From Jeotgalibaca arthritidis (GTDB lineage: Bacteria; Bacillota; Bacilli; Lactobacillales; Aerococcaceae): 64,000 bases of DNA. The notes under the pieces are model-generated. The model was not told the origin of the DNA. It searched no databases and worked only from the letters and a program-made list of their open reading frames with translations. The DNA lies in NCBI RefSeq assembly GCF_011100465.1, contig NZ_CP049740.1:1418001-1482000 (forward strand). Direction: 5' to 3'. The stretch's first letter is position 1. Every line of letters starts with the position of its first letter. The translations under genes were made by a program, and so were the position numbers. Positions 1 through 64,000 of this stretch are shown piece after piece.

Positions 1-2
1 TA

Positions 3-575
3 TATGAAGAAATTTTTTCTGAACGCTTCGAGGCCAACACAGAATTATTGACATTTAAAGAAAAAGGGGACTGGGAACGACAGTTTGCTGAGGAGAGTAT
101 GGAAGCAGGCTACATTAACTTGATTACATTTATCGATACAATCGATAAACAATTCTCCGATACTTTGGAAATATTGGATTTAGTAACGGTGGTCTTGATT
201 ATCTCAGCTGCAGCCCTAGCCTTTATCGTCCTTTATAATTTGACCAATGTGAATGTATCAGAACGGATTAGAGAATTATCAACGATTAAGGTGCTCGGTT
301 TTTATCATACGGAAGTAAGCATGTATATTTATCGCGAAACACTTATTTTAAGTTTACTAGGGATTTTAGCTGGATTTGGACTGGGCCGTTTACTAACCGT
401 AGTCATCCTAGGTATGGTTGAAGTGGACTTTATGCTCTTCCCAATTACCATCTCATTGTCGAGTTATCTCTATTCTTTCTTGTTGACCATTCTATTTTCT
501 ATGATTGTTATGGTCATTATGCACTATAAATTAAAACATGTTGATATGATTGAGGCGCTCAAGTCAGTTGAGTAG
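3..575 (+). CDS. FtsX/MacB-type ABC transporter permease, C-terminal part
   Basis: The frame is open to the left edge of the window, so the gene is truncated at its 5' end; an internal TTG at 48 is not a credible start. About 190 residues remain. They contain three hydrophobic segments (roughly bases 180-240, 335-425 and 450-520) and end in the sequence MIEALKS-E. This three-helix C-terminal FtsX domain, with the pattern of charged loop 'ERIRELSTIKVLG' after the first helix, is typical of permeases of MacB/LolCDE/bacteriocin-export-type ABC transporters. The ATPase partner must lie outside the window. The substrate cannot be told. Confidence 0.88.
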   Translation, partial: YEEIFSERFEANTELLTFKEKGDWERQFAEESMEAGYINLITFIDTIDKQFSDTLEILDLVTVVLIISAAALAFIVLYNLTNVNVSERIRELSTIKVLGFYHTEVSMYIYRETLILSLLGILAGFGLGRLLTVVILGMVEVDFMLFPITISLSSYLYSFLLTILFSMIVMVIMHYKLKHVDMIEALKSVE

Positions 576-585
576 TTGTCTAAGA

Positions 586-620
586 AATGGAGTTAGTTGC
601 TTGCTAGCTCCATTTTTTTT
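586..620 (+). terminator. Rho-independent terminator after the permease gene
   Basis: An 11-bp inverted repeat (AATGGAGTTAG / CTAGCTCCATT, with one mismatch) is followed by a run of T. It sits 11 bases after the permease stop codon. Confidence 0.85.
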
Positions 621-708
621 AAAAATGAAAGAAAAGATGATTTTCAAAATGAAAAGGAGGAGGAAATTGACTTTTTGATAGAAAAAAAGAAAAAGGTTCA
701 AAAACAGG

Positions 709-780
709 TTGCTTAAATTGTCAGAATATTCTATACTATGAACATTAAAAATTAAGGAGAAAAAAGAAATTCTCCTAATT
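709..780 (+). promoter_or_regulatory. liv operon promoter and 5' leader hairpin
   Basis: TTGCTT (709-714), a 17-base spacer and TATACT (732-737) form a plausible sigma-A promoter. The transcribed leader then has an inverted repeat, AATTAAGGAGAA / TTCTCCTAATT (750-780), without a strong T run. The stem contains an AGGAG that is not the SD of livJ (which is at 821-825). It may be a 5' stabilising hairpin or a weak attenuator; this is inference. Confidence 0.5.
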
Positions 781-832
781 TTATAAACTATCAACAGCAA
801 AGATGAACTGCGTTGAACATGGAGGAATATAT

Positions 833-1996
833 ATGAAGAAAAAGTTTTGGTTAGGACTAGCATCTACAGTGCTATTGGCTGCATGTGGAAACGGGGCAGA
901 TTCTGATTCATCAAATGGTGGGGCAGCAGATGCGTCAGGCGCAGTAATTGGTGGTAACTTTGAATTATCAGGCGGTGCAAGTGCATACGGTACGCCAATG
1001 GATCAAGGTGTAAAACTTGCTGTTGAAAACATTAATGATGCTGGTGGTGTCTTAGGTGAAGACGTTACTTACATCAGCTATGACAACAAAACAGAACCTC
1101 AAGAAGCAGCCAGTGTTGCGACTCGTTTAGCAACAGAAGACAATGTTTCAGCAATCATCGGACCTGCAACAACAGGTGATGCGAATGCTCAAACACCAGC
1201 TGTAACGCGTGCAGGTGTGCCAGCGATTTTACCAGCTGCAACAGGTGACTCTGTAACGAAAGACGGCGAAACAGTATGGGAATATATTTTCCGTGTTTGT
1301 TTCCAAGATTCATTCCAAGGAGAAGTTTTAGCTAACTTTGCTCAAAACAATCTATCTGCTACAAAAGCAGTTATTGTTGTTGATAACTCAACTGACTATG
1401 GTGTGGGATTAGCAGATGCCTTTAAAGATGTCTTCACGGGTGAGATTGTCCAAGAAGAAGTATTCTCAACGGGAGATACTGACTTCCAAGCGATTTTAAC
1501 AAATATCCGTAACTTAGACTACGACGTTATTTTTATCCCAGGTTACTATGAAGAAGCTGGTTTGATTATCAAACAAGCTCGTGAAATGGGAATTGAACAA
1601 CCTATTTTAGGACCAGACGGTTTTGCTAACTCAGTATTGGTTGAATTAGCAGGCGCTCAAAATGTGAACGATGTGTACTATACAGGACACTTCACACCAA
1701 ATAGCGATGACCAAAAAGTAAAAGACTTCTTAGCAGAATATGAAGAAACTTACGGTGTAGCGGCTGACTCATTTGCAGCCTTGGCTTACGACGCAGCTAA
1801 CTTAGCATTTGCAGCAATGGAAGCAGCTGGATCAACTGATCCTCAAGATGTAACAGATGCGCTAACAACAATTACAGACTTTGAAGGTATTACAGGAACA
1901 TTCTCATTGGATGAAAACCATAATCCAATTAAAAACACATTCGTTATCGAGCTTCAAGAAGGTGTTGAAGTAGCGAATACAGTTGTAGAACCATAG
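833..1996 (+). CDS. livJ: Branched-chain amino acid ABC transporter, substrate-binding lipoprotein
   Basis: The 387-residue product starts at ATG 833, eight bases after GGAGG at 821-825; a longer in-frame start at 803 has no SD. The signal peptide ends in the lipobox LLAAC (Cys18), so the mature protein is lipid-anchored outside the membrane. The rest is a two-lobed periplasmic-binding-protein type I fold of the Leu/Ile/Val-binding family (Peripla_BP_6), full length for the family. It would deliver branched-chain amino acids to the LivHM channel. It is the first gene of livJ-H-M-G-F, and a terminator-like hairpin follows it, which usually gives the binding protein a higher dose than the membrane parts. 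The exact amino acid specificity is inferred from family only. Confidence 0.93.
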   Translation: MKKKFWLGLASTVLLAACGNGADSDSSNGGAADASGAVIGGNFELSGGASAYGTPMDQGVKLAVENINDAGGVLGEDVTYISYDNKTEPQEAASVATRLATEDNVSAIIGPATTGDANAQTPAVTRAGVPAILPAATGDSVTKDGETVWEYIFRVCFQDSFQGEVLANFAQNNLSATKAVIVVDNSTDYGVGLADAFKDVFTGEIVQEEVFSTGDTDFQAILTNIRNLDYDVIFIPGYYEEAGLIIKQAREMGIEQPILGPDGFANSVLVELAGAQNVNDVYYTGHFTPNSDDQKVKDFLAEYEETYGVAADSFAALAYDAANLAFAAMEAAGSTDPQDVTDALTTITDFEGITGTFSLDENHNPIKNTFVIELQEGVEVANTVVEP

Positions 1997-2027
1997 AAAT
2001 AAAGATTATTATTGTTAATGCTTTTCG

Positions 2028-2064
2028 AAAGGAGGCTAGGACATCTGTCTCAGCCTCCTTTTCT
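2028..2064 (+). terminator. Intercistronic attenuator/terminator between livJ and livH
   Basis: Perfect 10-bp stem AAAGGAGGCT (2028-2037) / AGCCTCCTTT (2052-2061) followed by a short T-rich stretch. The poor T run suggests partial termination, allowing read-through into the permease genes. Confidence 0.7.
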
Positions 2065-2103
2065 GCGGAAAGTATCATTAAAAAGAAAAAAAGAGGTGTC
2101 ATT

Positions 2104-2982
2104 ATGGAGAGCTTTATCCAGCAGATGATAAACGGAGTCTCACTGGGAAGCATCTACGCGCTAATCGCACTTGGATACACCATGGTGTACGGTATTATTA
2201 AATTGATTAACTTTGCACACGGTGATATTTACATGGTCGGTGCTTATGTTGGTTATAGCTTAATTAGTAATGTTGGGCTTAGTCTTGTACCAGCGCTTAT
2301 TCTATCCATGTTATTTTGTGCGATTCTAGGTGTTTTGATTGAGAAGGTGGCTTACAAACCACTAAGAGGAGCAACGCGAATTGCGACTTTAATTACCGCA
2401 ATCGGGGTTTCTTATTTATTACAGAACTTGATGATTTACTTTATGGGAGCAGGGAGAAGAGCCTTCCCATCTGCTTTAGAAAATCACATTTTTAAATTTG
2501 GTAACATCGCTATTAATAGCCAACAAATTACCATTATTTTAACAACTATTTTCTTGATGATTGCTTTACAAGTCATTATTAAATACACCAAAATGGGTAA
2601 AGCCATGCGTGCGGTTAGTACCGATATGGATGCTGCCCAATTAATGGGGATTAATGTGGATAATGTCATTTCCTTTACCTTTATTTTAGGATCTGCCTTA
2701 GCAGGTGCAGCAGGAGTATTAGTTGGTATTTACTATAATTCAATTAATCCACTTATGGGTGTGACACCCGGTTTGAAAGCCTTCGTAGCAGCTGTGTTTG
2801 GCGGTATCGGTATTGTACCGGGTGCCATGGTTGGTGGCTACTTAATTGGTGTCATTGAAACAATGGTTAGTGCTTACGGTGGGTCAATGTATAAAGATGC
2901 AGTTGTTTACCTCATCTTGATTATTATCCTTATTGTGAAGCCATCTGGTATCTTCGGCAAGAATACAAAAGAGAAAGTGTAG
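2104..2982 (+). CDS. livH: Branched-chain amino acid ABC transporter permease LivH
   Basis: The 292-residue polytopic membrane protein belongs to the LivH family (BPD_transp_2). The N-terminus IQQMINGVSLGSIYALIALG and the GYTMVYGIIKLINFAHGD segment are hallmark family sequences, and the Gly-rich EAA-like loop GGIGIVPGAMVGG lies near the C-terminus. About eight hydrophobic segments are visible. It pairs with LivM, encoded immediately downstream, to form the membrane channel. The start ATG at 2104 has AGAGGTGTC upstream. Length is normal for the family. Confidence 0.95.
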   Translation: MESFIQQMINGVSLGSIYALIALGYTMVYGIIKLINFAHGDIYMVGAYVGYSLISNVGLSLVPALILSMLFCAILGVLIEKVAYKPLRGATRIATLITAIGVSYLLQNLMIYFMGAGRRAFPSALENHIFKFGNIAINSQQITIILTTIFLMIALQVIIKYTKMGKAMRAVSTDMDAAQLMGINVDNVISFTFILGSALAGAAGVLVGIYYNSINPLMGVTPGLKAFVAAVFGGIGIVPGAMVGGYLIGVIETMVSAYGGSMYKDAVVYLILIIILIVKPSGIFGKNTKEKV

Positions 2983-2991
2983 GTGAGTCAG

Positions 2992-3981
2992 ATGAAACAA
3001 TTTAATAAATACAATCTGGGTTGGCTTATCCTCACTGTTGTTGCAGCGGTAGCATTGTATATAGGTGTTAGCACACGAACTATTTCTGCCTTTCACCAAA
3101 TCACTTTAGTTTCGATTATGATTAACATTATTTTAGCGGTTGGTTTGAACTTGGTTATCGGTTTTTCTGGACAGTTCTCACTCGGACACGCTGGTTTTAT
3201 GGCCATTGGTGCTTATAGCGGTGCCATTGTTGGCGATAAGGTAGACGGTATTGGCGGTTTCCTACTTGGTTTAGTAGTGGGCGCGGTTCTAGCTATGTTA
3301 GTGGCTTTGATTGTCGGTATTCCAACCTTGCGTTTAAAGGGTGACTATTTGGCTATTGCCACTTTAGGGGTGGCTGAAATTATCCGAATTATTATTATTA
3401 ATATTCCGGATATTACTAATGGTGCACGTGGGATTACTGGTATTGCCTTTCCATTTGATTCGAATACATCCTTTATTATGGTTGCTTTTATCATGGTCGT
3501 TTTATCGACTATCGTAACAGTTAACTATATTAAGAGTAGTCCAGGTCGTGCGACCATTTCTATTCGAGAAGATGAAATTGCAGCAGAATCAATGGGAGTT
3601 AATACGACTCTGTATAAAGTAATTGCTTTTATGATTGGGGCTGCAACGGCGTCTATAGCAGGTTCGTTATATGGGACATTCTTTAGTGTAATCAACCCAA
3701 GTGATTTTACATTCCAACGTTCAGTTGATATTTTAATCATTGTTGTATTTGGCGGTATCGGTAGCGTAACAGGCACATTTGTGGCGGCTGTTGTACTTGG
3801 TATTTTGAATACATCGTTGCAATCCTTTGGAGAGATGCGGATGATTATTTATGCGCTAGCTTTAATTGCGATTATGGTTTTCCGTCCAGGTGGGTTATTG
3901 GGCAACAAAGAGTTTACTATTTCAGCTTTGCTTGATCGTAAAAAACGCCAGCCAAAAACAGATAAGGAGGCAGGACAATGA
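2992..3981 (+). CDS. livM: Branched-chain amino acid ABC transporter permease LivM
   Basis: This second permease subunit has about 329 residues. I chose ATG 2992 because AGGTGAG lies just before it; a GTG at 2983, directly abutting the livH stop, is an in-frame alternative adding three residues. The family motif FSLGHAGFMAIGAYSGA is present near residue 60, and the GGIGSVTGTFVAA loop, which contacts the ATPases, is near residue 255. The protein has many transmembrane helices and ends in a basic tail. It overlaps livG by four bases (ATGA), so the two are translationally coupled. Confidence 0.95.
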   Translation: MKQFNKYNLGWLILTVVAAVALYIGVSTRTISAFHQITLVSIMINIILAVGLNLVIGFSGQFSLGHAGFMAIGAYSGAIVGDKVDGIGGFLLGLVVGAVLAMLVALIVGIPTLRLKGDYLAIATLGVAEIIRIIIINIPDITNGARGITGIAFPFDSNTSFIMVAFIMVVLSTIVTVNYIKSSPGRATISIREDEIAAESMGVNTTLYKVIAFMIGAATASIAGSLYGTFFSVINPSDFTFQRSVDILIIVVFGGIGSVTGTFVAAVVLGILNTSLQSFGEMRMIIYALALIAIMVFRPGGLLGNKEFTISALLDRKKRQPKTDKEAGQ

Positions 3982-4751
3982 GTTTACTAGAAGTAACAGA
4001 TTTAACCAAAAACTTTGGCGGTCTTGCTGCCTTGTCTAACGTCGATTTTCGATTAGAGGAAAATGAATTAGTTGGTTTGATTGGGCCTAACGGTGCTGGG
4101 AAAACGACTTTCTTTAACTTATTGACTGGTGTTTATGTGCCATCAGAAGGGGATATCATCCTAGAGAATGATGGCCAAAAAATAAAATTAAATGGTAAAA
4201 AACCGTTTAAAATTACTGACTTAGGGCTAGCAAGAACGTTTCAAAATATTCGTCTGTTTAAAGATTTGAGTGTCATGGATAATGTTTTAATTGCTTTCCA
4301 TAGTAAAAAAGGTGTGGGTAGCTTACATAGTATTTTCCGAACACCAAAATTTTATCAAAATGAAGAAGCCATGAAAGCAGAAGCATTAGAGCTATTAAAG
4401 ATTTTTCGTTTAGACGGAAAAACAGATACATTAGCCCGCAACTTGCCATATGGTGAACAACGTCGTTTAGAAATTGTTAGAGCGCTAGCAACACAACCGA
4501 AAATTTTATTTTTAGATGAGCCTGCTGCAGGGATGAACCCGCAAGAAACAGCTGAATTAACAGACCTCATTCGTCAAATTCAACAACAGTTCAAAATTAC
4601 GGTTGTTTTAATTGAACACGATATGTCGCTTGTTATGACGGTATGCGAACGCATCTACTGTTTGGAATACGGCCGTTTAATTGCAGAAGGAACCCCTGAA
4701 GATATTCAGAAAAATCCTGCAGTTATTAAAGCTTACTTGGGAGGAGACTAG
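3978..4751 (+). CDS. livG: Branched-chain amino acid ABC transporter ATPase LivG
   Basis: A 257-residue ABC ATPase. Walker A GPNGAGKTT is at residues 36-44, the signature is LPYGEQ (156-161, a LivG-type variant of LSGGQ), and Walker B is LFLDEP (177-182) followed by the LivG-typical AAGMNP. The C-terminus has the BCA_ABC_TP extension (EGTPEDIQKNPAVIKAYLG), which also marks the family. It powers LivHM together with LivF. SD GGAGG lies at 3965-3969 within the end of livM. Confidence 0.96.
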   Translation: MSLLEVTDLTKNFGGLAALSNVDFRLEENELVGLIGPNGAGKTTFFNLLTGVYVPSEGDIILENDGQKIKLNGKKPFKITDLGLARTFQNIRLFKDLSVMDNVLIAFHSKKGVGSLHSIFRTPKFYQNEEAMKAEALELLKIFRLDGKTDTLARNLPYGEQRRLEIVRALATQPKILFLDEPAAGMNPQETAELTDLIRQIQQQFKITVVLIEHDMSLVMTVCERIYCLEYGRLIAEGTPEDIQKNPAVIKAYLGGD

Positions 4752-4753
4752 CA

Positions 4754-5458
4754 ATGCTGAAAGTAAATAATCTGTCCGTCCAATATGGCATGATTCAAGC
4801 TGTTAAAGATGTCTCTTTCGAAGTGAATGAAGGAGAAATTGTCACACTAATCGGTGCAAACGGTGCTGGGAAATCAACCATTCTACGTACTCTGTCTGGG
4901 CTAGTTCGTCCAACAGCTGGTAGCATTGAATATTTAGGACAAGACATTACCAAAACACCTGCTCGTAAAATTGTAGAACGACGTCTCATCCAAGTACCAG
5001 AAGGCCGTCATGTTTTCAAAGGGCTAACGGTCCAAGAAAACTTAGATTTAGGTGCCTTTACACGAAAAGGAAAAGATGGTTTAAAAGAAGATTTAGATAA
5101 AATTTTTGAACGTTTCCCTATTTTAGCAGAACGTCGTAATCAGGATGCGTCAACCCTATCAGGTGGCGAGCAACAAATGTTAGCGATGGGACGTGCCTTA
5201 ATGTCTCAACCTAAATTGTTGTTACTCGATGAGCCCTCAATGGGACTAGCGCCAATCTTTATTAAAGAAATCTTTCGAATTATTCAAGATATTCAAAAGC
5301 AAGGAACAACTATTTTACTAATTGAGCAAAATGCCAAAGTGGCTTTGGAAATTGCGAGCCGCGGATACGTGCTTGAAACAGGCAAAGTGGTCTTGTCGGA
5401 TACAGGAGAAAACTTGTTGAAGAGCGATGAGGTTCAAAAAGCATATCTAGGAGGGTAA
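4754..5458 (+). CDS. livF: Branched-chain amino acid ABC transporter ATPase LivF
   Basis: A 234-residue ABC ATPase. Walker A GANGAGKS is at 34-41, the signature LSGGEQQ at 135-141, and Walker B LLLDEPSMGL at 156-165. The segment PEGRHVFKGLTVQENL is characteristic of LivF. It starts three bases after the livG stop, so it is co-translated with livG. It forms the ATPase heterodimer with LivG. Confidence 0.96.
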   Translation: MLKVNNLSVQYGMIQAVKDVSFEVNEGEIVTLIGANGAGKSTILRTLSGLVRPTAGSIEYLGQDITKTPARKIVERRLIQVPEGRHVFKGLTVQENLDLGAFTRKGKDGLKEDLDKIFERFPILAERRNQDASTLSGGEQQMLAMGRALMSQPKLLLLDEPSMGLAPIFIKEIFRIIQDIQKQGTTILLIEQNAKVALEIASRGYVLETGKVVLSDTGENLLKSDEVQKAYLGG

Positions 5459-5461
5459 TGA

Positions 5462-6118
5462 ATGGATGTCAATAGTTATATGTCAAAAGAGTTAGTTACA
5501 ATTGCTCCAAACACTAAGATTTTAGACGCTTTAGATTTAATGAAAGAAAACAAGATTCACCGCCTACCCGTTGTGGAAGATAATCGTTTAATCGGTTTAA
5601 TTACAGAAGGTGTCATCGGTCGTAATACACCGTCAACGATGACCAGTTTAGATATGCATGAAGTCAACTACTTACTTAATAAGACTAGTGTAGCTGACAT
5701 TATGGAAAAGAAAATCATTACCATTAATAAAGAAGCTTTACTCGAAGAAGCGGCTTTGAAGATGCGCCAAAACAATATCGGTGTGTTACCAGTTGTTGAA
5801 GGCAGTGACCAACTTGTTGGGATCATTACCGAAAAAGATATCTTTGAGGCCTTTATTGATGTATTAGGATTTTACACACCGGGCGTGAGAGTGGTTATTA
5901 ATATTGCTGAAGACCGCAAGGGTGTCCTTGAAGAAGTGACCAATGTTTTTTATGAAGCAGGTATCAGCATCCAACAAGTTGCTGTTTACCGCAAAACCGA
6001 TAAAATTCAAGTCGTGATTCAAGTGGAAAGCGATGATGTAACGGCTATTCAAACGAGCCTAGAAGCTAAAGGCTATGAAATTGGATCTATTATGTATAAA
6101 GAAGCGACAATCGCTTAA
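5462..6118 (+). CDS. CBS-CBS-ACT domain protein (AcuB-like)
   Basis: A 218-residue soluble protein with two CBS motifs (about 7-60, with MKENKIHRLPVVEDNRLIGL; about 76-130, with MRQNNIGVLPVVEG) and a C-terminal ACT domain (about 140-212, starting VRVVINIAEDRKGVLEEV). CBS pairs bind adenine nucleotides and ACT domains usually bind amino acids. The gene starts three bases after livF and ends the operon, so it plausibly senses the transported amino acids or the energy state and tunes the transporter or branched-chain metabolism. The architecture matches B. subtilis AcuB, but an acetoin role is not implied by this context. Confidence 0.85.
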   Translation: MDVNSYMSKELVTIAPNTKILDALDLMKENKIHRLPVVEDNRLIGLITEGVIGRNTPSTMTSLDMHEVNYLLNKTSVADIMEKKIITINKEALLEEAALKMRQNNIGVLPVVEGSDQLVGIITEKDIFEAFIDVLGFYTPGVRVVINIAEDRKGVLEEVTNVFYEAGISIQQVAVYRKTDKIQVVIQVESDDVTAIQTSLEAKGYEIGSIMYKEATIA

Positions 6119-6123
6119 TACTA

Positions 6124-6164
6124 AAAACAGCAGTTTGGGACTTATTCCAGACTGCTGTTTTCTA
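6124..6164 (+). terminator. Terminator of the liv operon
   Basis: AAACAGCAGTTTGG (6125-6138) pairs with CCAGACTGCTGTTT (6147-6160) with one mismatch, followed by TTTCTAATTT. It lies directly after the CBS-ACT gene. Confidence 0.85.
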
Positions 6165-6246
6165 ATTTGGAATGTAAGGGCCTTCATTTGATATGTGGGA
6201 TAATATCAGTATAGTAGAGATAGGCAAAAAGAGAGGAATGACGAAG

Positions 6247-6740
6247 ATGTATCAGACGTTTGAACCAGAACTTGTTTATTTTGCACAAAACGGCTTGTTG
6301 GAAGGTCCAGTATGGGATAGTCAGAATCAACTGCTTTATTTTGTATCCATAACGGATCACGTGATTTATGTTATGAACGAACAGACAAAAGAAATTAGAA
6401 CATACCTCACTTCGGGGCCAGTTGGCGCAGCTGTTCTCTACGGAGAACATGAGTTATTATCTGCTGAAAAAGAGGGTATCTTTAAAATTAATAAAGAGAC
6501 AAGTGAACGAACCTTTTTATGCCAGCCTAATCAGGATGAACGTTTACGCTATAACGATGGTAAGCTTGATCCAAAGGGGCGATTTCTAATCGGTAGCATG
6601 GGCTATAATCAAACGGTTGAAAACGGAGCAAGCCTTTATGTTGCCTAGGTGGCGAACACTTAAACGACCTTTATATTACCACGGCCAAGAAAGACGGCGA
6701 GCCCTTATCAGGTGGTTTGTTTAAAGTGAAACTCAGATAA
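6247..6740 (+). pseudogene. SMP-30/gluconolactonase family gene with internal deletion
   Basis: The N-terminal part (frame from ATG 6247; SD GAGAGGA at 6231-6237) reads as an SMP-30/gluconolactonase/LRE beta-propeller: LEGPVWDSQNQLLYFVS, then RYNDGKLDPKGRFLIGSMG. It stops at 6648, just after ASLYV. In another frame, immediately following (about 6642-6740), is the family's C-terminal blade: CLGGEHLNDLYITTA, then GGLFKV, ending in a stop at 6738-6740. About 110 residues of the middle of a normal ~290-residue protein are missing and the frame changes at the junction. This is best explained by an internal deletion with loss of frame. The function (sugar lactone hydrolase) is presumably lost. Confidence 0.85.
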
Positions 6741-6842
6741 GTCGCTCTTAAATTTTTTTGTAAGAATGAGGCTATAAGCTGTAGGATGCACGCAATGGGT
6801 GTTATAATAGTGACATATCTATAGTTTGAGGAGGCGTTTTGA

Positions 6843-7379
6843 TTGAATCAAGCATTGGTTACGATCGTTCTACATGCTATTAAAGAACAGTATGTGAGTG
6901 AAAAAGCTTTTTATTCTGGACAACTAGGGATCTCATCACAAAGTTGGGATCGTTGGAAAAAAGGAGAACATGGACTGAAACCTGATAATATGCAGATTGT
7001 AGCGAAACTATTTTCTGATTATGAGTGGATGTTAGTCCAAAAGGTATCACGTAACGCAGAGATACTACCAGAAGTAGCGGATGATCCGGTAAGAGAATAT
7101 CAATTCTTAAAGTACCAGATTGCTAAAAAATGGTTGACGACTGGTATAGCTGCTGTAAAATGGAAAAATGTTGAAGAGACTAATACGGATCAACCGATTC
7201 GTAAGCCGTCAGTCACATCTTTACGATTAGAAACAAACTATGATTTTTGGAGTTATAAGGACATTATTGACCTCAGACTTCCAAGTGTTATTCGTCAACA
7301 AATTGAAACAAAGAAAGTGGACTTACTAGAGTGGTTTGAAGATAATGACCCTGATAGTATCCACACATTGCAACCGTAG
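6843..7379 (+). CDS. Putative HTH DNA-binding protein, unknown function
   Basis: The 178-residue product starts at TTG 6843, eight bases after a strong GAGGAGG (6828-6834). A -10 TATAAT is at 6803-6808, with a poor -35. Residues about 15-60 resemble an XRE-like helix-turn-helix (an LGIS turn, then SWDRWKKGEHGLKPDNMQ), followed by a middle and C-terminal region that I cannot assign. It leads a run of genes for two cell-wall hydrolases and an ATP-grasp protein, only 30 bases upstream of the carboxypeptidase gene, so it may regulate them. The family is not recognised with certainty. Confidence 0.7.
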   Translation: MNQALVTIVLHAIKEQYVSEKAFYSGQLGISSQSWDRWKKGEHGLKPDNMQIVAKLFSDYEWMLVQKVSRNAEILPEVADDPVREYQFLKYQIAKKWLTTGIAAVKWKNVEETNTDQPIRKPSVTSLRLETNYDFWSYKDIIDLRLPSVIRQQIETKKVDLLEWFEDNDPDSIHTLQP

Positions 7380-7409
7380 CGAGTCAAGAAATAGAAGAGG
7401 GATTTAAAA

Positions 7410-8288
7410 ATGGCTGGAAAGCATCGACGTAAAAATCGAAAAAGAAATCGAAACAGAAATTATATATTTACGATACTGATTGTTTTACTATTAGGAATTA
7501 CCGTATTGCATTCCTGCCAGAATAAGACAACACCTAATCAAGAAACCGTTATAAATAATAGTCAACAATCCGAAGTGGTTGAAGAAGAAACGAGTCATGA
7601 GTCAATCGACAGCACACTAACTGAGAAGGAACAACTCGAGCAACAACTTGTCCCCACACCAGATGCTAATGTCGATGATTGGAATTTAATGCTCGTTAAT
7701 CGGGAAAACCAACTAAGCGATAATCCGGTCTTTGACCAATATATCACCTATGAAGGCAAACCCATTGATGCTAGAATTGCAGATGCCTATGAACAAATGG
7801 TGGCTGACGGGCGAGCGGCAGGTATGGAATTTATATTAATATCCGGTTACCGCTCGATTGAAAGCCAACAAAGCAACTATGATTCTGTCTATCAAACTTA
7901 TATTAACCAAGGCTATTCAAGTGAAGAAGCGATAAGCAGAACAGAAGCCTATATTGCCTTGCCGCATGCCAGTGAGCATTCGACTGGTTTGGCAGTTGAT
8001 ATTACAGAGCCTACGCTCGCTAGCACAGGAGACGGTTTAGTAGAGGCATTTGAGGAAACAGCTGAGGGACAATGGCTAGCAGAAAATGCAGCCCACTATG
8101 GCTTTATTTTACGTTACCCTAAAGGCAAAGAAGCGATTACCTTTATTGCTTATGAGCCTTGGCACTTCCGCTATGTTGGTGTTGAAAATGCCTTGTATAT
8201 AAAAGAAAATGAGTTAACTTTAGAAGAATACATTGAGATTTTGAAAGAGAATGACGCTATTCAGCAGCAAATCTCCGAATTAGAATAA
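7410..8288 (+). CDS. D-alanyl-D-alanine carboxypeptidase, VanY/LAS family
   Basis: A 292-residue exported peptidase that trims terminal D-Ala from peptidoglycan stem peptides. The N-terminus is very basic (KHRRKNRKRNRNRN), followed by a hydrophobic segment (about 18-35) ending LHSC, so it is membrane-anchored or a lipoprotein; the lipobox is imperfect because of His at -2. An acidic linker (about 45-85) leads to the LAS metallopeptidase domain with SGYRS (145-149), HASEHSTGLAVD (186-197) and EPWHFRYVG (249-257). The zinc ligands would be His190, Asp197 and His252, all present. The next gene is another wall hydrolase. Confidence 0.9.
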   Translation: MAGKHRRKNRKRNRNRNYIFTILIVLLLGITVLHSCQNKTTPNQETVINNSQQSEVVEEETSHESIDSTLTEKEQLEQQLVPTPDANVDDWNLMLVNRENQLSDNPVFDQYITYEGKPIDARIADAYEQMVADGRAAGMEFILISGYRSIESQQSNYDSVYQTYINQGYSSEEAISRTEAYIALPHASEHSTGLAVDITEPTLASTGDGLVEAFEETAEGQWLAENAAHYGFILRYPKGKEAITFIAYEPWHFRYVGVENALYIKENELTLEEYIEILKENDAIQQQISELE

Positions 8289-8321
8289 GCATCACGTGTG
8301 TAAAAAAGCCAGGAGGAAGTA

Positions 8322-8945
8322 ATGGCCAAAAAAAAGATAAAGAGAAGAAGCAAAAAAGAGATTCAAGCATTAAAGAAAAAAATAGTGCAGTTTCTTTTTG
8401 GTGTGTTAATCATTTATATGGCTGGCCATGCTTTAGCTACGCAATTTTCTGCTTTTAGTAGTCAACGCCAGATTGAGAAAACGAGCAATGATGGCGGCTT
8501 TATTGAAACAATTGCCCCCATTGCCCAAGCTATGCAAGATCGCTACGGTGTTCGCGCTAGTTTGAGTATTGCTCAAGCTATACTAGAATCGGATTGGGGT
8601 TCCAGTGATTTAGCTGCTCATTATAATAATCTCTATGGTGTAAAAGGTGGCGAGAATGATTCCGTTGTCGCACTGGAAACACTAGAATTTTACGATGGTG
8701 AGTGGTTAACGATTACCGCTAATTTTAAAGTCTATGAAAATCTGGCGGCTTCGATTGAAGATCATGCTGTATTGATGGTAAATGGGACAAGTTGGAATCA
8801 TGAACTCTACCACGGTGTCATTGAAGCGAATAGCTATGAAGAAGCCGCCCATGCCCTTCGCGAAGCGGGCTATGCAACAGACCCAGACTACCCCCAAAAA
8901 CTGATTCAAGTGATTGAAGAACATGAACTCTATAAATATGATTAA
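8322..8945 (+). CDS. GH73 N-acetylglucosaminidase (peptidoglycan hydrolase), membrane-anchored
   Basis: A 207-residue protein with a basic N-terminus, one transmembrane helix (about 22-40) and a mannosyl-glycoprotein endo-beta-N-acetylglucosaminidase-like domain of GH73/FlgJ type. The catalytic glutamate is Glu89 in AILESDWG, and LAAHYNNLYGVKG, the family's second block, follows. There are no LysM or SH3 wall-binding repeats, so it acts close to the membrane. AGGAGG precedes ATG 8322. It lies 33 bases after the carboxypeptidase gene, suggesting one wall-remodelling operon. Confidence 0.9.
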   Translation: MAKKKIKRRSKKEIQALKKKIVQFLFGVLIIYMAGHALATQFSAFSSQRQIEKTSNDGGFIETIAPIAQAMQDRYGVRASLSIAQAILESDWGSSDLAAHYNNLYGVKGGENDSVVALETLEFYDGEWLTITANFKVYENLAASIEDHAVLMVNGTSWNHELYHGVIEANSYEEAAHALREAGYATDPDYPQKLIQVIEEHELYKYD

Positions 8946-8979
8946 GTTGTAAATGATGACAGGCAATTGAGGTGATAAA

Positions 8980-10089
8980 ATGGCAAAAACACGATTACCA
9001 GGACAAAGAATTGGCATAATCGGTAGTGGGATGACTGCCTATTCTTTACTTCTAGAAGCAAAGCGAATGGGCTATCATTCTATCCTTTTAACAGATAAAC
9101 CTGACCAGCAGGTTGCTAAGTTGGCAGACCAAGTGATGGCAGGCAGCTTAATGGAAACGGAGAAATTGATTGACCTAGCCAATCAGTCTGATGTGTTAGT
9201 ATTTGAATCAGATCAAGTTGATACCGAACCATTAGCTAGTGTTAAAGGTTATTTACCTATGCCCCAATTATCAGACATGCTATCAATTACACAGGACCGT
9301 TTGATTGAAAAAGTATTTTTAGAATCCTTAAATATCAATGTGACGCCTTATGCAACGATTACTAGCTTAGAGGACTTGCAGGAAGCTGTAAAATCAATTG
9401 GCTTTCCTTGCGTTTTAAAAGCCATTCGGGTCGAAGCTAATCAAATACCGAATATGGTTTTATATAGTGAAGAAGACTTTTATCATGCTGAACGAATGCT
9501 AAAAACCGGAAGCTTGCTGTTAGAGTCTTGGGTTGCCTTTGATAAGGAGTTAACGATGACAGCAGCTGTGGATGCGGATGGTCAGGTTAGTTTATTTCCT
9601 TTAGTAGAAAAGGTTGTTGGCGATGGCAAGTTGCTGGCTGTACATGCGCCGGCTAGAGTATCGAATGATGTTAATCAGGCTGTTCAAATGATGGCACACG
9701 CTGTCGCAGGTGGGATGGCATTAGTTGGCTTAGTGACTATCGAATTGTTTATGACGCCTTCGGGAATGCTTTATGTCAAACGAGTAGGTGTTAATCCTCA
9801 AGAAGCCAACCATTTTCTAAGTGAAAGTTGTGCGTTTTCTCAATATGAAGCCTTAATTCGCTTAGTCTGCCATTTACCGCTGCCAGAATTAACACCACAA
9901 CGCGCTGTTACTATTCGCTATCTTTACCGCGAACAGTTGGATGTATTTAAAGAGCATTTTCCGCTTCATCCAGAGTGGAAGGTAACCTTTTATCCGAGTG
10001 ATAACGAAAAAGCCAACAAAGCAATCGGTTATGTGGTTGCTCAAGTAGACCATATTGAAGATTTCGACCGAAAATGGGAATGGGAGTAA
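8980..10089 (+). CDS. PurK-like ATP-grasp protein, divergent
   Basis: A 369-residue protein with the layout of N5-carboxyaminoimidazole ribonucleotide synthetase (PurK): an N-terminal Rossmann-like part (IGIIGSGMTAYSLLLEAKRMGY), the central ATP-grasp fold (SIGFPCVLKA about 135; a lid with EKVVGDGKLLAVHAPARVS) and a C-terminal tail. The C-terminal PurK signature with Glu and Asn metal/nucleotide ligands (N-E-APRPHNSGH in true PurK) reads VKRVGVNPQEANHF here, so key ligands are altered. It is not beside purine genes but between wall hydrolases and pcrA. It is therefore probably a paralogue with another ligase activity or a lost one. The substrate is unknown. Confidence 0.7.
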   Translation: MAKTRLPGQRIGIIGSGMTAYSLLLEAKRMGYHSILLTDKPDQQVAKLADQVMAGSLMETEKLIDLANQSDVLVFESDQVDTEPLASVKGYLPMPQLSDMLSITQDRLIEKVFLESLNINVTPYATITSLEDLQEAVKSIGFPCVLKAIRVEANQIPNMVLYSEEDFYHAERMLKTGSLLLESWVAFDKELTMTAAVDADGQVSLFPLVEKVVGDGKLLAVHAPARVSNDVNQAVQMMAHAVAGGMALVGLVTIELFMTPSGMLYVKRVGVNPQEANHFLSESCAFSQYEALIRLVCHLPLPELTPQRAVTIRYLYREQLDVFKEHFPLHPEWKVTFYPSDNEKANKAIGYVVAQVDHIEDFDRKWEWE

Positions 10090-10125
10090 ACTTTACAAAT
10101 ACTTTACATTCTTTTAACGGTTAAT

Positions 10126-10223
10126 CAATGAAGGTGGGGTATATTAAATGTACCCAAACCCTTCATTGGTTTCCCACAATAACCATGAATGGCTCCAGCT
10201 AGTTTCTAGCTGGAGTTTTTTTT
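10126..10223 (+). terminator. Imperfect hairpin followed by a Rho-independent terminator
   Basis: CAATGAAGG (10126-10134) can pair with the CCTTCATTG ending at 10168, an imperfect outer stem with a TATTAAATG loop. The next hairpin, CTCCAGCTAG (10193-10202) / CTAGCTGGAG (10206-10215), is perfect and followed by eight T. The second is the real terminator of the upstream genes; the first may be a 3' structure. Confidence 0.8.
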
Positions 10224-10361
10224 GTTTTTAGGCCCACTATTGCCCTTTAAAGCTTAATAAAAATTTAGTCGTTTCGTTGCCCATAAAGTTGTAAAATGAT
10301 AGACTAAAGCATGATGCATACAACTAGAAAAAAGCTTGTATCAACAGAAAGGATGGCCGTC

Positions 10362-15854
<5,493 letters not shown>

Positions 15855-15948
15855 AAAAGTGAACATTAAAGAGGAAGAGGGCTACTTTTGTGCTAGAATA
15901 GAGCAGAGTAGCAATCATAAGAATTGATGAACGAAAGAGGGGAAAACA

Positions 15949-16254
15949 ATGGCAATTACTGAAGAAGAAGTACGCCATGTAGCGAAATTATCAAAGTTAG
16001 AATTTCGTAGTGATGAGATTGAAGCCTTCACTAAAGGACTAAGTGATATTATTGATATGGTTGAACAATTAGATGAAGTTGATACAACTGATATTCCTGT
16101 CACAACGCATGGTTTTGAATTGAAGAACGTATTGCGTAAAGATATTGCTGAAAAAGGTACCGATCGTGACCTATTATTTAAAAATGTAAAAACCGCAGAA
16201 GATGGCATGATTCAAGTACCAGCTATGATTGACGGTGAGGAGGAAGGCGCATGA
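15949..16254 (+). CDS. gatC: Asp-tRNA(Asn)/Glu-tRNA(Gln) amidotransferase subunit C
   Basis: A 101-residue Gat[18 protein letters not shown] is the family N-terminus, and the later segment [18 protein letters not shown] is the part that wraps GatA. SD AGAGGGG is present. An extended -10 promoter, TGC-TAGAAT (15891-15899), lies upstream, so the gatCAB operon has its own promoter. The gene overlaps gatA by four bases. The complex converts misacylated Glu-tRNA(Gln) to Gln-tRNA(Gln), which implies that glutaminyl-tRNA synthetase may be absent. Confidence 0.96.
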
Positions 16255-17708
16255 GTATCTTCGATCAAACAATTAGCAGCCTACATGAAGGACTAGTTAA
16301 CAAAGAATATACGTCAGTTGAATTAACAAAAGCAGCGTTTAAACGCATTGCTGAAACTGATCCTAAAGTGGATGCATTCCTTGCTTTAAATGAAGAGGAA
16401 GCATTAAAACAAGCAGTAGCAGCTGATGAAAAAGGCTATACAGCAGAAAATATTTTAAACGGAATTCCCTTGGCGATTAAAGATAACATCGTGACTGATG
16501 GCTTAACAACAACAGCAGCAAGTCGTATGTTAGAGGACTTTGTTCCGATTTATGACGCAAACGTTGTGTCTCAATTGAAAGCAGCAGGAGCTGTTAACGT
16601 TGGTAAATTGAACATGGATGAATTCGCAATGGGCGGATCAACCGAAACATCTTACTTTAAAAAGACTAAAAACCCATGGGATCTAACAAAAGTTCCTGGT
16701 GGTTCTTCAGGTGGATCAGCTGCAGCTGTTGCATCAGGAGAAGTATTAGCATCTCTTGGAACGGATACAGGTGGATCAATCCGCCAACCAGCAGCCTTCA
16801 ATGGTCTTGTTGGGATGAAACCAACTTATGGTCGTGTATCACGCTATGGTTTGATTGCTTTTGCATCAAGTTTAGACCAAATTGGACCATTGACTCGTAA
16901 TGTCACTGATAATGCGATTATGCTTGAAGCAATTAGTGGTTATGACAAACGAGATTCAACAAGTGTTAAACTAGAGGTTCCAAAATTCAGCGCTAACTTA
17001 AATGGTAAAGTAGCGGGTATGAAGATTGCTCTACCAAAAGAATACTTCCAAAATGGTGTATCTGAAGAGATTCAAGAAGCCGTTAAAAAAGCTGCTCGCC
17101 AATATGAAGAAATGGGCGCAATCGTTGAAGAAGTGTCACTTCCGACACTATCATACGGTATTCCTGCTTACTACATTATTGCGTCTTCAGAAGCATCATC
17201 AAACTTGCAACGTTTTGACGGTGTTCGTTATGGTTACCGTTCTGAAAACTCAAGTACGCTTGAAGATATGTATGTTAACAGCCGTTCAGAAGGCTTTGGT
17301 ATGGAAGTAAAACGTCGTATCATGCTAGGAACATTCTCATTGAGTGCTGGTTTCTATGATGCTCACTTTAAGAAAGCAGGACAAATTCGTACCTTAATTA
17401 AACGCGACTTTGCTCGTATTTTTGAAGGTTATGACTTTATCCTAGGACCAACCACAACAAAAACAGCTTACGGCTTGGGAGAGAAATTCGAAAAAGACCC
17501 AGTTGAAATGTATATGTCAGATTTATTGACTGTTACTGTTAACTTGGCTGGTGTTCCGGCGATTTCCGTACCGGGTGGTTTTGCAGAAAATGGCATGCCG
17601 ATTGGTATTCAATTGATTGGGAACTATTTTGAAGAAGAAAAATTATACCAAGCTGCATTTGCACTAGAACAAGCAAATGACTACCATACAAAACACCCAA
17701 ACCTGTAG
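16251..17708 (+). CDS. gatA: Amidotransferase subunit A (glutaminase)
   Basis: A 485-residue amidase-signature enzyme that releases ammonia from glutamine for GatB. The Ser-cisSer-Lys triad is present: Lys77 in PLAIKDN, Ser152 in PGGSSGGS, Ser176 in TDTGGS. Length is normal. It starts in a four-base overlap (ATGA) with gatC, after GAGGAGG. Confidence 0.97.
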
Positions 17709-17720
17709 GAGGAAACTGAG

Positions 17721-19151
17721 ATGAATTATGAAACAGTCATTGGACTTGAAGTCCATGTGGAATTAAAAACTGAATCAAAAATGTTCTCCCCATCTCCAGC
17801 ACATTTTGGGGCAGAACCAAATACAAATACAAACGTTATTGACTGGGGTTACCCAGGGGTCTTGCCAGTTATTAATGAAGGTGCCATTGGTTACGGAATG
17901 AAAGCTTCTTTAGCTTTGAACTGTGACATTAACCTAAATAACTACTTTGACCGTAAAAACTATTTCTATGCAGATAATCCAAAAGCTTACCAAATTACTC
18001 AAATGGATACACCAATCGGTTACGACGGCTGGGTTGAAATTGAAGTAGATGGTAAGAAAAAGAAAATCCGTATTAACCGCGTGCATTTAGAAGAAGATGC
18101 TGGTAAAAATACCCATGGATCAGATGGTTATTCTTATGTGGACTTGAACCGCCAAGGAACACCTTTGATTGAGATTGTTACTGAAGCAGATATTCGCTCA
18201 CCAGAAGAAGCTTACGCTTTCTTGGAAGCATTGCGCGAAATTATTATGTACACAGGCGTTTCTGATGTGAAGATGGAAGAAGGATCAATGCGTTGTGACG
18301 CTAATATCTCTCTTCGTCCATATGGTCAAGAAGAGTTCGGAACAAAAGCTGAATTAAAGAACCTAAACTCATTTAACTTTGTTCGCCGTGGTTTGATTTA
18401 CGAAGAAAAACGTCAAGCTAAAGTATTGAATGCAGGTGGCGTGATTCAACAAGAAACACGTCGTTTTGACGAAACAACAGGTGAAACATTATTAATGCGT
18501 GTTAAGGAAGGTTCAAGTGACTACCGTTACTTCCCAGAGCCAGACCTACCAGCTTTAGAAATTTCACAAGAATGGCTTGAAGAAGTTCGTGCAGAATTAC
18601 CAATTATGCCGAAAGAACGTCGTCAAGTTTACATCAATCAATACGACTTACCTGAATACGATGCAATGGTATTGACCCTTTCAAAAGAAATGTCAGATTT
18701 CTTTGAAGGAACAATTGCTGCAGGCGCAGATCCAAAACAAGCATCGAACTGGTTGATGGGTGAAGTTTCTGCTTACCTAAACAGTGAGAAACTAGAACTA
18801 CACGACACTAAGTTAACACCAGCTAACTTAGCAGGAATGATTCAATTAATTGCTGACGGTACAATCAGCTCGAAAATTGCGAAAAAAGTATTCCGTTTGT
18901 TGGCAACTAAAGGCGGCGATGCTAAGGAAGTCGTTGAGAAAGAAGGATTGATTCAATTATCCGATCCATCACAACTTCTACCAATTATCAATGCTGTCTT
19001 AGATGGTAACCAACAATCAATCGAAGACTTTAAAGCAGGGAAAGACCGTGCAAAAGGCTTCCTTGTTGGTCAAATTATGAAACAAACAAAAGGTCAAGCA
19101 AACCCAGGTATGGTAAACAAATTACTAGCTGAAGAACTTGGCAAACGTTAA
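17721..19151 (+). CDS. gatB: Amidotransferase subunit B
   Basis: A 476-residue GatB. The N-terminal catalytic kinase/transamidase domain begins with the hallmark [13 protein letters not shown] and contains [13 protein letters not shown] and [14 protein letters not shown]. The C-terminal YqeY-like tRNA-binding domain ends with [16 protein letters not shown]. It phosphorylates the misacylated tRNA side chain and transfers ammonia from GatA. AGGAGG lies before ATG 17721. Confidence 0.97.
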
Positions 19152-19200
19152 TAGTAGATAAGGATGGTCGATACAGCTTTAAAAAAGCTCTACCACATAA

Positions 19201-19234
19201 AAAAGGATTGAGCCTCAGACTCAATCCTTTTTTT
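19201..19234. terminator. Bidirectional terminator between gatB and malR
   Basis: GGATTGAG / CTCAATCC stem extended by AAAA / TTTT on either side. It is suited to stop both gatB (+) and malR (-), which converge here. It overlaps the last codons of malR. Confidence 0.85.
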
Positions 19235-20249
19235 CATTAATATCTAGAACGGTTTCGCGCTCCACCAATTGATGGGGTACGACAACTCTCAGGCCTGCTG
19301 AAGGCTGATCAGGTTCTTTTAATTGCTTAATTAAGGCCTGGATGCCGTGGCGACCCAAGTCTGGTATGGCAACATCGACACTTGTTAAATAAGGGTGCGT
19401 CAATGTTGCGAAAATAGAATTGTTAAAACTAATGAGTGACAAATCATCAGGTACTTTGTAATGATGTAATTCAGCTAGTTGAATGATACGAAGGGCAAAG
19501 ATATCATCAATCACAACAACTGCCGTTGCTTTCGTTTCTTTTAAATGATCGCCGAAGTGCATGTAATCTTCAGGACCTAACAAGGTAACTGCTGGGAAAA
19601 CGTCAAGTCCAGCCAGCATTAATGCTTTTTGATAACCAAAGTAACGTTCGAAATACAAGATTTCCTCGGTTGTATTACTAATAAATAAAATACGCTTGTG
19701 ACCATTTCTAATTAAATAATCGGTTGCGTGCTTTCCGAGTAGTTGGTTGTCATTATCGACGTAAGAAATCTTCTCTTCATGTCTGTAAGGTTGGCCGACT
19801 AACGTAAAGCGAATCTTATGTTTCGTTAAGTAATCAACGATAGGATCAGACCGATCTGAATAAAGAAGGATGAAGCCATCGACTTGCCGTTGCAAATGCA
19901 TCTGTTTAACATTTAAAAGTAAATGATCAAAGTCGCGTGCAGAAGCGATGGCCGTTGCCATCCCATGTTTATGGGCTTCTTCGTTAATGGCTTCGATAAT
20001 CTCCAAATAAAAGGGATTTCCTAGCCGTTCTTTTGAATCGAAGGGAGGAAGAATAACGCCGATTGCATTTGCAGAACCTTTACCTAAGTTTTGGGCGGTT
20101 TTGTTTGGTACATAACCCATTTCTTCCATCACTTTGCGAACTTTTTTCTTAGTAGCAGGTGAAATGCTGTGGTGATCGTTAATGACCCGAGAAACAGTCG
20201 ATGTCGCAACACCGGCACGTTTCGCCACATCTTTTACAGTAATCGTCAT
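19221..20249 (-). CDS. malR: LacI-family maltose regulator MalR
   Basis: A 342-residue LacI/GalR repressor. The N-terminal HTH (residues 2-25, TVKDVAKRAGVATSTVSRVIN) and hinge helix are followed by a periplasmic-binding-like sensor domain. Strong AAGGAGGA precedes ATG at 20249. It is the last gene of the minus-strand mapA-pgmB-malR operon facing malT, the same arrangement as the enterococcal maltose locus. Its likely operators are the GCAA-CG-TTGC palindromes at 23270-23285 and 23391-23406. The ligand, maltose or a derivative, is inferred from context. Confidence 0.88.
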   Translation of the reverse strand: MTITVKDVAKRAGVATSTVSRVINDHHSISPATKKKVRKVMEEMGYVPNKTAQNLGKGSANAIGVILPPFDSKERLGNPFYLEIIEAINEEAHKHGMATAIASARDFDHLLLNVKQMHLQRQVDGFILLYSDRSDPIVDYLTKHKIRFTLVGQPYRHEEKISYVDNDNQLLGKHATDYLIRNGHKRILFISNTTEEILYFERYFGYQKALMLAGLDVFPAVTLLGPEDYMHFGDHLKETKATAVVVIDDIFALRIIQLAELHHYKVPDDLSLISFNNSIFATLTHPYLTSVDVAIPDLGRHGIQALIKQLKEPDQPSAGLRVVVPHQLVERETVLDINEKKD

Positions 20250-20289
20250 GATTATCCTCCTTCTTTATTTTATCTATTATACTACTATT

Positions 20290-20958
20290 TTAGGCGTTTG
20301 TCTGCTGCCATTCTGAAACCAAATAATCATAAGACAATAGACTTGTATCAGAAACAAGGGGGATATCCTTACCCAAATCTTCTGCTGTCCCAACACCGAT
20401 TGGAAGAGCGCCTGCTGCATGAATCGCTTGAATACCAGCTTTAGCATCTTCAATTCCTATACAATGTTGGATAGGAACCCCAATTAATTCTGACGCTAGT
20501 AAAAATAAATCAGGAGCGGGCTTTCCTTCTTTAACAGCAGCTGGATCAGCAATGGCATCAAAGTACTCAGTTAGTCCCATACGCTCGAGTAAGAAAGGAC
20601 CATTTTTGCTAGCAGATGCTAGGGCGATTTTAATGTTTTTGTCTTTTAGTTCTTTTAAAAGATTTAGAATACCTGGATAAATATCGTTAGCTGAAAAAGC
20701 TTGAATGGAGTCAACGTAAAAATCATTCTTTTCTTTTGCGAAGGCTTGAAACTCTGCATCGCTATAGCGTCCAGTTTGTCCGCCATGCTCAAGAATCAAT
20801 TGTAATGAATCCTCACGACTGACTCCTTTTAGTTTTTCATTGAAACGGCGATCAATATCAATACCTAGTTTGTTAGCTAAACCTTTCCAAGCTTGGTAGT
20901 GGTACTCAGCGGTATCTGTAATGACACCATCTAAATCGAATAATACGGCTTCAAACAT
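20290..20958 (-). CDS. pgmB: Beta-phosphoglucomutase
   Basis: A 222-residue HAD-superfamily enzyme. The catalytic DxD is Asp8/Asp10 in [11 protein letters not shown], the cap domain has the specificity loop [11 protein letters not shown], and the SASKNGP and [11 protein letters not shown] motifs follow. It converts the beta-glucose-1-phosphate made by MapA to glucose-6-phosphate. It lies three bases downstream of mapA in the same operon. Confidence 0.96.
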
Positions 20959-20961
20959 CTG

Positions 20962-23223
20962 TTATTTCCCCCTTGTTTCAACTTCAAGTCGATCTGTTAA
21001 TGTAACAGCTTCACCATACAAATGAAGTGCTAGTGCTTCACCTTCTAGTAAGTCGATTGATACGGTTTCTTTGTTAGCTGTAATTAATAATAAGCGGCCA
21101 CGATAGTTGATATGGAAGGCATAACTATTCCATGAAGCGGGCACAAACGGTGCAAAAGATAGGGTTTCGTTCCAAGTCTTCATTTGAGCAAAGCCTTGAA
21201 CAATCGCCAACCAACTTCCTGTCATGGATGTAATATGAAGGCCATCTTCTGTATCATTGTTGTAGTTATCTAAGTCAAGTCGAGCTGTACGTTGATACAT
21301 CTCAACAGCTTTTTCTTCCATCCCTAATTCAGCAGCTAAAATAGCGTGAATAGAAGGGGAAAGTGACGACTCGTGAACGGTCATTGGCTCGTAGAATGCA
21401 AAGTTTTTACGAATTTCTTCTTCAGTATACTGATTGCCGAAGTAATAAATACCTTGCAAGACGTCCGCTTGTTTAATGAAGCAAGATCGTAAAATGCGAT
21501 CCCATGACCAATTTTGGTTTAATGGTAGATGCTTAGGATCAACCTCAGAAACTGCCATTAAATCTTTGTCCATGAATGTATCATGTTGGATAAAGACACC
21601 TGTCTCAGGGTCAATAGGATAGTACATGTTGTCTACGATGTCTTGCCAAGTCGCTAGTTCGTCGGCAGAAATCGTAATCGTTGCAGTGTCTTGATACTTT
21701 TTATAATTTTCGATGGTGTAACGTAGCACCCAAGCTGCGATTGTATTCGTGAACCAGTTGTTATTAACGTTATTTTCGTATTCGTTTGGTCCTGTTACGC
21801 CATGAAACATGTATTTGCCTGTTTGTTTAGAGAAGTGAACGCGGTCTGCCCAGAAACGTGAAATTTCGAGAAGGATTTCAAGCCCTTCTTTTTTCAAGTA
21901 GCTGTCGTCGCCAGTGTAGTTAGTATAGTTGTAAATAGCGTAAGGAATAGCACCGTTACGATGGATTTCCATAAAAGTAATTTCCCATTCGTTATGGCAT
22001 TCAACGCCAGTGAATGTCACCATTGGATACAAAGCGCCAGCTAAACCTTGTTGACGAGCATTATGAATAGCGCCATCTAGCTGGTTGTAGCGGTACTTCA
22101 ATAGATTTTTCGTTACACTTGAATCAGCTAAAGCTAAGTAAAGTGGTACGGCATAAGCTTCTGTATCCCAATAAGTTGCACCACCATATTTTTCACCTGT
22201 AAAGCCTTTTGGTCCAATGTTTAAACGCTCATCTTCACCGTAGTAAGTTGAAAACAGCTGGAAGAGGTTGAAACGAATCCCTTGTTGGGCTGCAACATCA
22301 CCATCAATAACCACATCTGCTAACTTCCAACGCTCTAACCAGGCAGCAGCATGGGCAGCTTTTAATTCTTCGTAAGTTTCTGTTAGGTCAGTTAATAGAC
22401 CCGTTGCAACAGCTACTTGCTGGTTTTCTTCAATGTCTCGGCTAGTAACAATAGCGACGAATTTATCTAATTGAATGGTTGTTCCTTCTGCTAATTCAAA
22501 ATCAAAGGATTCTTCAGCTAAAAGACTAGACTGTGCTGGTTCAGATGTAACAGTTGTACGGTTTTGCATAGCTGCTGTTACGGTGAATTGGTCCACCCCG
22601 AATGGATTAGGGATGGTACGCATGGTTAGGTGAGACGGTTGTGTCTCGATTTCTTCCCAGAACATTTCGCCATAGTTGCTATCTTCATTTTGAACGTTAC
22701 CGTTCAGTTTTGATACGACATTTAATGAGCCGTTCCCTGATAAGGTTTCAACGGTTAGTCGAAATGCGCCGATTTCTTTTTTCGTCAAACTCAAGAACCG
22801 TTCAAAATTAAAGCGAACAGTAACATCATTAATAGTTAGAGTAAAATGGCGAGTGAGAACACCAGTCTTCATATCTAATTCCAAATAAAATTCTTCTGGA
22901 TCCATAGTTGCTAAATCAACTGCTTGATCATTGACATACAAGTCAATGGACGCAAAGTCAACCGCGTTAATCACTTTACCAAAATATTCAGGGTAGCCAT
23001 TTTTCCACCAACCAACACGTGTTTTGTCGGGGTACCAGACACCAGCAAGGTAAGTCCCTTTATGGTGGTCACCAGAATAAGATTCTTCAAAATTTCCACG
23101 CATCCCCATATAACCGTTACCAATACTTGTTAATGATTCTTGCAAGCGTAAATTTTCCCGGTCGAGTGTATTTGTATATACCTTCCATGGGTCAACATTG
23201 AAGAGACGTTGTACGTTATTCAT
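20962..23223 (-). CDS. mapA: Maltose phosphorylase (GH65)
   Basis: A 753-residue GH65 enzyme that phosphorolyses intracellular maltose to glucose and beta-glucose-1-phosphate. The N-terminus has [19 protein letters not shown] and the (alpha/alpha)6 barrel includes [14 protein letters not shown]-like and the catalytic Glu in CHNEWEIT. The C-terminal blocks [15 protein letters not shown] and [10 protein letters not shown] are also typical. Length matches known maltose phosphorylases (about 750). Trehalose or kojibiose phosphorylase is a less likely alternative, given pgmB, malT and mapP as neighbours. AGGAGG precedes ATG at 23223. Confidence 0.92.
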
Positions 23224-23262
23224 TCATAATTCCTCCTAATAAATTAATAAATACTTGCCTTA

Positions 23263-23291
23263 ATAATAGACGCAACCGGTTGCGTAGTCAA
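23263..23291 (-). promoter_or_regulatory. mapA promoter with MalR operator filling the spacer
   Basis: On the minus strand TTGACT (-35, 23291-23286) and TATTAT (-10, 23268-23263) are separated by exactly 17 bases. The 16-bp perfect palindrome ACGCAACCGGTTGCGT (23270-23285) occupies that spacer. A repressor bound here would directly exclude RNA polymerase. The palindrome is a LacI-family operator and also resembles a cre site, so CcpA binding cannot be excluded. Confidence 0.85.
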
Positions 23292-23353
23292 GAGGTTCAT
23301 TGAATTATTAATTTTATTAAATAAATATTGTGTTTTAAACTTGGTATTAAGGG

Positions 23354-23406
23354 TTTACAAATTGTTTGAGAGATACTATAATATATTTTAACGAAACCGT
23401 TTGCGT
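23354..23406 (+). promoter_or_regulatory. malT promoter with downstream operator
   Basis: TTTACA (23354-23359), 17 bases, TATAAT (23377-23382). The near-palindrome ACGAAACCGTTTGCGT (23391-23406) starts at about +1 and matches the operator in the divergent mapA promoter at most positions. Binding here would block initiation or early elongation. Having a second, imperfect site suggests graded repression of malT versus mapA. Confidence 0.85.
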
Positions 23407-23436
23407 TATGCATCGGAAAGTTGAGGAGGAAATAGT

Positions 23437-25569
23437 TTGAAAAAAGTATTTAATTTTGAATTTTGGCAAAAATTTGGAAAAGCATTGATGGTTGTAATTG
23501 CCGTTATGCCGGCAGCAGGTTTAATGATTAGTATTGGTAAAACATTACCACTGATTAATGCAGACCTAGCGTTGCTAACAACAACTGCTAGTGTGATTGA
23601 AAACATTGGTTGGGCAGTCATTGGCAATCTTCACTTGTTATTTGCTTTAGCCATCGGGGGAAGCTGGGCTAAGGAACGTGCGGGTGGTGCATTTTCAGCA
23701 GGAATTGCATTTATTTTAATTAACCGTATTACCGGAAGTTTATTTGGTGTCACAGGGGATATGCTAAATGATCCAGAAGCATTTACTCATACTTTCTTTG
23801 GTACAAAGATTATGGTAAACGGATTCTTTACGAGTGTACTTGAAGCGCCAGCGCTTAATATGGGTGTATTTGTTGGGATTATTGCCGGTTTTGTTGGCGC
23901 AATGGCTTACAATAAATACTATAATTTCCGTAAGCTGCCAGATGCGTTATCATTCTTCAATGGTAAACGTTTTGTCCCGTTTGTGGTGATTCTATGGTCG
24001 GCAGTGATTTCACTAGGATTAGCTGTTGTTTGGCCGTATATTCAAGCAGGAATCAACAACTTTGGTTTATGGATTGCGCAGTCGCAAGACTCTGCACCTG
24101 TTTTAGCACCATTCTTGTATGGAACGTTAGAACGTCTGCTACTACCATTTGGCTTACACCATATGTTGACGATTCCAATTAACTACACGCAATTAGGTGG
24201 CACATATACGATTCTTTCTGGCGCACAGGCAGGTACACAAGTATTTGGTCAGGATCCATTGTGGTTAGCATGGGCAACTGACTTAGTAAACTTGCGTGGT
24301 GTTGATGCATCACAGTATGAGTATGTCATCAATGGTTGGGTGCCAGCTCGTTTTAAAGTTGGACAAATGATTGGTGCATCAGGTATTTTAATGGGACTTG
24401 CTTTAGCTATGTTTAAAAATGTCGATGCAGACAAACGTGGTGCCTACAAATCCATGTATATTTCAGCAGCATTAGCTGTTTTCTTAACAGGTGTAACAGA
24501 ACCGCTTGAATTTATGTTTATGTTTGCGGCAGTGCCATTGTATGTCGTTTATGCCTTTATTCAAGGGACTGCATTTGCGATGGCAGATATCTTGCCACTA
24601 CGTTTGCATTCTTTTGGTAATATTGAATTATTGACACGAACACCACTTGCAATTAAAGCAGGGCTGAGTGCTGATTTGATTTATTTTGTTATTGTAGTGA
24701 TTGCTTATGGTGTCTTAACTTATTTCTTAGCGAGCTTCATGATTCGTAAATTTAACTTTGCAACACCAGGCCGTAATGGAAATTATGAGGTGGATGCAGA
24801 AACAACACCTTCATCAAATGGAGCAGCAGTTGATAGTCAAGCAGCGTCTATTGTTGGACTACTAGGTGGACGCGACAATATTGTTGATGTGGATGCGTGC
24901 ATGACACGCCTACGTGTAACTGTAAAAGAAAACGCTGATGTTGCTCAGGAGCTAGAATGGAAAAAACTTGGCGCAATGGGACTGATAGTGAAAGATAAAG
25001 GCGTTCAAGCGGTCTATGGACCTAAAGCAGATGTCTTAAAATCTGATATTCAAGATTTATTGGATTCCGGTGTAGCATTACCAGCATATACATCTGATAA
25101 CTCAATGCAGCGTGAAAAAACAGATTTATTGAGTGTAGCTACTGGTAACATTATTGCCATTGAAAAGGTTAACGATCCCGTTTTTGCAGGGAAAATGATG
25201 GGAGACGGATTTGCTGTTGAACCAACAGATAAGCTGGTTTATTCCCCAGTTGCTGGTAAAGTCGTTTCTGTTTTCCCGACTAAGCATGCCATTGGTTTGC
25301 AAACGGCATCGGGTGTAGATGTTTTAGTTCATATGGGATTAAATACCGTTGAATTAAAAGAAGCAGCTTTTAACTTGCATGTTGAAGAAGGACAAACCAT
25401 TGCTGCTGGAGACTTATTGGCAGAGATGAACTTAGAAGCTGTTAAGGCTGAAGGAAAAGAAACAACGATCGTTGTTGTTTTAACCAATGGAGATAAGGTA
25501 CAATCTTACCAACTCACTCAAGAAGGACAGCAAGATGCAAAAGCTGTTATTGGTTATTTTGAAAGCTAA
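23437..25569 (+). CDS. malT: PTS maltose/glucose-type transporter subunit EIICBA
   Basis: A 710-residue PTS permease of the glucose family. EIIC is residues 1 to about 430 (PAAGLMISIGKTLP; LLLPFGLHHMLTIP; VTEPLEFMFMF). EIIB is about 460-535, with the phosphorylated Cys in DACMTRLRV. EIIA is about 560-710, with the active His in VLVHMGLNTVEL. All three domains and both phosphorylation sites are intact. It imports maltose as maltose-6'-phosphate. Its divergence from mapA-pgmB-malR and the mapP gene directly downstream match the Enterococcus faecalis MalT-MapP pathway. Confidence 0.92.
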   Translation: MKKVFNFEFWQKFGKALMVVIAVMPAAGLMISIGKTLPLINADLALLTTTASVIENIGWAVIGNLHLLFALAIGGSWAKERAGGAFSAGIAFILINRITGSLFGVTGDMLNDPEAFTHTFFGTKIMVNGFFTSVLEAPALNMGVFVGIIAGFVGAMAYNKYYNFRKLPDALSFFNGKRFVPFVVILWSAVISLGLAVVWPYIQAGINNFGLWIAQSQDSAPVLAPFLYGTLERLLLPFGLHHMLTIPINYTQLGGTYTILSGAQAGTQVFGQDPLWLAWATDLVNLRGVDASQYEYVINGWVPARFKVGQMIGASGILMGLALAMFKNVDADKRGAYKSMYISAALAVFLTGVTEPLEFMFMFAAVPLYVVYAFIQGTAFAMADILPLRLHSFGNIELLTRTPLAIKAGLSADLIYFVIVVIAYGVLTYFLASFMIRKFNFATPGRNGNYEVDAETTPSSNGAAVDSQAASIVGLLGGRDNIVDVDACMTRLRVTVKENADVAQELEWKKLGAMGLIVKDKGVQAVYGPKADVLKSDIQDLLDSGVALPAYTSDNSMQREKTDLLSVATGNIIAIEKVNDPVFAGKMMGDGFAVEPTDKLVYSPVAGKVVSVFPTKHAIGLQTASGVDVLVHMGLNTVELKEAAFNLHVEEGQTIAAGDLLAEMNLEAVKAEGKETTIVVVLTNGDKVQSYQLTQEGQQDAKAVIGYFES

Positions 25570-25583
25570 TCAGATAAATAAAC

Positions 25584-25614
25584 AAAAAGCTGGGAAGTGA
25601 TTCCTGGCTTTTTG
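25584..25614 (+). terminator. Hairpin between malT and mapP
   Basis: AAAAAGCTGGGA (25584-25595) pairs, with G-U pairs, with TTCCTGGCTTTTT (25601-25613). It is likely a partial terminator, reducing mapP relative to malT. Confidence 0.65.
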
Positions 25615-25636
25615 TGTCATTAGAAAGGAAGAGACT

Positions 25637-26473
25637 ATGACTTATATCATGACGTTAAATACACACAGCTGGATGGAAGAGGAGGCCAATGAAAAACTAA
25701 TACAGTTGGCCGACCGGATTATTGAAATGGATTATGAAGTTGTTGCATTACAAGAAGTGAATCAACTTCTCGATTCTAAACAAGCAACAACCGATCAGTT
25801 TTTTCAAGCTGTAGCTAAACAACGTCCCATTCATGTTGATAACTTCGCTTATGTCTTAACAGAGTTATTGAAAGAAAGAGGACGTAGCTACTATTGGTCT
25901 TGGACTGCTAGTCACATTGGTTATGACCGTTATGCGGAAGGGGTAGCGATTTTATCTAAACAACCTATCCAAGCTAGCGACTGTCGTGTGTCTGTCGAAG
26001 ATGACTTTTCAGACTACCATACGCGCCGCTTATTAATTGGGAAAACGAAGGTGTTTGGACAGACGGTTCGTATTGTAAGCAGCCATTATTCGTGGTGGCA
26101 AGCAGATCAAGAAGCAGGTTTTTCTTATGAATGGGATCGAACCCTTGACTACTTAAAACAAGAGTCTGGACCGATTATGTTAATGGGAGATTTGAATAAC
26201 GCAGCTGATGTTCGTGAAGAAGGTTATGACTACGTACACCAAACAGCGCCACAATTACATGACGCTTACCAATTAGCTTCTGAAAAACAGGGCCGCTATA
26301 CCGTTGAAAAAAGTATTGACGGCTGGGAAGGGAATCATCAACAACTGCGTATTGACTATATTTTTCTGACGGCAGATTTTAGCGTTGAAACTTACCGGGT
26401 TATTTTTGATGGGAAAACAGGGCCAGTAGTCAGCGATCATTATGGAGTGGAAGTGCGACTTGTTCATCGATAA
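25637..26473 (+). CDS. mapP: Maltose-6'-phosphate phosphatase MapP (EEP family)
   Basis: A 278-residue endonuclease/exonuclease/phosphatase-fold enzyme: MTLNTHSWME near the N-terminus, catalytic ALQEVNQ (about 38-44), IVSSHYSWW, MGDLNNAA (metal site) and SDHYGVEV (C-terminal catalytic His). The position right behind malT, in a locus with maltose phosphorylase, matches E. faecalis MapP. MapP dephosphorylates PTS-imported maltose-6'-phosphate so that the phosphorylase can use it. Without this step the PTS and the phosphorylase would be incompatible, so the locus is metabolically complete. Substrate assignment rests on context plus fold. Confidence 0.87.
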   Translation: MTYIMTLNTHSWMEEEANEKLIQLADRIIEMDYEVVALQEVNQLLDSKQATTDQFFQAVAKQRPIHVDNFAYVLTELLKERGRSYYWSWTASHIGYDRYAEGVAILSKQPIQASDCRVSVEDDFSDYHTRRLLIGKTKVFGQTVRIVSSHYSWWQADQEAGFSYEWDRTLDYLKQESGPIMLMGDLNNAADVREEGYDYVHQTAPQLHDAYQLASEKQGRYTVEKSIDGWEGNHQQLRIDYIFLTADFSVETYRVIFDGKTGPVVSDHYGVEVRLVHR

Positions 26474-26545
26474 AATTTAGCTAGAAAAACCAAAGTGTGC
26501 TATAATGACTGGCATATTGAATAGCGAAAGACGAGGCACTGAAAC

Positions 26546-27529
26546 ATGCGAGCAAGAATAATTTATAATCCAACAGCAGGTCGAGAAATTTTAACGAAAA
26601 ATATGCTCGACATTTTGCGCATTCTAGAAAAGGCTGGTTATGAAACGAGCACCTACGCGACAACAGCGGAACCAAAGTCTGCACAAAATGAAGCAAGACG
26701 AGCGGCTTTAGCTGGTTTTGATTTACTTGTAGCGGCAGGTGGCGACGGCACCATTAATGAAGTAGTTAGTGGGATTGCCGATTTAGAACGACGTCCGAAA
26801 GTAGGGATTATCCCTGCTGGTACCACTAATGACTATGCACGAGCATTGAAAATTCCACGATCAGATTTGTTGGCTGCTGCTGAAGTGATTGCGGCTGGAC
26901 ACGTCATACCCATGGACATTGGTCAAGCCAATGATCAGTATTTTGTGAATATTGCAGCGGGTGGTTACTTAACCGACTTGACTTATGAAGTTCCAGCTAA
27001 ACTAAAAACGATTTTTGGTTACTTGGCTTATTTGGTAAAAGGTGCTGAAAAATTGCCAAGTGTGAGACCGATTCACATGCGAGTGGAGTATGAAGGCGGC
27101 GTTTATGATGGTAGCGCGTCAATGTTTTTCGTGGCAATGACCAATTCAACGGGTGGCTTTGAAATGCTAGATCCTAATATTGTCTTAGGTGATGGGAAGT
27201 TTTCCTTGTTTATCTTAAAAACTGCTAATATTTTTGAAATTCTACAAATTATTGCAGCAGTCTTGAATGGTGGAAAACATTTAAATCATCCACAAGTCCT
27301 TTATGCGAAGACCAGTTTTGTAAAAGTCGAATCGAAAGATAACCAACGCTTGATGATTAATTTAGATGGCGAATATGGTGGCGATGCCCCAACGACTTTC
27401 ACTAATCATCAACAGCATATTCAAATTATTGGGAATCGTTCAGATTTTGCAGACCCAATTGATACGTCTAACCACCGTAACCAGTTTGTGGATATGGTAG
27501 AACAACTTGAAACAACTGAAATGGATTAA
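26546..27529 (+). CDS. dgkB: Diacylglycerol kinase, DagK/YegS family
   Basis: A 327-residue lipid kinase. The N-terminal catalytic domain has AAGGDGTINEVVSGI (about 63-77, nucleotide-binding) and IPAGTTNDYARAL (about 93-105); the beta-sandwich C-terminal domain carries DGEYGGDAP. It phosphorylates diacylglycerol released by lipoteichoic acid synthesis back to phosphatidate. An extended -10 promoter, TGC-TATAAT (26498-26506), lies about 40 bases upstream, so it is transcribed separately from mapP. Length matches B. subtilis DgkB. Confidence 0.93.
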   Translation: MRARIIYNPTAGREILTKNMLDILRILEKAGYETSTYATTAEPKSAQNEARRAALAGFDLLVAAGGDGTINEVVSGIADLERRPKVGIIPAGTTNDYARALKIPRSDLLAAAEVIAAGHVIPMDIGQANDQYFVNIAAGGYLTDLTYEVPAKLKTIFGYLAYLVKGAEKLPSVRPIHMRVEYEGGVYDGSASMFFVAMTNSTGGFEMLDPNIVLGDGKFSLFILKTANIFEILQIIAAVLNGGKHLNHPQVLYAKTSFVKVESKDNQRLMINLDGEYGGDAPTTFTNHQQHIQIIGNRSDFADPIDTSNHRNQFVDMVEQLETTEMD

Positions 27530-27532
27530 GGA

Positions 27533-27570
27533 AACTGTCCCTTTTAAAAAGAGGGATAGTTTTTTATTTT
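27533..27570 (+). terminator. Terminator of dgkB
   Basis: AACTGTCCCTTTT / AAAAGAGGGATAGTT stem (27533-27561), one mismatch/G-U, followed by TTTTTTATTTT. Confidence 0.85.
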
Positions 27571-27609
27571 CAAAAAAAAGTTGCTATAACAAGCATCATT
27601 TTTAGTCGC

Positions 27610-27638
27610 TTACATTTTTTTGTTTTTTCTGTTATAAT
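27610..27638 (+). promoter_or_regulatory. Promoter of the CarD-like gene
   Basis: TTACAT (27610-27615), 17-base spacer, TATAAT (27633-27638). The spacer is T-rich. Transcription would begin near 27646, about 60 bases before the TTG start. Confidence 0.75.
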
Positions 27639-27704
27639 ATATATATAGTGATGTGCAAAAAATATATATTGTTCGTTGCACACAAATTTAAAGGAGGACT
27701 TGCA

Positions 27705-28205
27705 TTGTATCAAGTGGAAGATTATGTTGTTTATGGTAACGAAGGTGTTTGTCAGATTACGGCGATTGAAGCGCTTGATTTAACAGGTATGAACGAAAAA
27801 AAAATATATTACGTTTTACAACCTGTTTATAGAAGTGGTACAGTTTATACACCAGTCGATACTAAAGTTTCAATGCGACCTGTCATTACCAAAGAGGCTG
27901 CAGAACGTTTAATAAGTGAGATTCCTACCATCCAAGCAGAGACAGATGGGCCGACAAATGCGACATTCCTAAAGAACAAATATACTGAAATGCTGCTCGC
28001 TAATGACTGCAGTGAATTAATACAAATTATTAAAACGGTGACAACGAAAGAAGATATTGCCGAAAAGAAGAATAAAAAAATCGGTCAGACCGACAAATAT
28101 TACTTGCGTAAGGCAGAAGACCTGTTGTATAGCGAATTTTCCATTGCCTTAGATATGCCAACCAATCAAGTGCACACATATATTAAAGAAAAGATTGAAG
28201 CTTAA
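27705..28205 (+). CDS. CarD-like transcriptional regulator
   Basis: A 166-residue protein starting at TTG 27705, seven bases after AAGGAGG (27691-27697). A longer ATG-started frame from 27648 would begin almost at the transcription start site and is unlikely. The N-terminal CarD_CdnL_TRCF Tudor-like domain is visible (VEDYVVYGNEGVCQITAI; ... YYVLQPVYRSGTVYTPV), followed by an all-helical C-terminal domain. Proteins of this family bind the RNA polymerase beta subunit lobe and stabilise open complexes. It stands alone with its own promoter and terminator. Confidence 0.88.
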   Translation: MYQVEDYVVYGNEGVCQITAIEALDLTGMNEKKIYYVLQPVYRSGTVYTPVDTKVSMRPVITKEAAERLISEIPTIQAETDGPTNATFLKNKYTEMLLANDCSELIQIIKTVTTKEDIAEKKNKKIGQTDKYYLRKAEDLLYSEFSIALDMPTNQVHTYIKEKIEA

Positions 28206-28220
28206 TATAGATGGATTATC

Positions 28221-28257
28221 AAACGAAGACAGTGAATAAGCTGGCTTCGTTTTTTTG
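28221..28257 (+). terminator. Terminator after the CarD-like gene
   Basis: AAACGAAG (28221-28228) / CTTCGTTT (28245-28252) stem followed by a long T run. Confidence 0.8.
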
Positions 28258-28397
28258 TTGTTTAAAGGAAATAAAAAAACACTTTTAACGTCCTCCAACT
28301 ATAAATAAGACGTTTTTCAGACCTTGGACCAGTGTCAGCAGGCTATCTTTGAGCTATAATAAACAAGACTGAAAAAGAAAAGAGGTTGTATCCATAG

Positions 28398-28823
28398 ATG
28401 AATAAACTGTTAGCTTGGTTTCAAGAAACAATGAAAAAGACAAACCGCCCAGATGATTTAACACGCTTTTTATTAAAATTAGGTGTTGTTCTAGGATTGA
28501 TGGGGATTATATTATCGCTCAAAACAATATTGTGGTTAGGTTTTTCAGCGATTATTGTGTTGTACGTCCGAATATTTTCGAAAGACAAACAACGCTATTA
28601 CAGAGAAAATCAACTTTATTTAAAATACCGAAATCAAGTAATGGGACGGATTAATGATTTCCGTAATCGCTTGATGAATAAGCAAAATCGGATGAAGCAA
28701 AGAAAAACACATCGCTTTTACAAGTGCCCAGAGTGCGGCCAAAAAGTAAGAGTACCAAAAGGCAAGGGTAAGATCGCCATCAAGTGTCCGTCATGTAGTC
28801 ATAAATTTGTGAAGAAGAGTTAA
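28398..28823 (+). CDS. Membrane protein with C-terminal zinc ribbon
   Basis: A 141-residue protein of unknown function. Two adjacent hydrophobic segments lie at about 23-60, a basic amphipathic stretch (about 65-105, KDKQRYYRENQ then RLMNKQNRMKQRKTH) follows, and a C-terminal zinc ribbon has CPEC (about 114-117) and CPSC (about 132-135). This organisation suggests a membrane-tethered nucleic-acid- or protein-binding module on the cytoplasmic face. A -10 TATAAT lies at 28355-28360 and SD AGAGG before ATG. It is followed after only eight bases by the barnase-like gene. Confidence 0.75.
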   Translation: MNKLLAWFQETMKKTNRPDDLTRFLLKLGVVLGLMGIILSLKTILWLGFSAIIVLYVRIFSKDKQRYYRENQLYLKYRNQVMGRINDFRNRLMNKQNRMKQRKTHRFYKCPECGQKVRVPKGKGKIAIKCPSCSHKFVKKS

Positions 28824-28831
28824 GGAGCGTT

Positions 28832-29323
28832 ATGAAGATGTTAGCAATAGTTAAAAAGTGGTTGTCCAAATCATCACTCTTATTTTTAATGGTAGGGCTG
28901 CTAGCTGCCTGTACAACTGTTGATTTTGAACAACTCGTATCACCGCTAGAAGACAATCAAACTGAAGTTGGTGTCATAGAAGGCGAATGGTATTCCTCCA
29001 AAGACGAGGTAACCGACTACTTGATTACCTACGACGAACTGCCACCCAACTACTTAACCAAATCGGAAGCTAGAGAATTGGGCTGGGATAATGCTAAAGG
29101 AAATCTTTGGGAGGTAGCAGACGGCATGTCCATTGGCGGCGATTATTTCGGAAACTACGAAGGGTTGCTACCTGACGAGTCGGGCCGCGATTACTATGAG
29201 GCAGACATTGACTACGAAGGTGGTTACCGTAACGCCAAACGCCTTATTTTTTCGAATGACGGTTTGATTTACTATACAGATGATCATTACAAAAGCTTCG
29301 AACACCTATACGGGGAGGAGTAA
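28832..29323 (+). CDS. Barnase-family ribonuclease, predicted lipoprotein
   Basis: A 163-residue protein with lipobox LLAAC (Cys27) followed by a full barnase (N1/T1-type microbial RNase) domain. Barnase numbering maps with an offset of 50: catalytic Glu73 = Glu123 (YYEAD), Arg83 = Arg133, Arg87 = Arg137, His102 = His152 (DDHYKSF), Lys27 = Lys77 (TKSEA). All catalytic residues are intact with exact spacing. Arg59, used for barstar binding, is Tyr109 here (GNYEG). Barnase is normally freely secreted; here it appears lipid-anchored. The next gene, two bases downstream, is its barstar inhibitor. A role in nucleic-acid scavenging or contact-dependent competition is inference. Confidence 0.92.
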   Translation: MKMLAIVKKWLSKSSLLFLMVGLLAACTTVDFEQLVSPLEDNQTEVGVIEGEWYSSKDEVTDYLITYDELPPNYLTKSEARELGWDNAKGNLWEVADGMSIGGDYFGNYEGLLPDESGRDYYEADIDYEGGYRNAKRLIFSNDGLIYYTDDHYKSFEHLYGEE

Positions 29324-29325
29324 GC

Positions 29326-29604
29326 ATGGAACAAATCATTTTAGATGGTAGAGAATTTTTAGACAAGGAAACAAGTCATGATTACCTTAGCCGGCAGTTA
29401 GGCTTAGCCGACCATTATGGTCGAAATTTGGATGCTTTGTGGGACTGCCTAACAACGGATTTCACTCCTAAACGGATTGTGATTCGTCACCCACAAGCGA
29501 TCAGCCAGCAACTGGGCCGCTACGGTGTGATGCTTTTAAGTTTATTTAGTCAACTGAAACGCGCTAACCCCAGCATCGTTGTCGTCATGGCTTATCAATT
29601 TTAG
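29326..29604 (+). CDS. Barstar-family ribonuclease inhibitor
   Basis: A 92-residue barstar. The inhibitory helix YGRNLDALWDCLT carries the key Asp35, Trp38, Asp39 and Thr42 equivalents. The overall length equals that of B. amyloliquefaciens barstar (about 90). The residue matching Glu76 is Gln76 (FSQLK). It starts two bases after the barnase stop, with GGGGAGG at the end of that gene as SD, so inhibitor and enzyme are tightly coupled. It would protect the cytoplasm from enzyme that has not been exported. Confidence 0.92.
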   Translation: MEQIILDGREFLDKETSHDYLSRQLGLADHYGRNLDALWDCLTTDFTPKRIVIRHPQAISQQLGRYGVMLLSLFSQLKRANPSIVVVMAYQF

Positions 29605-29618
29605 ATTGAGGTGTAAGA

Positions 29619-30353
29619 ATGAAAAACTTAAAACGAATCGGAATTATCGTTGCTACAGTATTCGTTATCTGCTTTGCTGGCTTTTTCTGGTATGTGAATG
29701 ACTACTATGAAGGAACAGAAGTGGCTATTTCAGCGCTTGCGTCAGATGAATCGGTAACAGTAAAAGAAGCAGACGGTGTGATTCAGTTTAGCCCAAGCCA
29801 AGTAGTGGATGAAACAGTTGGCATTATTTTTTATCCGGGTGGAAAAGTGGATGAAACAGCCTATGCGCCCTTAATGAGAGGGTTAGCAGAATCAGGTTAT
29901 CAAGTCTTCTTAGCAGAAATGCCCTTTAATCTAGCAGTCTTTGATAGTGATGCTGCAGAGGACATTATCGCAGCTCATCCAGAAATCACAAATTGGTATT
30001 TAGCAGGACATTCATTAGGCGGCTCGATGGGCGCTATTTTCGCTGAAGCTAATAGCGATAAAATCAAAGGTCTTATTTTATTGGCTTCCTATTCAACAGC
30101 AGATTTATCGGAATCTGGCCTGGCTGTGATGAGTATTCACGGTAGCCAAGATGGGGTTTTGAATATGGAAAAATTAGCGGAATATCAACCGATGTTACCA
30201 GCTGATTTTAAAGAAGTCATTATTGACGGCGGCAACCATGGACAGTTTGGTGATTATGGTCATCAAGAAGGTGATGGACAAGCAAGTCTATCAGCCAAAG
30301 ACCAACAAGCAATGACTATTTCAGCAATAACCGAATTTATTCAAGCTCATTAA
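29619..30353 (+). CDS. Alpha/beta hydrolase, membrane-anchored
   Basis: A 244-residue protein with an N-terminal uncleaved-looking hydrophobic segment (about 5-25) followed by an extracellular alpha/beta-hydrolase domain. The nucleophile elbow is GHSLGGSMG (about 132-140), and oxyanion-region GIIFYPGG lies near residue 72. Candidate catalytic Asp is in SIHGSQDGV and His in DGGNHGQFGDYG. The family (Abhydrolase_5-like) has no fixed substrate. It ends the zinc-ribbon/barnase/barstar gene run, followed by a strong terminator. Confidence 0.82.
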   Translation: MKNLKRIGIIVATVFVICFAGFFWYVNDYYEGTEVAISALASDESVTVKEADGVIQFSPSQVVDETVGIIFYPGGKVDETAYAPLMRGLAESGYQVFLAEMPFNLAVFDSDAAEDIIAAHPEITNWYLAGHSLGGSMGAIFAEANSDKIKGLILLASYSTADLSESGLAVMSIHGSQDGVLNMEKLAEYQPMLPADFKEVIIDGGNHGQFGDYGHQEGDGQASLSAKDQQAMTISAITEFIQAH

Positions 30354-30362
30354 TCGAAAAAG

Positions 30363-30395
30363 AATGGCACCCAAGATCTTGGGTGCCATTTTTAT
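30363..30395. terminator. Strong hairpin terminator between hydrolase and DUF2188 genes
   Basis: Perfect 14-bp palindromic stem AATGGCACCCAAGA / TCTTGGGTGCCATT, then TTTTATG. It terminates the plus-strand gene run and sits where the minus-strand DUF2188 gene converges. Confidence 0.88.
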
Positions 30396-30449
30396 GTAAG
30401 TGTGTAAGATACAGCTCCAAATTGAGTGTTGTATCTCTCAGTTTAGCTT

Positions 30450-30872
30450 TTATTCATTCTTCTTATGTGAAATAACCTGTGTGTCTCGGTTAGCAGCGAT
30501 TTCCTTGGCGCGGTTTTCTGCTTCTTTTTTTGTGGAAAAGGTATCAGATGCTTGTTTGGCGCCTTCTGTTTTTACTTCCCAGTGGTCGTCCTCTTCGACG
30601 TAGCGGACATGGACGTCCTTTTCAATATAGTCAGCACCTTTATTGTTAGCATCAGCTTGATGGTCGGTAATATCTTTTTCCTTGAGTTGCTGTTTATCAG
30701 AACTAGTAGCGTCTTCAGCCCATTCTTTGGCTTTAGCAGTTGCGATTGGAATAGCGTCACTTTCTTTGTAGCCATCAGCTAACATGGCATTGGCGATATC
30801 AATGGCTTTAAGTCTAGTCGTCTGGTCAAAGTTTTTCCAACTATTGGGATAATCGTTTTCTGTCCAAGGCAT
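30450..30872 (-). CDS. DUF2188 domain protein (YdaT-like)
   Basis: A 140-residue soluble, very charged protein. The N-terminus MPWTENDYPNSWKNF is typical of this group. Residues about 15-50 form a short helical region seen in YdaT/ChaB-like proteins (ADGYKESDAIPIATAKAKEWA), a helical linker follows, and a C-terminal DUF2188 domain (about 85-130: VHVRYVEEDDHWEVKTEGAKQ) closes it. Start chosen at the ATG at 30872, seven bases after GAGGAGG. Members are often stress-induced in Bacillus; function is not established. Confidence 0.82.
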   Translation of the reverse strand: MPWTENDYPNSWKNFDQTTRLKAIDIANAMLADGYKESDAIPIATAKAKEWAEDATSSDKQQLKEKDITDHQADANNKGADYIEKDVHVRYVEEDDHWEVKTEGAKQASDTFSTKKEAENRAKEIAANRDTQVISHKKNE

Positions 30873-30962
30873 CACATTTCCTCCTCAAGATGAGTTGTTT
30901 TATGACTTTAGTTTACTGAAAAAAGAAAGTAGACTCAAAAGATAAGACTTTTCAAAAAAACA

Positions 30963-30991
30963 TGGACAAGTCAAGCTTTTATTGCTATATT
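30963..30991 (+). promoter_or_regulatory. argS promoter
   Basis: TGGACA (30963-30968), 17-base spacer, TATATT (30986-30991), followed by the T-box leader. Confidence 0.7.
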
Positions 30992-31013
30992 ATTGTAGAT
31001 ATAGAGATTCGAT

Positions 31014-31237
31014 AAAGAAGAGAGTAATTTGTCAGATTCCTTTTTAGCGAGTGGGAAAGGTGAGAGCCCACAAGGAAGCGAGAAATGAACCGCACTTCTT
31101 TTGAAAATAGTCTGAAATGAGTAGGATTGTTCGGGTAGCTCCGTTAACGGTAAGAAGGGTGCTGTCTGGCACTGAACGAGAGTGGTACCACGGATGATCG
31201 TCTCTCTTTTGCATGGCAAAAGAGGACGCTTTTTTTT
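31014..31237 (+). promoter_or_regulatory. T-box riboswitch, arginine-specific
   Basis: Stem I base helix is AAAGAAG (31014-31020) with CTTCTTT (31095-31101), preceded inside by AGAGTAA and the specifier region GAAC-CGC-A, giving CGC (Arg) at 31091-31093. The conserved T-box GAG-TGGT-ACCACGG lies at 31179-31192; its UGGU bulge would pair with an ACCA tRNA end. The terminator CGTCTCTCTTTTGC / GCAAAAGAGGACG (31199-31228) ends in eight or more T. Uncharged tRNA(Arg) would favour the antiterminator and argS expression. Confidence 0.93.
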
Positions 31238-31288
31238 GTCTACAAGAGAACAGTAAATAATGGCAAGAAACCATGAAGGAGTAGAAGA

Positions 31289-32980
31289 ATGGATTATAAA
31301 TTACTAATTGCAAAAGAAATTCACCAACATGTTGCTGAGCATTTAACAGAAGAAGCGGTTTTTAACTTACTTGAGAACCCTAAACATGATGATCATGGGG
31401 ATGTGGCTTTCCCAGCTTTCGCTTTAGCGAAAGCATTGCGCAAAGCACCACCAATGATTGCGAATGAACTAGCAGAGAAAATTAACCACCCATTTATTGA
31501 AAAAGCACAAACAGTAGGACCTTACTTAAACTTTTTCCTAAATAAGAGTGAAATTAGTGCAGCTGTTCTAAAAGAAATCGCTAGCGAAAAAGAAGCATTC
31601 GGTAATGCGACAGTTGGAGAAGGTAAAACAGTTCCAATCGATATGTCATCACCAAACATTGCTAAACCAATCTCAATGGGGCATTTACGTTCAACTGTTA
31701 TCGGGAATGCATTAGCTAATATTGTTGAAAAAGTTGGTTACCAACCGGTTAAAATTAACCACTTGGGTGACTGGGGAACACAATTTGGTAAGTTGATTGT
31801 GGCATACAAAAAATGGGGAAATGAAGCAGATGTTAAAGCTGATCCTATCGCACAATTATTGAAACTTTACGTTCACTTCCATGAAGTAGCGGAAGAAGAA
31901 ACAGAGTTGGAAGACGAAGCGCGTGAATGGTTCAAGAAACTAGAAGACGGCGACCAAGAAGCAAACGAGCTATGGAAATGGTTCCGCGAAGAGTCACTAA
32001 AAGAGTTCATGAAAATCTACGATATGCTTGATATCGATTTCGATTCATTTAACGGAGAAGCATTCTACAACGATAAAATGGATGAAGTGGTTCAATTACT
32101 AGAAGAGAAAAACCTTCTAACGACTGACCGTGGTGCAACAATCGTTGATTTAGAAAAATACAACTTGAATCCTGCCTTGATTAAGAAGAGCGACGGCGCA
32201 ACGCTATATATTACACGTGACCTAGCGGCAGCTATCTACCGTAAACGTACTTACGATTTTGCATTGTCTTTATATGCAGTGGGTAACGAGCAATCAAACC
32301 ACTTCAAACAATTGAAGGCTGTTTTAACTGAAATGGGCTATGACTGGGCAGATGATATGCACCACATTCCATTCGGCTTGATTACACAAGGTGGTAAGAA
32401 ACTTTCAACACGTAAAGGTAAAATTATTTTGCTAGAAGAAGTGTTGAACGAGGCAACAAACTTGGCTATGGCTCAAATTAATGAGAAAAACCCAAGCCTT
32501 GAAGATAAAGAAGAAGTAGCTAAACAAGTTGGTATTGGCGCTGTTATTTTCCACGATCTTAAAAATGATCGCTTAAATAACTTTGACTTTGTTTTAGAAG
32601 AAGTGGTGCAATTTGAAGGTGAAACGGGTCCTTACGTACAATATACGAACGCTCGTGCGTTAAGTATCTTGCGTAAAGCAGCGGTGGAACTTGACCTTGA
32701 CCAACCACTAAGCTTGAGTGACGACTATGCATGGGATGTGATTAAATTAATCAACAGCTTCCCAGTTGTAGTGATGACAGCCTTCGAAAAATTCGAACCA
32801 TCTGTGATTGCTAAGTATGCTTTACATTTATCACAAGCCTTTAACAAATACTACGGTAACACACGTATTTTAAATGACGATGCAGAAAAGAATGCTCGTC
32901 TTGTGCTAGTTAAAGCAACAACAGTTATTTTACAAGAAAGCTTACGTCTACTAGGCGTTAAAGCACCAAATAAAATGTAA
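31289..32980 (+). CDS. argS: Arginyl-tRNA synthetase
   Basis: A 563-residue class I aaRS of the Gram-positive type. The N-terminal additional domain (1 to about 110), HIGH-like [12 protein letters not shown] (about 130), KMSKS-like KKLSTRKGK (about 370) and a C-terminal DALR anticodon-binding domain (about 450-563, [13 protein letters not shown]) are seen. It is controlled by the Arg T-box just upstream. AAGGAGTAG precedes ATG 31289. Confidence 0.97.
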
Positions 32981-32983
32981 TTA

Positions 32984-33028
32984 AAAACCAAGAAAGACTG
33001 CGACAAAACGCGTCTTTCTTGGTTTTTT
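32984..33028. terminator. Bidirectional terminator between argS and CAP gene
   Basis: AAAACCAAGAAAGAC / GTCTTTCTTGGTTTT stem around the loop TGCGACAAAACGC, flanked by A and T runs. It serves both convergent genes. Confidence 0.88.
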
Positions 33029-33642
33029 TAATAGGCAGTGCCAAAAATTTGAACCAAGTATAAAATATCACCGTCATAGTAGATGCCAACACCTAGTTCT
33101 GAAAAGTCAGCCTCAATCATATTTTGGTAGTGGCCGGGGCTTTCTACCCAACCATCGAAAAGAAATTCTGCCATCCCCACATCATCCAAATGATAAGTGG
33201 CTAGTGCTAAGTTTTCTCCTGTGATTTGATAAGAATAAGAAAGACTCTCTTCATTTAACACCGTATAAAAGTCACTGCCATCCGGTCTTGTATGCGAAAA
33301 GCTTTGAGCAGACTCGAGTGCTCTAATATCAGCGGCTTGTTGGAGGGTTTCGTTTTGGGTTAAGGTTCCGACTTCTAAACTGCTACGTAGATCGTTAGTT
33401 AGTTGTAGGATAGTATCGCGAAGTAATTGCTCATCGACTTCGTCAGGCTGGCTAAAGGGTTGATTAATAACAAAGTGTTCCATGCTAGATGAATCTGTGA
33501 TAGATTCACTAGTCGGAGCTTGCGGTGCTAAGTTTTGGAAAAAAGGCACGATCTGAGTGACTAATAGCCCACTGTCAACCACATAGAAGAACGTCCCAAT
33601 TAGCAAAAAAATCGTTATGGCTCGTTTTAAAAATTGTCTCAT
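33028..33642 (-). CDS. CAP (SCP/PR1) domain exported protein
   Basis: A 204-residue protein with an N-terminal hydrophobic signal/anchor (about 8-27), a low-complexity Ser/Pro linker and a CAP domain (about 70-200). Conserved CAP blocks are SFSHTRPDG (first His), ITGENLA (Glu), WVESPGHYQNMI (second His) and LGVGIYYDG. Bacterial CAP proteins of this type are surface-exposed; some are heme- or metal-linked or resemble YkwD, and their biochemical role is unsettled. The stop lies on the bidirectional terminator shared with argS. Confidence 0.88.
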   Translation of the reverse strand: MRQFLKRAITIFLLIGTFFYVVDSGLLVTQIVPFFQNLAPQAPTSESITDSSSMEHFVINQPFSQPDEVDEQLLRDTILQLTNDLRSSLEVGTLTQNETLQQAADIRALESAQSFSHTRPDGSDFYTVLNEESLSYSYQITGENLALATYHLDDVGMAEFLFDGWVESPGHYQNMIEADFSELGVGIYYDGDILYLVQIFGTAY

Positions 33643-33749
33643 CCTTTAGCCACCTCATTCCCTTTTCTTATTGTATTATAGCAAACATTTACCCTCCACC
33701 CGTAAAATATGCTATTCTTGTCATAAGAAAATGAGTAGGGGGAATGAAG

Positions 33750-34529
33750 ATGGTCCAAATAAGTCAGTGGCAGCTGATTGAACGCCACAGTCAACCAACA
33801 GTTGTTATCAAAGAAACAGTTGCCCTAAATCAGTTAATTCCTAATTTAAACAAGCATAAAGTAGAGCTATTAACCTATTTAACAAGCCAAAATAGCTACC
33901 CTGCCGGCGATTTTTTTGTCTACTACCATCAATTCAGAAAAGGGGGAGTCACTTATGAAGCAGGATTTCCTCTTGCTGTACCACTCAATGGAACCGGCTC
34001 TATTGAGCCATCTCAAAAAGTGGCAGGCCTTTATTTAAGTTGTTACGACAAAGGACCTTACGAAAAAATACCCAAACTCTATAAAGAAGCAGAGAAATGG
34101 TTAGCTGACCACGGTTTTGTTAAGTACGACCAATCAGAGGAGATTTATCTCAACGATCATGAAGACGAAGACCAGCTGCTCACCCAACTCTTAATTGCGG
34201 TTCGTCCATTAAACCTGATCATATACTTAAACCAAGCTCAAACTCTTATGGAAGAAGCACGTCAAATAAGCGATACAACGAACAATCATGAACTCATTAG
34301 TTATTTTAGTCAAACGGTCGACAAGTGGAATCAGTTCCTATTTGCCTTAAATAACCAACTACTACCTACCCAAAAACCAACTATAAAAGCAGCAAAGCAA
34401 TTGGAACAACTTCCCCAAGCTTATGCCGTTCGAATTGCCCAAACTTATCGCTACTTCGCTCAGCACAATGTCACTCTTGCATTTGAAGAATATGACCTCT
34501 TACAAGCTGAACTGATGAGACCTTTATAA
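33750..34529 (+). CDS. GyrI-like effector-binding protein without DNA-binding domain
   Basis: A 259-residue soluble protein. Residues about 1-155 look like the GyrI/AraC/MerR C-terminal effector-binding fold (QPTVVIKETVALNQLIP; YPAGDFFVYYHQF; GLYLSCYDKGPYEKIPKLYKEAEKWLADHG; EEIYLND), and no HTH precedes it. Residues about 160-259 are an alpha-helical extension without known signature. ATG 33750 is preferred over 33744 because AGGGGG is only one base from the latter. It could be a small-molecule sensor, ligand sequesterer or hydrolase of the GyrI superfamily. Confidence 0.7.
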   Translation: MVQISQWQLIERHSQPTVVIKETVALNQLIPNLNKHKVELLTYLTSQNSYPAGDFFVYYHQFRKGGVTYEAGFPLAVPLNGTGSIEPSQKVAGLYLSCYDKGPYEKIPKLYKEAEKWLADHGFVKYDQSEEIYLNDHEDEDQLLTQLLIAVRPLNLIIYLNQAQTLMEEARQISDTTNNHELISYFSQTVDKWNQFLFALNNQLLPTQKPTIKAAKQLEQLPQAYAVRIAQTYRYFAQHNVTLAFEEYDLLQAELMRPL

Positions 34530-34623
34530 AGGATTTATGATAATAAGCTATTCTCATTGAAATTGAAAGCAATAAGGGCTATTACAAGCAAGATAATAAT
34601 CATGTTCAATATTGAAAGAGGAT

Positions 34624-34805
34624 GCGAAAAAAATCAGTAGGTTTCGAAAGGGTTTTTCGCCGAAATGCAGCTTAGCTGTGTTGGGGTCCGTTTGAATAAG
34701 ACGGGAACTGCCTGATAGTCTTGCCCAAAGACTATTAAGGAGTGCTGTCATTGTTGAGGGCAGAAGGAAATCCCCAGTGACCTTTTGCTCACTGGGGATT
34801 TTTGT
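34624..34805 (+). ncRNA. Candidate structured RNA with terminal Rho-independent terminator
   Basis: No coding frame of interest is present. Hairpins follow one another: GCGAAAAA (34624-34631)/TTTTTCGC (34653-34660); TCCGT/ACGGGA (34687-34706); ATAGTCTT/AAAGACTAT (34715-34735), itself inside a possible CTGCC/GGCAG outer stem (to about 34762); and a strong terminator AAATCCCCAGTGA (34768-34780)/TCACTGGGGATTT (34789-34801) followed by T. It could be an independent small RNA or just the structured 3' end of the preceding gene. No known family is recognised, and no convincing promoter was found. Confidence 0.35.
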
Positions 34806-34834
34806 ATCCATTTTAGGTGCGTTCCGCTTTGAAC

Positions 34835-35321
34835 TGCCCCCTGTCAAGTAGACAGGTAAAAAAACAAAATAGTTTATGCCATGTATAACGTTTGTTGTGC
34901 ATGGCATTTTTAATTGCCCCCGTATTGGGTGTTGGCGAAGGAAATGCCCTCCGGCCTGCGTGTTTGCTTGTGCATTGCCGTGGGACCGCCCGGAGCCAAG
35001 GTCTCCGGGCTTGCTCGTCAGCTGACTGAGCGTCACTCCTTCTTGCAAGTGCTCCTGGACAACCGTTTCCTTGAAGGCTCGGCTGTAAGTATTATTTTTT
35101 GCCTGGCTCTGAATGCCGGACATGCCATGTTCCAGGTAGCGAAGGTCGTTTCGGCTAACAACAATCCATAATCCTTCTTTAATTCCCGATAACTTTTTCC
35201 TTCTTCCAGATAGAACTGGATATACCTTTCCAGTTCTTTGGTTGTATGTTTCCTATTTGAACGCAAAAAAACTCCCCCTTAAGTAGTTTTACTTTTTCAA
35301 GTGTCTACTTTAGGGGGAGCA
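34835..35321 (-). mobile_element. IS3/IS150-like insertion sequence remnant
   Basis: Terminal inverted repeats are visible: TGCCCCCTGTCAAGTAGACA at 34835-34854 and, on the opposite strand, TGCTCCCCCTAAAGTAGACA at 35321-35302; they share CCCCCT and AAGTAGACA. Only about 490 bp lies between, with the degenerate start of an OrfA. OrfB with its DDE domain is absent, so the element has lost most of its body and is immobile unless complemented in trans. No target-site duplication is evident. Confidence 0.75.
34990..35266 (-). pseudogene. Decayed IS3-family OrfA transposase fragment
   Basis: From 35266 a frame reads KHTTKELERYIQFYLEEGKSYRELKKDYGL, the first helix-turn-helix of an IS150-group OrfA. 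The second HTH (YSRAFKETVVQEHLQEGVTLSQL) is in another frame from about 35090, and the sequence decays after that. At least one frameshift plus loss of the rest of orfA and all of orfB make this non-functional. Confidence 0.75.
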
Positions 35322-35449
35322 TATCATTTGCGCTCAGTTTATTTTTTTATAGCGAACAAAAATATATAATAATAATTGCAATTTTTACTAAAAAACACTA
35401 GACTTATGAAAGAGAGCAACGCTTATTAGTTGAAAAAGGAGAGATAAAG

Positions 35450-35662
35450 ATGGCTGACTTAAATTATGAAATTGTTGCTGAGATTGGCGTTCTGAGCACC
35501 TCAAAAAGTGGCTGGACGAAAGAGTTAAACGTAGTGAGTTGGAATGGTGGTGAACCAAAATACGATATTCGTGACTGGAGCCCTGACCATACGAAGATGG
35601 GTAAAGGAATTACCTTAAACGAAGAAGAAATGGGACAATTGCGCTTGTTAATCATCAATTAA
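35450..35662 (+). CDS. YdbC-family PC4-like nucleic-acid-binding protein
   Basis: A 70-residue protein with the YdbC/PC4 pattern: LNYEIVAEIGVLSTSKSGWTKELN then YDIRDWSPDHTKMGKGITL. Bacterial YdbC proteins fold like the eukaryotic transcription coactivator PC4 and bind single-stranded DNA. Length is normal (about 70-75). SD AAAGGAGAG precedes ATG 35450. It appears monocistronic or linked with the zinc-ribbon gene that follows. Confidence 0.85.
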   Translation: MADLNYEIVAEIGVLSTSKSGWTKELNVVSWNGGEPKYDIRDWSPDHTKMGKGITLNEEEMGQLRLLIIN

Positions 35663-35685
35663 TTCGTTAGAAAGGATGACAGGCC

Positions 35686-36060
35686 ATGTTTTTATTTTTT
35701 GATGTGGGACAATTTCGCAAGCAACTTAACTACAACCAAACCTTAACTTGCCACAACTGTGGCCATTTTGGTCGCTATGAGGTTTACTTAATGGGGAATC
35801 GATTCCGATTATTTTTTATTCCTATTTTTACCTTTGGGAAAAAATATATGGTTAAATCAAGTTGCTGTGAGAGTTGGTATGTGTTGGATTCACAGAAAGG
35901 TAAGGCAATTGAGCGGCATGAAACAGTTAGTATTGAATTGACAGATTTAGACCTCTATCAAGAGGGAAGACAAGCGACGGGCAGGTGTGACCTTTGCCAA
36001 CATGCTTATCCAACGGGGTCAAGATTCTGTCCGCATTGCGGGAATCCGCTTCAAGACTAA
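35686..36060 (+). CDS. Zinc-ribbon protein
   Basis: A 124-residue protein. An N-terminal CHNCG knuckle (about 23-27), a central hydrophobic/aromatic segment (FRLFFIPIFTFGKKY, about 45-59), a CC pair near residue 65 and a C-terminal zinc ribbon (CDLC about 103-106, CPHCG about 117-121) are visible. The N-terminal half resembles the zinc-ribbon_15-type proteins with LFFIPIFTFGKKY-like motif. Function unknown. Confidence 0.75.
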   Translation: MFLFFDVGQFRKQLNYNQTLTCHNCGHFGRYEVYLMGNRFRLFFIPIFTFGKKYMVKSSCCESWYVLDSQKGKAIERHETVSIELTDLDLYQEGRQATGRCDLCQHAYPTGSRFCPHCGNPLQD

Positions 36061-36086
36061 GCTGACATGACTATAGGAGGAAAATT

Positions 36087-36866
36087 ATGAAAACGAACAA
36101 AGAGCTTCGAATGATTGGGAGAGAAAATTTAAGAGGAAATTATTTAACAGCGGTATCTAACTTAATTTTAGTTGGTGTTTTTGGTCTTATTCTTCAAAGC
36201 ATCCTTGGAAAAGTGTTCGGTATCTCAATAATAGATATAACTGCAGATATAACTGCTAATGATTTAAGCGATCCATATGGCGTTAAGCAATTTATAATAA
36301 CAATGATTACATCATTTGTTTCAGCACTTTTAACGTTAGGTTTGACTTGGGGATTTTTAGATATTCAAGATGGTGAAAAATTAACGGTCGGTCACTTATT
36401 TAAACCATTTAAAGAAGACATGGGTAAATCAATTGGTTTTTCATTAGTTAAGCAGTTCTTATTAATGCTGTGGTCACTACTATTGATTGTACCCGGAATT
36501 ATTAAAAGCTATTCATGGGCGATGGCAGAATTTATTTACTATGATAACCGTGATTTAGCAATTAAAGATATTCTAGCTGAAAGTTCTTATATCATGAAGG
36601 GAAGCCGTTGGAGACTCTTTAAAATGGACTTTTTCTACAGCATTTTATATTTTATTCCTATTCTACTATGGCTTGTTTTCTTCTTAGTAGCATTAGCAAG
36701 TCAGGGTGATAATGCGAGTTATGTTTTTGTTTTTGCATTCCTAGGTATTTTCGTCGCTGTAATGGGGTTAACTGCAGTCCTAGCCTTTATTATTGAACCG
36801 CGTCGACAATCAGCACGCGCAGCCTTCTATGTAGATTTAGTTGGGAAAAGTAACGATATTGTCTAA
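36087..36866 (+). CDS. DUF975 family integral membrane protein
   Basis: A 259-residue protein with about six hydrophobic segments. It opens with the family N-terminus LRMIGRENLRGNY and includes LLIVPGIIKSYSWAMAEFI and a DILAESSYIMKGSRWRLFKMDF block, all typical of DUF975. AGGAGG lies before ATG 36087. Role unknown; related proteins are widespread in Lactobacillales. Confidence 0.88.
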   Translation: MKTNKELRMIGRENLRGNYLTAVSNLILVGVFGLILQSILGKVFGISIIDITADITANDLSDPYGVKQFIITMITSFVSALLTLGLTWGFLDIQDGEKLTVGHLFKPFKEDMGKSIGFSLVKQFLLMLWSLLLIVPGIIKSYSWAMAEFIYYDNRDLAIKDILAESSYIMKGSRWRLFKMDFFYSILYFIPILLWLVFFLVALASQGDNASYVFVFAFLGIFVAVMGLTAVLAFIIEPRRQSARAAFYVDLVGKSNDIV

Positions 36867-36880
36867 GTAAGAAAAGCGGA

Positions 36881-37033
36881 CAAGTCCGCCTTGGCCTATG
36901 AAAAAATAGGAAATTTGACCCTGAATTGTCAGGAGACTTCACGCTTCAGCGGGTTAGTCGAATGATATGCGTTAGCGAGCAGCGAAGCGCGCAATGGGGC
37001 AAATTTATCTTTTTTTCACTAGGTCAGGACTTG
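36881..37033. repeat. Long imperfect inverted repeat (about 150 nt stem-loop)
   Basis: The arms pair in register: CAAGTCC (36881-36887) with GGACTTG (37027-37033); TGGCCTATGAAAAAA with TTTTTTCACTAGGTCA; AAATTTGACCC (36911-36921) with GGGGCAAATTT (36996-37006). The loop carries GC-rich bits (GCGAGCAGCGAAGCGCGC). No coding frame. A transcribed copy would fold into one long hairpin. It may be a small non-autonomous (MITE-like) repeat or a structured RNA. Confidence 0.55.
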
Positions 37034-37082
37034 GGAGCTAGACATTGATGGCTGAACTTATAATCCCCTAGTCTATAAATAA

Positions 37083-37117
37083 AAGCGAGTAAAGACATCT
37101 GTCTTTGCTCGTTTTTT
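37083..37117 (+). terminator. Terminator upstream of the HIRAN gene
   Basis: AGCGAGTAAAGAC / GTCTTTGCTCGTT stem, ATCT loop, TTTTT tail. Confidence 0.82.
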
Positions 37118-37187
37118 GTTTAGACGACTTGTGTTATAGTTGAGATAAGAAGTTTACCACTAAAGCGATGGGTAAGGGTGAGGGCAG

Positions 37188-39173
37188 ATGAACGAGAAAA
37201 TGAGTATTTATGAAACAATTTTAAAGCAAAGAGAAGACGATTCATCTCTTCCTTATACATTCCAGGATCCACAACTAGCAGGAAGAGAAGACACCTTATT
37301 CATATTAATGACCGATGGCATCTCATTTGCGCAAAAGGAAGAAATTGCCTTACAATGCTGCCAGATGATTAAAGAGATGCTGATTAGACAAACAGATACA
37401 GCCTACAATAAAATCCAACCTTTTTTAAAACAATACCCGATGCGCCTCTTTTTCATTGAGCTAAGAGAGCGACTCAAAGCGCTATTAGAAGAAGGGCTAA
37501 TCGACAGTCAAGAGCTCCATAAATTAGGAATGAGACTGGTAAAAACAAGTACATCTCCAGAAGAAGTAAAGCTTGGTATTATGATTTTAGGCCTTTATCC
37601 TAATGACTTAACGATGAAAGTGTTGCGAACATTAGGATTTCATAGTGACTATACGGTTTATGCAGCAGAAAGTATCCGTCAAAGCGCCACTAAAGAAAAT
37701 CAATTTTTATTTGAGTTACTGCAAAATACCGATGGCTACGGCAGACTAGCAGCTCTCTTTTTGATCAAGGCCGTGTCAGACGAACAAAAAGAATGGATTA
37801 TTAATCACGCTATTAAGAGCGATTTTTTGTCTAGTATTTATGTCAATGTCGCCTTACAAAAAGCTGATATTCGTCATTATTTACTCTATTCACCGATTAC
37901 AGCCGAAAACTACCGCCATTCGATGTATGTGTTAGCTTATCGTGAGCCGACAGATGAAGGGCAGTTAGCAGATGATATATTACTCTTTATGCGAAAAATG
38001 GTTGACGCAAGGGAATTTGCAACCTCCTTTATCGAACAAGCAGGCTTAGTTATGATTTGGTTACAAGTCATTGATAGCTGGAAGCGGGACTATGCTTATC
38101 TTGAAAAACAGCTTGATAAAACGGAGCAATTGAGTGACTATTGGGATCAGCGTTTTAATAACTACGAAGAAATGATTCGGATGATTGAAGTCTTTTTAAA
38201 TAAACCAAAATGGCAACATGTGGCCTTACAAGAATTAAAAGTTGCCAAGGAAACAGATTTTCTGATTGTCAGTGTGTTACAGTTTTTAGAAATGAAACCA
38301 GAGATGGCAGACTTTATGCCACGGTTGGCGGCTAATCCATTAGGGTTGAATTTACTCGATTTCTTCTTGGCTAACAATCCGCTCTATTATTTTGAAGAAG
38401 TGTGCTACTATCTGTCGAATTTGTTGAGTGACCACGTTTTTGATTTACCTTTTAAATTCGAAGAAGAAATTGAAAAAGAATCCCGGGACCTATTTAAATT
38501 GAATATCTGGATGGAAACCTTGTTTAAAACCATGCTAGAAAAAGATTTGTTTGCTCTAGAGTGGTGTTTGGATGCCTTAAATTACTATCATCCAAAAATT
38601 AGACGACTAGCCTTGCAAGCGCTGCGGAAATACCAAGACTTGTGGGAAGAGGAAGACGTTGATGATGCACTAGAAAGCTTATTTGAATTCGAAGAAAATA
38701 AGCGTAACATCAGAATTTTACGCCGCTTGTTGAAAAAAGAAGATGATTCAAACAAAGAAAAAATGAATTTGCCACTTCCTTATATTATTAGTGAGCCGGC
38801 TTTGACCGACAAAAAGTTGTTGGATACCTATATCGCTGGAATGACTTACCGGGATTTATCGATTGTGGAAGAGTTGATTAAGCGCGGGAAAATCTTACAG
38901 CTTGTTCGTGAGAAAGACAACGAATTTGATCGTTATGCGATTGGCATTACTATGGAGGATGGCTATTTAATTGGCTATGTTCCAAAGGCAGATAATCGTG
39001 TCCTAGCGACTCTGCTCGATTCCAACGAAAAACTCTATGCGCTTGTAGAAACAGACGCCCTAGAAGCCGATGAGACAATGATTTCTATTTATCTCAGAAA
39101 AACAATTGAGGGACCGTTAAAAGATAGAGGCTTATCAAGGGATAATATAGTAGCTTTCCCGAGTAAAAAATAA
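37188..39173 (+). CDS. Large HEAT-like protein with C-terminal HIRAN domain
   Basis: A 661-residue soluble protein. Residues about 60-500 are alpha-helical, with repeated helix-pair character (for example LGIMILGLYPNDLTMKVLRTLG; IRRLALQALRKYQDLWEEED), suggesting HEAT/armadillo-like repeats. Residues about 560-655 form a HIRAN domain: AGMTYRDLSIVEELIKRGKI, VREKDNEFDRYAIGI, GYLIGYVPKADN. HIRAN domains recognise DNA 3' ends or stalled-fork structures, usually fused to helicases or nucleases; here none is attached. GTGAGGGCAG acts as SD. A DNA-damage or fork-recognition scaffold is a possible role. Confidence 0.75.
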   Translation: MNEKMSIYETILKQREDDSSLPYTFQDPQLAGREDTLFILMTDGISFAQKEEIALQCCQMIKEMLIRQTDTAYNKIQPFLKQYPMRLFFIELRERLKALLEEGLIDSQELHKLGMRLVKTSTSPEEVKLGIMILGLYPNDLTMKVLRTLGFHSDYTVYAAESIRQSATKENQFLFELLQNTDGYGRLAALFLIKAVSDEQKEWIINHAIKSDFLSSIYVNVALQKADIRHYLLYSPITAENYRHSMYVLAYREPTDEGQLADDILLFMRKMVDAREFATSFIEQAGLVMIWLQVIDSWKRDYAYLEKQLDKTEQLSDYWDQRFNNYEEMIRMIEVFLNKPKWQHVALQELKVAKETDFLIVSVLQFLEMKPEMADFMPRLAANPLGLNLLDFFLANNPLYYFEEVCYYLSNLLSDHVFDLPFKFEEEIEKESRDLFKLNIWMETLFKTMLEKDLFALEWCLDALNYYHPKIRRLALQALRKYQDLWEEEDVDDALESLFEFEENKRNIRILRRLLKKEDDSNKEKMNLPLPYIISEPALTDKKLLDTYIAGMTYRDLSIVEELIKRGKILQLVREKDNEFDRYAIGITMEDGYLIGYVPKADNRVLATLLDSNEKLYALVETDALEADETMISIYLRKTIEGPLKDRGLSRDNIVAFPSKK

Positions 39174-39183
39174 AAAGAGTGGG

Positions 39184-39350
39184 AAAAAAGGCGTTTAGCC
39201 CCGAATCACTGGAACGAATAGGCACAGGATGGTCGTAGATCATCCGAGCATTGAAAGATGCACTGTGGGCTTTTAGCCCAAGTGTATCATCATTGTAAGT
39301 TTCTAAAGCAACAACAATGATGACAAAGTGACGTCGGGGCTGCCTTTTTG
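39184..39350. repeat. Structured intergenic element, about 165 nt
   Basis: Outer arms AAAAAAGGC (39184-39192) / GCCTTTTTG (39342-39350) and AGCCCCGA (39197-39204) / TCGGGGCT (39334-39341). Inside are GATG/CATC (39229-39244), GCAT/ATGC, GGGCTTTTAGCCC (39267-39279) and TCATCATTGT/ACAATGATGA (39287-39322). It is multi-branched and has no coding frame. It lies between the HIRAN gene and convergent degV. The multi-stem design resembles an RNA more than a simple terminator; no known family is recognised. Confidence 0.5.
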
Positions 39351-39385
39351 AGCACGTTTGAGCAACAATGATTCGTATATATTTT

Positions 39386-39406
39386 AGGGGCTGGGAGCCC
39401 CTTTTT
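39386..39406. terminator. Short terminator at the degV 3' end
   Basis: AGGGGCT / AGCCCCT hairpin followed by TTTTTG, with an A/T-rich flank on the other side. Suited to stop plus-strand transcription near the degV stop. Confidence 0.7.
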
Positions 39407-39407
39407 G

Positions 39408-40259
39408 TTATTCATAGTCATTCATATAGAAAATACCAATTGTTCCCATTCCAGTGTGAGCAGAAATGACAGCTCCGATTGGATAGTCGATAACGTTTGC
39501 TGGTTTAAGCGTATCGTGCAAATGGTCTTTCATCTCTTTAACCGTTTCAGTTTCGTTCGTATGAACAATTAAAATGGTTTGCTTTTCAATGTTTTTGGCT
39601 TCTGATTCTAAGCGTTTGTACATACGGTTTAGCACTTTTTTACGACCGCGTAGCTTCTCTTTAGGCTCTAACTTACCATCAACGACCTCAAGCAGCGGAT
39701 GAATATTTAAAAGTCCGCCAAGAAAGGCACTAGACTTCGATAAACGACCGCCTTCAGCTAAGTAGTTTAAGTCTTGAACGGTAAAGAGAGATACCACATG
39801 TTTGACCATGAATTGCATACGCTCTTCAATTTCATCTAAACTGAAGCCATCAGCTTTCATTTGAACGGCTTCACGAGCCATTAAGGCAATGCCGAGTGAG
39901 GCGTTCTGAGAATCTATAATTCGCAAATCAAAATCAGGATAGTCTTCTTTTACTTGTTGGTAGGCTAAAACGCCTGCTTGATAGGTTCCAGATAGGCCGC
40001 TTGAAAGGGCGATGTAAATACCACTTTCCCCGACTGACGCTAGCTTGCGGAACAAGCTATCAAATTTTTCTAGACCCACTTGGCTCGTTGATGGATGCTT
40101 GCCTACTTTTATAAAATCATAAATTTGGTTGTTTGTAATGTCAATTTGGTCATTATATTCCTTACCGTCCATAATGACAGATAGCGGTAAATGGTTTACT
40201 TCATGCTCTTGAAGATAGCTTAACGGCAAATCACAAGCACTATCGACAATAATCTTCAT
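39408..40259 (-). CDS. DegV-family fatty-acid-binding protein
   Basis: A 283-residue DegV protein: VDSACDLPLSYL (ligand-binding start), PSTSQVGLEKF (about 57-67), YIALSSGLSGTYQAG (about 88-102) and AEGGRLSKSSAFLGGLLNIHPLLEV (about 160-185). DegV (FakB-type) proteins bind one fatty acid and present it to the FakA kinase for phosphorylation before phospholipid synthesis. Which fatty acid is unknown. AGGAGG is upstream on the minus strand, ahead of ATG at 40259. Confidence 0.93.
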   Translation of the reverse strand: MKIIVDSACDLPLSYLQEHEVNHLPLSVIMDGKEYNDQIDITNNQIYDFIKVGKHPSTSQVGLEKFDSLFRKLASVGESGIYIALSSGLSGTYQAGVLAYQQVKEDYPDFDLRIIDSQNASLGIALMAREAVQMKADGFSLDEIEERMQFMVKHVVSLFTVQDLNYLAEGGRLSKSSAFLGGLLNIHPLLEVVDGKLEPKEKLRGRKKVLNRMYKRLESEAKNIEKQTILIVHTNETETVKEMKDHLHDTLKPANVIDYPIGAVISAHTGMGTIGIFYMNDYE

Positions 40260-40329
40260 TTCTTATTCCTCCTAACGTTTTCACAAAATCTAAATCCTAG
40301 TATAGCATGTTCTTTTCAAAGTTGGTTTC

Positions 40330-42132
40330 TTAAGCCTCCGAAGATGGTGTATTTTCTTCATTTTGGAAGACTTCTTTAATACTAGTAGCCACTTTCTCAG
40401 AAATCCCTAACTTTTTAATGTCATCGAGACTTGCTTGACGAATATTAGTCATAGTTTTAAAGTGACGCAAGACTTTAGTACGTGTTTTAGGACCGACACC
40501 ATCAATGTCATCCAGTAACGATGAAAAGCTATTTTTACCACGAATCTGACGGTGGAAAGTAATCGCAAAACGATGGACTTCATCTTGGATACGTTGAACA
40601 AGGTGGAAGGCCTGACTACGAGGGTCGAGATCAATCACGTCATTGTCATCACCATACATGAGGGAGGCCGTTTTGTGCTTTTTATTTTTAACCATACCTG
40701 CAATAGGAATATGAATGCCTAGCTCATCTTCTAGCACTTCCTTGGCCGCTCTAATTTGAACTTTACCACCATCCATCAAAATGAGATCAGGTAATGGTTT
40801 GCGTTCTCTCAATAGTCGACTATAGCGACGTCTAATCACTTCTTGGGTAGTCGCAAATTCGTTGGCACCTTCAACCGTTTTGACCTTATATTTACGGTAA
40901 GACTTGCGGTCTGGCTGGCCATCTTTATATACGACCATGGCCGATACCGGGTTCGTTCCTTGGATGTTAGAGTGGTCAAAGGATTCAATCGTTTCTAAAT
41001 AATTCAAGCCGAGTGCCTCAGATAATTCTTGAATCGCCCCAACAGTTTTGTTTTTGCTGCGCTCAATTAACATGAACTTTTCAGTCAGAGCCAATTCACT
41101 ATTGGTAATTGCTAAATCAAGGATACTTTTTTTACTGCCACGTTTAGGAACGTGAACTTTAATATCGAGTGCTTCAGCTAGTAAGTCCACATCAACGCCT
41201 TCAGGAACGAGGATTTCTTTTGGTAAAATATGATTTTGCTCCTGATAGAATTGCATAATAAAAGAAAGCAGTTCTTCCTCAGGATTGCCATAGCTCGGGA
41301 AAAGGGCAGCTTCACGTTTGATAACCGTAGATTGACGAAGTAAAAAGACTTGAATCGAAATCCAGCCTTTATCCATATGAAAGGCAAAGACATCCCGGTT
41401 GGTATAATCGCGTGACATAATGGTTTGTTTTTCCACTGTTGCTTCAATGTAACGGATTTGGTCGCGGTATTCAGCTGCTTGCTCGAAGTTCATATCATTG
41501 GCGGCAACTTGCATTTTAGTGACAAGATTTTGTTTAATCTCTTTCACATCACCATTTAAAAAGTGTGAAATACGTTTGATTTGTTCATCGTATGCTTCTC
41601 TAGGAACCTCGTGGTCACAGCAACCGATACACTGTCCCATGTGGTAGTAGAGACAGGCACGCTTTTGTCCCTTATTGCATTTACGAAGGGGATAGACTTT
41701 TTGAATAAATTGTTGTGTTTCGCTAGCTGCGTAAACGTTTGGATAAGGTCCAAAATAAACCCCGCCATCATCTTCTACAATAGAGGTGATAATGAGTTGA
41801 GGGTCTTTTTCATTGGTTATTTTTAGATAAGGATACATCGTTCCTTGTTTTAATTTAATATTATATTTGGGCTGGTATTGCTTGATTAAATTAATTTCAA
41901 GTAGCAAAGATTCTTTGTCCGTCTTTGTTACGATGATTTCAAAATGATCAATATCCGCTACTAACAAAGCTGTTTTACCTTCATGCTTGGAGTGAAAGTA
42001 GGATTTCACGCGTGACCGAAGATTTTTAGCTTTACCAATGTAAATAATGTCGTTATCCTTATTACGCATAATATAGCAGCCTGGCAATTCGGGAAGAATC
42101 GCCAATTTTTGGTTAATTTCTTCTCTGCTCAT
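40330..42132 (-). CDS. uvrC: Excinuclease ABC subunit C
   Basis: A 600-residue UvrC. The GIY-YIG nuclease (about 13-95, GCYIMRNKDNDIIYIGKAKNLRSRV), the Cys-rich segment RACLYYHMGQCIGCCD, the UVR motif (about 200-235), the RNase H-like second nuclease domain (SFDHSNIQGTN; ILMDGGKVQI) and C-terminal helix-hairpin-helix motifs (LDDIDGVGPKTRTKVLRHF) are in the normal order. It makes the dual incisions in nucleotide excision repair. Confidence 0.97.
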   Translation of the reverse strand: MSREEINQKLAILPELPGCYIMRNKDNDIIYIGKAKNLRSRVKSYFHSKHEGKTALLVADIDHFEIIVTKTDKESLLLEINLIKQYQPKYNIKLKQGTMYPYLKITNEKDPQLIITSIVEDDGGVYFGPYPNVYAASETQQFIQKVYPLRKCNKGQKRACLYYHMGQCIGCCDHEVPREAYDEQIKRISHFLNGDVKEIKQNLVTKMQVAANDMNFEQAAEYRDQIRYIEATVEKQTIMSRDYTNRDVFAFHMDKGWISIQVFLLRQSTVIKREAALFPSYGNPEEELLSFIMQFYQEQNHILPKEILVPEGVDVDLLAEALDIKVHVPKRGSKKSILDLAITNSELALTEKFMLIERSKNKTVGAIQELSEALGLNYLETIESFDHSNIQGTNPVSAMVVYKDGQPDRKSYRKYKVKTVEGANEFATTQEVIRRRYSRLLRERKPLPDLILMDGGKVQIRAAKEVLEDELGIHIPIAGMVKNKKHKTASLMYGDDNDVIDLDPRSQAFHLVQRIQDEVHRFAITFHRQIRGKNSFSSLLDDIDGVGPKTRTKVLRHFKTMTNIRQASLDDIKKLGISEKVATSIKEVFQNEENTPSSEA

Positions 42133-42330
42133 ATGTTCAAATCCTTTATAATCTAGTACTGACAGTATACCATGACTTGATTGAAAGCAAATAACTGTAA
42201 GCTTTAGCAGTTTAGAGTGAATAGAGAGTCAAAAATCAGTTTCTACTCACTCAAAAAGGCATTTTACGGAAGTTCAGTGCAAAAATACCCCCCGAACTTC
42301 CAAAACATACACAAACCACACAACATAAAG

Positions 42331-42367
42331 AGAGCGAAGATGCTAAAACCGTCTTCGCTCTTTTTTT
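42331..42367. terminator. Hairpin at the 3' side of nrdJ
   Basis: AGAGCGAAGA (42331-42340) / GTCTTCGCTCT (42351-42361) with T run on the plus strand. On the minus strand, downstream of nrdJ, the same hairpin is followed only by CTTTATG, so termination of nrdJ may be partial. Confidence 0.6.
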
Positions 42368-42376
42368 AACTCATTA

Positions 42377-44950
42377 TTACAAACCGCACTTTAATTGTGC
42401 AGCACAGTTATTACATGTATTACAGCCACCTAAGTCTTCAACCGTACCAATTCGGCAAATTGGACAAGTATCGCCAATTTCATTTCCGATTGTCACATCT
42501 GTTGATTCTAGGTCAGCAATTGTTTCAACTAAGAATGTTTTATCTTTATTCACTTTAGCTGATTCATTTGTTTCGTCAACATCGTCGAATTGATTTTCTT
42601 CAGCCTTCAATGTCAACACTTGCGAATCACGGCTACCATCAACATAAACCGTGCCACCCTTAGCACCACCATCATAGAGGCGCTCGTAAATCTTCTCAAC
42701 TTGCTCAACCGTATAACCGCGAGGCGCATTAACCGTTTTAGAAATCGAGCTATCAACCCAACGTTGAATGGTTGTTTGAACATCAACGTGTTCCTCTGGC
42801 GACAATTCCATAGCCGTTGTAAAGAAATCAGGCAGGTTATTCGGATCTGTTTCTGGATGACGATCCAAATACTCCTGAACGATTTCAGCCTTCACCTCAA
42901 TAAATTTACCAAGACGACCAGAGCGGAAGTAAGAAAAACTGAAGTATGGCTCTAAACCAGTTGAAACGCCAGCCATCGTACCCGTTGAACCAGTTGGTGC
43001 CACCGTTAATAGATGAGAGTTACGGATACCGTGTTTCAAGACACCTTCACGTACATGTTCAGGCATTCCTTTCATATAACCTGAGTTAACAAACTTCTCA
43101 CGGAGTTGTTGTGTTTCACGACCTGTTTCACCAACAAGGAATGGGAAGCTGCCACGTTCTTTTGCCAATTCAATACTTTCTTCATAAGCTGTTACAGCGA
43201 TCGTTTCAAAGACTTGATCGATTAATTGGTTACCTTCTTTAGAACCATAACGAACACCACAGTAGATTAACATATCAGCCAGTCCCATAATTCCTAAACC
43301 AACACGGCGCTCGCCTAAAGCTTGCTTGCGGTTTTCTTCTAGGAAGTAAGGCGTTGAATCAATAACGTTGTCTTGCATATGAACACCCATACGAACTGTT
43401 TTTTCCAATTTAGCAAAGTCAACCATTTGCAGGTCTTTGTTGACCATCTCAGCCAAGTTAACAGCAGCTAGGTTACATACTGAATACGGTGCAAGAGGTT
43501 GCTCACCACAAGGGTTAGTTGCCACAACTTGTTGGCCGTATGCCGATGCATTTGTCATCTTATTAGCATTATCAATAAAGAAAATACCAGGTTCTGCAGC
43601 ATAAGTAGCACAAATATTAATTAGTTTCCACAGATCACGCGCTTTAATCGTACGGTAAGTACGGACCGCATGACCCATTTCTTCCCATTTACGGACATCA
43701 CCAACGTTTACCCATTCCGTGTCGTAAATTGCCATCTCTTCTTTGGAATAATGTTCAACATCTGGGAAGCGTAGAGCATAGTCACTATCCTGTTTAACAG
43801 CCTCCATAAAGTCATCGGTAATGCATACCGAAATATTAGCGCCTGTTAAGAATTCAGGATCGTTAACGGAATACGTACCGCCGTCACGTAACTTGATTTC
43901 AGCATCACGAATCACTGACTCGTCAAAACCACCGTTACCTGCTATATTTTTGTAATTCACAATACCTGTATACATATTTGTTTCTTTTGCAGTAAATGGG
44001 GTGAATTTTAATTTATCATGCGCCAACGTACGGATTTGTTCATCGTCAAAGTTTTCGATAATGTAACGTAAAATACGTGGGTTTTGCATTTTAGAAATAA
44101 TAAACTCAGCGATATCTGGGTGCCAGTCTGATAACATAATCATTTGAGCACCACGACGTGAACCACCTTGTTCAACTAAGTGAGTTAGCTTCGCAATATC
44201 ATCTAACCAAGAAACCGATCCAGATGAGCGACCATTAACACCTCTCGCTAGAGCATGACGGGGACGAAGGGTTGAACCATTTGTACCGACACCGCCACCA
44301 CGACTCATAATTTCCATTACTTCCTTGCGGTGATCAGAAATCCCACCACGTGAATCCGGAACAAATGGCATCACATAGCAGTTAAAGTAAGTCACATCTG
44401 TACCCGAACCAGCTCCGTATAAAACGCGACCAGCAGGGATAAAGTTTTTCACTTTTTGTTCTTCATAAAACTTTACAAAAGCGTCATAACGTTTTTTAGG
44501 AGAAATCTCAACTTGAGCCAATCCATGGGCATTACGCATGGCGATTTGTTCATAAAATAATTCAAGCGGTTTATCAAGAGTGATAATGGAACGTGTGACA
44601 ATACCTTCTTCTTCCATTCCAAATGTGTCGATGTTTTGTTGGTATTCTTCAGAAACTAAAATACGAGCGGTTCCTTTATCCCAATCAAGCGATAGAATAG
44701 TACCCGTACCACGAGCAGGATATTTAGGATCCTCTTTTACCGTTAAAAGGACGAAGTCTCCCTCTTTTAGAGTGACTTTTTTCGTATCTTTAAAGGAGTA
44801 GCGATCCAGCATCACTAAGCGCGCAACACCGTCATAAGTAATATGCATGTCTTCCGTAATTGGAAAGACAGCCTCGAATTGCTCGATATCTTGATTCAAT
44901 GAGTCAAACCCTTTTTTTAAAGTGGAGGAAATTTCTGTAGCCACTACCAT
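42377..44950 (-). CDS. nrdJ: Class II (B12-dependent) ribonucleotide reductase
   Basis: An 857-residue adenosylcobalamin-dependent RNR. Visible are the finger-loop region NPCGEQPLAPYSVCNLAAVNL (catalytic Cys in CGEQ), a paired redox Cys in SVCITDDF, the Gly-rich barrel motifs (ERRVGLGIMGLADML), PTGSTGTMAGVSTGLEP, and a C-terminal zinc-ribbon-like tail with four Cys pairs (CPICR, CNTCNNC). It reduces ribonucleotides without oxygen dependence. ATG 44950 (AGGAG two bases away) and GTG 44944 (better spacing) are both possible starts; an upstream open frame to 45106 has no SD and crosses the NrdR boxes. Two NrdR boxes control it. Confidence 0.95.
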   Translation of the reverse strand: MVVATEISSTLKKGFDSLNQDIEQFEAVFPITEDMHITYDGVARLVMLDRYSFKDTKKVTLKEGDFVLLTVKEDPKYPARGTGTILSLDWDKGTARILVSEEYQQNIDTFGMEEEGIVTRSIITLDKPLELFYEQIAMRNAHGLAQVEISPKKRYDAFVKFYEEQKVKNFIPAGRVLYGAGSGTDVTYFNCYVMPFVPDSRGGISDHRKEVMEIMSRGGGVGTNGSTLRPRHALARGVNGRSSGSVSWLDDIAKLTHLVEQGGSRRGAQMIMLSDWHPDIAEFIISKMQNPRILRYIIENFDDEQIRTLAHDKLKFTPFTAKETNMYTGIVNYKNIAGNGGFDESVIRDAEIKLRDGGTYSVNDPEFLTGANISVCITDDFMEAVKQDSDYALRFPDVEHYSKEEMAIYDTEWVNVGDVRKWEEMGHAVRTYRTIKARDLWKLINICATYAAEPGIFFIDNANKMTNASAYGQQVVATNPCGEQPLAPYSVCNLAAVNLAEMVNKDLQMVDFAKLEKTVRMGVHMQDNVIDSTPYFLEENRKQALGERRVGLGIMGLADMLIYCGVRYGSKEGNQLIDQVFETIAVTAYEESIELAKERGSFPFLVGETGRETQQLREKFVNSGYMKGMPEHVREGVLKHGIRNSHLLTVAPTGSTGTMAGVSTGLEPYFSFSYFRSGRLGKFIEVKAEIVQEYLDRHPETDPNNLPDFFTTAMELSPEEHVDVQTTIQRWVDSSISKTVNAPRGYTVEQVEKIYERLYDGGAKGGTVYVDGSRDSQVLTLKAEENQFDDVDETNESAKVNKDKTFLVETIADLESTDVTIGNEIGDTCPICRIGTVEDLGGCNTCNNCAAQLKCGL

Positions 44951-44972
44951 CACTCCTATCATACTGATTAAA

Positions 44973-45018
44973 CACCATATATAGTGTTTATCTATTGAAA
45001 ACTTCACTATATATACTA
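44973..45018 (-). promoter_or_regulatory. Paired NrdR boxes upstream of nrdJ
   Basis: CACCATATATAGTG (44973-44986) and CACTATATATACTA (45005-45018) match the NrdR operator pattern (CAC-ATATAT-GTG-like) and are spaced exactly 32 bases, about three helical turns, as NrdR usually requires. They lie just upstream of nrdJ, so the ATP/dATP-sensing repressor NrdR probably controls it. The nrdR gene is not in the window. Confidence 0.8.
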
Positions 45019-45205
45019 TATCTAAAGATATATAAAAGCTAGGGGAACATTTTTTGAAAAAAATTGAAAACTGGTGAGATAGATGTTTATAAGAAAAAAT
45101 AGTCAATTTATAATTTAAAACGAAAAATATGACACAGAATGTTGTATATTTTTACTAATCACTGATGTAAAATGAAGACATATTATAGTAATAGGAGGCT
45201 TTACA

Positions 45206-45937
45206 ATGGGAAAACTAGATGGAAAAGTTGCTATTATTACAGGTGGCGCAGCAGGTATGGGCGAAGCACACGTTCGCTTGTTTATCGAAGAAGGTGCCAA
45301 AGTTGTCTTAACTGACATTAACGAAGAGAAAGGCCAAGCTATAGCTGAGGAATTGGGCGAAACAGCGCACTTTATTAAGCATGATGTGACCAACGAAGAA
45401 GGTTGGAAACAGGTTGTAGCAGAAACAGAAGAACAGTTTGGGCCAGTTGATATTTTAGTAAATAATGCGGGTATCAGCCCTGTACTATCTGTAGAGCATT
45501 CTTCATTGGACGATTATATGAAAGTGGTTACAATTAACCAGGTCAGCGTTTTCCTTGGTACCAAGTATGTGGTGCCATCGATGAAGAAAATAGAAAACGG
45601 CTCAATCGTTAATATTTCTTCAATCAACGGTTTAGTAGGAGGTGCATTTGGTTATACGGATACTAAATTTGCTGTTCGCGGTATGACTAAAGCGGCTGCA
45701 AAAGAATTAGCACAATACAATATCCGCGTTAATTCTGTCTATCCTGGTGTAATTAACACACCAATGGTTCAACAAAGTGATGCCTTCGATCAAATCCAAG
45801 CTATGGTTGGTATGATTCCATTGAAACGTATGGCTGAACCTAGTGAAGTCAGCAAACTAGTCTTATTCTTAGCTTCAAACGATTCAAGCTATTCAACAGG
45901 AGCTGAATTCGTTACAGACGGTGGGATTACTGCATAA
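45206..45937 (+). CDS. Short-chain dehydrogenase/reductase
   Basis: A 243-residue classical SDR. The cofactor motif is TGGAAGMG (about 13-20), the structural NNAG lies near residue 90, and the catalytic Ser/Tyr/Lys are in NISSINGLVG and YTDTK. Asp37 after the second strand (VVLTDIN) suggests NAD(H). The end SSYSTGAEFVTDGG is typical. SD AGGAGG. The substrate cannot be told; it is not closely similar to the second SDR at 46353, so the two are unlikely to be a recent duplication. Confidence 0.9.
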   Translation: MGKLDGKVAIITGGAAGMGEAHVRLFIEEGAKVVLTDINEEKGQAIAEELGETAHFIKHDVTNEEGWKQVVAETEEQFGPVDILVNNAGISPVLSVEHSSLDDYMKVVTINQVSVFLGTKYVVPSMKKIENGSIVNISSINGLVGGAFGYTDTKFAVRGMTKAAAKELAQYNIRVNSVYPGVINTPMVQQSDAFDQIQAMVGMIPLKRMAEPSEVSKLVLFLASNDSSYSTGAEFVTDGGITA

Positions 45938-45945
45938 AAAATGAA

Positions 45946-45974
45946 TTGACAAAGCCTATTTTCAAGTGTATCAT
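45946..45974 (+). promoter_or_regulatory. Promoter of the Met T-box operon
   Basis: Consensus TTGACA (45946-45951), 17-base spacer, TATCAT (45969-45974). It lies directly after the first SDR gene and 47 bases before the T-box stem I. Confidence 0.8.
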
Positions 45975-46020
45975 TCTTTTAAATGAAAAATAAATGAGAA
46001 TGATTAAAAAAACACAATGA

Positions 46021-46300
46021 AAAGAAAAGTACAGATAATCAATATATGACAGAAAACCTCGGTAGCTGAGAAGAGGGGATGGCGATTGTTTGGAAAATGA
46101 TCTTTGAGTGGCTTTGTCGACCGTTTAGCTAGCTAAACCTGAGACATTGACGGGCGTTCCCGTTACAGAAACAGGGTATTATAATTGTACCTGGTGAGGT
46201 GCTTGCTGTGAGGCGGCACAAAATAAGGTGGTAACACGTAAAGACTAACTATAATCTTTTCATCCTTAACAAACGGATCTGTTTGTTAAGGACTTTTTTG
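46021..46300 (+). promoter_or_regulatory. T-box riboswitch, methionine-specific
   Basis: Stem I base AAAGA (46021-46025) pairs with TCTTT (46101-46105), with AAAGTA just inside the 5' strand. The specifier ATG (Met) at 46097-46099 sits one base before the 3' strand, the same geometry as the Arg T-box at 31014. The T-box AAGG-TGGT-AACACG lies at 46225-46238; AAGG can pair with CCTT at 46264-46267 as antiterminator. The competing terminator TCCTTAACAAAC / GTTTGTTAAGGA (46263-46292) is followed by TTTTTT. The UGGU bulge fits a tRNA ending ACCA, as tRNA(Met) does. Confidence 0.88.
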
Positions 46301-46352
46301 TGTTCAAGACAATTTTATTTTTCATTCTGATCATTAAAAGGAGGATGTAGAC

Positions 46353-47123
46353 GTGATTCAAATTGATTTAAGTCAGCAGGTGGCTTTAGTCACAGGTGGT
46401 AAAAATGGCATCGGGGCAGCTATTGTTGAGAAATTACGCCAAGCAGGTGCCGCAGTTATTTCAGCAGACTATGCTTACCAAGAAGACTTTAAACTAGAAA
46501 ATAAACAGTTTGCGACCGCAAAAGTCGATATCACTGATGAAGCCGATATTGATAAATGGCTTCAAACAAGCTTAAATTATTTTGGCAAAATCGATATATT
46601 AGTCAACTGCGCAGGCATTTCCACTATGGATTTAGTTGTGGATAGCAGTCTAGAAGATTGGGATAAAGTAATGGCCGTTAATGCACGTGGCGTATTCCTC
46701 ACTTCCAAAAAGGTCGGTAAACTATTGCAGAAAAAGCAAGCAGGTGGGCGTATTATTCAGATTGCCTCCCAAGCCGGAAAAAATGGCTATACCGCAATGG
46801 GTAGCTACGTTGCATCCAAACACGCCGTCTTAGGCCTCACCAAAACCATGGCCAAGGAACTGGCGGCCGACCAGATATTAGTCAATGCCGTCTGCCCCGG
46901 TATCGTGGAAACAGAAATGAAACACCGTGAAAGAATTGAAGGTGGCCTCATCCGCAAGATGACTGCCGACGACATATATAAAGAAGATTGCTCGCAAGTG
47001 CCACTTGGAAGAACCGCTCAGCCCGAAGAAGTCGCTAATGTTGTTCTATTTCTAGCTAGTCCGCTGGCGTCTTATATGACCGGACAAGCGATTAATGTAA
47101 CCGGCGGCATGACCATGCATTAA
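46353..47123 (+). CDS. Short-chain dehydrogenase/reductase under Met T-box
   Basis: A 256-residue classical SDR starting at GTG 46353 (AGGAGG at 46339-46344; an ATG in the same SD region is out of frame). Cofactor motif TGGKNGIG (about 10-17), NCAG (about 85), catalytic Ser in QIASQAG and Tyr/Lys in YVASK. Asp35 in SADYAYQ suggests NAD(H). It is the first gene under a Met T-box and is followed 18 bases later by metQ. An oxidoreductase role in sulfur amino acid or aldehyde metabolism is suggested by regulation only. Confidence 0.88.
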   Translation: MIQIDLSQQVALVTGGKNGIGAAIVEKLRQAGAAVISADYAYQEDFKLENKQFATAKVDITDEADIDKWLQTSLNYFGKIDILVNCAGISTMDLVVDSSLEDWDKVMAVNARGVFLTSKKVGKLLQKKQAGGRIIQIASQAGKNGYTAMGSYVASKHAVLGLTKTMAKELAADQILVNAVCPGIVETEMKHRERIEGGLIRKMTADDIYKEDCSQVPLGRTAQPEEVANVVLFLASPLASYMTGQAINVTGGMTMH

Positions 47124-47141
47124 AAAATAGGAGATGATGAT

Positions 47142-48008
47142 ATGAAAAAGAAGCATTTATTTTTATCAATAACAGCACTATCCACTTTATTTTTAGCAGC
47201 TTGCCAAGACCAAGCACCAGCAGAAGAAACATCCCAACAAGCAGCCGAAGAGCGTACTATTGTTGTGGGCTCACAGGCATCAGATGCACAAATTTGGGAA
47301 TTTATTGCCAATTCAGATGCTGCTAAGGCTGCAGGTATCACAATCGAGGTTGAAGAAATTGATGGCGGTCCACAGTTGAACCTAGCTACAGCTGATAAAG
47401 AAGTCGATGTCAATGCCTTTCAATCATGGGCCTATTTAACATCTTTTAATGCTGAGTCGGGGGAATCCTTAGCTGCCTTTGCGACCACTTATTTAGAACC
47501 GATGGGCGTTTATTCCGACCAATACACTAGCTTAGACGACTTGCCAGATGGGGCGGTCATTGCGATTGCGGACAATCCATCGAATGCGTCGCGTGGCTTA
47601 CTCTTATTACAAAAAGCAGGGCTGATTACGTTAACAGATGATTTTGATGCCCTTGGTACAACTAGTGATATTACAGACAATCCTAAGAATTTGGTCTTTA
47701 AAGAAATCGACGATACAACAGGACCGCGTGTGTTGGCGGATGTGGATGCGGCTCTTATTAGCAATACGATTGCCCTTGAAGGTGGACTGAATGTGTTGGA
47801 GGATTCGCTTTTCTATGAGGAAGCAGGCGAAGATACTAAAAATAATATTAATATCCTAGTCACTCAAACGGAAAACGCTGATGATCCAGACATTTTGAAA
47901 CTAGGTGAGCTTTACCACAGTCAAGAAGTGCAAGACTATATCGAAGAAGAATTTGGTGGTACGAAAGTAGCCGTTAATATTGAGATTAGCGAACTCGAAA
48001 ACCAGTGA
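47142..48008 (+). CDS. metQ: MetQ/NlpA-family methionine-binding lipoprotein
   Basis: A 288-residue lipoprotein with LFLAAC lipobox (Cys21) and an NlpA-type binding domain: TIVVGSQASDAQIWEF near residue 45, EVDVNAFQSWAYL about 90, PSNASRGLLLLQKAGLI about 145, VDAALISNTIA about 205. It normally feeds the MetNI transporter, but no metN or metI lies beside it, so it either supplements a transporter encoded elsewhere or binds another compound. Met T-box control supports methionine or a precursor. Confidence 0.88.
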   Translation: MKKKHLFLSITALSTLFLAACQDQAPAEETSQQAAEERTIVVGSQASDAQIWEFIANSDAAKAAGITIEVEEIDGGPQLNLATADKEVDVNAFQSWAYLTSFNAESGESLAAFATTYLEPMGVYSDQYTSLDDLPDGAVIAIADNPSNASRGLLLLQKAGLITLTDDFDALGTTSDITDNPKNLVFKEIDDTTGPRVLADVDAALISNTIALEGGLNVLEDSLFYEEAGEDTKNNINILVTQTENADDPDILKLGELYHSQEVQDYIEEEFGGTKVAVNIEISELENQ

Positions 48009-48039
48009 CCAAAGAACTAATGAAAGTTAGAGGATTAAA

Positions 48040-48647
48040 ATGACACAACCCATTATTCGCTTGGCAAAGGAAACGGATATCGATGACCTATTGGCTATTT
48101 TCACACCCTATGTGACCGATACGGCGATAACCTTTCAATACGACATTCCAAGCCGGCAAGACTTTCTTGAAAAATACCAGAGCATCAGCCAAGATTTCCC
48201 CTTTATAGTGGCAGAGGAAGCGGGCGAAGTGGTCGGTTATGCCTACGCCACACCCTTTCGAAAGGAAGCAGCCTACGCTTGGTCCGCTGAACCGAGCATC
48301 TACTTAAAACAAGACAGGCGCGGAAACGGCCTTGGCAAACGACTTTACCAGATATTAGAAGAATTGTTAAAAAAACAGCATATTCTGCAAATCGTTGCTT
48401 GCATCGCCTACACAGAAGGAGATAATCCTTACTTAACCAATAATAGCCCCGATTTCATGAGAAGCTAGGCTATGAGACCATTGCCCATTTTCCAAAGTGT
48501 GGCTATAAGTTCCAAAATTGGTATGATTGCATTTGGATGAGAAAACTGCTCGTCGAGGAAATCCCCGTCGTACCACAAGAAATCATTCCTTTTTCAAAAT
48601 TAAATCATGACTTGGATAAGCTTTTAGAGAATAGTGGCGTTCTTTGA
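48040..48647 (+). pseudogene. GNAT N-acetyltransferase gene with a -1 frameshift
   Basis: The first 140 codons encode a phosphinothricin-acetyltransferase-like GNAT domain (IRLAKETDIDDLLAIF; VVGYAYATPF; acetyl-CoA loop RRGNGLGKRLY). At about 48455 one base is missing: the frame gives DFMRS-stop at 48466-48468, while the shifted frame continues in register with the family (HEKLGYETIAHFPKCGYKFQNWYD, then CIWMRK) to a stop at 48645-48647. One lost base thus removes about 60 residues of the acceptor site. A sequencing error at this single site is the alternative. Confidence 0.85.
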
Positions 48648-48693
48648 TGTATAATAAGTAAGAACTCATTATAGAAGCGAGAAGGAGCAAGAC

Positions 48694-50076
48694 ATGACGA
48701 ACAACTATCAGGAACTTCCTGTTAAAAAAAATGAAAAGATTAAGGTAAACTTCGAAGATTTAACCTCTGAAGGCTTAGGCGTGGCGAAAGTTGACGGCTA
48801 CCCATTATTTGTGGTTGATGGTTTACCAGGCGAAACGGCAATTGTAAAGGTAACGAAATTAGGCAAATCATATGGCTTCGCTCGTATTGAAGAACGCTTA
48901 ACGACATCGCAAGATCGTATCCCAACGCGTGACGTGTTAGGAACACGTGTCGGAACGATGCCACTTCAACACTTGCGTTATGAAGCGCAACTGGCATTCA
49001 AGCAAAATATGGTAACGCAAGACTTCAAACGTATTGCAAAATTACCAGATATCGAAGTTCTACCAACAATCGGTATGAACGAGCCATGGGGCTACCGTAA
49101 CAAGGCACAAATTCCGGTTCGTGAAAAAGAAGGAAAACTGCAAACAGGTTTCTTCCGTAAAAATACTCACGAATTGATTCCAATGGAAAACTTCCATATT
49201 CAAGATCCAAAAATTGATGAAGCGATTGTAAAAGTTCGTGACATTCTGCAAGAATTCAATGTGAAAGCTTACGACGAACGTAAACATATCGGAAATATCC
49301 GTCACATTATGGTTCGCCGCGGTTATTACACTGGCGAAATGATGATTGTTTTAGTAACACGTACAGCGAAACTATTCCCTATGAGCAAAATTATTCCAGC
49401 TATCTTGGAAGCTTTGCCAGAAGTAGTCAGTATCGTTCAAAACGTTAACCCAAAACGAAGCAATGTGATTTTAGGCGAAGAAACGATTATCTTGCACGGC
49501 GAAGATCGTTACCATGACCAATTATTAGGCTTAACATTTGGTGTTAGTTCAAAATCTTTCTACCAAATTAACCCACTACAAACTGAAATCCTTTATAAGC
49601 TTGCACTAGAAGCCGCTCAACTAAGCGGTGAAGAAACAGTGATTGATGCTTATTGTGGTATTGGTACAATTTCATTGGCATTAGCTCAAAAAGCGAAACA
49701 AGTTTACGCAATGGAAATCGTTCCTGACGCGATTGAAGTAGCCAAAGAAAATGCAGCAAACAACCAAATTGACAATGTTGTCTTTGAAGTCGGTGCTGCA
49801 GAAGAAGTTATGCCGAAATGGGCAGAAGCAGGTATTAAAGCAGACGTGATCGTTGTTGATCCACCAAGAAAAGGATTGGATGCAGCCTTCATTGAAGCAG
49901 CCGTAGCTGTAAACCCTGAACGCATCGTTTATGTCAGCTGTAACCCAGCGACACTAGCTCGCGATTTAAGAATCCTAGCTGACAACGGCTATGAAGCAAC
50001 TCAAGCCCAACCAGTAGACTTGTTCCCACAAACACTACACGTTGAGACGGTAGTATTGCTAACTAGACAAAAATAA
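48694..50076 (+). CDS. rlmCD: 23S rRNA (uracil-C5)-methyltransferase, RlmCD/RumA family
   Basis: A 460-residue TrmA/RumA-type enzyme. The N-terminal TRAM domain (about 8-65) has LTSEGLGVAKVDGYPLFV; the SAM-binding block YCGIGTISLALAQ, VDPPRKGLD and the nucleophile motif SCNPATLARDL are intact. Gram-positive enzymes methylate U747 and/or U1939. The Cys cluster that holds a 4Fe-4S centre in E. coli RumA is gone: the region just before PLQHLRYEAQ has no Cys, and the whole protein has only two (YCGIG, SCNPA). Its own -10 TATAAT is at 48650-48655. The accessory region starts after it. Confidence 0.92.
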   Translation: MTNNYQELPVKKNEKIKVNFEDLTSEGLGVAKVDGYPLFVVDGLPGETAIVKVTKLGKSYGFARIEERLTTSQDRIPTRDVLGTRVGTMPLQHLRYEAQLAFKQNMVTQDFKRIAKLPDIEVLPTIGMNEPWGYRNKAQIPVREKEGKLQTGFFRKNTHELIPMENFHIQDPKIDEAIVKVRDILQEFNVKAYDERKHIGNIRHIMVRRGYYTGEMMIVLVTRTAKLFPMSKIIPAILEALPEVVSIVQNVNPKRSNVILGEETIILHGEDRYHDQLLGLTFGVSSKSFYQINPLQTEILYKLALEAAQLSGEETVIDAYCGIGTISLALAQKAKQVYAMEIVPDAIEVAKENAANNQIDNVVFEVGAAEEVMPKWAEAGIKADVIVVDPPRKGLDAAFIEAAVAVNPERIVYVSCNPATLARDLRILADNGYEATQAQPVDLFPQTLHVETVVLLTRQK

Positions 50077-50106
50077 GGCTAAAATGCTTATTTTATAAGG
50101 GGTTAA

Positions 50107-50140
50107 GGCTCTCAGGATTTCGGACTTGAGGGTCTTTTTT
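50107..50140 (+). terminator. Terminator of rlmCD
   Basis: GGCTCTCAG / CTTGAGGGTC hairpin (with G-U pair) followed by a T run. Confidence 0.75.
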
Positions 50141-50591
50141 AGTGCTGAAAAGCCCGAAATGACGCGGTTTTAGGGGGTACCCTTGACACTGTAGATTTGC
50201 TATTGCGGTCGAGATTGGACTGACATTGTGGAATGGATAGGTTTGAGGAATTTTGTGATTCGTACCGTTCCGGTGCTCTACGGTGAGGATATAATCACAG
50301 CGAAATTGATACTAATAAATATGCTTGAGACAGCTTACTACTAAGGCTTTTCACTTGTTATATTGAGTGGGAAGTCTTTTTATTTTGCCTTTTTTGAAAG
50401 TGAGGAGAGTGACCGATTTTCAGGGTTGTGTGGGGTGTGTAGGGGATGAATCCTATATCGAAAATAGTGGAGAAAAATTTTCAACACTGTCAATCAAATA
50501 CAAAAATGTTTACGTTCGCGACTATTATTCACTAATCGGATAAAAATTTTACTCGTTGGATGATATAATAGACAATAGTGAGGTGTAGTTT
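50141..50591. other. Non-coding junction before the accessory region
   Basis: No convincing gene. Two hairpins are present: TGTGATT (50254-50260) / AATCACA (50293-50299) with inner ACCG/CGGT, and a terminator-like GGCTTTTCACT / AGTGGGAAGTC with T run (about 50352-50387). An extended -10, TGATATAAT (50561-50569), precedes the Cro-like gene. The left end of the accessory element probably lies here, but no attachment repeat could be identified because the other end is outside the window. Confidence 0.5.
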
Positions 50592-50813
50592 ATGTCGATT
50601 TCTTATAATAAATTATGGAAATTATTGAGTGATTTAAATTTGAACAAAACCCAGCTTCGTGAAATATCTGGAGTTAGTCCCAACGTAATAGCTAAACTTG
50701 GGAAGAATGAATTAGTGTCGATGGAGTCGTTGCTAAAAATTGCGAAAGCGCTTAATGTTGATGCCAGCGAGATAATTAGCTCGAATGTAGATAGGGCGGA
50801 GGGTGACAAGTAA
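50592..50813 (+). CDS. Cro/C1-type HTH regulator of the YeeABC-like cassette
   Basis: A 73-residue single-domain XRE protein (HTH about 18-60: KTQLREISGVSPNVIAKLGKNELVSMESLLKIAKAL). Its stop codon directly abuts the methyltransferase start, so it is the first gene of the cassette. C-regulators of this size commonly control restriction-modification genes. The 67-residue protein at 56641-56844, at the far end of the cassette on the opposite strand, is clearly related. Confidence 0.88.
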   Translation: MSISYNKLWKLLSDLNLNKTQLREISGVSPNVIAKLGKNELVSMESLLKIAKALNVDASEIISSNVDRAEGDK

Positions 50814-53516
50814 ATGGCTAAGAATAAGGTATTAAATATCACAGAGATTGAAGATGGATTAAAGAAGTTAATCTCTGATCGCAGAAGCGGTGAATTCATC
50901 ACAAGTTTTCTAGGCTTTTATGATATTCCGAAAACTTCAATCACTCGTGCCCTCAAGAAGTTCAACGAAGGCGAGCCGTTTGTTATTAAGAACAAGCTCC
51001 ACTACGAAGAAATTGAAGGGGATGTCGTTGTAGCAATTGATGCTATCCAGCATGATATAGCCGATCAAAAATCCAAACCAAGATATATTATGGTCAACGA
51101 TTTTTCGGATATCGCAGCGATTGATACCAAAACTGGTGAGACTCTAAACATTCCGATTGCTGAGCTGCCAGCTAATGCTGATTTCTTCTTAGCCTGGAAC
51201 GGGATTGAGAAAGCGGATTATCAAGCGGAAAATCCAGCCGATCGGAAAGCTGCGGAACGTTTTGCTAAGTTATACGACGTTGTAGCTAAAGATAATCCGG
51301 ATGCTAATGAGCATGCCTTCAACCTATTCTTAATCCGAGTACTCTTCCTATTGTTTGCTGAGGATACGGGCATTATGAATAAAGGCTCATTCACTAATGT
51401 ACTAAAAACAAGAACTTCTGAAGATGGTTCGAATTTCAATGCAGTCATCAAAGACCTTTTCGAAGTTCTTGATATCAACCAATTAGCGAGAAATGGCAAA
51501 GAAGCCTGGTTGTTAGAGTTCCCTTATGTCAATGGGAAACTCTTCGGTGAGCCACACGTAGACTTAGTTTTCTCAAAAGTTTCAAGAGAACTATTAATTG
51601 AGGCCGGGGAGATGCTAAATTGGGATGAAATCAACCCAGATATCTTGGGAGCAATGATTCAATCAGTAGCTTCTGCAGAAGACCGCCATGTTGCTGGTAT
51701 GCACTATACGAGCGTGCCAAATATCATGAAGGTCATTAAGCCTTTGTTCCTAGATGAACTTACTGAAGCTTTTGATAGCCTCAAGACCAGATACGAAGGA
51801 AATGAACTCAAGGATATTACCGAGAAAACCCGAAAGGAAAATAAGAAGGGAATCATCAGTGAGCTTCATGCATTAATTGATAGGATTTCAAAAATCAAGT
51901 TTTTGGATCCTGCTAGCGGATCAGGAAATTTCTTAATCATCGCTTACAAAGAGATCCGACGACTTGAAATTAAGATACTTCAACTATTGGAAGAAATAGA
52001 AGATGATCCGAACATGCCGTTATCATCAATTCACTTGGGTAATTTCAACGGTATTGAGCTCGACGATTTTGCTCATGAAGTAGCTAAACTATCACTCTGG
52101 ATTGCTGAGCACCAGATGAATAAGGAACTCGAAGAAGCCTTGCCGGGTACGATTGCAGAATTGCTTCCACTGAAAGATGCAGGAAATATTCTATGTGCCA
52201 ATTCACTTAGAGTTGATTGGAATGAAGTTCTCCCACACAAAACTGACGATGAAATATATTTGATGGGGAATCCGCCATATTTGGGATCAAAACTCCAAAA
52301 TAAGGAACAGAAAGCAGATTTGGAATATGCTCTTGAGGGAAAGATAAACTCGAAAAGGGTTGATTATATAACCGGTTGGTTTTACAAAGGAACCAAGTTC
52401 ATTGCTAATTCCAGCAATAAGCTAGCTTTTGTCTCGACGAATTCTATTAATCAGGGTGAGCAAGTATCCTATATCTGGCCAACATTGCTTAAAAAATCAG
52501 ATATTAGTTTTGCATATAGTTCGTTTAAGTGGGGAAATAGTGCTAAAGGAAATGCAGGCGTAACTGTTGTGATAATAGGTTTGTGCGATGCGAAAAATAG
52601 TTTGCGGAAGTATCTATTTAATGAGAATGGTAGACTTGAGGTTTCGTATATAAATCCTTATCTAACTTCAGGAAAGATATCACTTGTGTCTACTCATAAT
52701 AAAAGCATAAGTGGTTTACCTGATATCATGTTCGGAAGCATGCCAAATGCCAATGGCTTATTTGATATTTCTCCCGAAGAATATAGCAAAATGGCAGCAA
52801 ACGAGACACGATTTGTAAAGAAAATTGTTGGTGGGAAAACCTTTATTGAGGGTACCATCAATTACACTTATTGGTTTGAAGACGATGAGTTTGCAGTTGC
52901 TAAGTCAAATCCAAAATTTGTTGCACTATTCAATTCGATAAAAGAATATAGAACGAAAAGCAATCGTGCTGCGACCAAAAAACTTGCAAATAGACCTTGG
53001 TCATTTGGTGAAGTTAGATATAAGAAAATGCCTGGGATAATTATACCTGCGACATCATCAGAGGCACGTGATTACGTACCAATGGGCGTGGTTGATGAGG
53101 ATACGATTGTAAACAATTCCGCATATGTAATCTACGGAGGTGAGATCTGGCTTCTAGGTCTCCTCGAATCTCGCATGCACATGGTTTGGTTGGAGTCTGT
53201 AGGAGGGAAACTTGAAACTCGTTATCGATATTCAGCTGGATTGGTTTATAACACCTTCCCGGTAAATAATCTTTCAACACAGCGCAAAAACGAAATCGCA
53301 CGTGTGATGACAGAAATTCTTGATTTACGTGAATACGAAGGCGGCACGTTAGCGGATTTGTATAATACCGCAACCATGCCTGAATCCCTCCGTAAGAAAC
53401 ATGAAGAGTTAGATGGAATTGTGGACCGTGCCTATCAACAACGAACATTTGATTCAGACGAGGAGCGACTTGCGATTTTGCTCAAACTTTATCAGGAGAT
53501 GACCAATAATGACTAG
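50814..53516 (+). CDS. MmeI/YeeA-like N6-adenine DNA methyltransferase
   Basis: A 900-residue class I SAM-dependent methyltransferase. The SAM motif is FLDPASGSGNF (about 363-373) and catalytic NPPY is at 486-489, so it is gamma-type m6A. It includes helical connector segments (RVLFLLFAEDTGIM) and a C-terminal recognition region (MHMVWLESVGGKLETRYRYSAGLVYNTFP), as in MmeI-family proteins. MmeI enzymes carry a D-EXK nuclease N-terminally; residues 1-120 here keep the PRYIMVNDFSDIAAID strand but I see no D...ExK core. This is the B. subtilis YeeA type, followed by yeeB- and yeeC-like genes. It probably marks self DNA. Confidence 0.88.
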   Translation: MAKNKVLNITEIEDGLKKLISDRRSGEFITSFLGFYDIPKTSITRALKKFNEGEPFVIKNKLHYEEIEGDVVVAIDAIQHDIADQKSKPRYIMVNDFSDIAAIDTKTGETLNIPIAELPANADFFLAWNGIEKADYQAENPADRKAAERFAKLYDVVAKDNPDANEHAFNLFLIRVLFLLFAEDTGIMNKGSFTNVLKTRTSEDGSNFNAVIKDLFEVLDINQLARNGKEAWLLEFPYVNGKLFGEPHVDLVFSKVSRELLIEAGEMLNWDEINPDILGAMIQSVASAEDRHVAGMHYTSVPNIMKVIKPLFLDELTEAFDSLKTRYEGNELKDITEKTRKENKKGIISELHALIDRISKIKFLDPASGSGNFLIIAYKEIRRLEIKILQLLEEIEDDPNMPLSSIHLGNFNGIELDDFAHEVAKLSLWIAEHQMNKELEEALPGTIAELLPLKDAGNILCANSLRVDWNEVLPHKTDDEIYLMGNPPYLGSKLQNKEQKADLEYALEGKINSKRVDYITGWFYKGTKFIANSSNKLAFVSTNSINQGEQVSYIWPTLLKKSDISFAYSSFKWGNSAKGNAGVTVVIIGLCDAKNSLRKYLFNENGRLEVSYINPYLTSGKISLVSTHNKSISGLPDIMFGSMPNANGLFDISPEEYSKMAANETRFVKKIVGGKTFIEGTINYTYWFEDDEFAVAKSNPKFVALFNSIKEYRTKSNRAATKKLANRPWSFGEVRYKKMPGIIIPATSSEARDYVPMGVVDEDTIVNNSAYVIYGGEIWLLGLLESRMHMVWLESVGGKLETRYRYSAGLVYNTFPVNNLSTQRKNEIARVMTEILDLREYEGGTLADLYNTATMPESLRKKHEELDGIVDRAYQQRTFDSDEERLAILLKLYQEMTNND

Positions 53517-55464
53517 TAACCTATTTGAAATTAATTTTGACAAGAACCAAACCAAGACGACGAATGATCTTGGTATGCGCGAGATGCAAGAACGCGTTTA
53601 TGAAAAACGTAATTCTACGTATCTTTTAGTTAAGGCTCCACCAGCTTCAGGGAAATCACGAGCGCTCATGTTTGTTGGATTAGATAAGCTTCATAATCAA
53701 GGTATTAAAAAGGTCATCATTGCCGTTCCAGAACGCTCAATTGGTAAGTCGTTTAGGGATACTGAGCTTACTAAATATGGCTTCTATTGGGATTGGAAGG
53801 TTAAACCAAGCAATAATCTGACCATCGGTGGTGGTGAGAAGTCTAAGGTTCAGCATTTTGTTCAGTTTATGAACTCAACTGACCCAAGTGACAATATCTT
53901 GATTGCGACCCATGCCACTCTTCGCTTTGCCTTTGAGGAATTGGATGATGCGACCTTTGATGATACTTTACTAGCTATTGATGAGTTTCATCATGTTAGC
54001 CGTGACGATAACTCGGTTTTGGGAAATGTTCTCCGTAGTATCATGGCGAATTCAACTGCCCATATCCTTGCTATGACTGGGTCGTATTTCCGTGGTGACT
54101 CTGTTCAAATTCTGGAACCAGCTGATGAAGATAAATTTGACAAAGTGACTTATTCCTACTATGAGCAACTCGAAGGCTATAAATATCTAAAATCCTTCGC
54201 AATGGGTTATAGTTTCTATCGCGGAAAATATACTGATGCTTTGGATAAAGTAATTGATGTCAATAAGAAATCCATTATCCATATTCCCAACGTTAATTCG
54301 GGTGAGTCTACTAAAGACAAGTATGCAGAAGTGGATGAAATACTTGATTTATTAACGGACGGTGGTAATATCACACAGAACGAGGACGGCATTTATGAAA
54401 TCGAACGTCCTGACGGAAAAAAACTATTAGTGGCCGACCTCGTGAATGAAGAAGGACGTGAAAAAGTCTCAGCCTATCTAGCAAGTATTACGGATGACAT
54501 CCAGGATCTTGATAAGTTAGATATCATTGTTGCTTTGGGAATGGCAAAAGAAGGCTTCGATTGGCCGTTTGCGGAATATGCATTGACAATTGGCTATCGT
54601 AACTCGTTAACTGAGGTGATTCAAATCATTGGTCGCGTTACGCGTGATAGCGCCAATAAGACTCATGCACAGTTTACAAACCTTATTGCGCAGCCAGATG
54701 CACAGGATGATGAAGTGCTCTTTGCGGTTAATAGCATCATGAAGGCAATTTCTGCTTCATTGCTTATGGAACAGGTGCTTGCACCAGTTTACAAGTTTAA
54801 ACCAAAAGATGATAAGCCAGACAAACCAGGGGATCTTTCAATTAGAGGATTGAAACCTGCTGATACTACGGAACGCACGAAAAAAATCATCGAAAATGAT
54901 ATGGAAGACTTGAAATCGAGTATTTTACAAAGCCAGGATATTCAAAACGCCATTGTTTCAGGTGCTGATGCGAAGATGATTAATAAGACGTTGATTCCAC
55001 GGGTCATCATTGAACGGTATCCTGATTTGACGAATGAAGAGTTAGAAACTGTTCGCCAACATACGGTTGCTGATATCAATATTGCTGCTGGGCGGACAAC
55101 AACCTCTGAAGACGGTAGTCGTGAAATTATCAAGATGGCCGACCGGTTCATTAATATCGATGAATTGAATATTGATTTAATTGATCAAGTGAATCCGTTC
55201 CAACGTGCTTACGAAGTAATTAGTAGCGATATCGACGCACCTACTCTTCGGTTCATTCAGGATTATTTGTCATTAAACAAGTATGATTTTACTGACGAAC
55301 AATTGGTTGCGGCTTATCAAGCTGCTAAGAAGTTCCGTGCAGAAAATGGTCGAAATCCTGATCGAAATAGTAAAGATGATGGTGAGAAATACTTGGCCTT
55401 TGCTTTGCTACGACTTGCTGAGATAAAACGTGAAAGGGAGGCAGCGAAAGAAGATGGCGAATAG
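53509..55464 (+). CDS. SF2 DEAD/DEAH-box helicase, YeeB-like
   Basis: A 651-residue helicase. Motif I APPASGKS (about 43-50), motif II DEFH (about 157-160), motif III-like MTGSYF, motif V/VI region AKEGFDWP and IQIIGRVTRD. Residues about 440-651 are a helical C-terminal domain including an acidic, lysine-rich linker (KPKDDKPDKPGD). It overlaps the methyltransferase gene by eight bases (SD AGGAG within it). In restriction-like systems such helicases translocate on unmodified DNA and bring it to a nuclease; the nuclease here is probably the GIY-YIG protein encoded next. Confidence 0.85.
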   Translation: MTSNLFEINFDKNQTKTTNDLGMREMQERVYEKRNSTYLLVKAPPASGKSRALMFVGLDKLHNQGIKKVIIAVPERSIGKSFRDTELTKYGFYWDWKVKPSNNLTIGGGEKSKVQHFVQFMNSTDPSDNILIATHATLRFAFEELDDATFDDTLLAIDEFHHVSRDDNSVLGNVLRSIMANSTAHILAMTGSYFRGDSVQILEPADEDKFDKVTYSYYEQLEGYKYLKSFAMGYSFYRGKYTDALDKVIDVNKKSIIHIPNVNSGESTKDKYAEVDEILDLLTDGGNITQNEDGIYEIERPDGKKLLVADLVNEEGREKVSAYLASITDDIQDLDKLDIIVALGMAKEGFDWPFAEYALTIGYRNSLTEVIQIIGRVTRDSANKTHAQFTNLIAQPDAQDDEVLFAVNSIMKAISASLLMEQVLAPVYKFKPKDDKPDKPGDLSIRGLKPADTTERTKKIIENDMEDLKSSILQSQDIQNAIVSGADAKMINKTLIPRVIIERYPDLTNEELETVRQHTVADINIAAGRTTTSEDGSREIIKMADRFINIDELNIDLIDQVNPFQRAYEVISSDIDAPTLRFIQDYLSLNKYDFTDEQLVAAYQAAKKFRAENGRNPDRNSKDDGEKYLAFALLRLAEIKREREAAKEDGE

Positions 55465-56590
55465 TTTAGATAGCATCTTTGAAGATGACGCTTTTGATGA
55501 TTTAACCAAGCAAGTTGAAAAAAAGAAAGTTGTAAAACAAGATCCTGAAGTTGCTAAATTTCAGGAGATTATAGACTTTGTGAATGAAAACGGACGAGAG
55601 CCGGAAAAAACACCTGAATGGTCTAGTGAACGTGCATTGTGGGCCCGTCTTAGCGGATTTCGAGGTAAAACTGAAAGAGCTGAGAAGGTTAAGAAGTATG
55701 ACACTTTAGGTTTATTGGAAAAAGAATTCGAGCCAGATGGAGAATTTCTTGCTGACTCAGTTGAAATAGATGACGAGTTGAATTTAGATGATATCTTAGG
55801 CTCAGATGATATGATTGATGATTTTTCAGACTTGTTGGATGTTTCCCGCTATCGTAGAACTGTGAATGCTGCAGATAAAATTGGTCGGAGAAAACATGCA
55901 AGTCACTTTGAGAAATATAAGAACTTATTCGATCAAGTTCATGCAGATATCGCATCTGGTAGACGAAAAATTATCCCGTTTGAACAGTATGATATTCATG
56001 AAAATAGATTCTACATCCAAAATGGTGTAATGATGTATATTGTTTCCATTTCAAAGGATACATTTATAGCTGATAATGGGAAAACAAATGCCAGAATGCA
56101 TGTTGTTTATGAGAACGGAACAGAGAACAAGAATTTGTTGCTGCAATCATTAGCTTCATCGCTTTATTCTACTGAACGTCATGGACGGATGGTGACAGAA
56201 CCGGTAGATGAAGAAACGTTGGCTGAAAGTTTTGGAGAAGAATTTACGACAGGTTATATCTATGTGCTGAAATCATTAAGTACTAATCCAGATATTAGTA
56301 AATGGAACAATCTGTATAAAATTGGATTCACTCGAAATGATGTGGAAAGCAGAATTGCTAATGCAGAAAATGACGTGACCTATTTAAATGCACCAGTGAG
56401 AGTTATGCTTTCTGCTGAGGTGCAAAATGTGAATGCTCAGCTTCTTGAGCGCACCCTACATCATGCATTCCAGGACAAACAAGTTGTCTTTCAGGATGGA
56501 AATTTCAAAAAAGCGACTGAATGGTACATGGTTCCATTGAATGATATTGAATCAAAAATCAATGAAGTAATCGCTGGATTACAAAAATAG
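55454..56590 (+). CDS. T5orf172/GIY-YIG nuclease, YeeC-like
   Basis: A 378-residue protein. Start at ATG 55454, in an overlap with the helicase gene (GTG 55430 is in frame but less likely). The N-terminal half is acidic and helical (about 1-130), with a repeated-like EEKK and DD-rich region similar to the helicase's C-terminal domain segment (both contain E-NGR-P). The C-terminus (about 275-370) is a T5orf172 GIY-YIG domain: GYIYVLKS, NLYKIGFTRNDVESRI, then LERTLHHAF. It is the only recognisable nuclease of the cassette. It is followed by a strong terminator. Confidence 0.85.
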   Translation: MANSLDSIFEDDAFDDLTKQVEKKKVVKQDPEVAKFQEIIDFVNENGREPEKTPEWSSERALWARLSGFRGKTERAEKVKKYDTLGLLEKEFEPDGEFLADSVEIDDELNLDDILGSDDMIDDFSDLLDVSRYRRTVNAADKIGRRKHASHFEKYKNLFDQVHADIASGRRKIIPFEQYDIHENRFYIQNGVMMYIVSISKDTFIADNGKTNARMHVVYENGTENKNLLLQSLASSLYSTERHGRMVTEPVDEETLAESFGEEFTTGYIYVLKSLSTNPDISKWNNLYKIGFTRNDVESRIANAENDVTYLNAPVRVMLSAEVQNVNAQLLERTLHHAFQDKQVVFQDGNFKKATEWYMVPLNDIESKINEVIAGLQK

Positions 56591-56596
56591 TGAAGT

Positions 56597-56635
56597 AAAA
56601 GGCACTGTATTCGATTATGAGTACAGTGCCTTTTT
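56597..56635. terminator. Bidirectional terminator closing the YeeABC-like cassette
   Basis: AAAAGGCACTGTA (56597-56609) / TACAGTGCCTTTTT (56622-56635), a 13-bp perfect stem between convergent genes. Confidence 0.9.
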
Positions 56636-56640
56636 GATAT

Positions 56641-56844
56641 TTAATCGCGAACGATTTCTACGATATCCGATAAATCACAATCAAGTGCTTCACAGATGCG
56701 AAGTAAGATATCTGTTGTTACATTTTCGCCTTTATTTAGTTTTGATAGTGTGGCTGAACTAATATCAGTCATTTTTCTGAGTTGTGCTTTATTCAGTCCT
56801 CTGTCGATTAGGAGCTTCCAAAGCGGATTGTAGCTAAACTTCAT
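56641..56844 (-). CDS. Small Cro/C1-type HTH regulator
   Basis: A 67-residue XRE protein (HTH about 16-55: KAQLRKMTDISSATLSKLNKGENVTTDILLRICEAL). It is the same size class and shares the frame Y-N-LWKLL-D--LNK-QLR with the regulator at 50592, so they are paralogues. Encoded 16 bases downstream of the ABC-3C-like ATPase gene on the same strand, with possible SD in GGAATG. It is thus the last gene of that operon and may be its autoregulator. Confidence 0.88.
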   Translation of the reverse strand: MKFSYNPLWKLLIDRGLNKAQLRKMTDISSATLSKLNKGENVTTDILLRICEALDCDLSDIVEIVRD

Positions 56845-56859
56845 GTAATCATTCCTGTT

Positions 56860-58698
56860 CTAGTTATAAATATCGTATAGATATCCATAGCGTCCATTGT
56901 TTTTATCTTCAGTGAAAACAATCTGATTTACTTGTTTATCATCATAGTTTAGCGCAGGCAAGTTCGTTGTGTTCTCAACGATGATAAGTTGCCCTTCGTT
57001 TTGATGATCCATAAAGTATTTGAAGAGTCCTTCTTTCATACTGTCATCGCCATCTTGTTTTTTTCGTTCGTCCAATCCCAGAAGGGGGGAATCGATAATG
57101 AACACAGAAGGTGTGTACTTAGCGTGATTATACAAGAGATGTCGATATGCCATTACCACTACTGAATTGATAAACGCTGTATATCCATGTCCATTTTCGG
57201 TCCATTTTAGATTTCCATTGATTTTGATGTCGAAAATATCCTTGGCGAAAAACGCGTTACGAAATTCATTAGGCTTATAATGCATATTACGTAACATCGA
57301 GTCCAGTAATTCAGTCATCTCTTTGTAAAACTCTGCATCAAATTTTTCTTTAGGTTTATAAAGGATACGTTCGTCTTCCGGCTCGTTCTCAATTTTTTCA
57401 AGATCACTTTTAAGTTTCTTTTGCATTTTTTCCATCGAGATGAGCTGTTGTTTAATATCTCTGTAAGTTTCGATTTTATTGATTCGATCCTTTAACGTCT
57501 CAGCTTTCGGCTTCAGTTCATCGTTGATTGAAGCATCAAGTGATTTCTTTCTTGATTTGAGATCATTAAGCTGTTCCATTAGCTCTTGCAGTTCAACTTC
57601 GGTATCATGAGATTCTTCCGTCAAATCTGATAATTGTGAGAGCAATGAATGTAATTCTGAACGTGCAGTATCAATGTAGGTTGTTTGAACAGGCTTACTT
57701 AAATCGCCATTACAGAAAGGACAGCTATGTGAAGCGTCGTGTTCATTATGATCATTTAATAATCGCTCACCATCTACGATTAGTGTTAGTCGTTCAATAT
57801 CGGATTGATATTGATAATGTAACTGTTTGTACCTATTCAAAAGTAGTTGAGTTTCATGAAGATACTGTTCCTTTTGATAAATCTCTTTTATTAAGCTTTT
57901 GCTGCTGGCTAGCGCATCATTGATTTGCTTTTCAATTGTTTCAAGTTCAGCGAACATTCCATCGACAATTTGTTGAAAATCATCAGAGGGCGCCTCAGGT
58001 AATTCTGATTTAGCCACTTCGTAGTTTTCATATAATTCAGAAAGGCTTGAATTGATGTAGTTAATCACCGAGTTCCGTCTAATTTTTTTATGCTCTTTTG
58101 TTTCGTTTTCTTCTGAGTTTGAAAAATCTGAACCGTATAGCAGAAGTAACAACGATGATAAAAAAGCTGTACGTTGTGTTGTTTCCCCAGGAAAAAGAAC
58201 AGAGGAACTGGTATTGACTCTATCTTGTGGAATTAAAGTGCTAGGCGCTAATGTCCGCCAAGTTAATTTTTGACGTTTGAAATCCTCATTCTTGATAATT
58301 TGATAATCATCATTGATTCCTAAAAGTCGTAACCAAAAATTGCTAATTGGATTTTTCCCAGTTCGTGCATTATATTTTTCATGATCTACATATTCACCTG
58401 AACTTGTTATTTTGGATACTATAATGGAGTTGCTGTCAAATTCACGTGTTAAGGCATATTTATCATTAGTCGATTGAATTATCAGTTCAACTTCACTGTA
58501 TCCTGTTGCATCAGTTGAAAAGGGAGCGGCGTCTTTTTTCGCGCCATAGAGAAAATCGATTGCCGTTACAATGCTAGTTTTTCCAGTATTTGAAGGACCA
58601 GAGATTATGTTTAGCCCCTTAGTGAATTTGACAGTTGCATCTTCACGATCTTTGCCTTTTATGGTAACACGTTCAATATAATAATTTTGCATTATCAT
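56860..58698 (-). CDS. ABC-3C-type AAA/SMC-like ATPase with CxxC hook
   Basis: A 612-residue RecF/Rad50-like ATPase. Walker A GPSNTGKT (34-41) is at the end of an N-terminal beta-rich lobe; long coiled-coil segments (about 245-320 and 340-440) flank a hook with CPFC (Cys326, Cys329), as in Rad50 zinc hooks; Walker B is FIIDSPLLGLDE (about 537-548). This ATPase, encoded with a small middle protein and a third protein, matches the architecture of ABC-three-component conflict systems. ATG overlaps the stop of the upstream gene. DNA-end or nucleic-acid sensing is a reasonable inference. Confidence 0.85.
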   Translation of the reverse strand: MIMQNYYIERVTIKGKDREDATVKFTKGLNIISGPSNTGKTSIVTAIDFLYGAKKDAAPFSTDATGYSEVELIIQSTNDKYALTREFDSNSIIVSKITSSGEYVDHEKYNARTGKNPISNFWLRLLGINDDYQIIKNEDFKRQKLTWRTLAPSTLIPQDRVNTSSSVLFPGETTQRTAFLSSLLLLLYGSDFSNSEENETKEHKKIRRNSVINYINSSLSELYENYEVAKSELPEAPSDDFQQIVDGMFAELETIEKQINDALASSKSLIKEIYQKEQYLHETQLLLNRYKQLHYQYQSDIERLTLIVDGERLLNDHNEHDASHSCPFCNGDLSKPVQTTYIDTARSELHSLLSQLSDLTEESHDTEVELQELMEQLNDLKSRKKSLDASINDELKPKAETLKDRINKIETYRDIKQQLISMEKMQKKLKSDLEKIENEPEDERILYKPKEKFDAEFYKEMTELLDSMLRNMHYKPNEFRNAFFAKDIFDIKINGNLKWTENGHGYTAFINSVVVMAYRHLLYNHAKYTPSVFIIDSPLLGLDERKKQDGDDSMKEGLFKYFMDHQNEGQLIIVENTTNLPALNYDDKQVNQIVFTEDKNNGRYGYLYDIYN

Positions 58699-59141
58699 TG
58701 CTCTCCTTTGAATTCCTTTGCGCGTTGGTTTATTTGTCGCAGAAGCTCAACATCACTTTTATCTTGAATGTATTTAACAGATTCGTCAGCTGTTTGTAAG
58801 TATTTTTCCGCATACACTGATATGAACTGTGGAATCAACTTAAGGCCGTCTTCTGATAAAGCATACTTAAAACCTTCTTTGCTTTGTGATGGCTGGATAA
58901 CATGTTGTAGCACAAGGTTTTTGACTGCATCTTTTACCAATTCACGTCGCGCAATGAATTCACTGAGTCTATAGCTGTTATCACCATTTAAGTTGTAATC
59001 AGAAATTTCAAAGTCGCGACCATACGTGGTAATGAAGTCTGTGATTAGAATTCTATCAGCGCTGACAGGCTCTTTAAATTCAGAGAGCAGTAACATGACT
59101 CGAACCGAAATTTCAAATGGAGTATTAAATAAACTATTCAT
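58695..59141 (-). CDS. ABC-3C-like middle component
   Basis: A 148-residue soluble protein, mostly helical, with a winged-helix-like C-terminal part (ELVKDAVKNLVLQHVIQPSQSKEGFKYALSEDGLKLI). Its place between the ATPase and the larger third gene, with a four-base overlap to the former (ATGA) and an eight-base overlap to the latter, is diagnostic for the middle component of ABC-3C systems. The N-terminus LFNTPFEISVRVMLLLSEF is similar to known middle components. Probably an adaptor between sensor ATPase and effector. Identification is by length, context and general resemblance. Confidence 0.68.
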   Translation of the reverse strand: MNSLFNTPFEISVRVMLLLSEFKEPVSADRILITDFITTYGRDFEISDYNLNGDNSYRLSEFIARRELVKDAVKNLVLQHVIQPSQSKEGFKYALSEDGLKLIPQFISVYAEKYLQTADESVKYIQDKSDVELLRQINQRAKEFKGEQ

Positions 59142-60084
59142 CTTCAGTCACCCATTTGATCTTTCCGTCATTAACCAGCATATGACAAATGCCTTTTTTA
59201 GCAGAATTTTGCAGCAATCCTGGTATAAACGATAAGATTGAACCATTTAATGTTATGACAGACGACTGCTGTAGAACGGCTTTAAGTCTCTCAACGCCAT
59301 CATCGTAATCTTCCTCGTATACTTCCTCGATGCCGTCGTACATATCTTCTTTCAAAGCTTCAAAGTGCTCAGTTCCTTCCTCTTGCGTAAAGTTATCACG
59401 GACCCCACGACGGATGCTTTCAGCTTTATAGTAATTTCTTCGCTGTCTCTTGAAATCCTTTAGCCGCGAATTTGGCAGGTCGTTTGTATGCTTGTATACT
59501 TCGCATCCATCAGCATCCGCGTATGCTGAAAAAAGAGCTATGACATACGTCATCTCCTCAGGTCTGATATCAAGGGGAACAGGCAAATTGTCAAAGAATC
59601 TCTTCACGTCATTATTAAAGGAGAAATCACCATTCGTGTTGATTCTTAAACTTGCAATTTCTATTTCGCTAAGCTTCGGCTTGGCCTTTTTTGTTTTGAC
59701 TTTGGTTTGGGAAGCAATCGAGGTAATTTCATCAATTAAAAGTCGTGCCATAATTTCAGCAACGTCTGTATCTTCTGGTATTACCACACCTTTAGTAATC
59801 AATTGTTGCTTAAGGACAGTTGGAGCATCATCTATAAGACGTTCATAAATAAAAGTCGTGCATTTATCAATGTAGAATTTTCCTGACACAAGGACAGCAT
59901 ATTCCTGTGTTAATTTGCGCTTCCCGTTGTAGATTCTTCGTAAGTTATCATCTGAAAATCCAAAAATTGTGGCTTCATCATCATTTGAAACGCTATCCAG
60001 CAACTCAATTAGAAATTTTTGTGGCTTTTTATATTCGCTTCCCATGAACGGATAAAGCGTTTGAGCAATTTCACTTATTTCCAA
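59134..60084 (-). CDS. ABC-3C-like third component with variable N-terminal domain
   Basis: A 316-residue protein starting at TTG 60084 (SD AAAGGAGGT seven bases upstream). Residues about 1-95 form an HTH-flavoured helical module (DDNLRRIYNGKRKLTQEYAVLVSGKFYID). A Lys-rich linker (about 130-140, KTKKAKPK) follows. The C-terminal part (about 165-316) has RPEEMTYVIALFSAYADADGCEVYKH and a C-terminal VKWVTEDE, as in the ABC-3C conserved C-terminal domain. In this system class the N-terminal module is the variable effector. It is the first gene of the operon, and its RBS can be sequestered in a hairpin. Confidence 0.68.
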   Translation of the reverse strand: MEISEIAQTLYPFMGSEYKKPQKFLIELLDSVSNDDEATIFGFSDDNLRRIYNGKRKLTQEYAVLVSGKFYIDKCTTFIYERLIDDAPTVLKQQLITKGVVIPEDTDVAEIMARLLIDEITSIASQTKVKTKKAKPKLSEIEIASLRINTNGDFSFNNDVKRFFDNLPVPLDIRPEEMTYVIALFSAYADADGCEVYKHTNDLPNSRLKDFKRQRRNYYKAESIRRGVRDNFTQEEGTEHFEALKEDMYDGIEEVYEEDYDDGVERLKAVLQQSSVITLNGSILSFIPGLLQNSAKKGICHMLVNDGKIKWVTEDE

Positions 60085-60091
60085 AACACAA

Positions 60092-60155
60092 CCTCCTTTG
60101 TTACGTCCGCCGTTGACCGCCGTTTGCCGCCGATGACTGACGAAAACAAGGGAGG
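60092..60155 (-). promoter_or_regulatory. RBS-sequestering leader hairpin of the ABC-3C-like operon
   Basis: On the minus strand CCTCCCTTGTT (60155-60145) can pair with AACAAAGGAGG (60102-60092), 10 of 11 positions, and the latter contains the SD of the operon's first gene. The 42-base loop holds three CGGCGG units. With the stem closed, the SD is hidden; opening would allow initiation at TTG 60084. This is inferred from complementarity; the energy was not computed. Confidence 0.65.
60107..60132. repeat. Triple CCGCCG direct repeat with 10-bp period
   Basis: CCGCCG occurs at 60107-60112, 60117-60122 and 60127-60132 (CGGCGG on the minus strand), each separated by four bases. The 10-bp period places each unit on the same face of the DNA helix; as RNA the six GG pairs might also form stacked G structures. 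GC richness is in strong contrast to the flanks. Confidence 0.8.
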
Positions 60156-60478
60156 CCTTTTTTTATAATTAAAACATAGTAGTTCAACTATTTAATTTTA
60201 TCATTTATGGTTCATAAACACTACATTATGTTTCAAGAAAGTGAACGAATTTATCTTAAAAGCGAATAGACCTACTAATTAAATATAACAATGCCTGAGT
60301 TGCAATAGGGCAAGGTTACAAATACTGAAAAGAACTGGTTACCCAGAAAATTTTTCAGATATTGTATACCTTACTTTATTGCGCTCTTTTTTCGTGATGG
60401 GGGACGGTGTACATATTGGCACGGTCCTTGTTTGTTTTCCTTGCTCTAAAACTCTTTCAGGCAAGAGAGAGGAATCTA
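60156..60478. other. Non-coding region between ABC-3C operon and phage replication block
   Basis: It is AT-rich, with no gene seen. Divergent promoters must lie here. Candidates such as TTGAAC ... TATAAA on the minus strand (about 60190-60160) have non-ideal spacing and TATACC near 60366 on the plus strand lacks a clear -35, so I do not assign any. It is a natural place for a control region of the element. Confidence 0.4.
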
Positions 60479-61096
60479 ATGAGTAAATTTAAGAAAACAC
60501 ACCAAAACGACCGCAACACTTATAAGTACGTGTTTGAGCGTACTGATGCCAATGGACGCATCCAAAAAGAAGTAGTTGAAATTCGTCCGGGAGAAGAAGG
60601 CGTCACTGAACTTAACATCCAGGAGTTGCACCGCGCTGACGACCGTGCGATTTACAACTTTTATAAAAATGCACGGCCCGAACGTACTGAAGCAGAAAAA
60701 GAGAAAATCAAGACTTGGAAAGAAAAGTTCCGTGAAGACTTCAACAACGAGCACGGCTATTATCCACTGGACGAATATGTGGATGGTGAAGCAAACGATT
60801 ACTTCAAACGTAACTACAATTTGTCTCTGAACGAATTTGATGATGTATGCGATGAAGGTGACAACCCAATTCAATCATTGGTTTACGATGCCTTTCAGAC
60901 TAATGAAGAAGATCCTCGTGTCGATCGATTGCGCGAAGTCGTGGCGCAATTATCACCGTACCATCAAGAAATCTATCACATGCTCGTCACTGATGAGATG
61001 TCTCAGACTGAAGTGGCAGCCAAACTTGGGAAACAAAAACAGTCCATCAATCGCACCTTCGGAATCATCAAAGACAAGATCAAAGAATTATTTTAG
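60479..61096 (+). CDS. Phage sigma-70 region 4-like regulator
   Basis: A 205-residue protein from ATG 60479 (SD GAGAGAGGA; the frame extends upstream but without SD). The N-terminal part is charged and of unknown fold; the C-terminus (about 150-205: LREVVAQLSPYHQEIYHMLVTDEMSQTEVAAKLGKQKQSINRTF) is a sigma-70 region 4 HTH. Proteins like it lead the DUF2800-DUF2815-polymerase block in many Firmicute prophages and probably regulate it, either as a sigma-like factor or as a DNA-binding activator. Confidence 0.8.
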   Translation: MSKFKKTHQNDRNTYKYVFERTDANGRIQKEVVEIRPGEEGVTELNIQELHRADDRAIYNFYKNARPERTEAEKEKIKTWKEKFREDFNNEHGYYPLDEYVDGEANDYFKRNYNLSLNEFDDVCDEGDNPIQSLVYDAFQTNEEDPRVDRLREVVAQLSPYHQEIYHMLVTDEMSQTEVAAKLGKQKQSINRTFGIIKDKIKELF

Positions 61097-61104
61097 AAAA
61101 ATTT

Positions 61105-61132
61105 ACAGGGAGAGTTTACTTTCCCTGTTTTA
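61105..61132 (+). terminator. Terminator after the sigma-like gene
   Basis: ACAGGGA (61105-61111) / TCCCTGT (61122-61128) hairpin followed by TTTTA. Weak T run; may be leaky. Confidence 0.6.
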
Positions 61133-61193
61133 CTTCGCCTGTATGGTGTAAGGGAGTGAATCCTAAACAAATAAAAATGAAGGAGGAGCCATC

Positions 61194-61397
61194 ATGAACC
61201 TAAAACACAAAGTTCGTATCAACGTGACAGATGAGGTCGGCAACAAACAAACTGTGCTGCAAGGTGGCGTGCGTTATTTACCAAGCAAGATTGCCCATTG
61301 GTTATTCGGAGAACGCACGTCGATTCTGGTGTTAACGCCAGGAGACTCGGAGTCAATTGAATCAATCGAAATCCATGAAGTTAAGAAGGGAGCGTAA
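61194..61397 (+). CDS. Small phage-type protein, unknown function
   Basis: A 67-residue protein, beta-rich (VRINVTDEVGNKQTVLQGGVRYLPSKIAHWLFGERTS...). SD GGAGGAG six bases before ATG 61194. It overlaps nothing upstream and is tightly followed by the next small gene, inside the replication block. No family recognised. Confidence 0.65.
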   Translation: MNLKHKVRINVTDEVGNKQTVLQGGVRYLPSKIAHWLFGERTSILVLTPGDSESIESIEIHEVKKGA

Positions 61398-61401
61398 TGG
61401 C

Positions 61402-61719
61402 GTGAGTAGAATGAAATTATTGCTTCAGGTTGTTGAGGATGTGCAAGCATTGGCCGATAGCTTACAGGAGTTGGCTGTGGCGATGCAAATCAACGAATCA
61501 GAACCGCAACAAGTTGAAACACCAGAACCACCAGTAAAAACAAAGCCGGAAGTCAAACAACCAACGCTTGAAGAAGTCCGCGGCTTGCTGGCTCGTAAAT
61601 CACAAGAAGGTAAATCATCTGAAGTGAAAGCACTGATTGAAAAGTATGGTGCCAGCCGCTTGAGTGAAATACCAAAAGAGAACTACGCTGCTTTGGTTGC
61701 GGATGCGGAGGGATTGTAA
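61402..61719 (+). CDS. Small phage-type protein with Pro-rich linker
   Basis: A 105-residue protein from GTG 61402 (SD AAGGGAG). An N-terminal helical part (KLLLQVVEDVQALADSLQELAVAM), an acidic Pro/Glu-rich linker (about 35-58) and a C-terminal helical segment (LEEVRGLLARKSQEGKSSEVKALIEKYGASRLSEI) are visible. Its C-terminal part is similar in type to small proteins always found upstream of DUF2800 genes. The stop directly abuts the DUF2800 start, so it is co-translated. Function unknown. Confidence 0.65.
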   Translation: MSRMKLLLQVVEDVQALADSLQELAVAMQINESEPQQVETPEPPVKTKPEVKQPTLEEVRGLLARKSQEGKSSEVKALIEKYGASRLSEIPKENYAALVADAEGL

Positions 61720-62862
61720 ATGCCAACACAACATGCCGTCTTATCGGCTTCATCAAGTAACCGCTGGATTCATTGTCCGCCAAGTGTTCGCTTGTCAGAG
61801 CACTTTGAAAACAAGTCGAGCCCGTATGCTCAACAAGGCACTGATGCTCATACCTTATGTGAGTACAAACTGAATAAGTTCATTGGTAATGACGTCACAG
61901 ACCCAACATCTACGCTTGAATTCTACGACGAGGAGATGGAGCAGTGTGCTGAAAGTTATGCGACCTTCGTGATGGAAGAAGTCGCTAAGGCGAAACAGAC
62001 AACAGTTGACCCTATTGTAATAGTAGAACAGCGGCTCGACTTCTCAAGGTACGTCCCAGACGGCTTTGGGACCGGCGACTGTCTCGTCATTGCGGATGGA
62101 ACGCTATCTGTTATTGACATGAAATACGGTCTAGGAATTTTGGTAGATGCGTATCAGAACCCACAGATGATGTGTTATGCCTTGGGAGCGTTGGAGCTTT
62201 TCGATGGTATTTATGACATTCAAGAAGTCAAGATGACCATTTTCCAGCCAAGGCGTGAGAATGTGAGTACGTACACACTGCTGAAAGAAGAATTACTTCA
62301 GTGGGCAAAAGATGTGTTGTCGCCTGCCGCAGATTTAGCTTTCAAAGGTGAGGGTGAGTACCAATGCGGGAAATGGTGTGGATTCTGTCCGGCGAAGAAT
62401 AGCTGTCGTGCACGAGCAGACCATAACTTGAAACTGGCGCAATATGAGTTCAAACCACCAGAGCTTCTTAGTGATGATGAAATCGAAGAAATCATCGGTA
62501 AAGTGGATGACCTGGTTTCTTGGAGTAACGATATCAAGGACTGTGCTTTGAAACTTGCACTCGGTGGCAAACAATGGACTCATCACAAATTAGTCGAGGG
62601 TCGCTCTACTCGTAAGTACTCTAATGACAATGATGTCGCTGCGGCGGTCATCAAGGCTGGATACGACCCATATGATAAAAAGTTACTTGGTGTCACAGAA
62701 ATGACGAAGGCACTCGGTAAAGAGAAATTCAATGAAATCTTGGGCGAATACATCATCAAACCAAAAGGCAAGCTGACGCTAGTCGATAGTTCAGATAAAC
62801 GACAAGCGGTCACAGTAAACAACTTAAACGAAGAATTTAAACCATTAACGGAGGAACAATAA
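61720..62862 (+). CDS. DUF2800 phage nuclease (RecB/Cas4-like)
   Basis: A 380-residue protein, full length for DUF2800. The N-terminus HAVLSASSSNRWIHCPPSVRLS leads into a PD-(D/E)XK-type region: GTGDCLVI and GTLSVIDMKYG, with D and D-x-K, then QNPQMMCYALG (Gln/Tyr motif). A Cys cluster CGKWCGFCPAKNSC, similar to the Fe-S site of Cas4 and AddB, lies at about 212-225. It is found just upstream of DUF2815 and a family-A polymerase in many phages, where it probably processes DNA ends for recombination or replication. Confidence 0.9.
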   Translation: MPTQHAVLSASSSNRWIHCPPSVRLSEHFENKSSPYAQQGTDAHTLCEYKLNKFIGNDVTDPTSTLEFYDEEMEQCAESYATFVMEEVAKAKQTTVDPIVIVEQRLDFSRYVPDGFGTGDCLVIADGTLSVIDMKYGLGILVDAYQNPQMMCYALGALELFDGIYDIQEVKMTIFQPRRENVSTYTLLKEELLQWAKDVLSPAADLAFKGEGEYQCGKWCGFCPAKNSCRARADHNLKLAQYEFKPPELLSDDEIEEIIGKVDDLVSWSNDIKDCALKLALGGKQWTHHKLVEGRSTRKYSNDNDVAAAVIKAGYDPYDKKLLGVTEMTKALGKEKFNEILGEYIIKPKGKLTLVDSSDKRQAVTVNNLNEEFKPLTEEQ

Positions 62863-62863
62863 T

Positions 62864-63406
62864 ATGTCTAAAACAAGCAAAGTAATCACTGGTACAAACA
62901 CACGTCTCTCATACTTCCACGGTTGGGAACGAGCATCCATCAACGGGGGCGCAGAGAAATATTCAACAGCAGTCTTGATTCCAAAATCAGATAAGAGAAC
63001 GATTGATACCATTGAAAAAGCAATCGATGCAGCAATCGAAGAGGGACTTGCGAAATTCGGTGGGAAGAAACCAAACAAAGCAGCAATCAAGCTGCCATTA
63101 CGTGATGGGGATATCGAACGCGACGATGAAGCATACCAAGGTCATTACTTCATTAATGCGAACTCAACCACTGCACCACAAATCGTGAATCAGCACGTTC
63201 AACCAATCTTGGATCGTTCACAAGTGTATAGTGGTTGCTACGCTCGTGTGTCGATTAATTTCTATGCCTTTAACGCAAATGGAAATCGCGGGGTAGCGGC
63301 AGGGCTTGGGAATATCCAGTTTGTACGTGACGGCGAACCACTCGGCTCACAAGTATCTGCAAGCGATGAGTTTGAAACCTTGGCGGATGATGATTTCTTG
63401 GCTTAA
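62864..63406 (+). CDS. DUF2815 phage single-stranded DNA-binding-like protein
   Basis: A 180-residue DUF2815 protein: VITGTNTRLSYFHGWERASINGGAEKYS near the N-terminus, a LIPKSDKRTIDTIEKAIDAAI helix, and ARVSINFYAFNANGNRGVAAGLGNIQFVRDGEPLG near the C-terminus. The family is thought to act as phage ssDNA-binding protein. It begins one base after the DUF2800 stop (SD GGAGGAAC). Acidic C-terminal tail as in SSB proteins (FETLADDDFLA). Confidence 0.88.
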   Translation: MSKTSKVITGTNTRLSYFHGWERASINGGAEKYSTAVLIPKSDKRTIDTIEKAIDAAIEEGLAKFGGKKPNKAAIKLPLRDGDIERDDEAYQGHYFINANSTTAPQIVNQHVQPILDRSQVYSGCYARVSINFYAFNANGNRGVAAGLGNIQFVRDGEPLGSQVSASDEFETLADDDFLA

Positions 63407-63466
63407 TCATTAAAACAAAAACGGCGATGGCAGAAGTGCTGTCGCCTGTTTGATTGGAGGAAGAAA

Positions 63467-64000
63467 ATGAAACATTTGTCATTGGATTTGGAAACGTATA
63501 GTAGTGTCGATTTATCGAAATGTGGTGTCTACAAATATTCAGAGTCCCCCGATTTTGAAATACTGCTATTTGCATACAGTGTAGATAGTGGTCCCGTCGA
63601 AGTGGTTGATCTGAAGATGGACGAAACTATCCCGGCTGAAATATTAACTTCGCTATCAGATGAAACAGTGATTAAACACGCCTTCAATGCGAGTTTTGAA
63701 CGTGTGTGTTTGTCACGCTTTCTGGGGTTGGATGGCTTTTTGAATCCACGAGGGTGGCAATGCACAATGGTGTGGGGTGCGACATTAGGTTTGCCGTTGT
63801 CACTTGTAGGAGTTGGTGCTGTTCTTGGTTTGGATAAACAAAAGCTCACAGAAGGAAAAGACCTCATCCGATACTTTTGCGTGCCATGCAATCCGACCAA
63901 AGTTAATGGTGGACGCACGAGGAACTTACCACACCATGCGCCAACTAAATGGTCAGCATTTAAGACATACAATGGTCGTGATGTGGAAGTTGAAATAGCT
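63467..64000 (+). CDS. Phage DNA polymerase, family A, N-terminal part
   Basis: The frame opens at ATG 63467 (GGAGG at 63456-63460) and runs off the window after 178 codons. The N-terminus is a 3'-5' exonuclease domain: Exo I motif LSLDLETYSSVDL (Asp/Glu), then a KHAFNASFER (Exo II-like, Asn-x3-Glu) block and a CTMVWGATLGLPLSL segment common to phage family-A polymerases encoded after DUF2815. The polymerase domain would follow outside the window. Confidence 0.88.
   Translation, partial: MKHLSLDLETYSSVDLSKCGVYKYSESPDFEILLFAYSVDSGPVEVVDLKMDETIPAEILTSLSDETVIKHAFNASFERVCLSRFLGLDGFLNPRGWQCTMVWGATLGLPLSLVGVGAVLGLDKQKLTEGKDLIRYFCVPCNPTKVNGGRTRNLPHHAPTKWSAFKTYNGRDVEVEIA

What the first reader, a model, noticed from the sequence alone, without database searches (positions are those of the whole stretch)
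50592..56635. YeeABC-like cassette: nuclease-free MmeI-type methyltransferase with helicase and separate GIY-YIG nuclease
The methyltransferase keeps SAM and NPPY motifs, but its N-terminal 120 residues show no D-ExK centre, unlike MmeI. A SF2 helicase and a T5orf172/GIY-YIG protein are translationally coupled behind it. This suggests that the restriction activity was moved to another polypeptide with a different nuclease fold and that a helicase links them. The order matches B. subtilis yeeA-yeeB-yeeC, whose mechanism is to my knowledge not well described.
Basis: partly seen in the sequence, partly recalled or inferred. Interest (0 to 1): 0.6.

Follow-up and report, generated by a model that had tools for sequence, protein, structure and literature searches.

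The report
YeeABC-type restriction-modification cassette
This is a three-gene DNA defence cassette of a kind already known from Bacillus subtilis, in which a DNA-marking enzyme has lost its own cutting centre and travels with a separate motor and a separate cutter; comparing relatives suggests that the marking enzyme chooses the DNA sequence for all three.

Summary
Window 50814-56590 encodes, in one tightly overlapping operon, an MmeI-like m6A methyltransferase without a PD-ExK centre, an SF2 helicase and a T5orf172/GIY-YIG protein with its conserved residues; a small HTH gene (50592-50813) precedes them. It is the DnmA(YeeA)-YeeB-YeeC cluster already in the literature, so a new member of a known kind (genome close to Enterococcus asini). 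New comparative evidence: (1) PD-ExK centre and YeeB linkage exclude each other (67 of 69 stand-alone relatives versus 1 of 103 linked ones); (2) one branch of the methyltransferase tree separates the groups; (3) among cassettes with at least 90% identical helicases the target recognition domain is typically only about 45% identical, so specificity is swapped while helicase and nuclease stay constant; (4) order holds across phyla and plasmids. Best reading: a multi-subunit, ATP-dependent restriction-modification system whose methyltransferase supplies specificity and whose cutting lies in the GIY-YIG protein. No biochemistry was possible; in B. subtilis the cassette did not restrict the phages or plasmid tested (PMC7261158, PMC9973331). 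A Lamassu (ABC-3C) system lies next to it.

The parts
50592..50813 (+). small Cro/C1-type HTH regulator (73 aa), stop codon directly before the methyltransferase ATG
   Evidence: sequence; NCBIfam VanU-like below cut-off; 86% identical gene at the same place in E. asini ATCC 700915, found within 900 nt upstream in very few other cassettes
50814..53516 (+). YeeA/DnmA-type MmeI-like DNA adenine methyltransferase, 900 aa, nuclease-free
   Evidence: Pfam MmeI_N, MmeI_hel, MmeI_Mtase, MmeI_TRD, MmeI_C; match to MmeI 5hr4 residues 102-904, E 1.7e-154
50838..51284 (+). MmeI_N-family domain without PD-ExK residues
   Evidence: E 1.7e-19; catalytic columns lost
52680..53270 (+). target recognition domain, the variable part
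   Evidence: Pfam MmeI_TRD; 44% identical to E. asini ATCC 700915 while YeeC is 100% identical
53509..55464 (+). YeeB-type SF2 helicase, 651 aa
   Evidence: Pfam DEAD/ResIII; motifs PPASGKS, DEFHH, TGSY, QIIGRVTRD conserved
55294..55434 (+). C-terminal module of YeeB shared with the YeeC N-terminus
   Evidence: hhalign, probability 94, P 1.2e-7
55454..56590 (+). YeeC-type T5orf172/GIY-YIG protein, 378 aa
   Evidence: Pfam T5orf172 and MUG113; G266, Y269, K288, G290, R299, E331, H335 (numbering of P0003) invariant in 55/55
55538..55678 (+). N-terminal module of YeeC shared with the YeeB C-terminus
   Evidence: exists as a separate 95-aa protein in a Providencia plasmid
56597..56635 (+). apparent intrinsic terminator hairpin at the end of the operon
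   Evidence: read directly from the sequence

Best explanation
A three-subunit restriction-modification system. The YeeA methyltransferase recognises an asymmetric site through its single target recognition domain and puts m6A on one strand (step shown experimentally for the B. subtilis homologue, inferred here). On unmodified sites the bound methyltransferase, whose own nuclease domain is dead, recruits YeeB, an SF2 ATPase that translocates or remodels DNA (inferred), and YeeC, whose GIY-YIG domain cuts (inferred). YeeB and YeeC carry no sequence choice of their own, so a new target domain changes marking and cutting together, as in Type I, ISP and MmeI enzymes. Translocation between two unmodified sites would solve the problem that one-strand marking leaves one daughter unmarked after replication (speculative).
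For: Helicase and GIY-YIG motifs intact and conserved. PD-ExK and YeeB mutually exclusive: 67/69 versus 1/103. One branch separates the two groups, SH-aLRT 97. Pairs with YeeB at least 90% identical: target domain median 45%, N domain 89%, YeeB 96%; 37 of 40 YeeB-linked pairs with an 85-99.5% identical backbone have a target domain under 60% identical, against 5 of 12 in stand-alone MmeI relatives, a known R-M family. Window versus E. asini ATCC 700915: target domain 44%, YeeB C-terminal half 99%, YeeC 100%, DNA mostly 97-100% from about 54450 to 61200. Order conserved across phyla and on conjugative plasmids; one 7.7-kb Pediococcus plasmid has only these three genes annotated. Loss of the methyltransferase is tolerated, as expected if it supplies the specificity: an IS3-like element interrupts it in E. 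asini ATCC 700915 while yeeB and yeeC stay open.
Against: B. subtilis deletions changed neither plasmid uptake nor three phages (PMC7261158, PMC9973331). No cleavage, complex or methylation motif was measured for this strain. Pairs used for target-domain swapping share lineages and are not all independent. The IS insertion could also silence the operon.
Confidence: 0.72

Rival explanations
1. A relic: the methyltransferase works as an orphan epigenetic regulator, and YeeB and YeeC no longer act (the view of the B. subtilis papers).
For: No restriction of plasmid uptake or of three phages, no site avoidance in phages, promoter effects of m6A in B. subtilis (PMC7261158, PMC9973331).
Against: Catalytic motifs of helicase and GIY-YIG protein stay conserved across phyla; linkage almost perfect; target domain swapped in close relatives, which an orphan regulator of fixed promoters should not show. 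The relic view may still hold for B. subtilis itself.
Confidence: 0.15
2. A BREX-like exclusion system: the methyltransferase marks self and the helicase-GIY-YIG pair blocks or nicks unmarked phage DNA without classical double-strand restriction.
For: Weak similarity of the methyltransferase to PglX and DrmMI; negative plasmid-uptake result in B. subtilis (PMC7261158).
Against: No PglZ or BrxC-like gene in the cassette or among its scanned neighbours; three genes alone make up a small plasmid's gene list.
Confidence: 0.1

Closest known systems
DnmA(YeeA)-YeeB-YeeC of Bacillus subtilis and homologues (PMC7261158 of 2020; PMC9973331 of 2023; they cite Morgan 2009, the latter also Makarova)
   Same: Gene order, nuclease-free MmeI-like methyltransferase, SF2 helicase, T5orf172/GIY-YIG protein
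   Different: Another specificity is likely (target domain differs); here preceded by an HTH gene and next to Lamassu and phage-like genes; PMC9973331 reports that B. subtilis YeeB and YeeC lack short C-terminal stretches present in V. crassostreae
MmeI, Type IIL (5hr4; PMC4833311)
   Same: All five Pfam domains, 516-bit aligned stretch over residues 82-898
   Different: D70-E80-K82 centre absent; nuclease and an ATPase are separate proteins
Type I and Type ISP restriction enzymes
   Same: Methyltransferase plus SF2 motor plus nuclease, target domain swapping, accessory genes between subunits
   Different: Nuclease is GIY-YIG and a separate chain, not an Mrr-like or HsdR PD-(D/E/Q)xK domain fused to the motor; target domain fused to the methyltransferase

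Membership tests
DnmA-YeeB-YeeC cassette | nuclease-free MmeI-like methyltransferase followed by YeeB-type helicase and T5orf172/GIY-YIG protein | tested here: met
DnmA-YeeB-YeeC cassette | conserved helicase motifs and GIY-YIG residues | tested here: met
DnmA-YeeB-YeeC cassette | m6A at a non-palindromic site | not testable with these tools
   needs a long-read methylome
Type IIL (MmeI) restriction-modification enzyme | MmeI methyltransferase, target and C-terminal domains | tested here: met
Type IIL (MmeI) restriction-modification enzyme | PD-ExK endonuclease centre in the same polypeptide | tested here: not met
Type I restriction-modification | HsdR with translocase and PD-(D/E)xK nuclease in one chain, separate HsdS | tested here: not met
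   helicase chain has no nuclease family match; target domain is fused to the methyltransferase
Type I restriction-modification | ATP-driven translocation and remote cleavage | not testable with these tools
   biochemistry needed
BREX | PglZ and BrxC with PglX | tested here: not met
   absent among the cassette and scanned neighbour proteins

The most novel reading that the evidence does not exclude
The whole DnmA-YeeB-YeeC family, not just a relic in B. subtilis, is a widespread and active ATP-dependent restriction-modification class of its own: specificity from a nuclease-dead MmeI relative with readily swapped target domains, a separate helicase and a GIY-YIG cutter joined by a shared docking module, with a slot for accessory defence genes as in Type I loci.
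Probability: 0.45. Interest if true: 0.6.

Novelty: new member of a known kind. Interest (0 to 1): 0.42.

Why it matters
Published tests in B. subtilis led to the view that this cluster is a dead remnant and its methyltransferase an orphan regulator. The swapping of target domains beside constant helicase and nuclease genes argues that elsewhere it is a working defence system with changeable specificity. That makes a question open since 2009 testable with defined pairs of cassettes. It also warns that PADLOC and RefSeq names (Type IIG, Type IIL MmeI) hide the missing nuclease and the two partner genes.

Tried and rejected
A simple D-x(8-12)-[DE]-x-K search over the N-terminal 150 residues gives scattered chance hits in 18 of 99 linked proteins, so only the aligned site was counted. 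Exact 14-mer repeats flanking the island (att sites) were not found. A fixed fourth gene was considered and rejected: the HTH gene is found upstream in very few cassettes, and genes between methyltransferase and helicase differ from locus to locus. Sequence searches of solved structures found nothing for YeeB or YeeC. Weak YeeB hits in the phylum-wide genome sample (21-24 bits) are only partial helicase matches. The Morgan 2009 paper is not held; it is cited only through PMC7261158 and PMC9973331.

Full report
What is there. Window 50592-56635 holds a compact rightward operon: a 73-aa HTH gene (50592-50813), a 900-aa methyltransferase (50814-53516), a 651-aa helicase (53509-55464) and a 378-aa T5orf172/GIY-YIG protein (55454-56590), closed by a hairpin followed by T's. 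Each of the three main genes overlaps the next or follows it directly. The window's YeeB is 97% identical to that of Enterococcus asini ATCC 700915, so the genome is probably of that species or near it.

Methyltransferase. Pfam finds all five MmeI domains, and phmmer aligns residues 82-898 to MmeI 5hr4. In MmeI the nuclease centre is D70, E80, K82 (PMC4833311). I aligned N-termini of relatives. Seven stand-alone MmeI-like proteins from plasmids, with no YeeB in the fetched flanks, all keep D...E-x-K. In the window the aligned stretch is FVIKNKLHYEEIEG. In the larger set the centre is present in 67 of 69 proteins without YeeB nearby and in 1 of 103 with YeeB; the single exception, L042, reads DVLWKKKLYFRIENK and may be chance. 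A tree of residues 167-450, which leaves out the N-domain and the target domain, separates the groups by one branch (SH-aLRT 97, quick method; a few long-branched methyltransferases, L055, L069, L108, L114, are placed uncertainly).

Helicase and nuclease. YeeB has SF2 motifs that are conserved in 130-135 of 135 relatives. YeeC has the GIY-YIG signature with G266, Y269, K288, G290, R299, E331 and H335 invariant in 55 of 55. About 47 residues near the end of YeeB resemble the N-terminal part of YeeC (F..ENGR.P....E..LA; probability 94, P 1.2e-7 in a single pairwise comparison). In a Providencia plasmid this part of YeeC is a separate 95-aa protein. A docking role is only inferred.

Distribution. 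The methyltransferase lies upstream in 68 of 68 and the GIY-YIG gene downstream in 74 of 75 loci with enough flank. Within the window's order, 7 other genomes among the 198 searched hold full-length YeeB. The cassette is frequent on plasmids (263 records with a YeeB match, 118 called conjugative), and a 7.7-kb Pediococcus plasmid has only the three genes annotated. It is nearly absent from the phage record collection (two partial hits), while IMG/VR contigs hold 43 matches.

Target domain swapping. Against E. asini ATCC 700915 the DNA is mostly 97-100% identical from about 54450 to 61200 (YeeB 3' part, YeeC, Lamassu, first phage-like genes), but 61-83% over most of the methyltransferase and 42-54% in the target domain; in protein terms target domain 44%, YeeB C-terminal half 99%, YeeC 100%. 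This is general: over 21 pairs with YeeB at least 90% identical the medians are YeeB 96, N domain 89, methyltransferase domain 75, target domain 45 and C domain 87, with the drop running from about residue 450-480 to about 810. With backbone identity 85-99.5%, 37 of 40 YeeB-linked pairs have a target domain under 60%, against 5 of 12 in stand-alone MmeI relatives. The pairs are not fully independent. If YeeB-YeeC had a sequence specificity of their own, changing that of the methyltransferase should be harmful; so either they take specificity from it or they do nothing. Their conserved motifs speak against the second.

A natural knockout. In E. asini ATCC 700915 an IS3-type transposase gene pair lies within the methyltransferase gene after roughly codon 30-37, with the HTH gene and the gene start before it, while yeeB and yeeC stay open. 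This fits a nuclease that cannot act without its specificity subunit, like the viable B. subtilis dnmA deletion, but silencing of the operon is an alternative.

Accessory slot. In 36 of 117 loci more than 250 nt separate methyltransferase and helicase, and the genes there differ: RhuM, Schlafen/AlbA, FRG, Fic, DUF1016/YhcG, ABC-type ATPase. From general knowledge, similar genes sit inside Type I hsd operons; the review PMC3874165 describes prrC in one.

Literature. PMC7261158: YeeA (DnmA) makes GACGm6AG; no effect on transformation; the authors cite Morgan 2009 for the lack of the nuclease motif and for a Type I-like idea. PMC9973331: yeeB and yeeC deletions do not change three phages; the cluster is conserved; conclusion of a non-functional relic, with V. 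crassostreae homologues cited as affecting phage sensitivity. My full-text searches found no other study of the cluster and no report of target-domain swapping in it.

Verdict. The cassette is a new member of a known kind. The most likely mechanism is methyltransferase-guided, helicase-dependent cutting by the GIY-YIG protein; only gene content, motif conservation, mutual exclusion and target-domain swapping are shown here, the rest is inference.

Noticed in passing
window 56860-60084 (-): Complete Lamassu/ABC-three-component system (LmuA with CTD6, LmuC = MC2, LmuB SMC-like ATPase) on the opposite strand, directly behind the cassette; two defence systems side by side.
   Followed up: partly
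window about 56659-56844 (-): A second small HTH protein, about 48% identical to the one that precedes the cassette, lies at the downstream end of the Lamassu genes.
   Followed up: partly
window 60407-64000 and L153 1-8287: Phage-like replication module (sigma-like regulator, exonuclease, annealing protein, DNA polymerase, primase/helicase, start of an SNF2-like gene); no flanking att repeat found by an exact 14-mer search.
   Followed up: partly
window 48694-50076; L015 1-459; L154 400-1806: The cassette sits behind an RlmD/RumA-type 23S rRNA methyltransferase gene in the window and behind a different RumA-type gene in E. asini ATCC 700915; another such gene lies beyond the phage-like region, which suggests an insertion site.
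   Followed up: partly
L015 668-1504: In E. asini ATCC 700915 another open reading frame that looks like a GIY-YIG protein (by eye) lies between the RumA-type gene and the cassette's HTH gene.
   Followed up: no
L153 8410-12933: 1507-aa open reading frame downstream of the phage-like genes, looking by eye like an ATPase with a DUF3883-like end; possibly a third defence gene.
   Followed up: no
L156 7001-9676, L157 7001-9700: In Ligilactobacillus salivarius plasmids the methyltransferase is annotated in pieces (167-aa N-terminal part apart from the rest) beside intact yeeB and yeeC; between the two plasmids the target domain is 55% and YeeB 99-100% identical.
   Followed up: partly
L055, L069, L108, L114: YeeB-linked methyltransferases that lie on very long branches; YeeB may have been paired with other methyltransferase lineages.
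   Followed up: no
L148 7736-8749, L102 5216-6004, L035 4429-5502: Genes of no Pfam family in the slot between methyltransferase and helicase.
   Followed up: no
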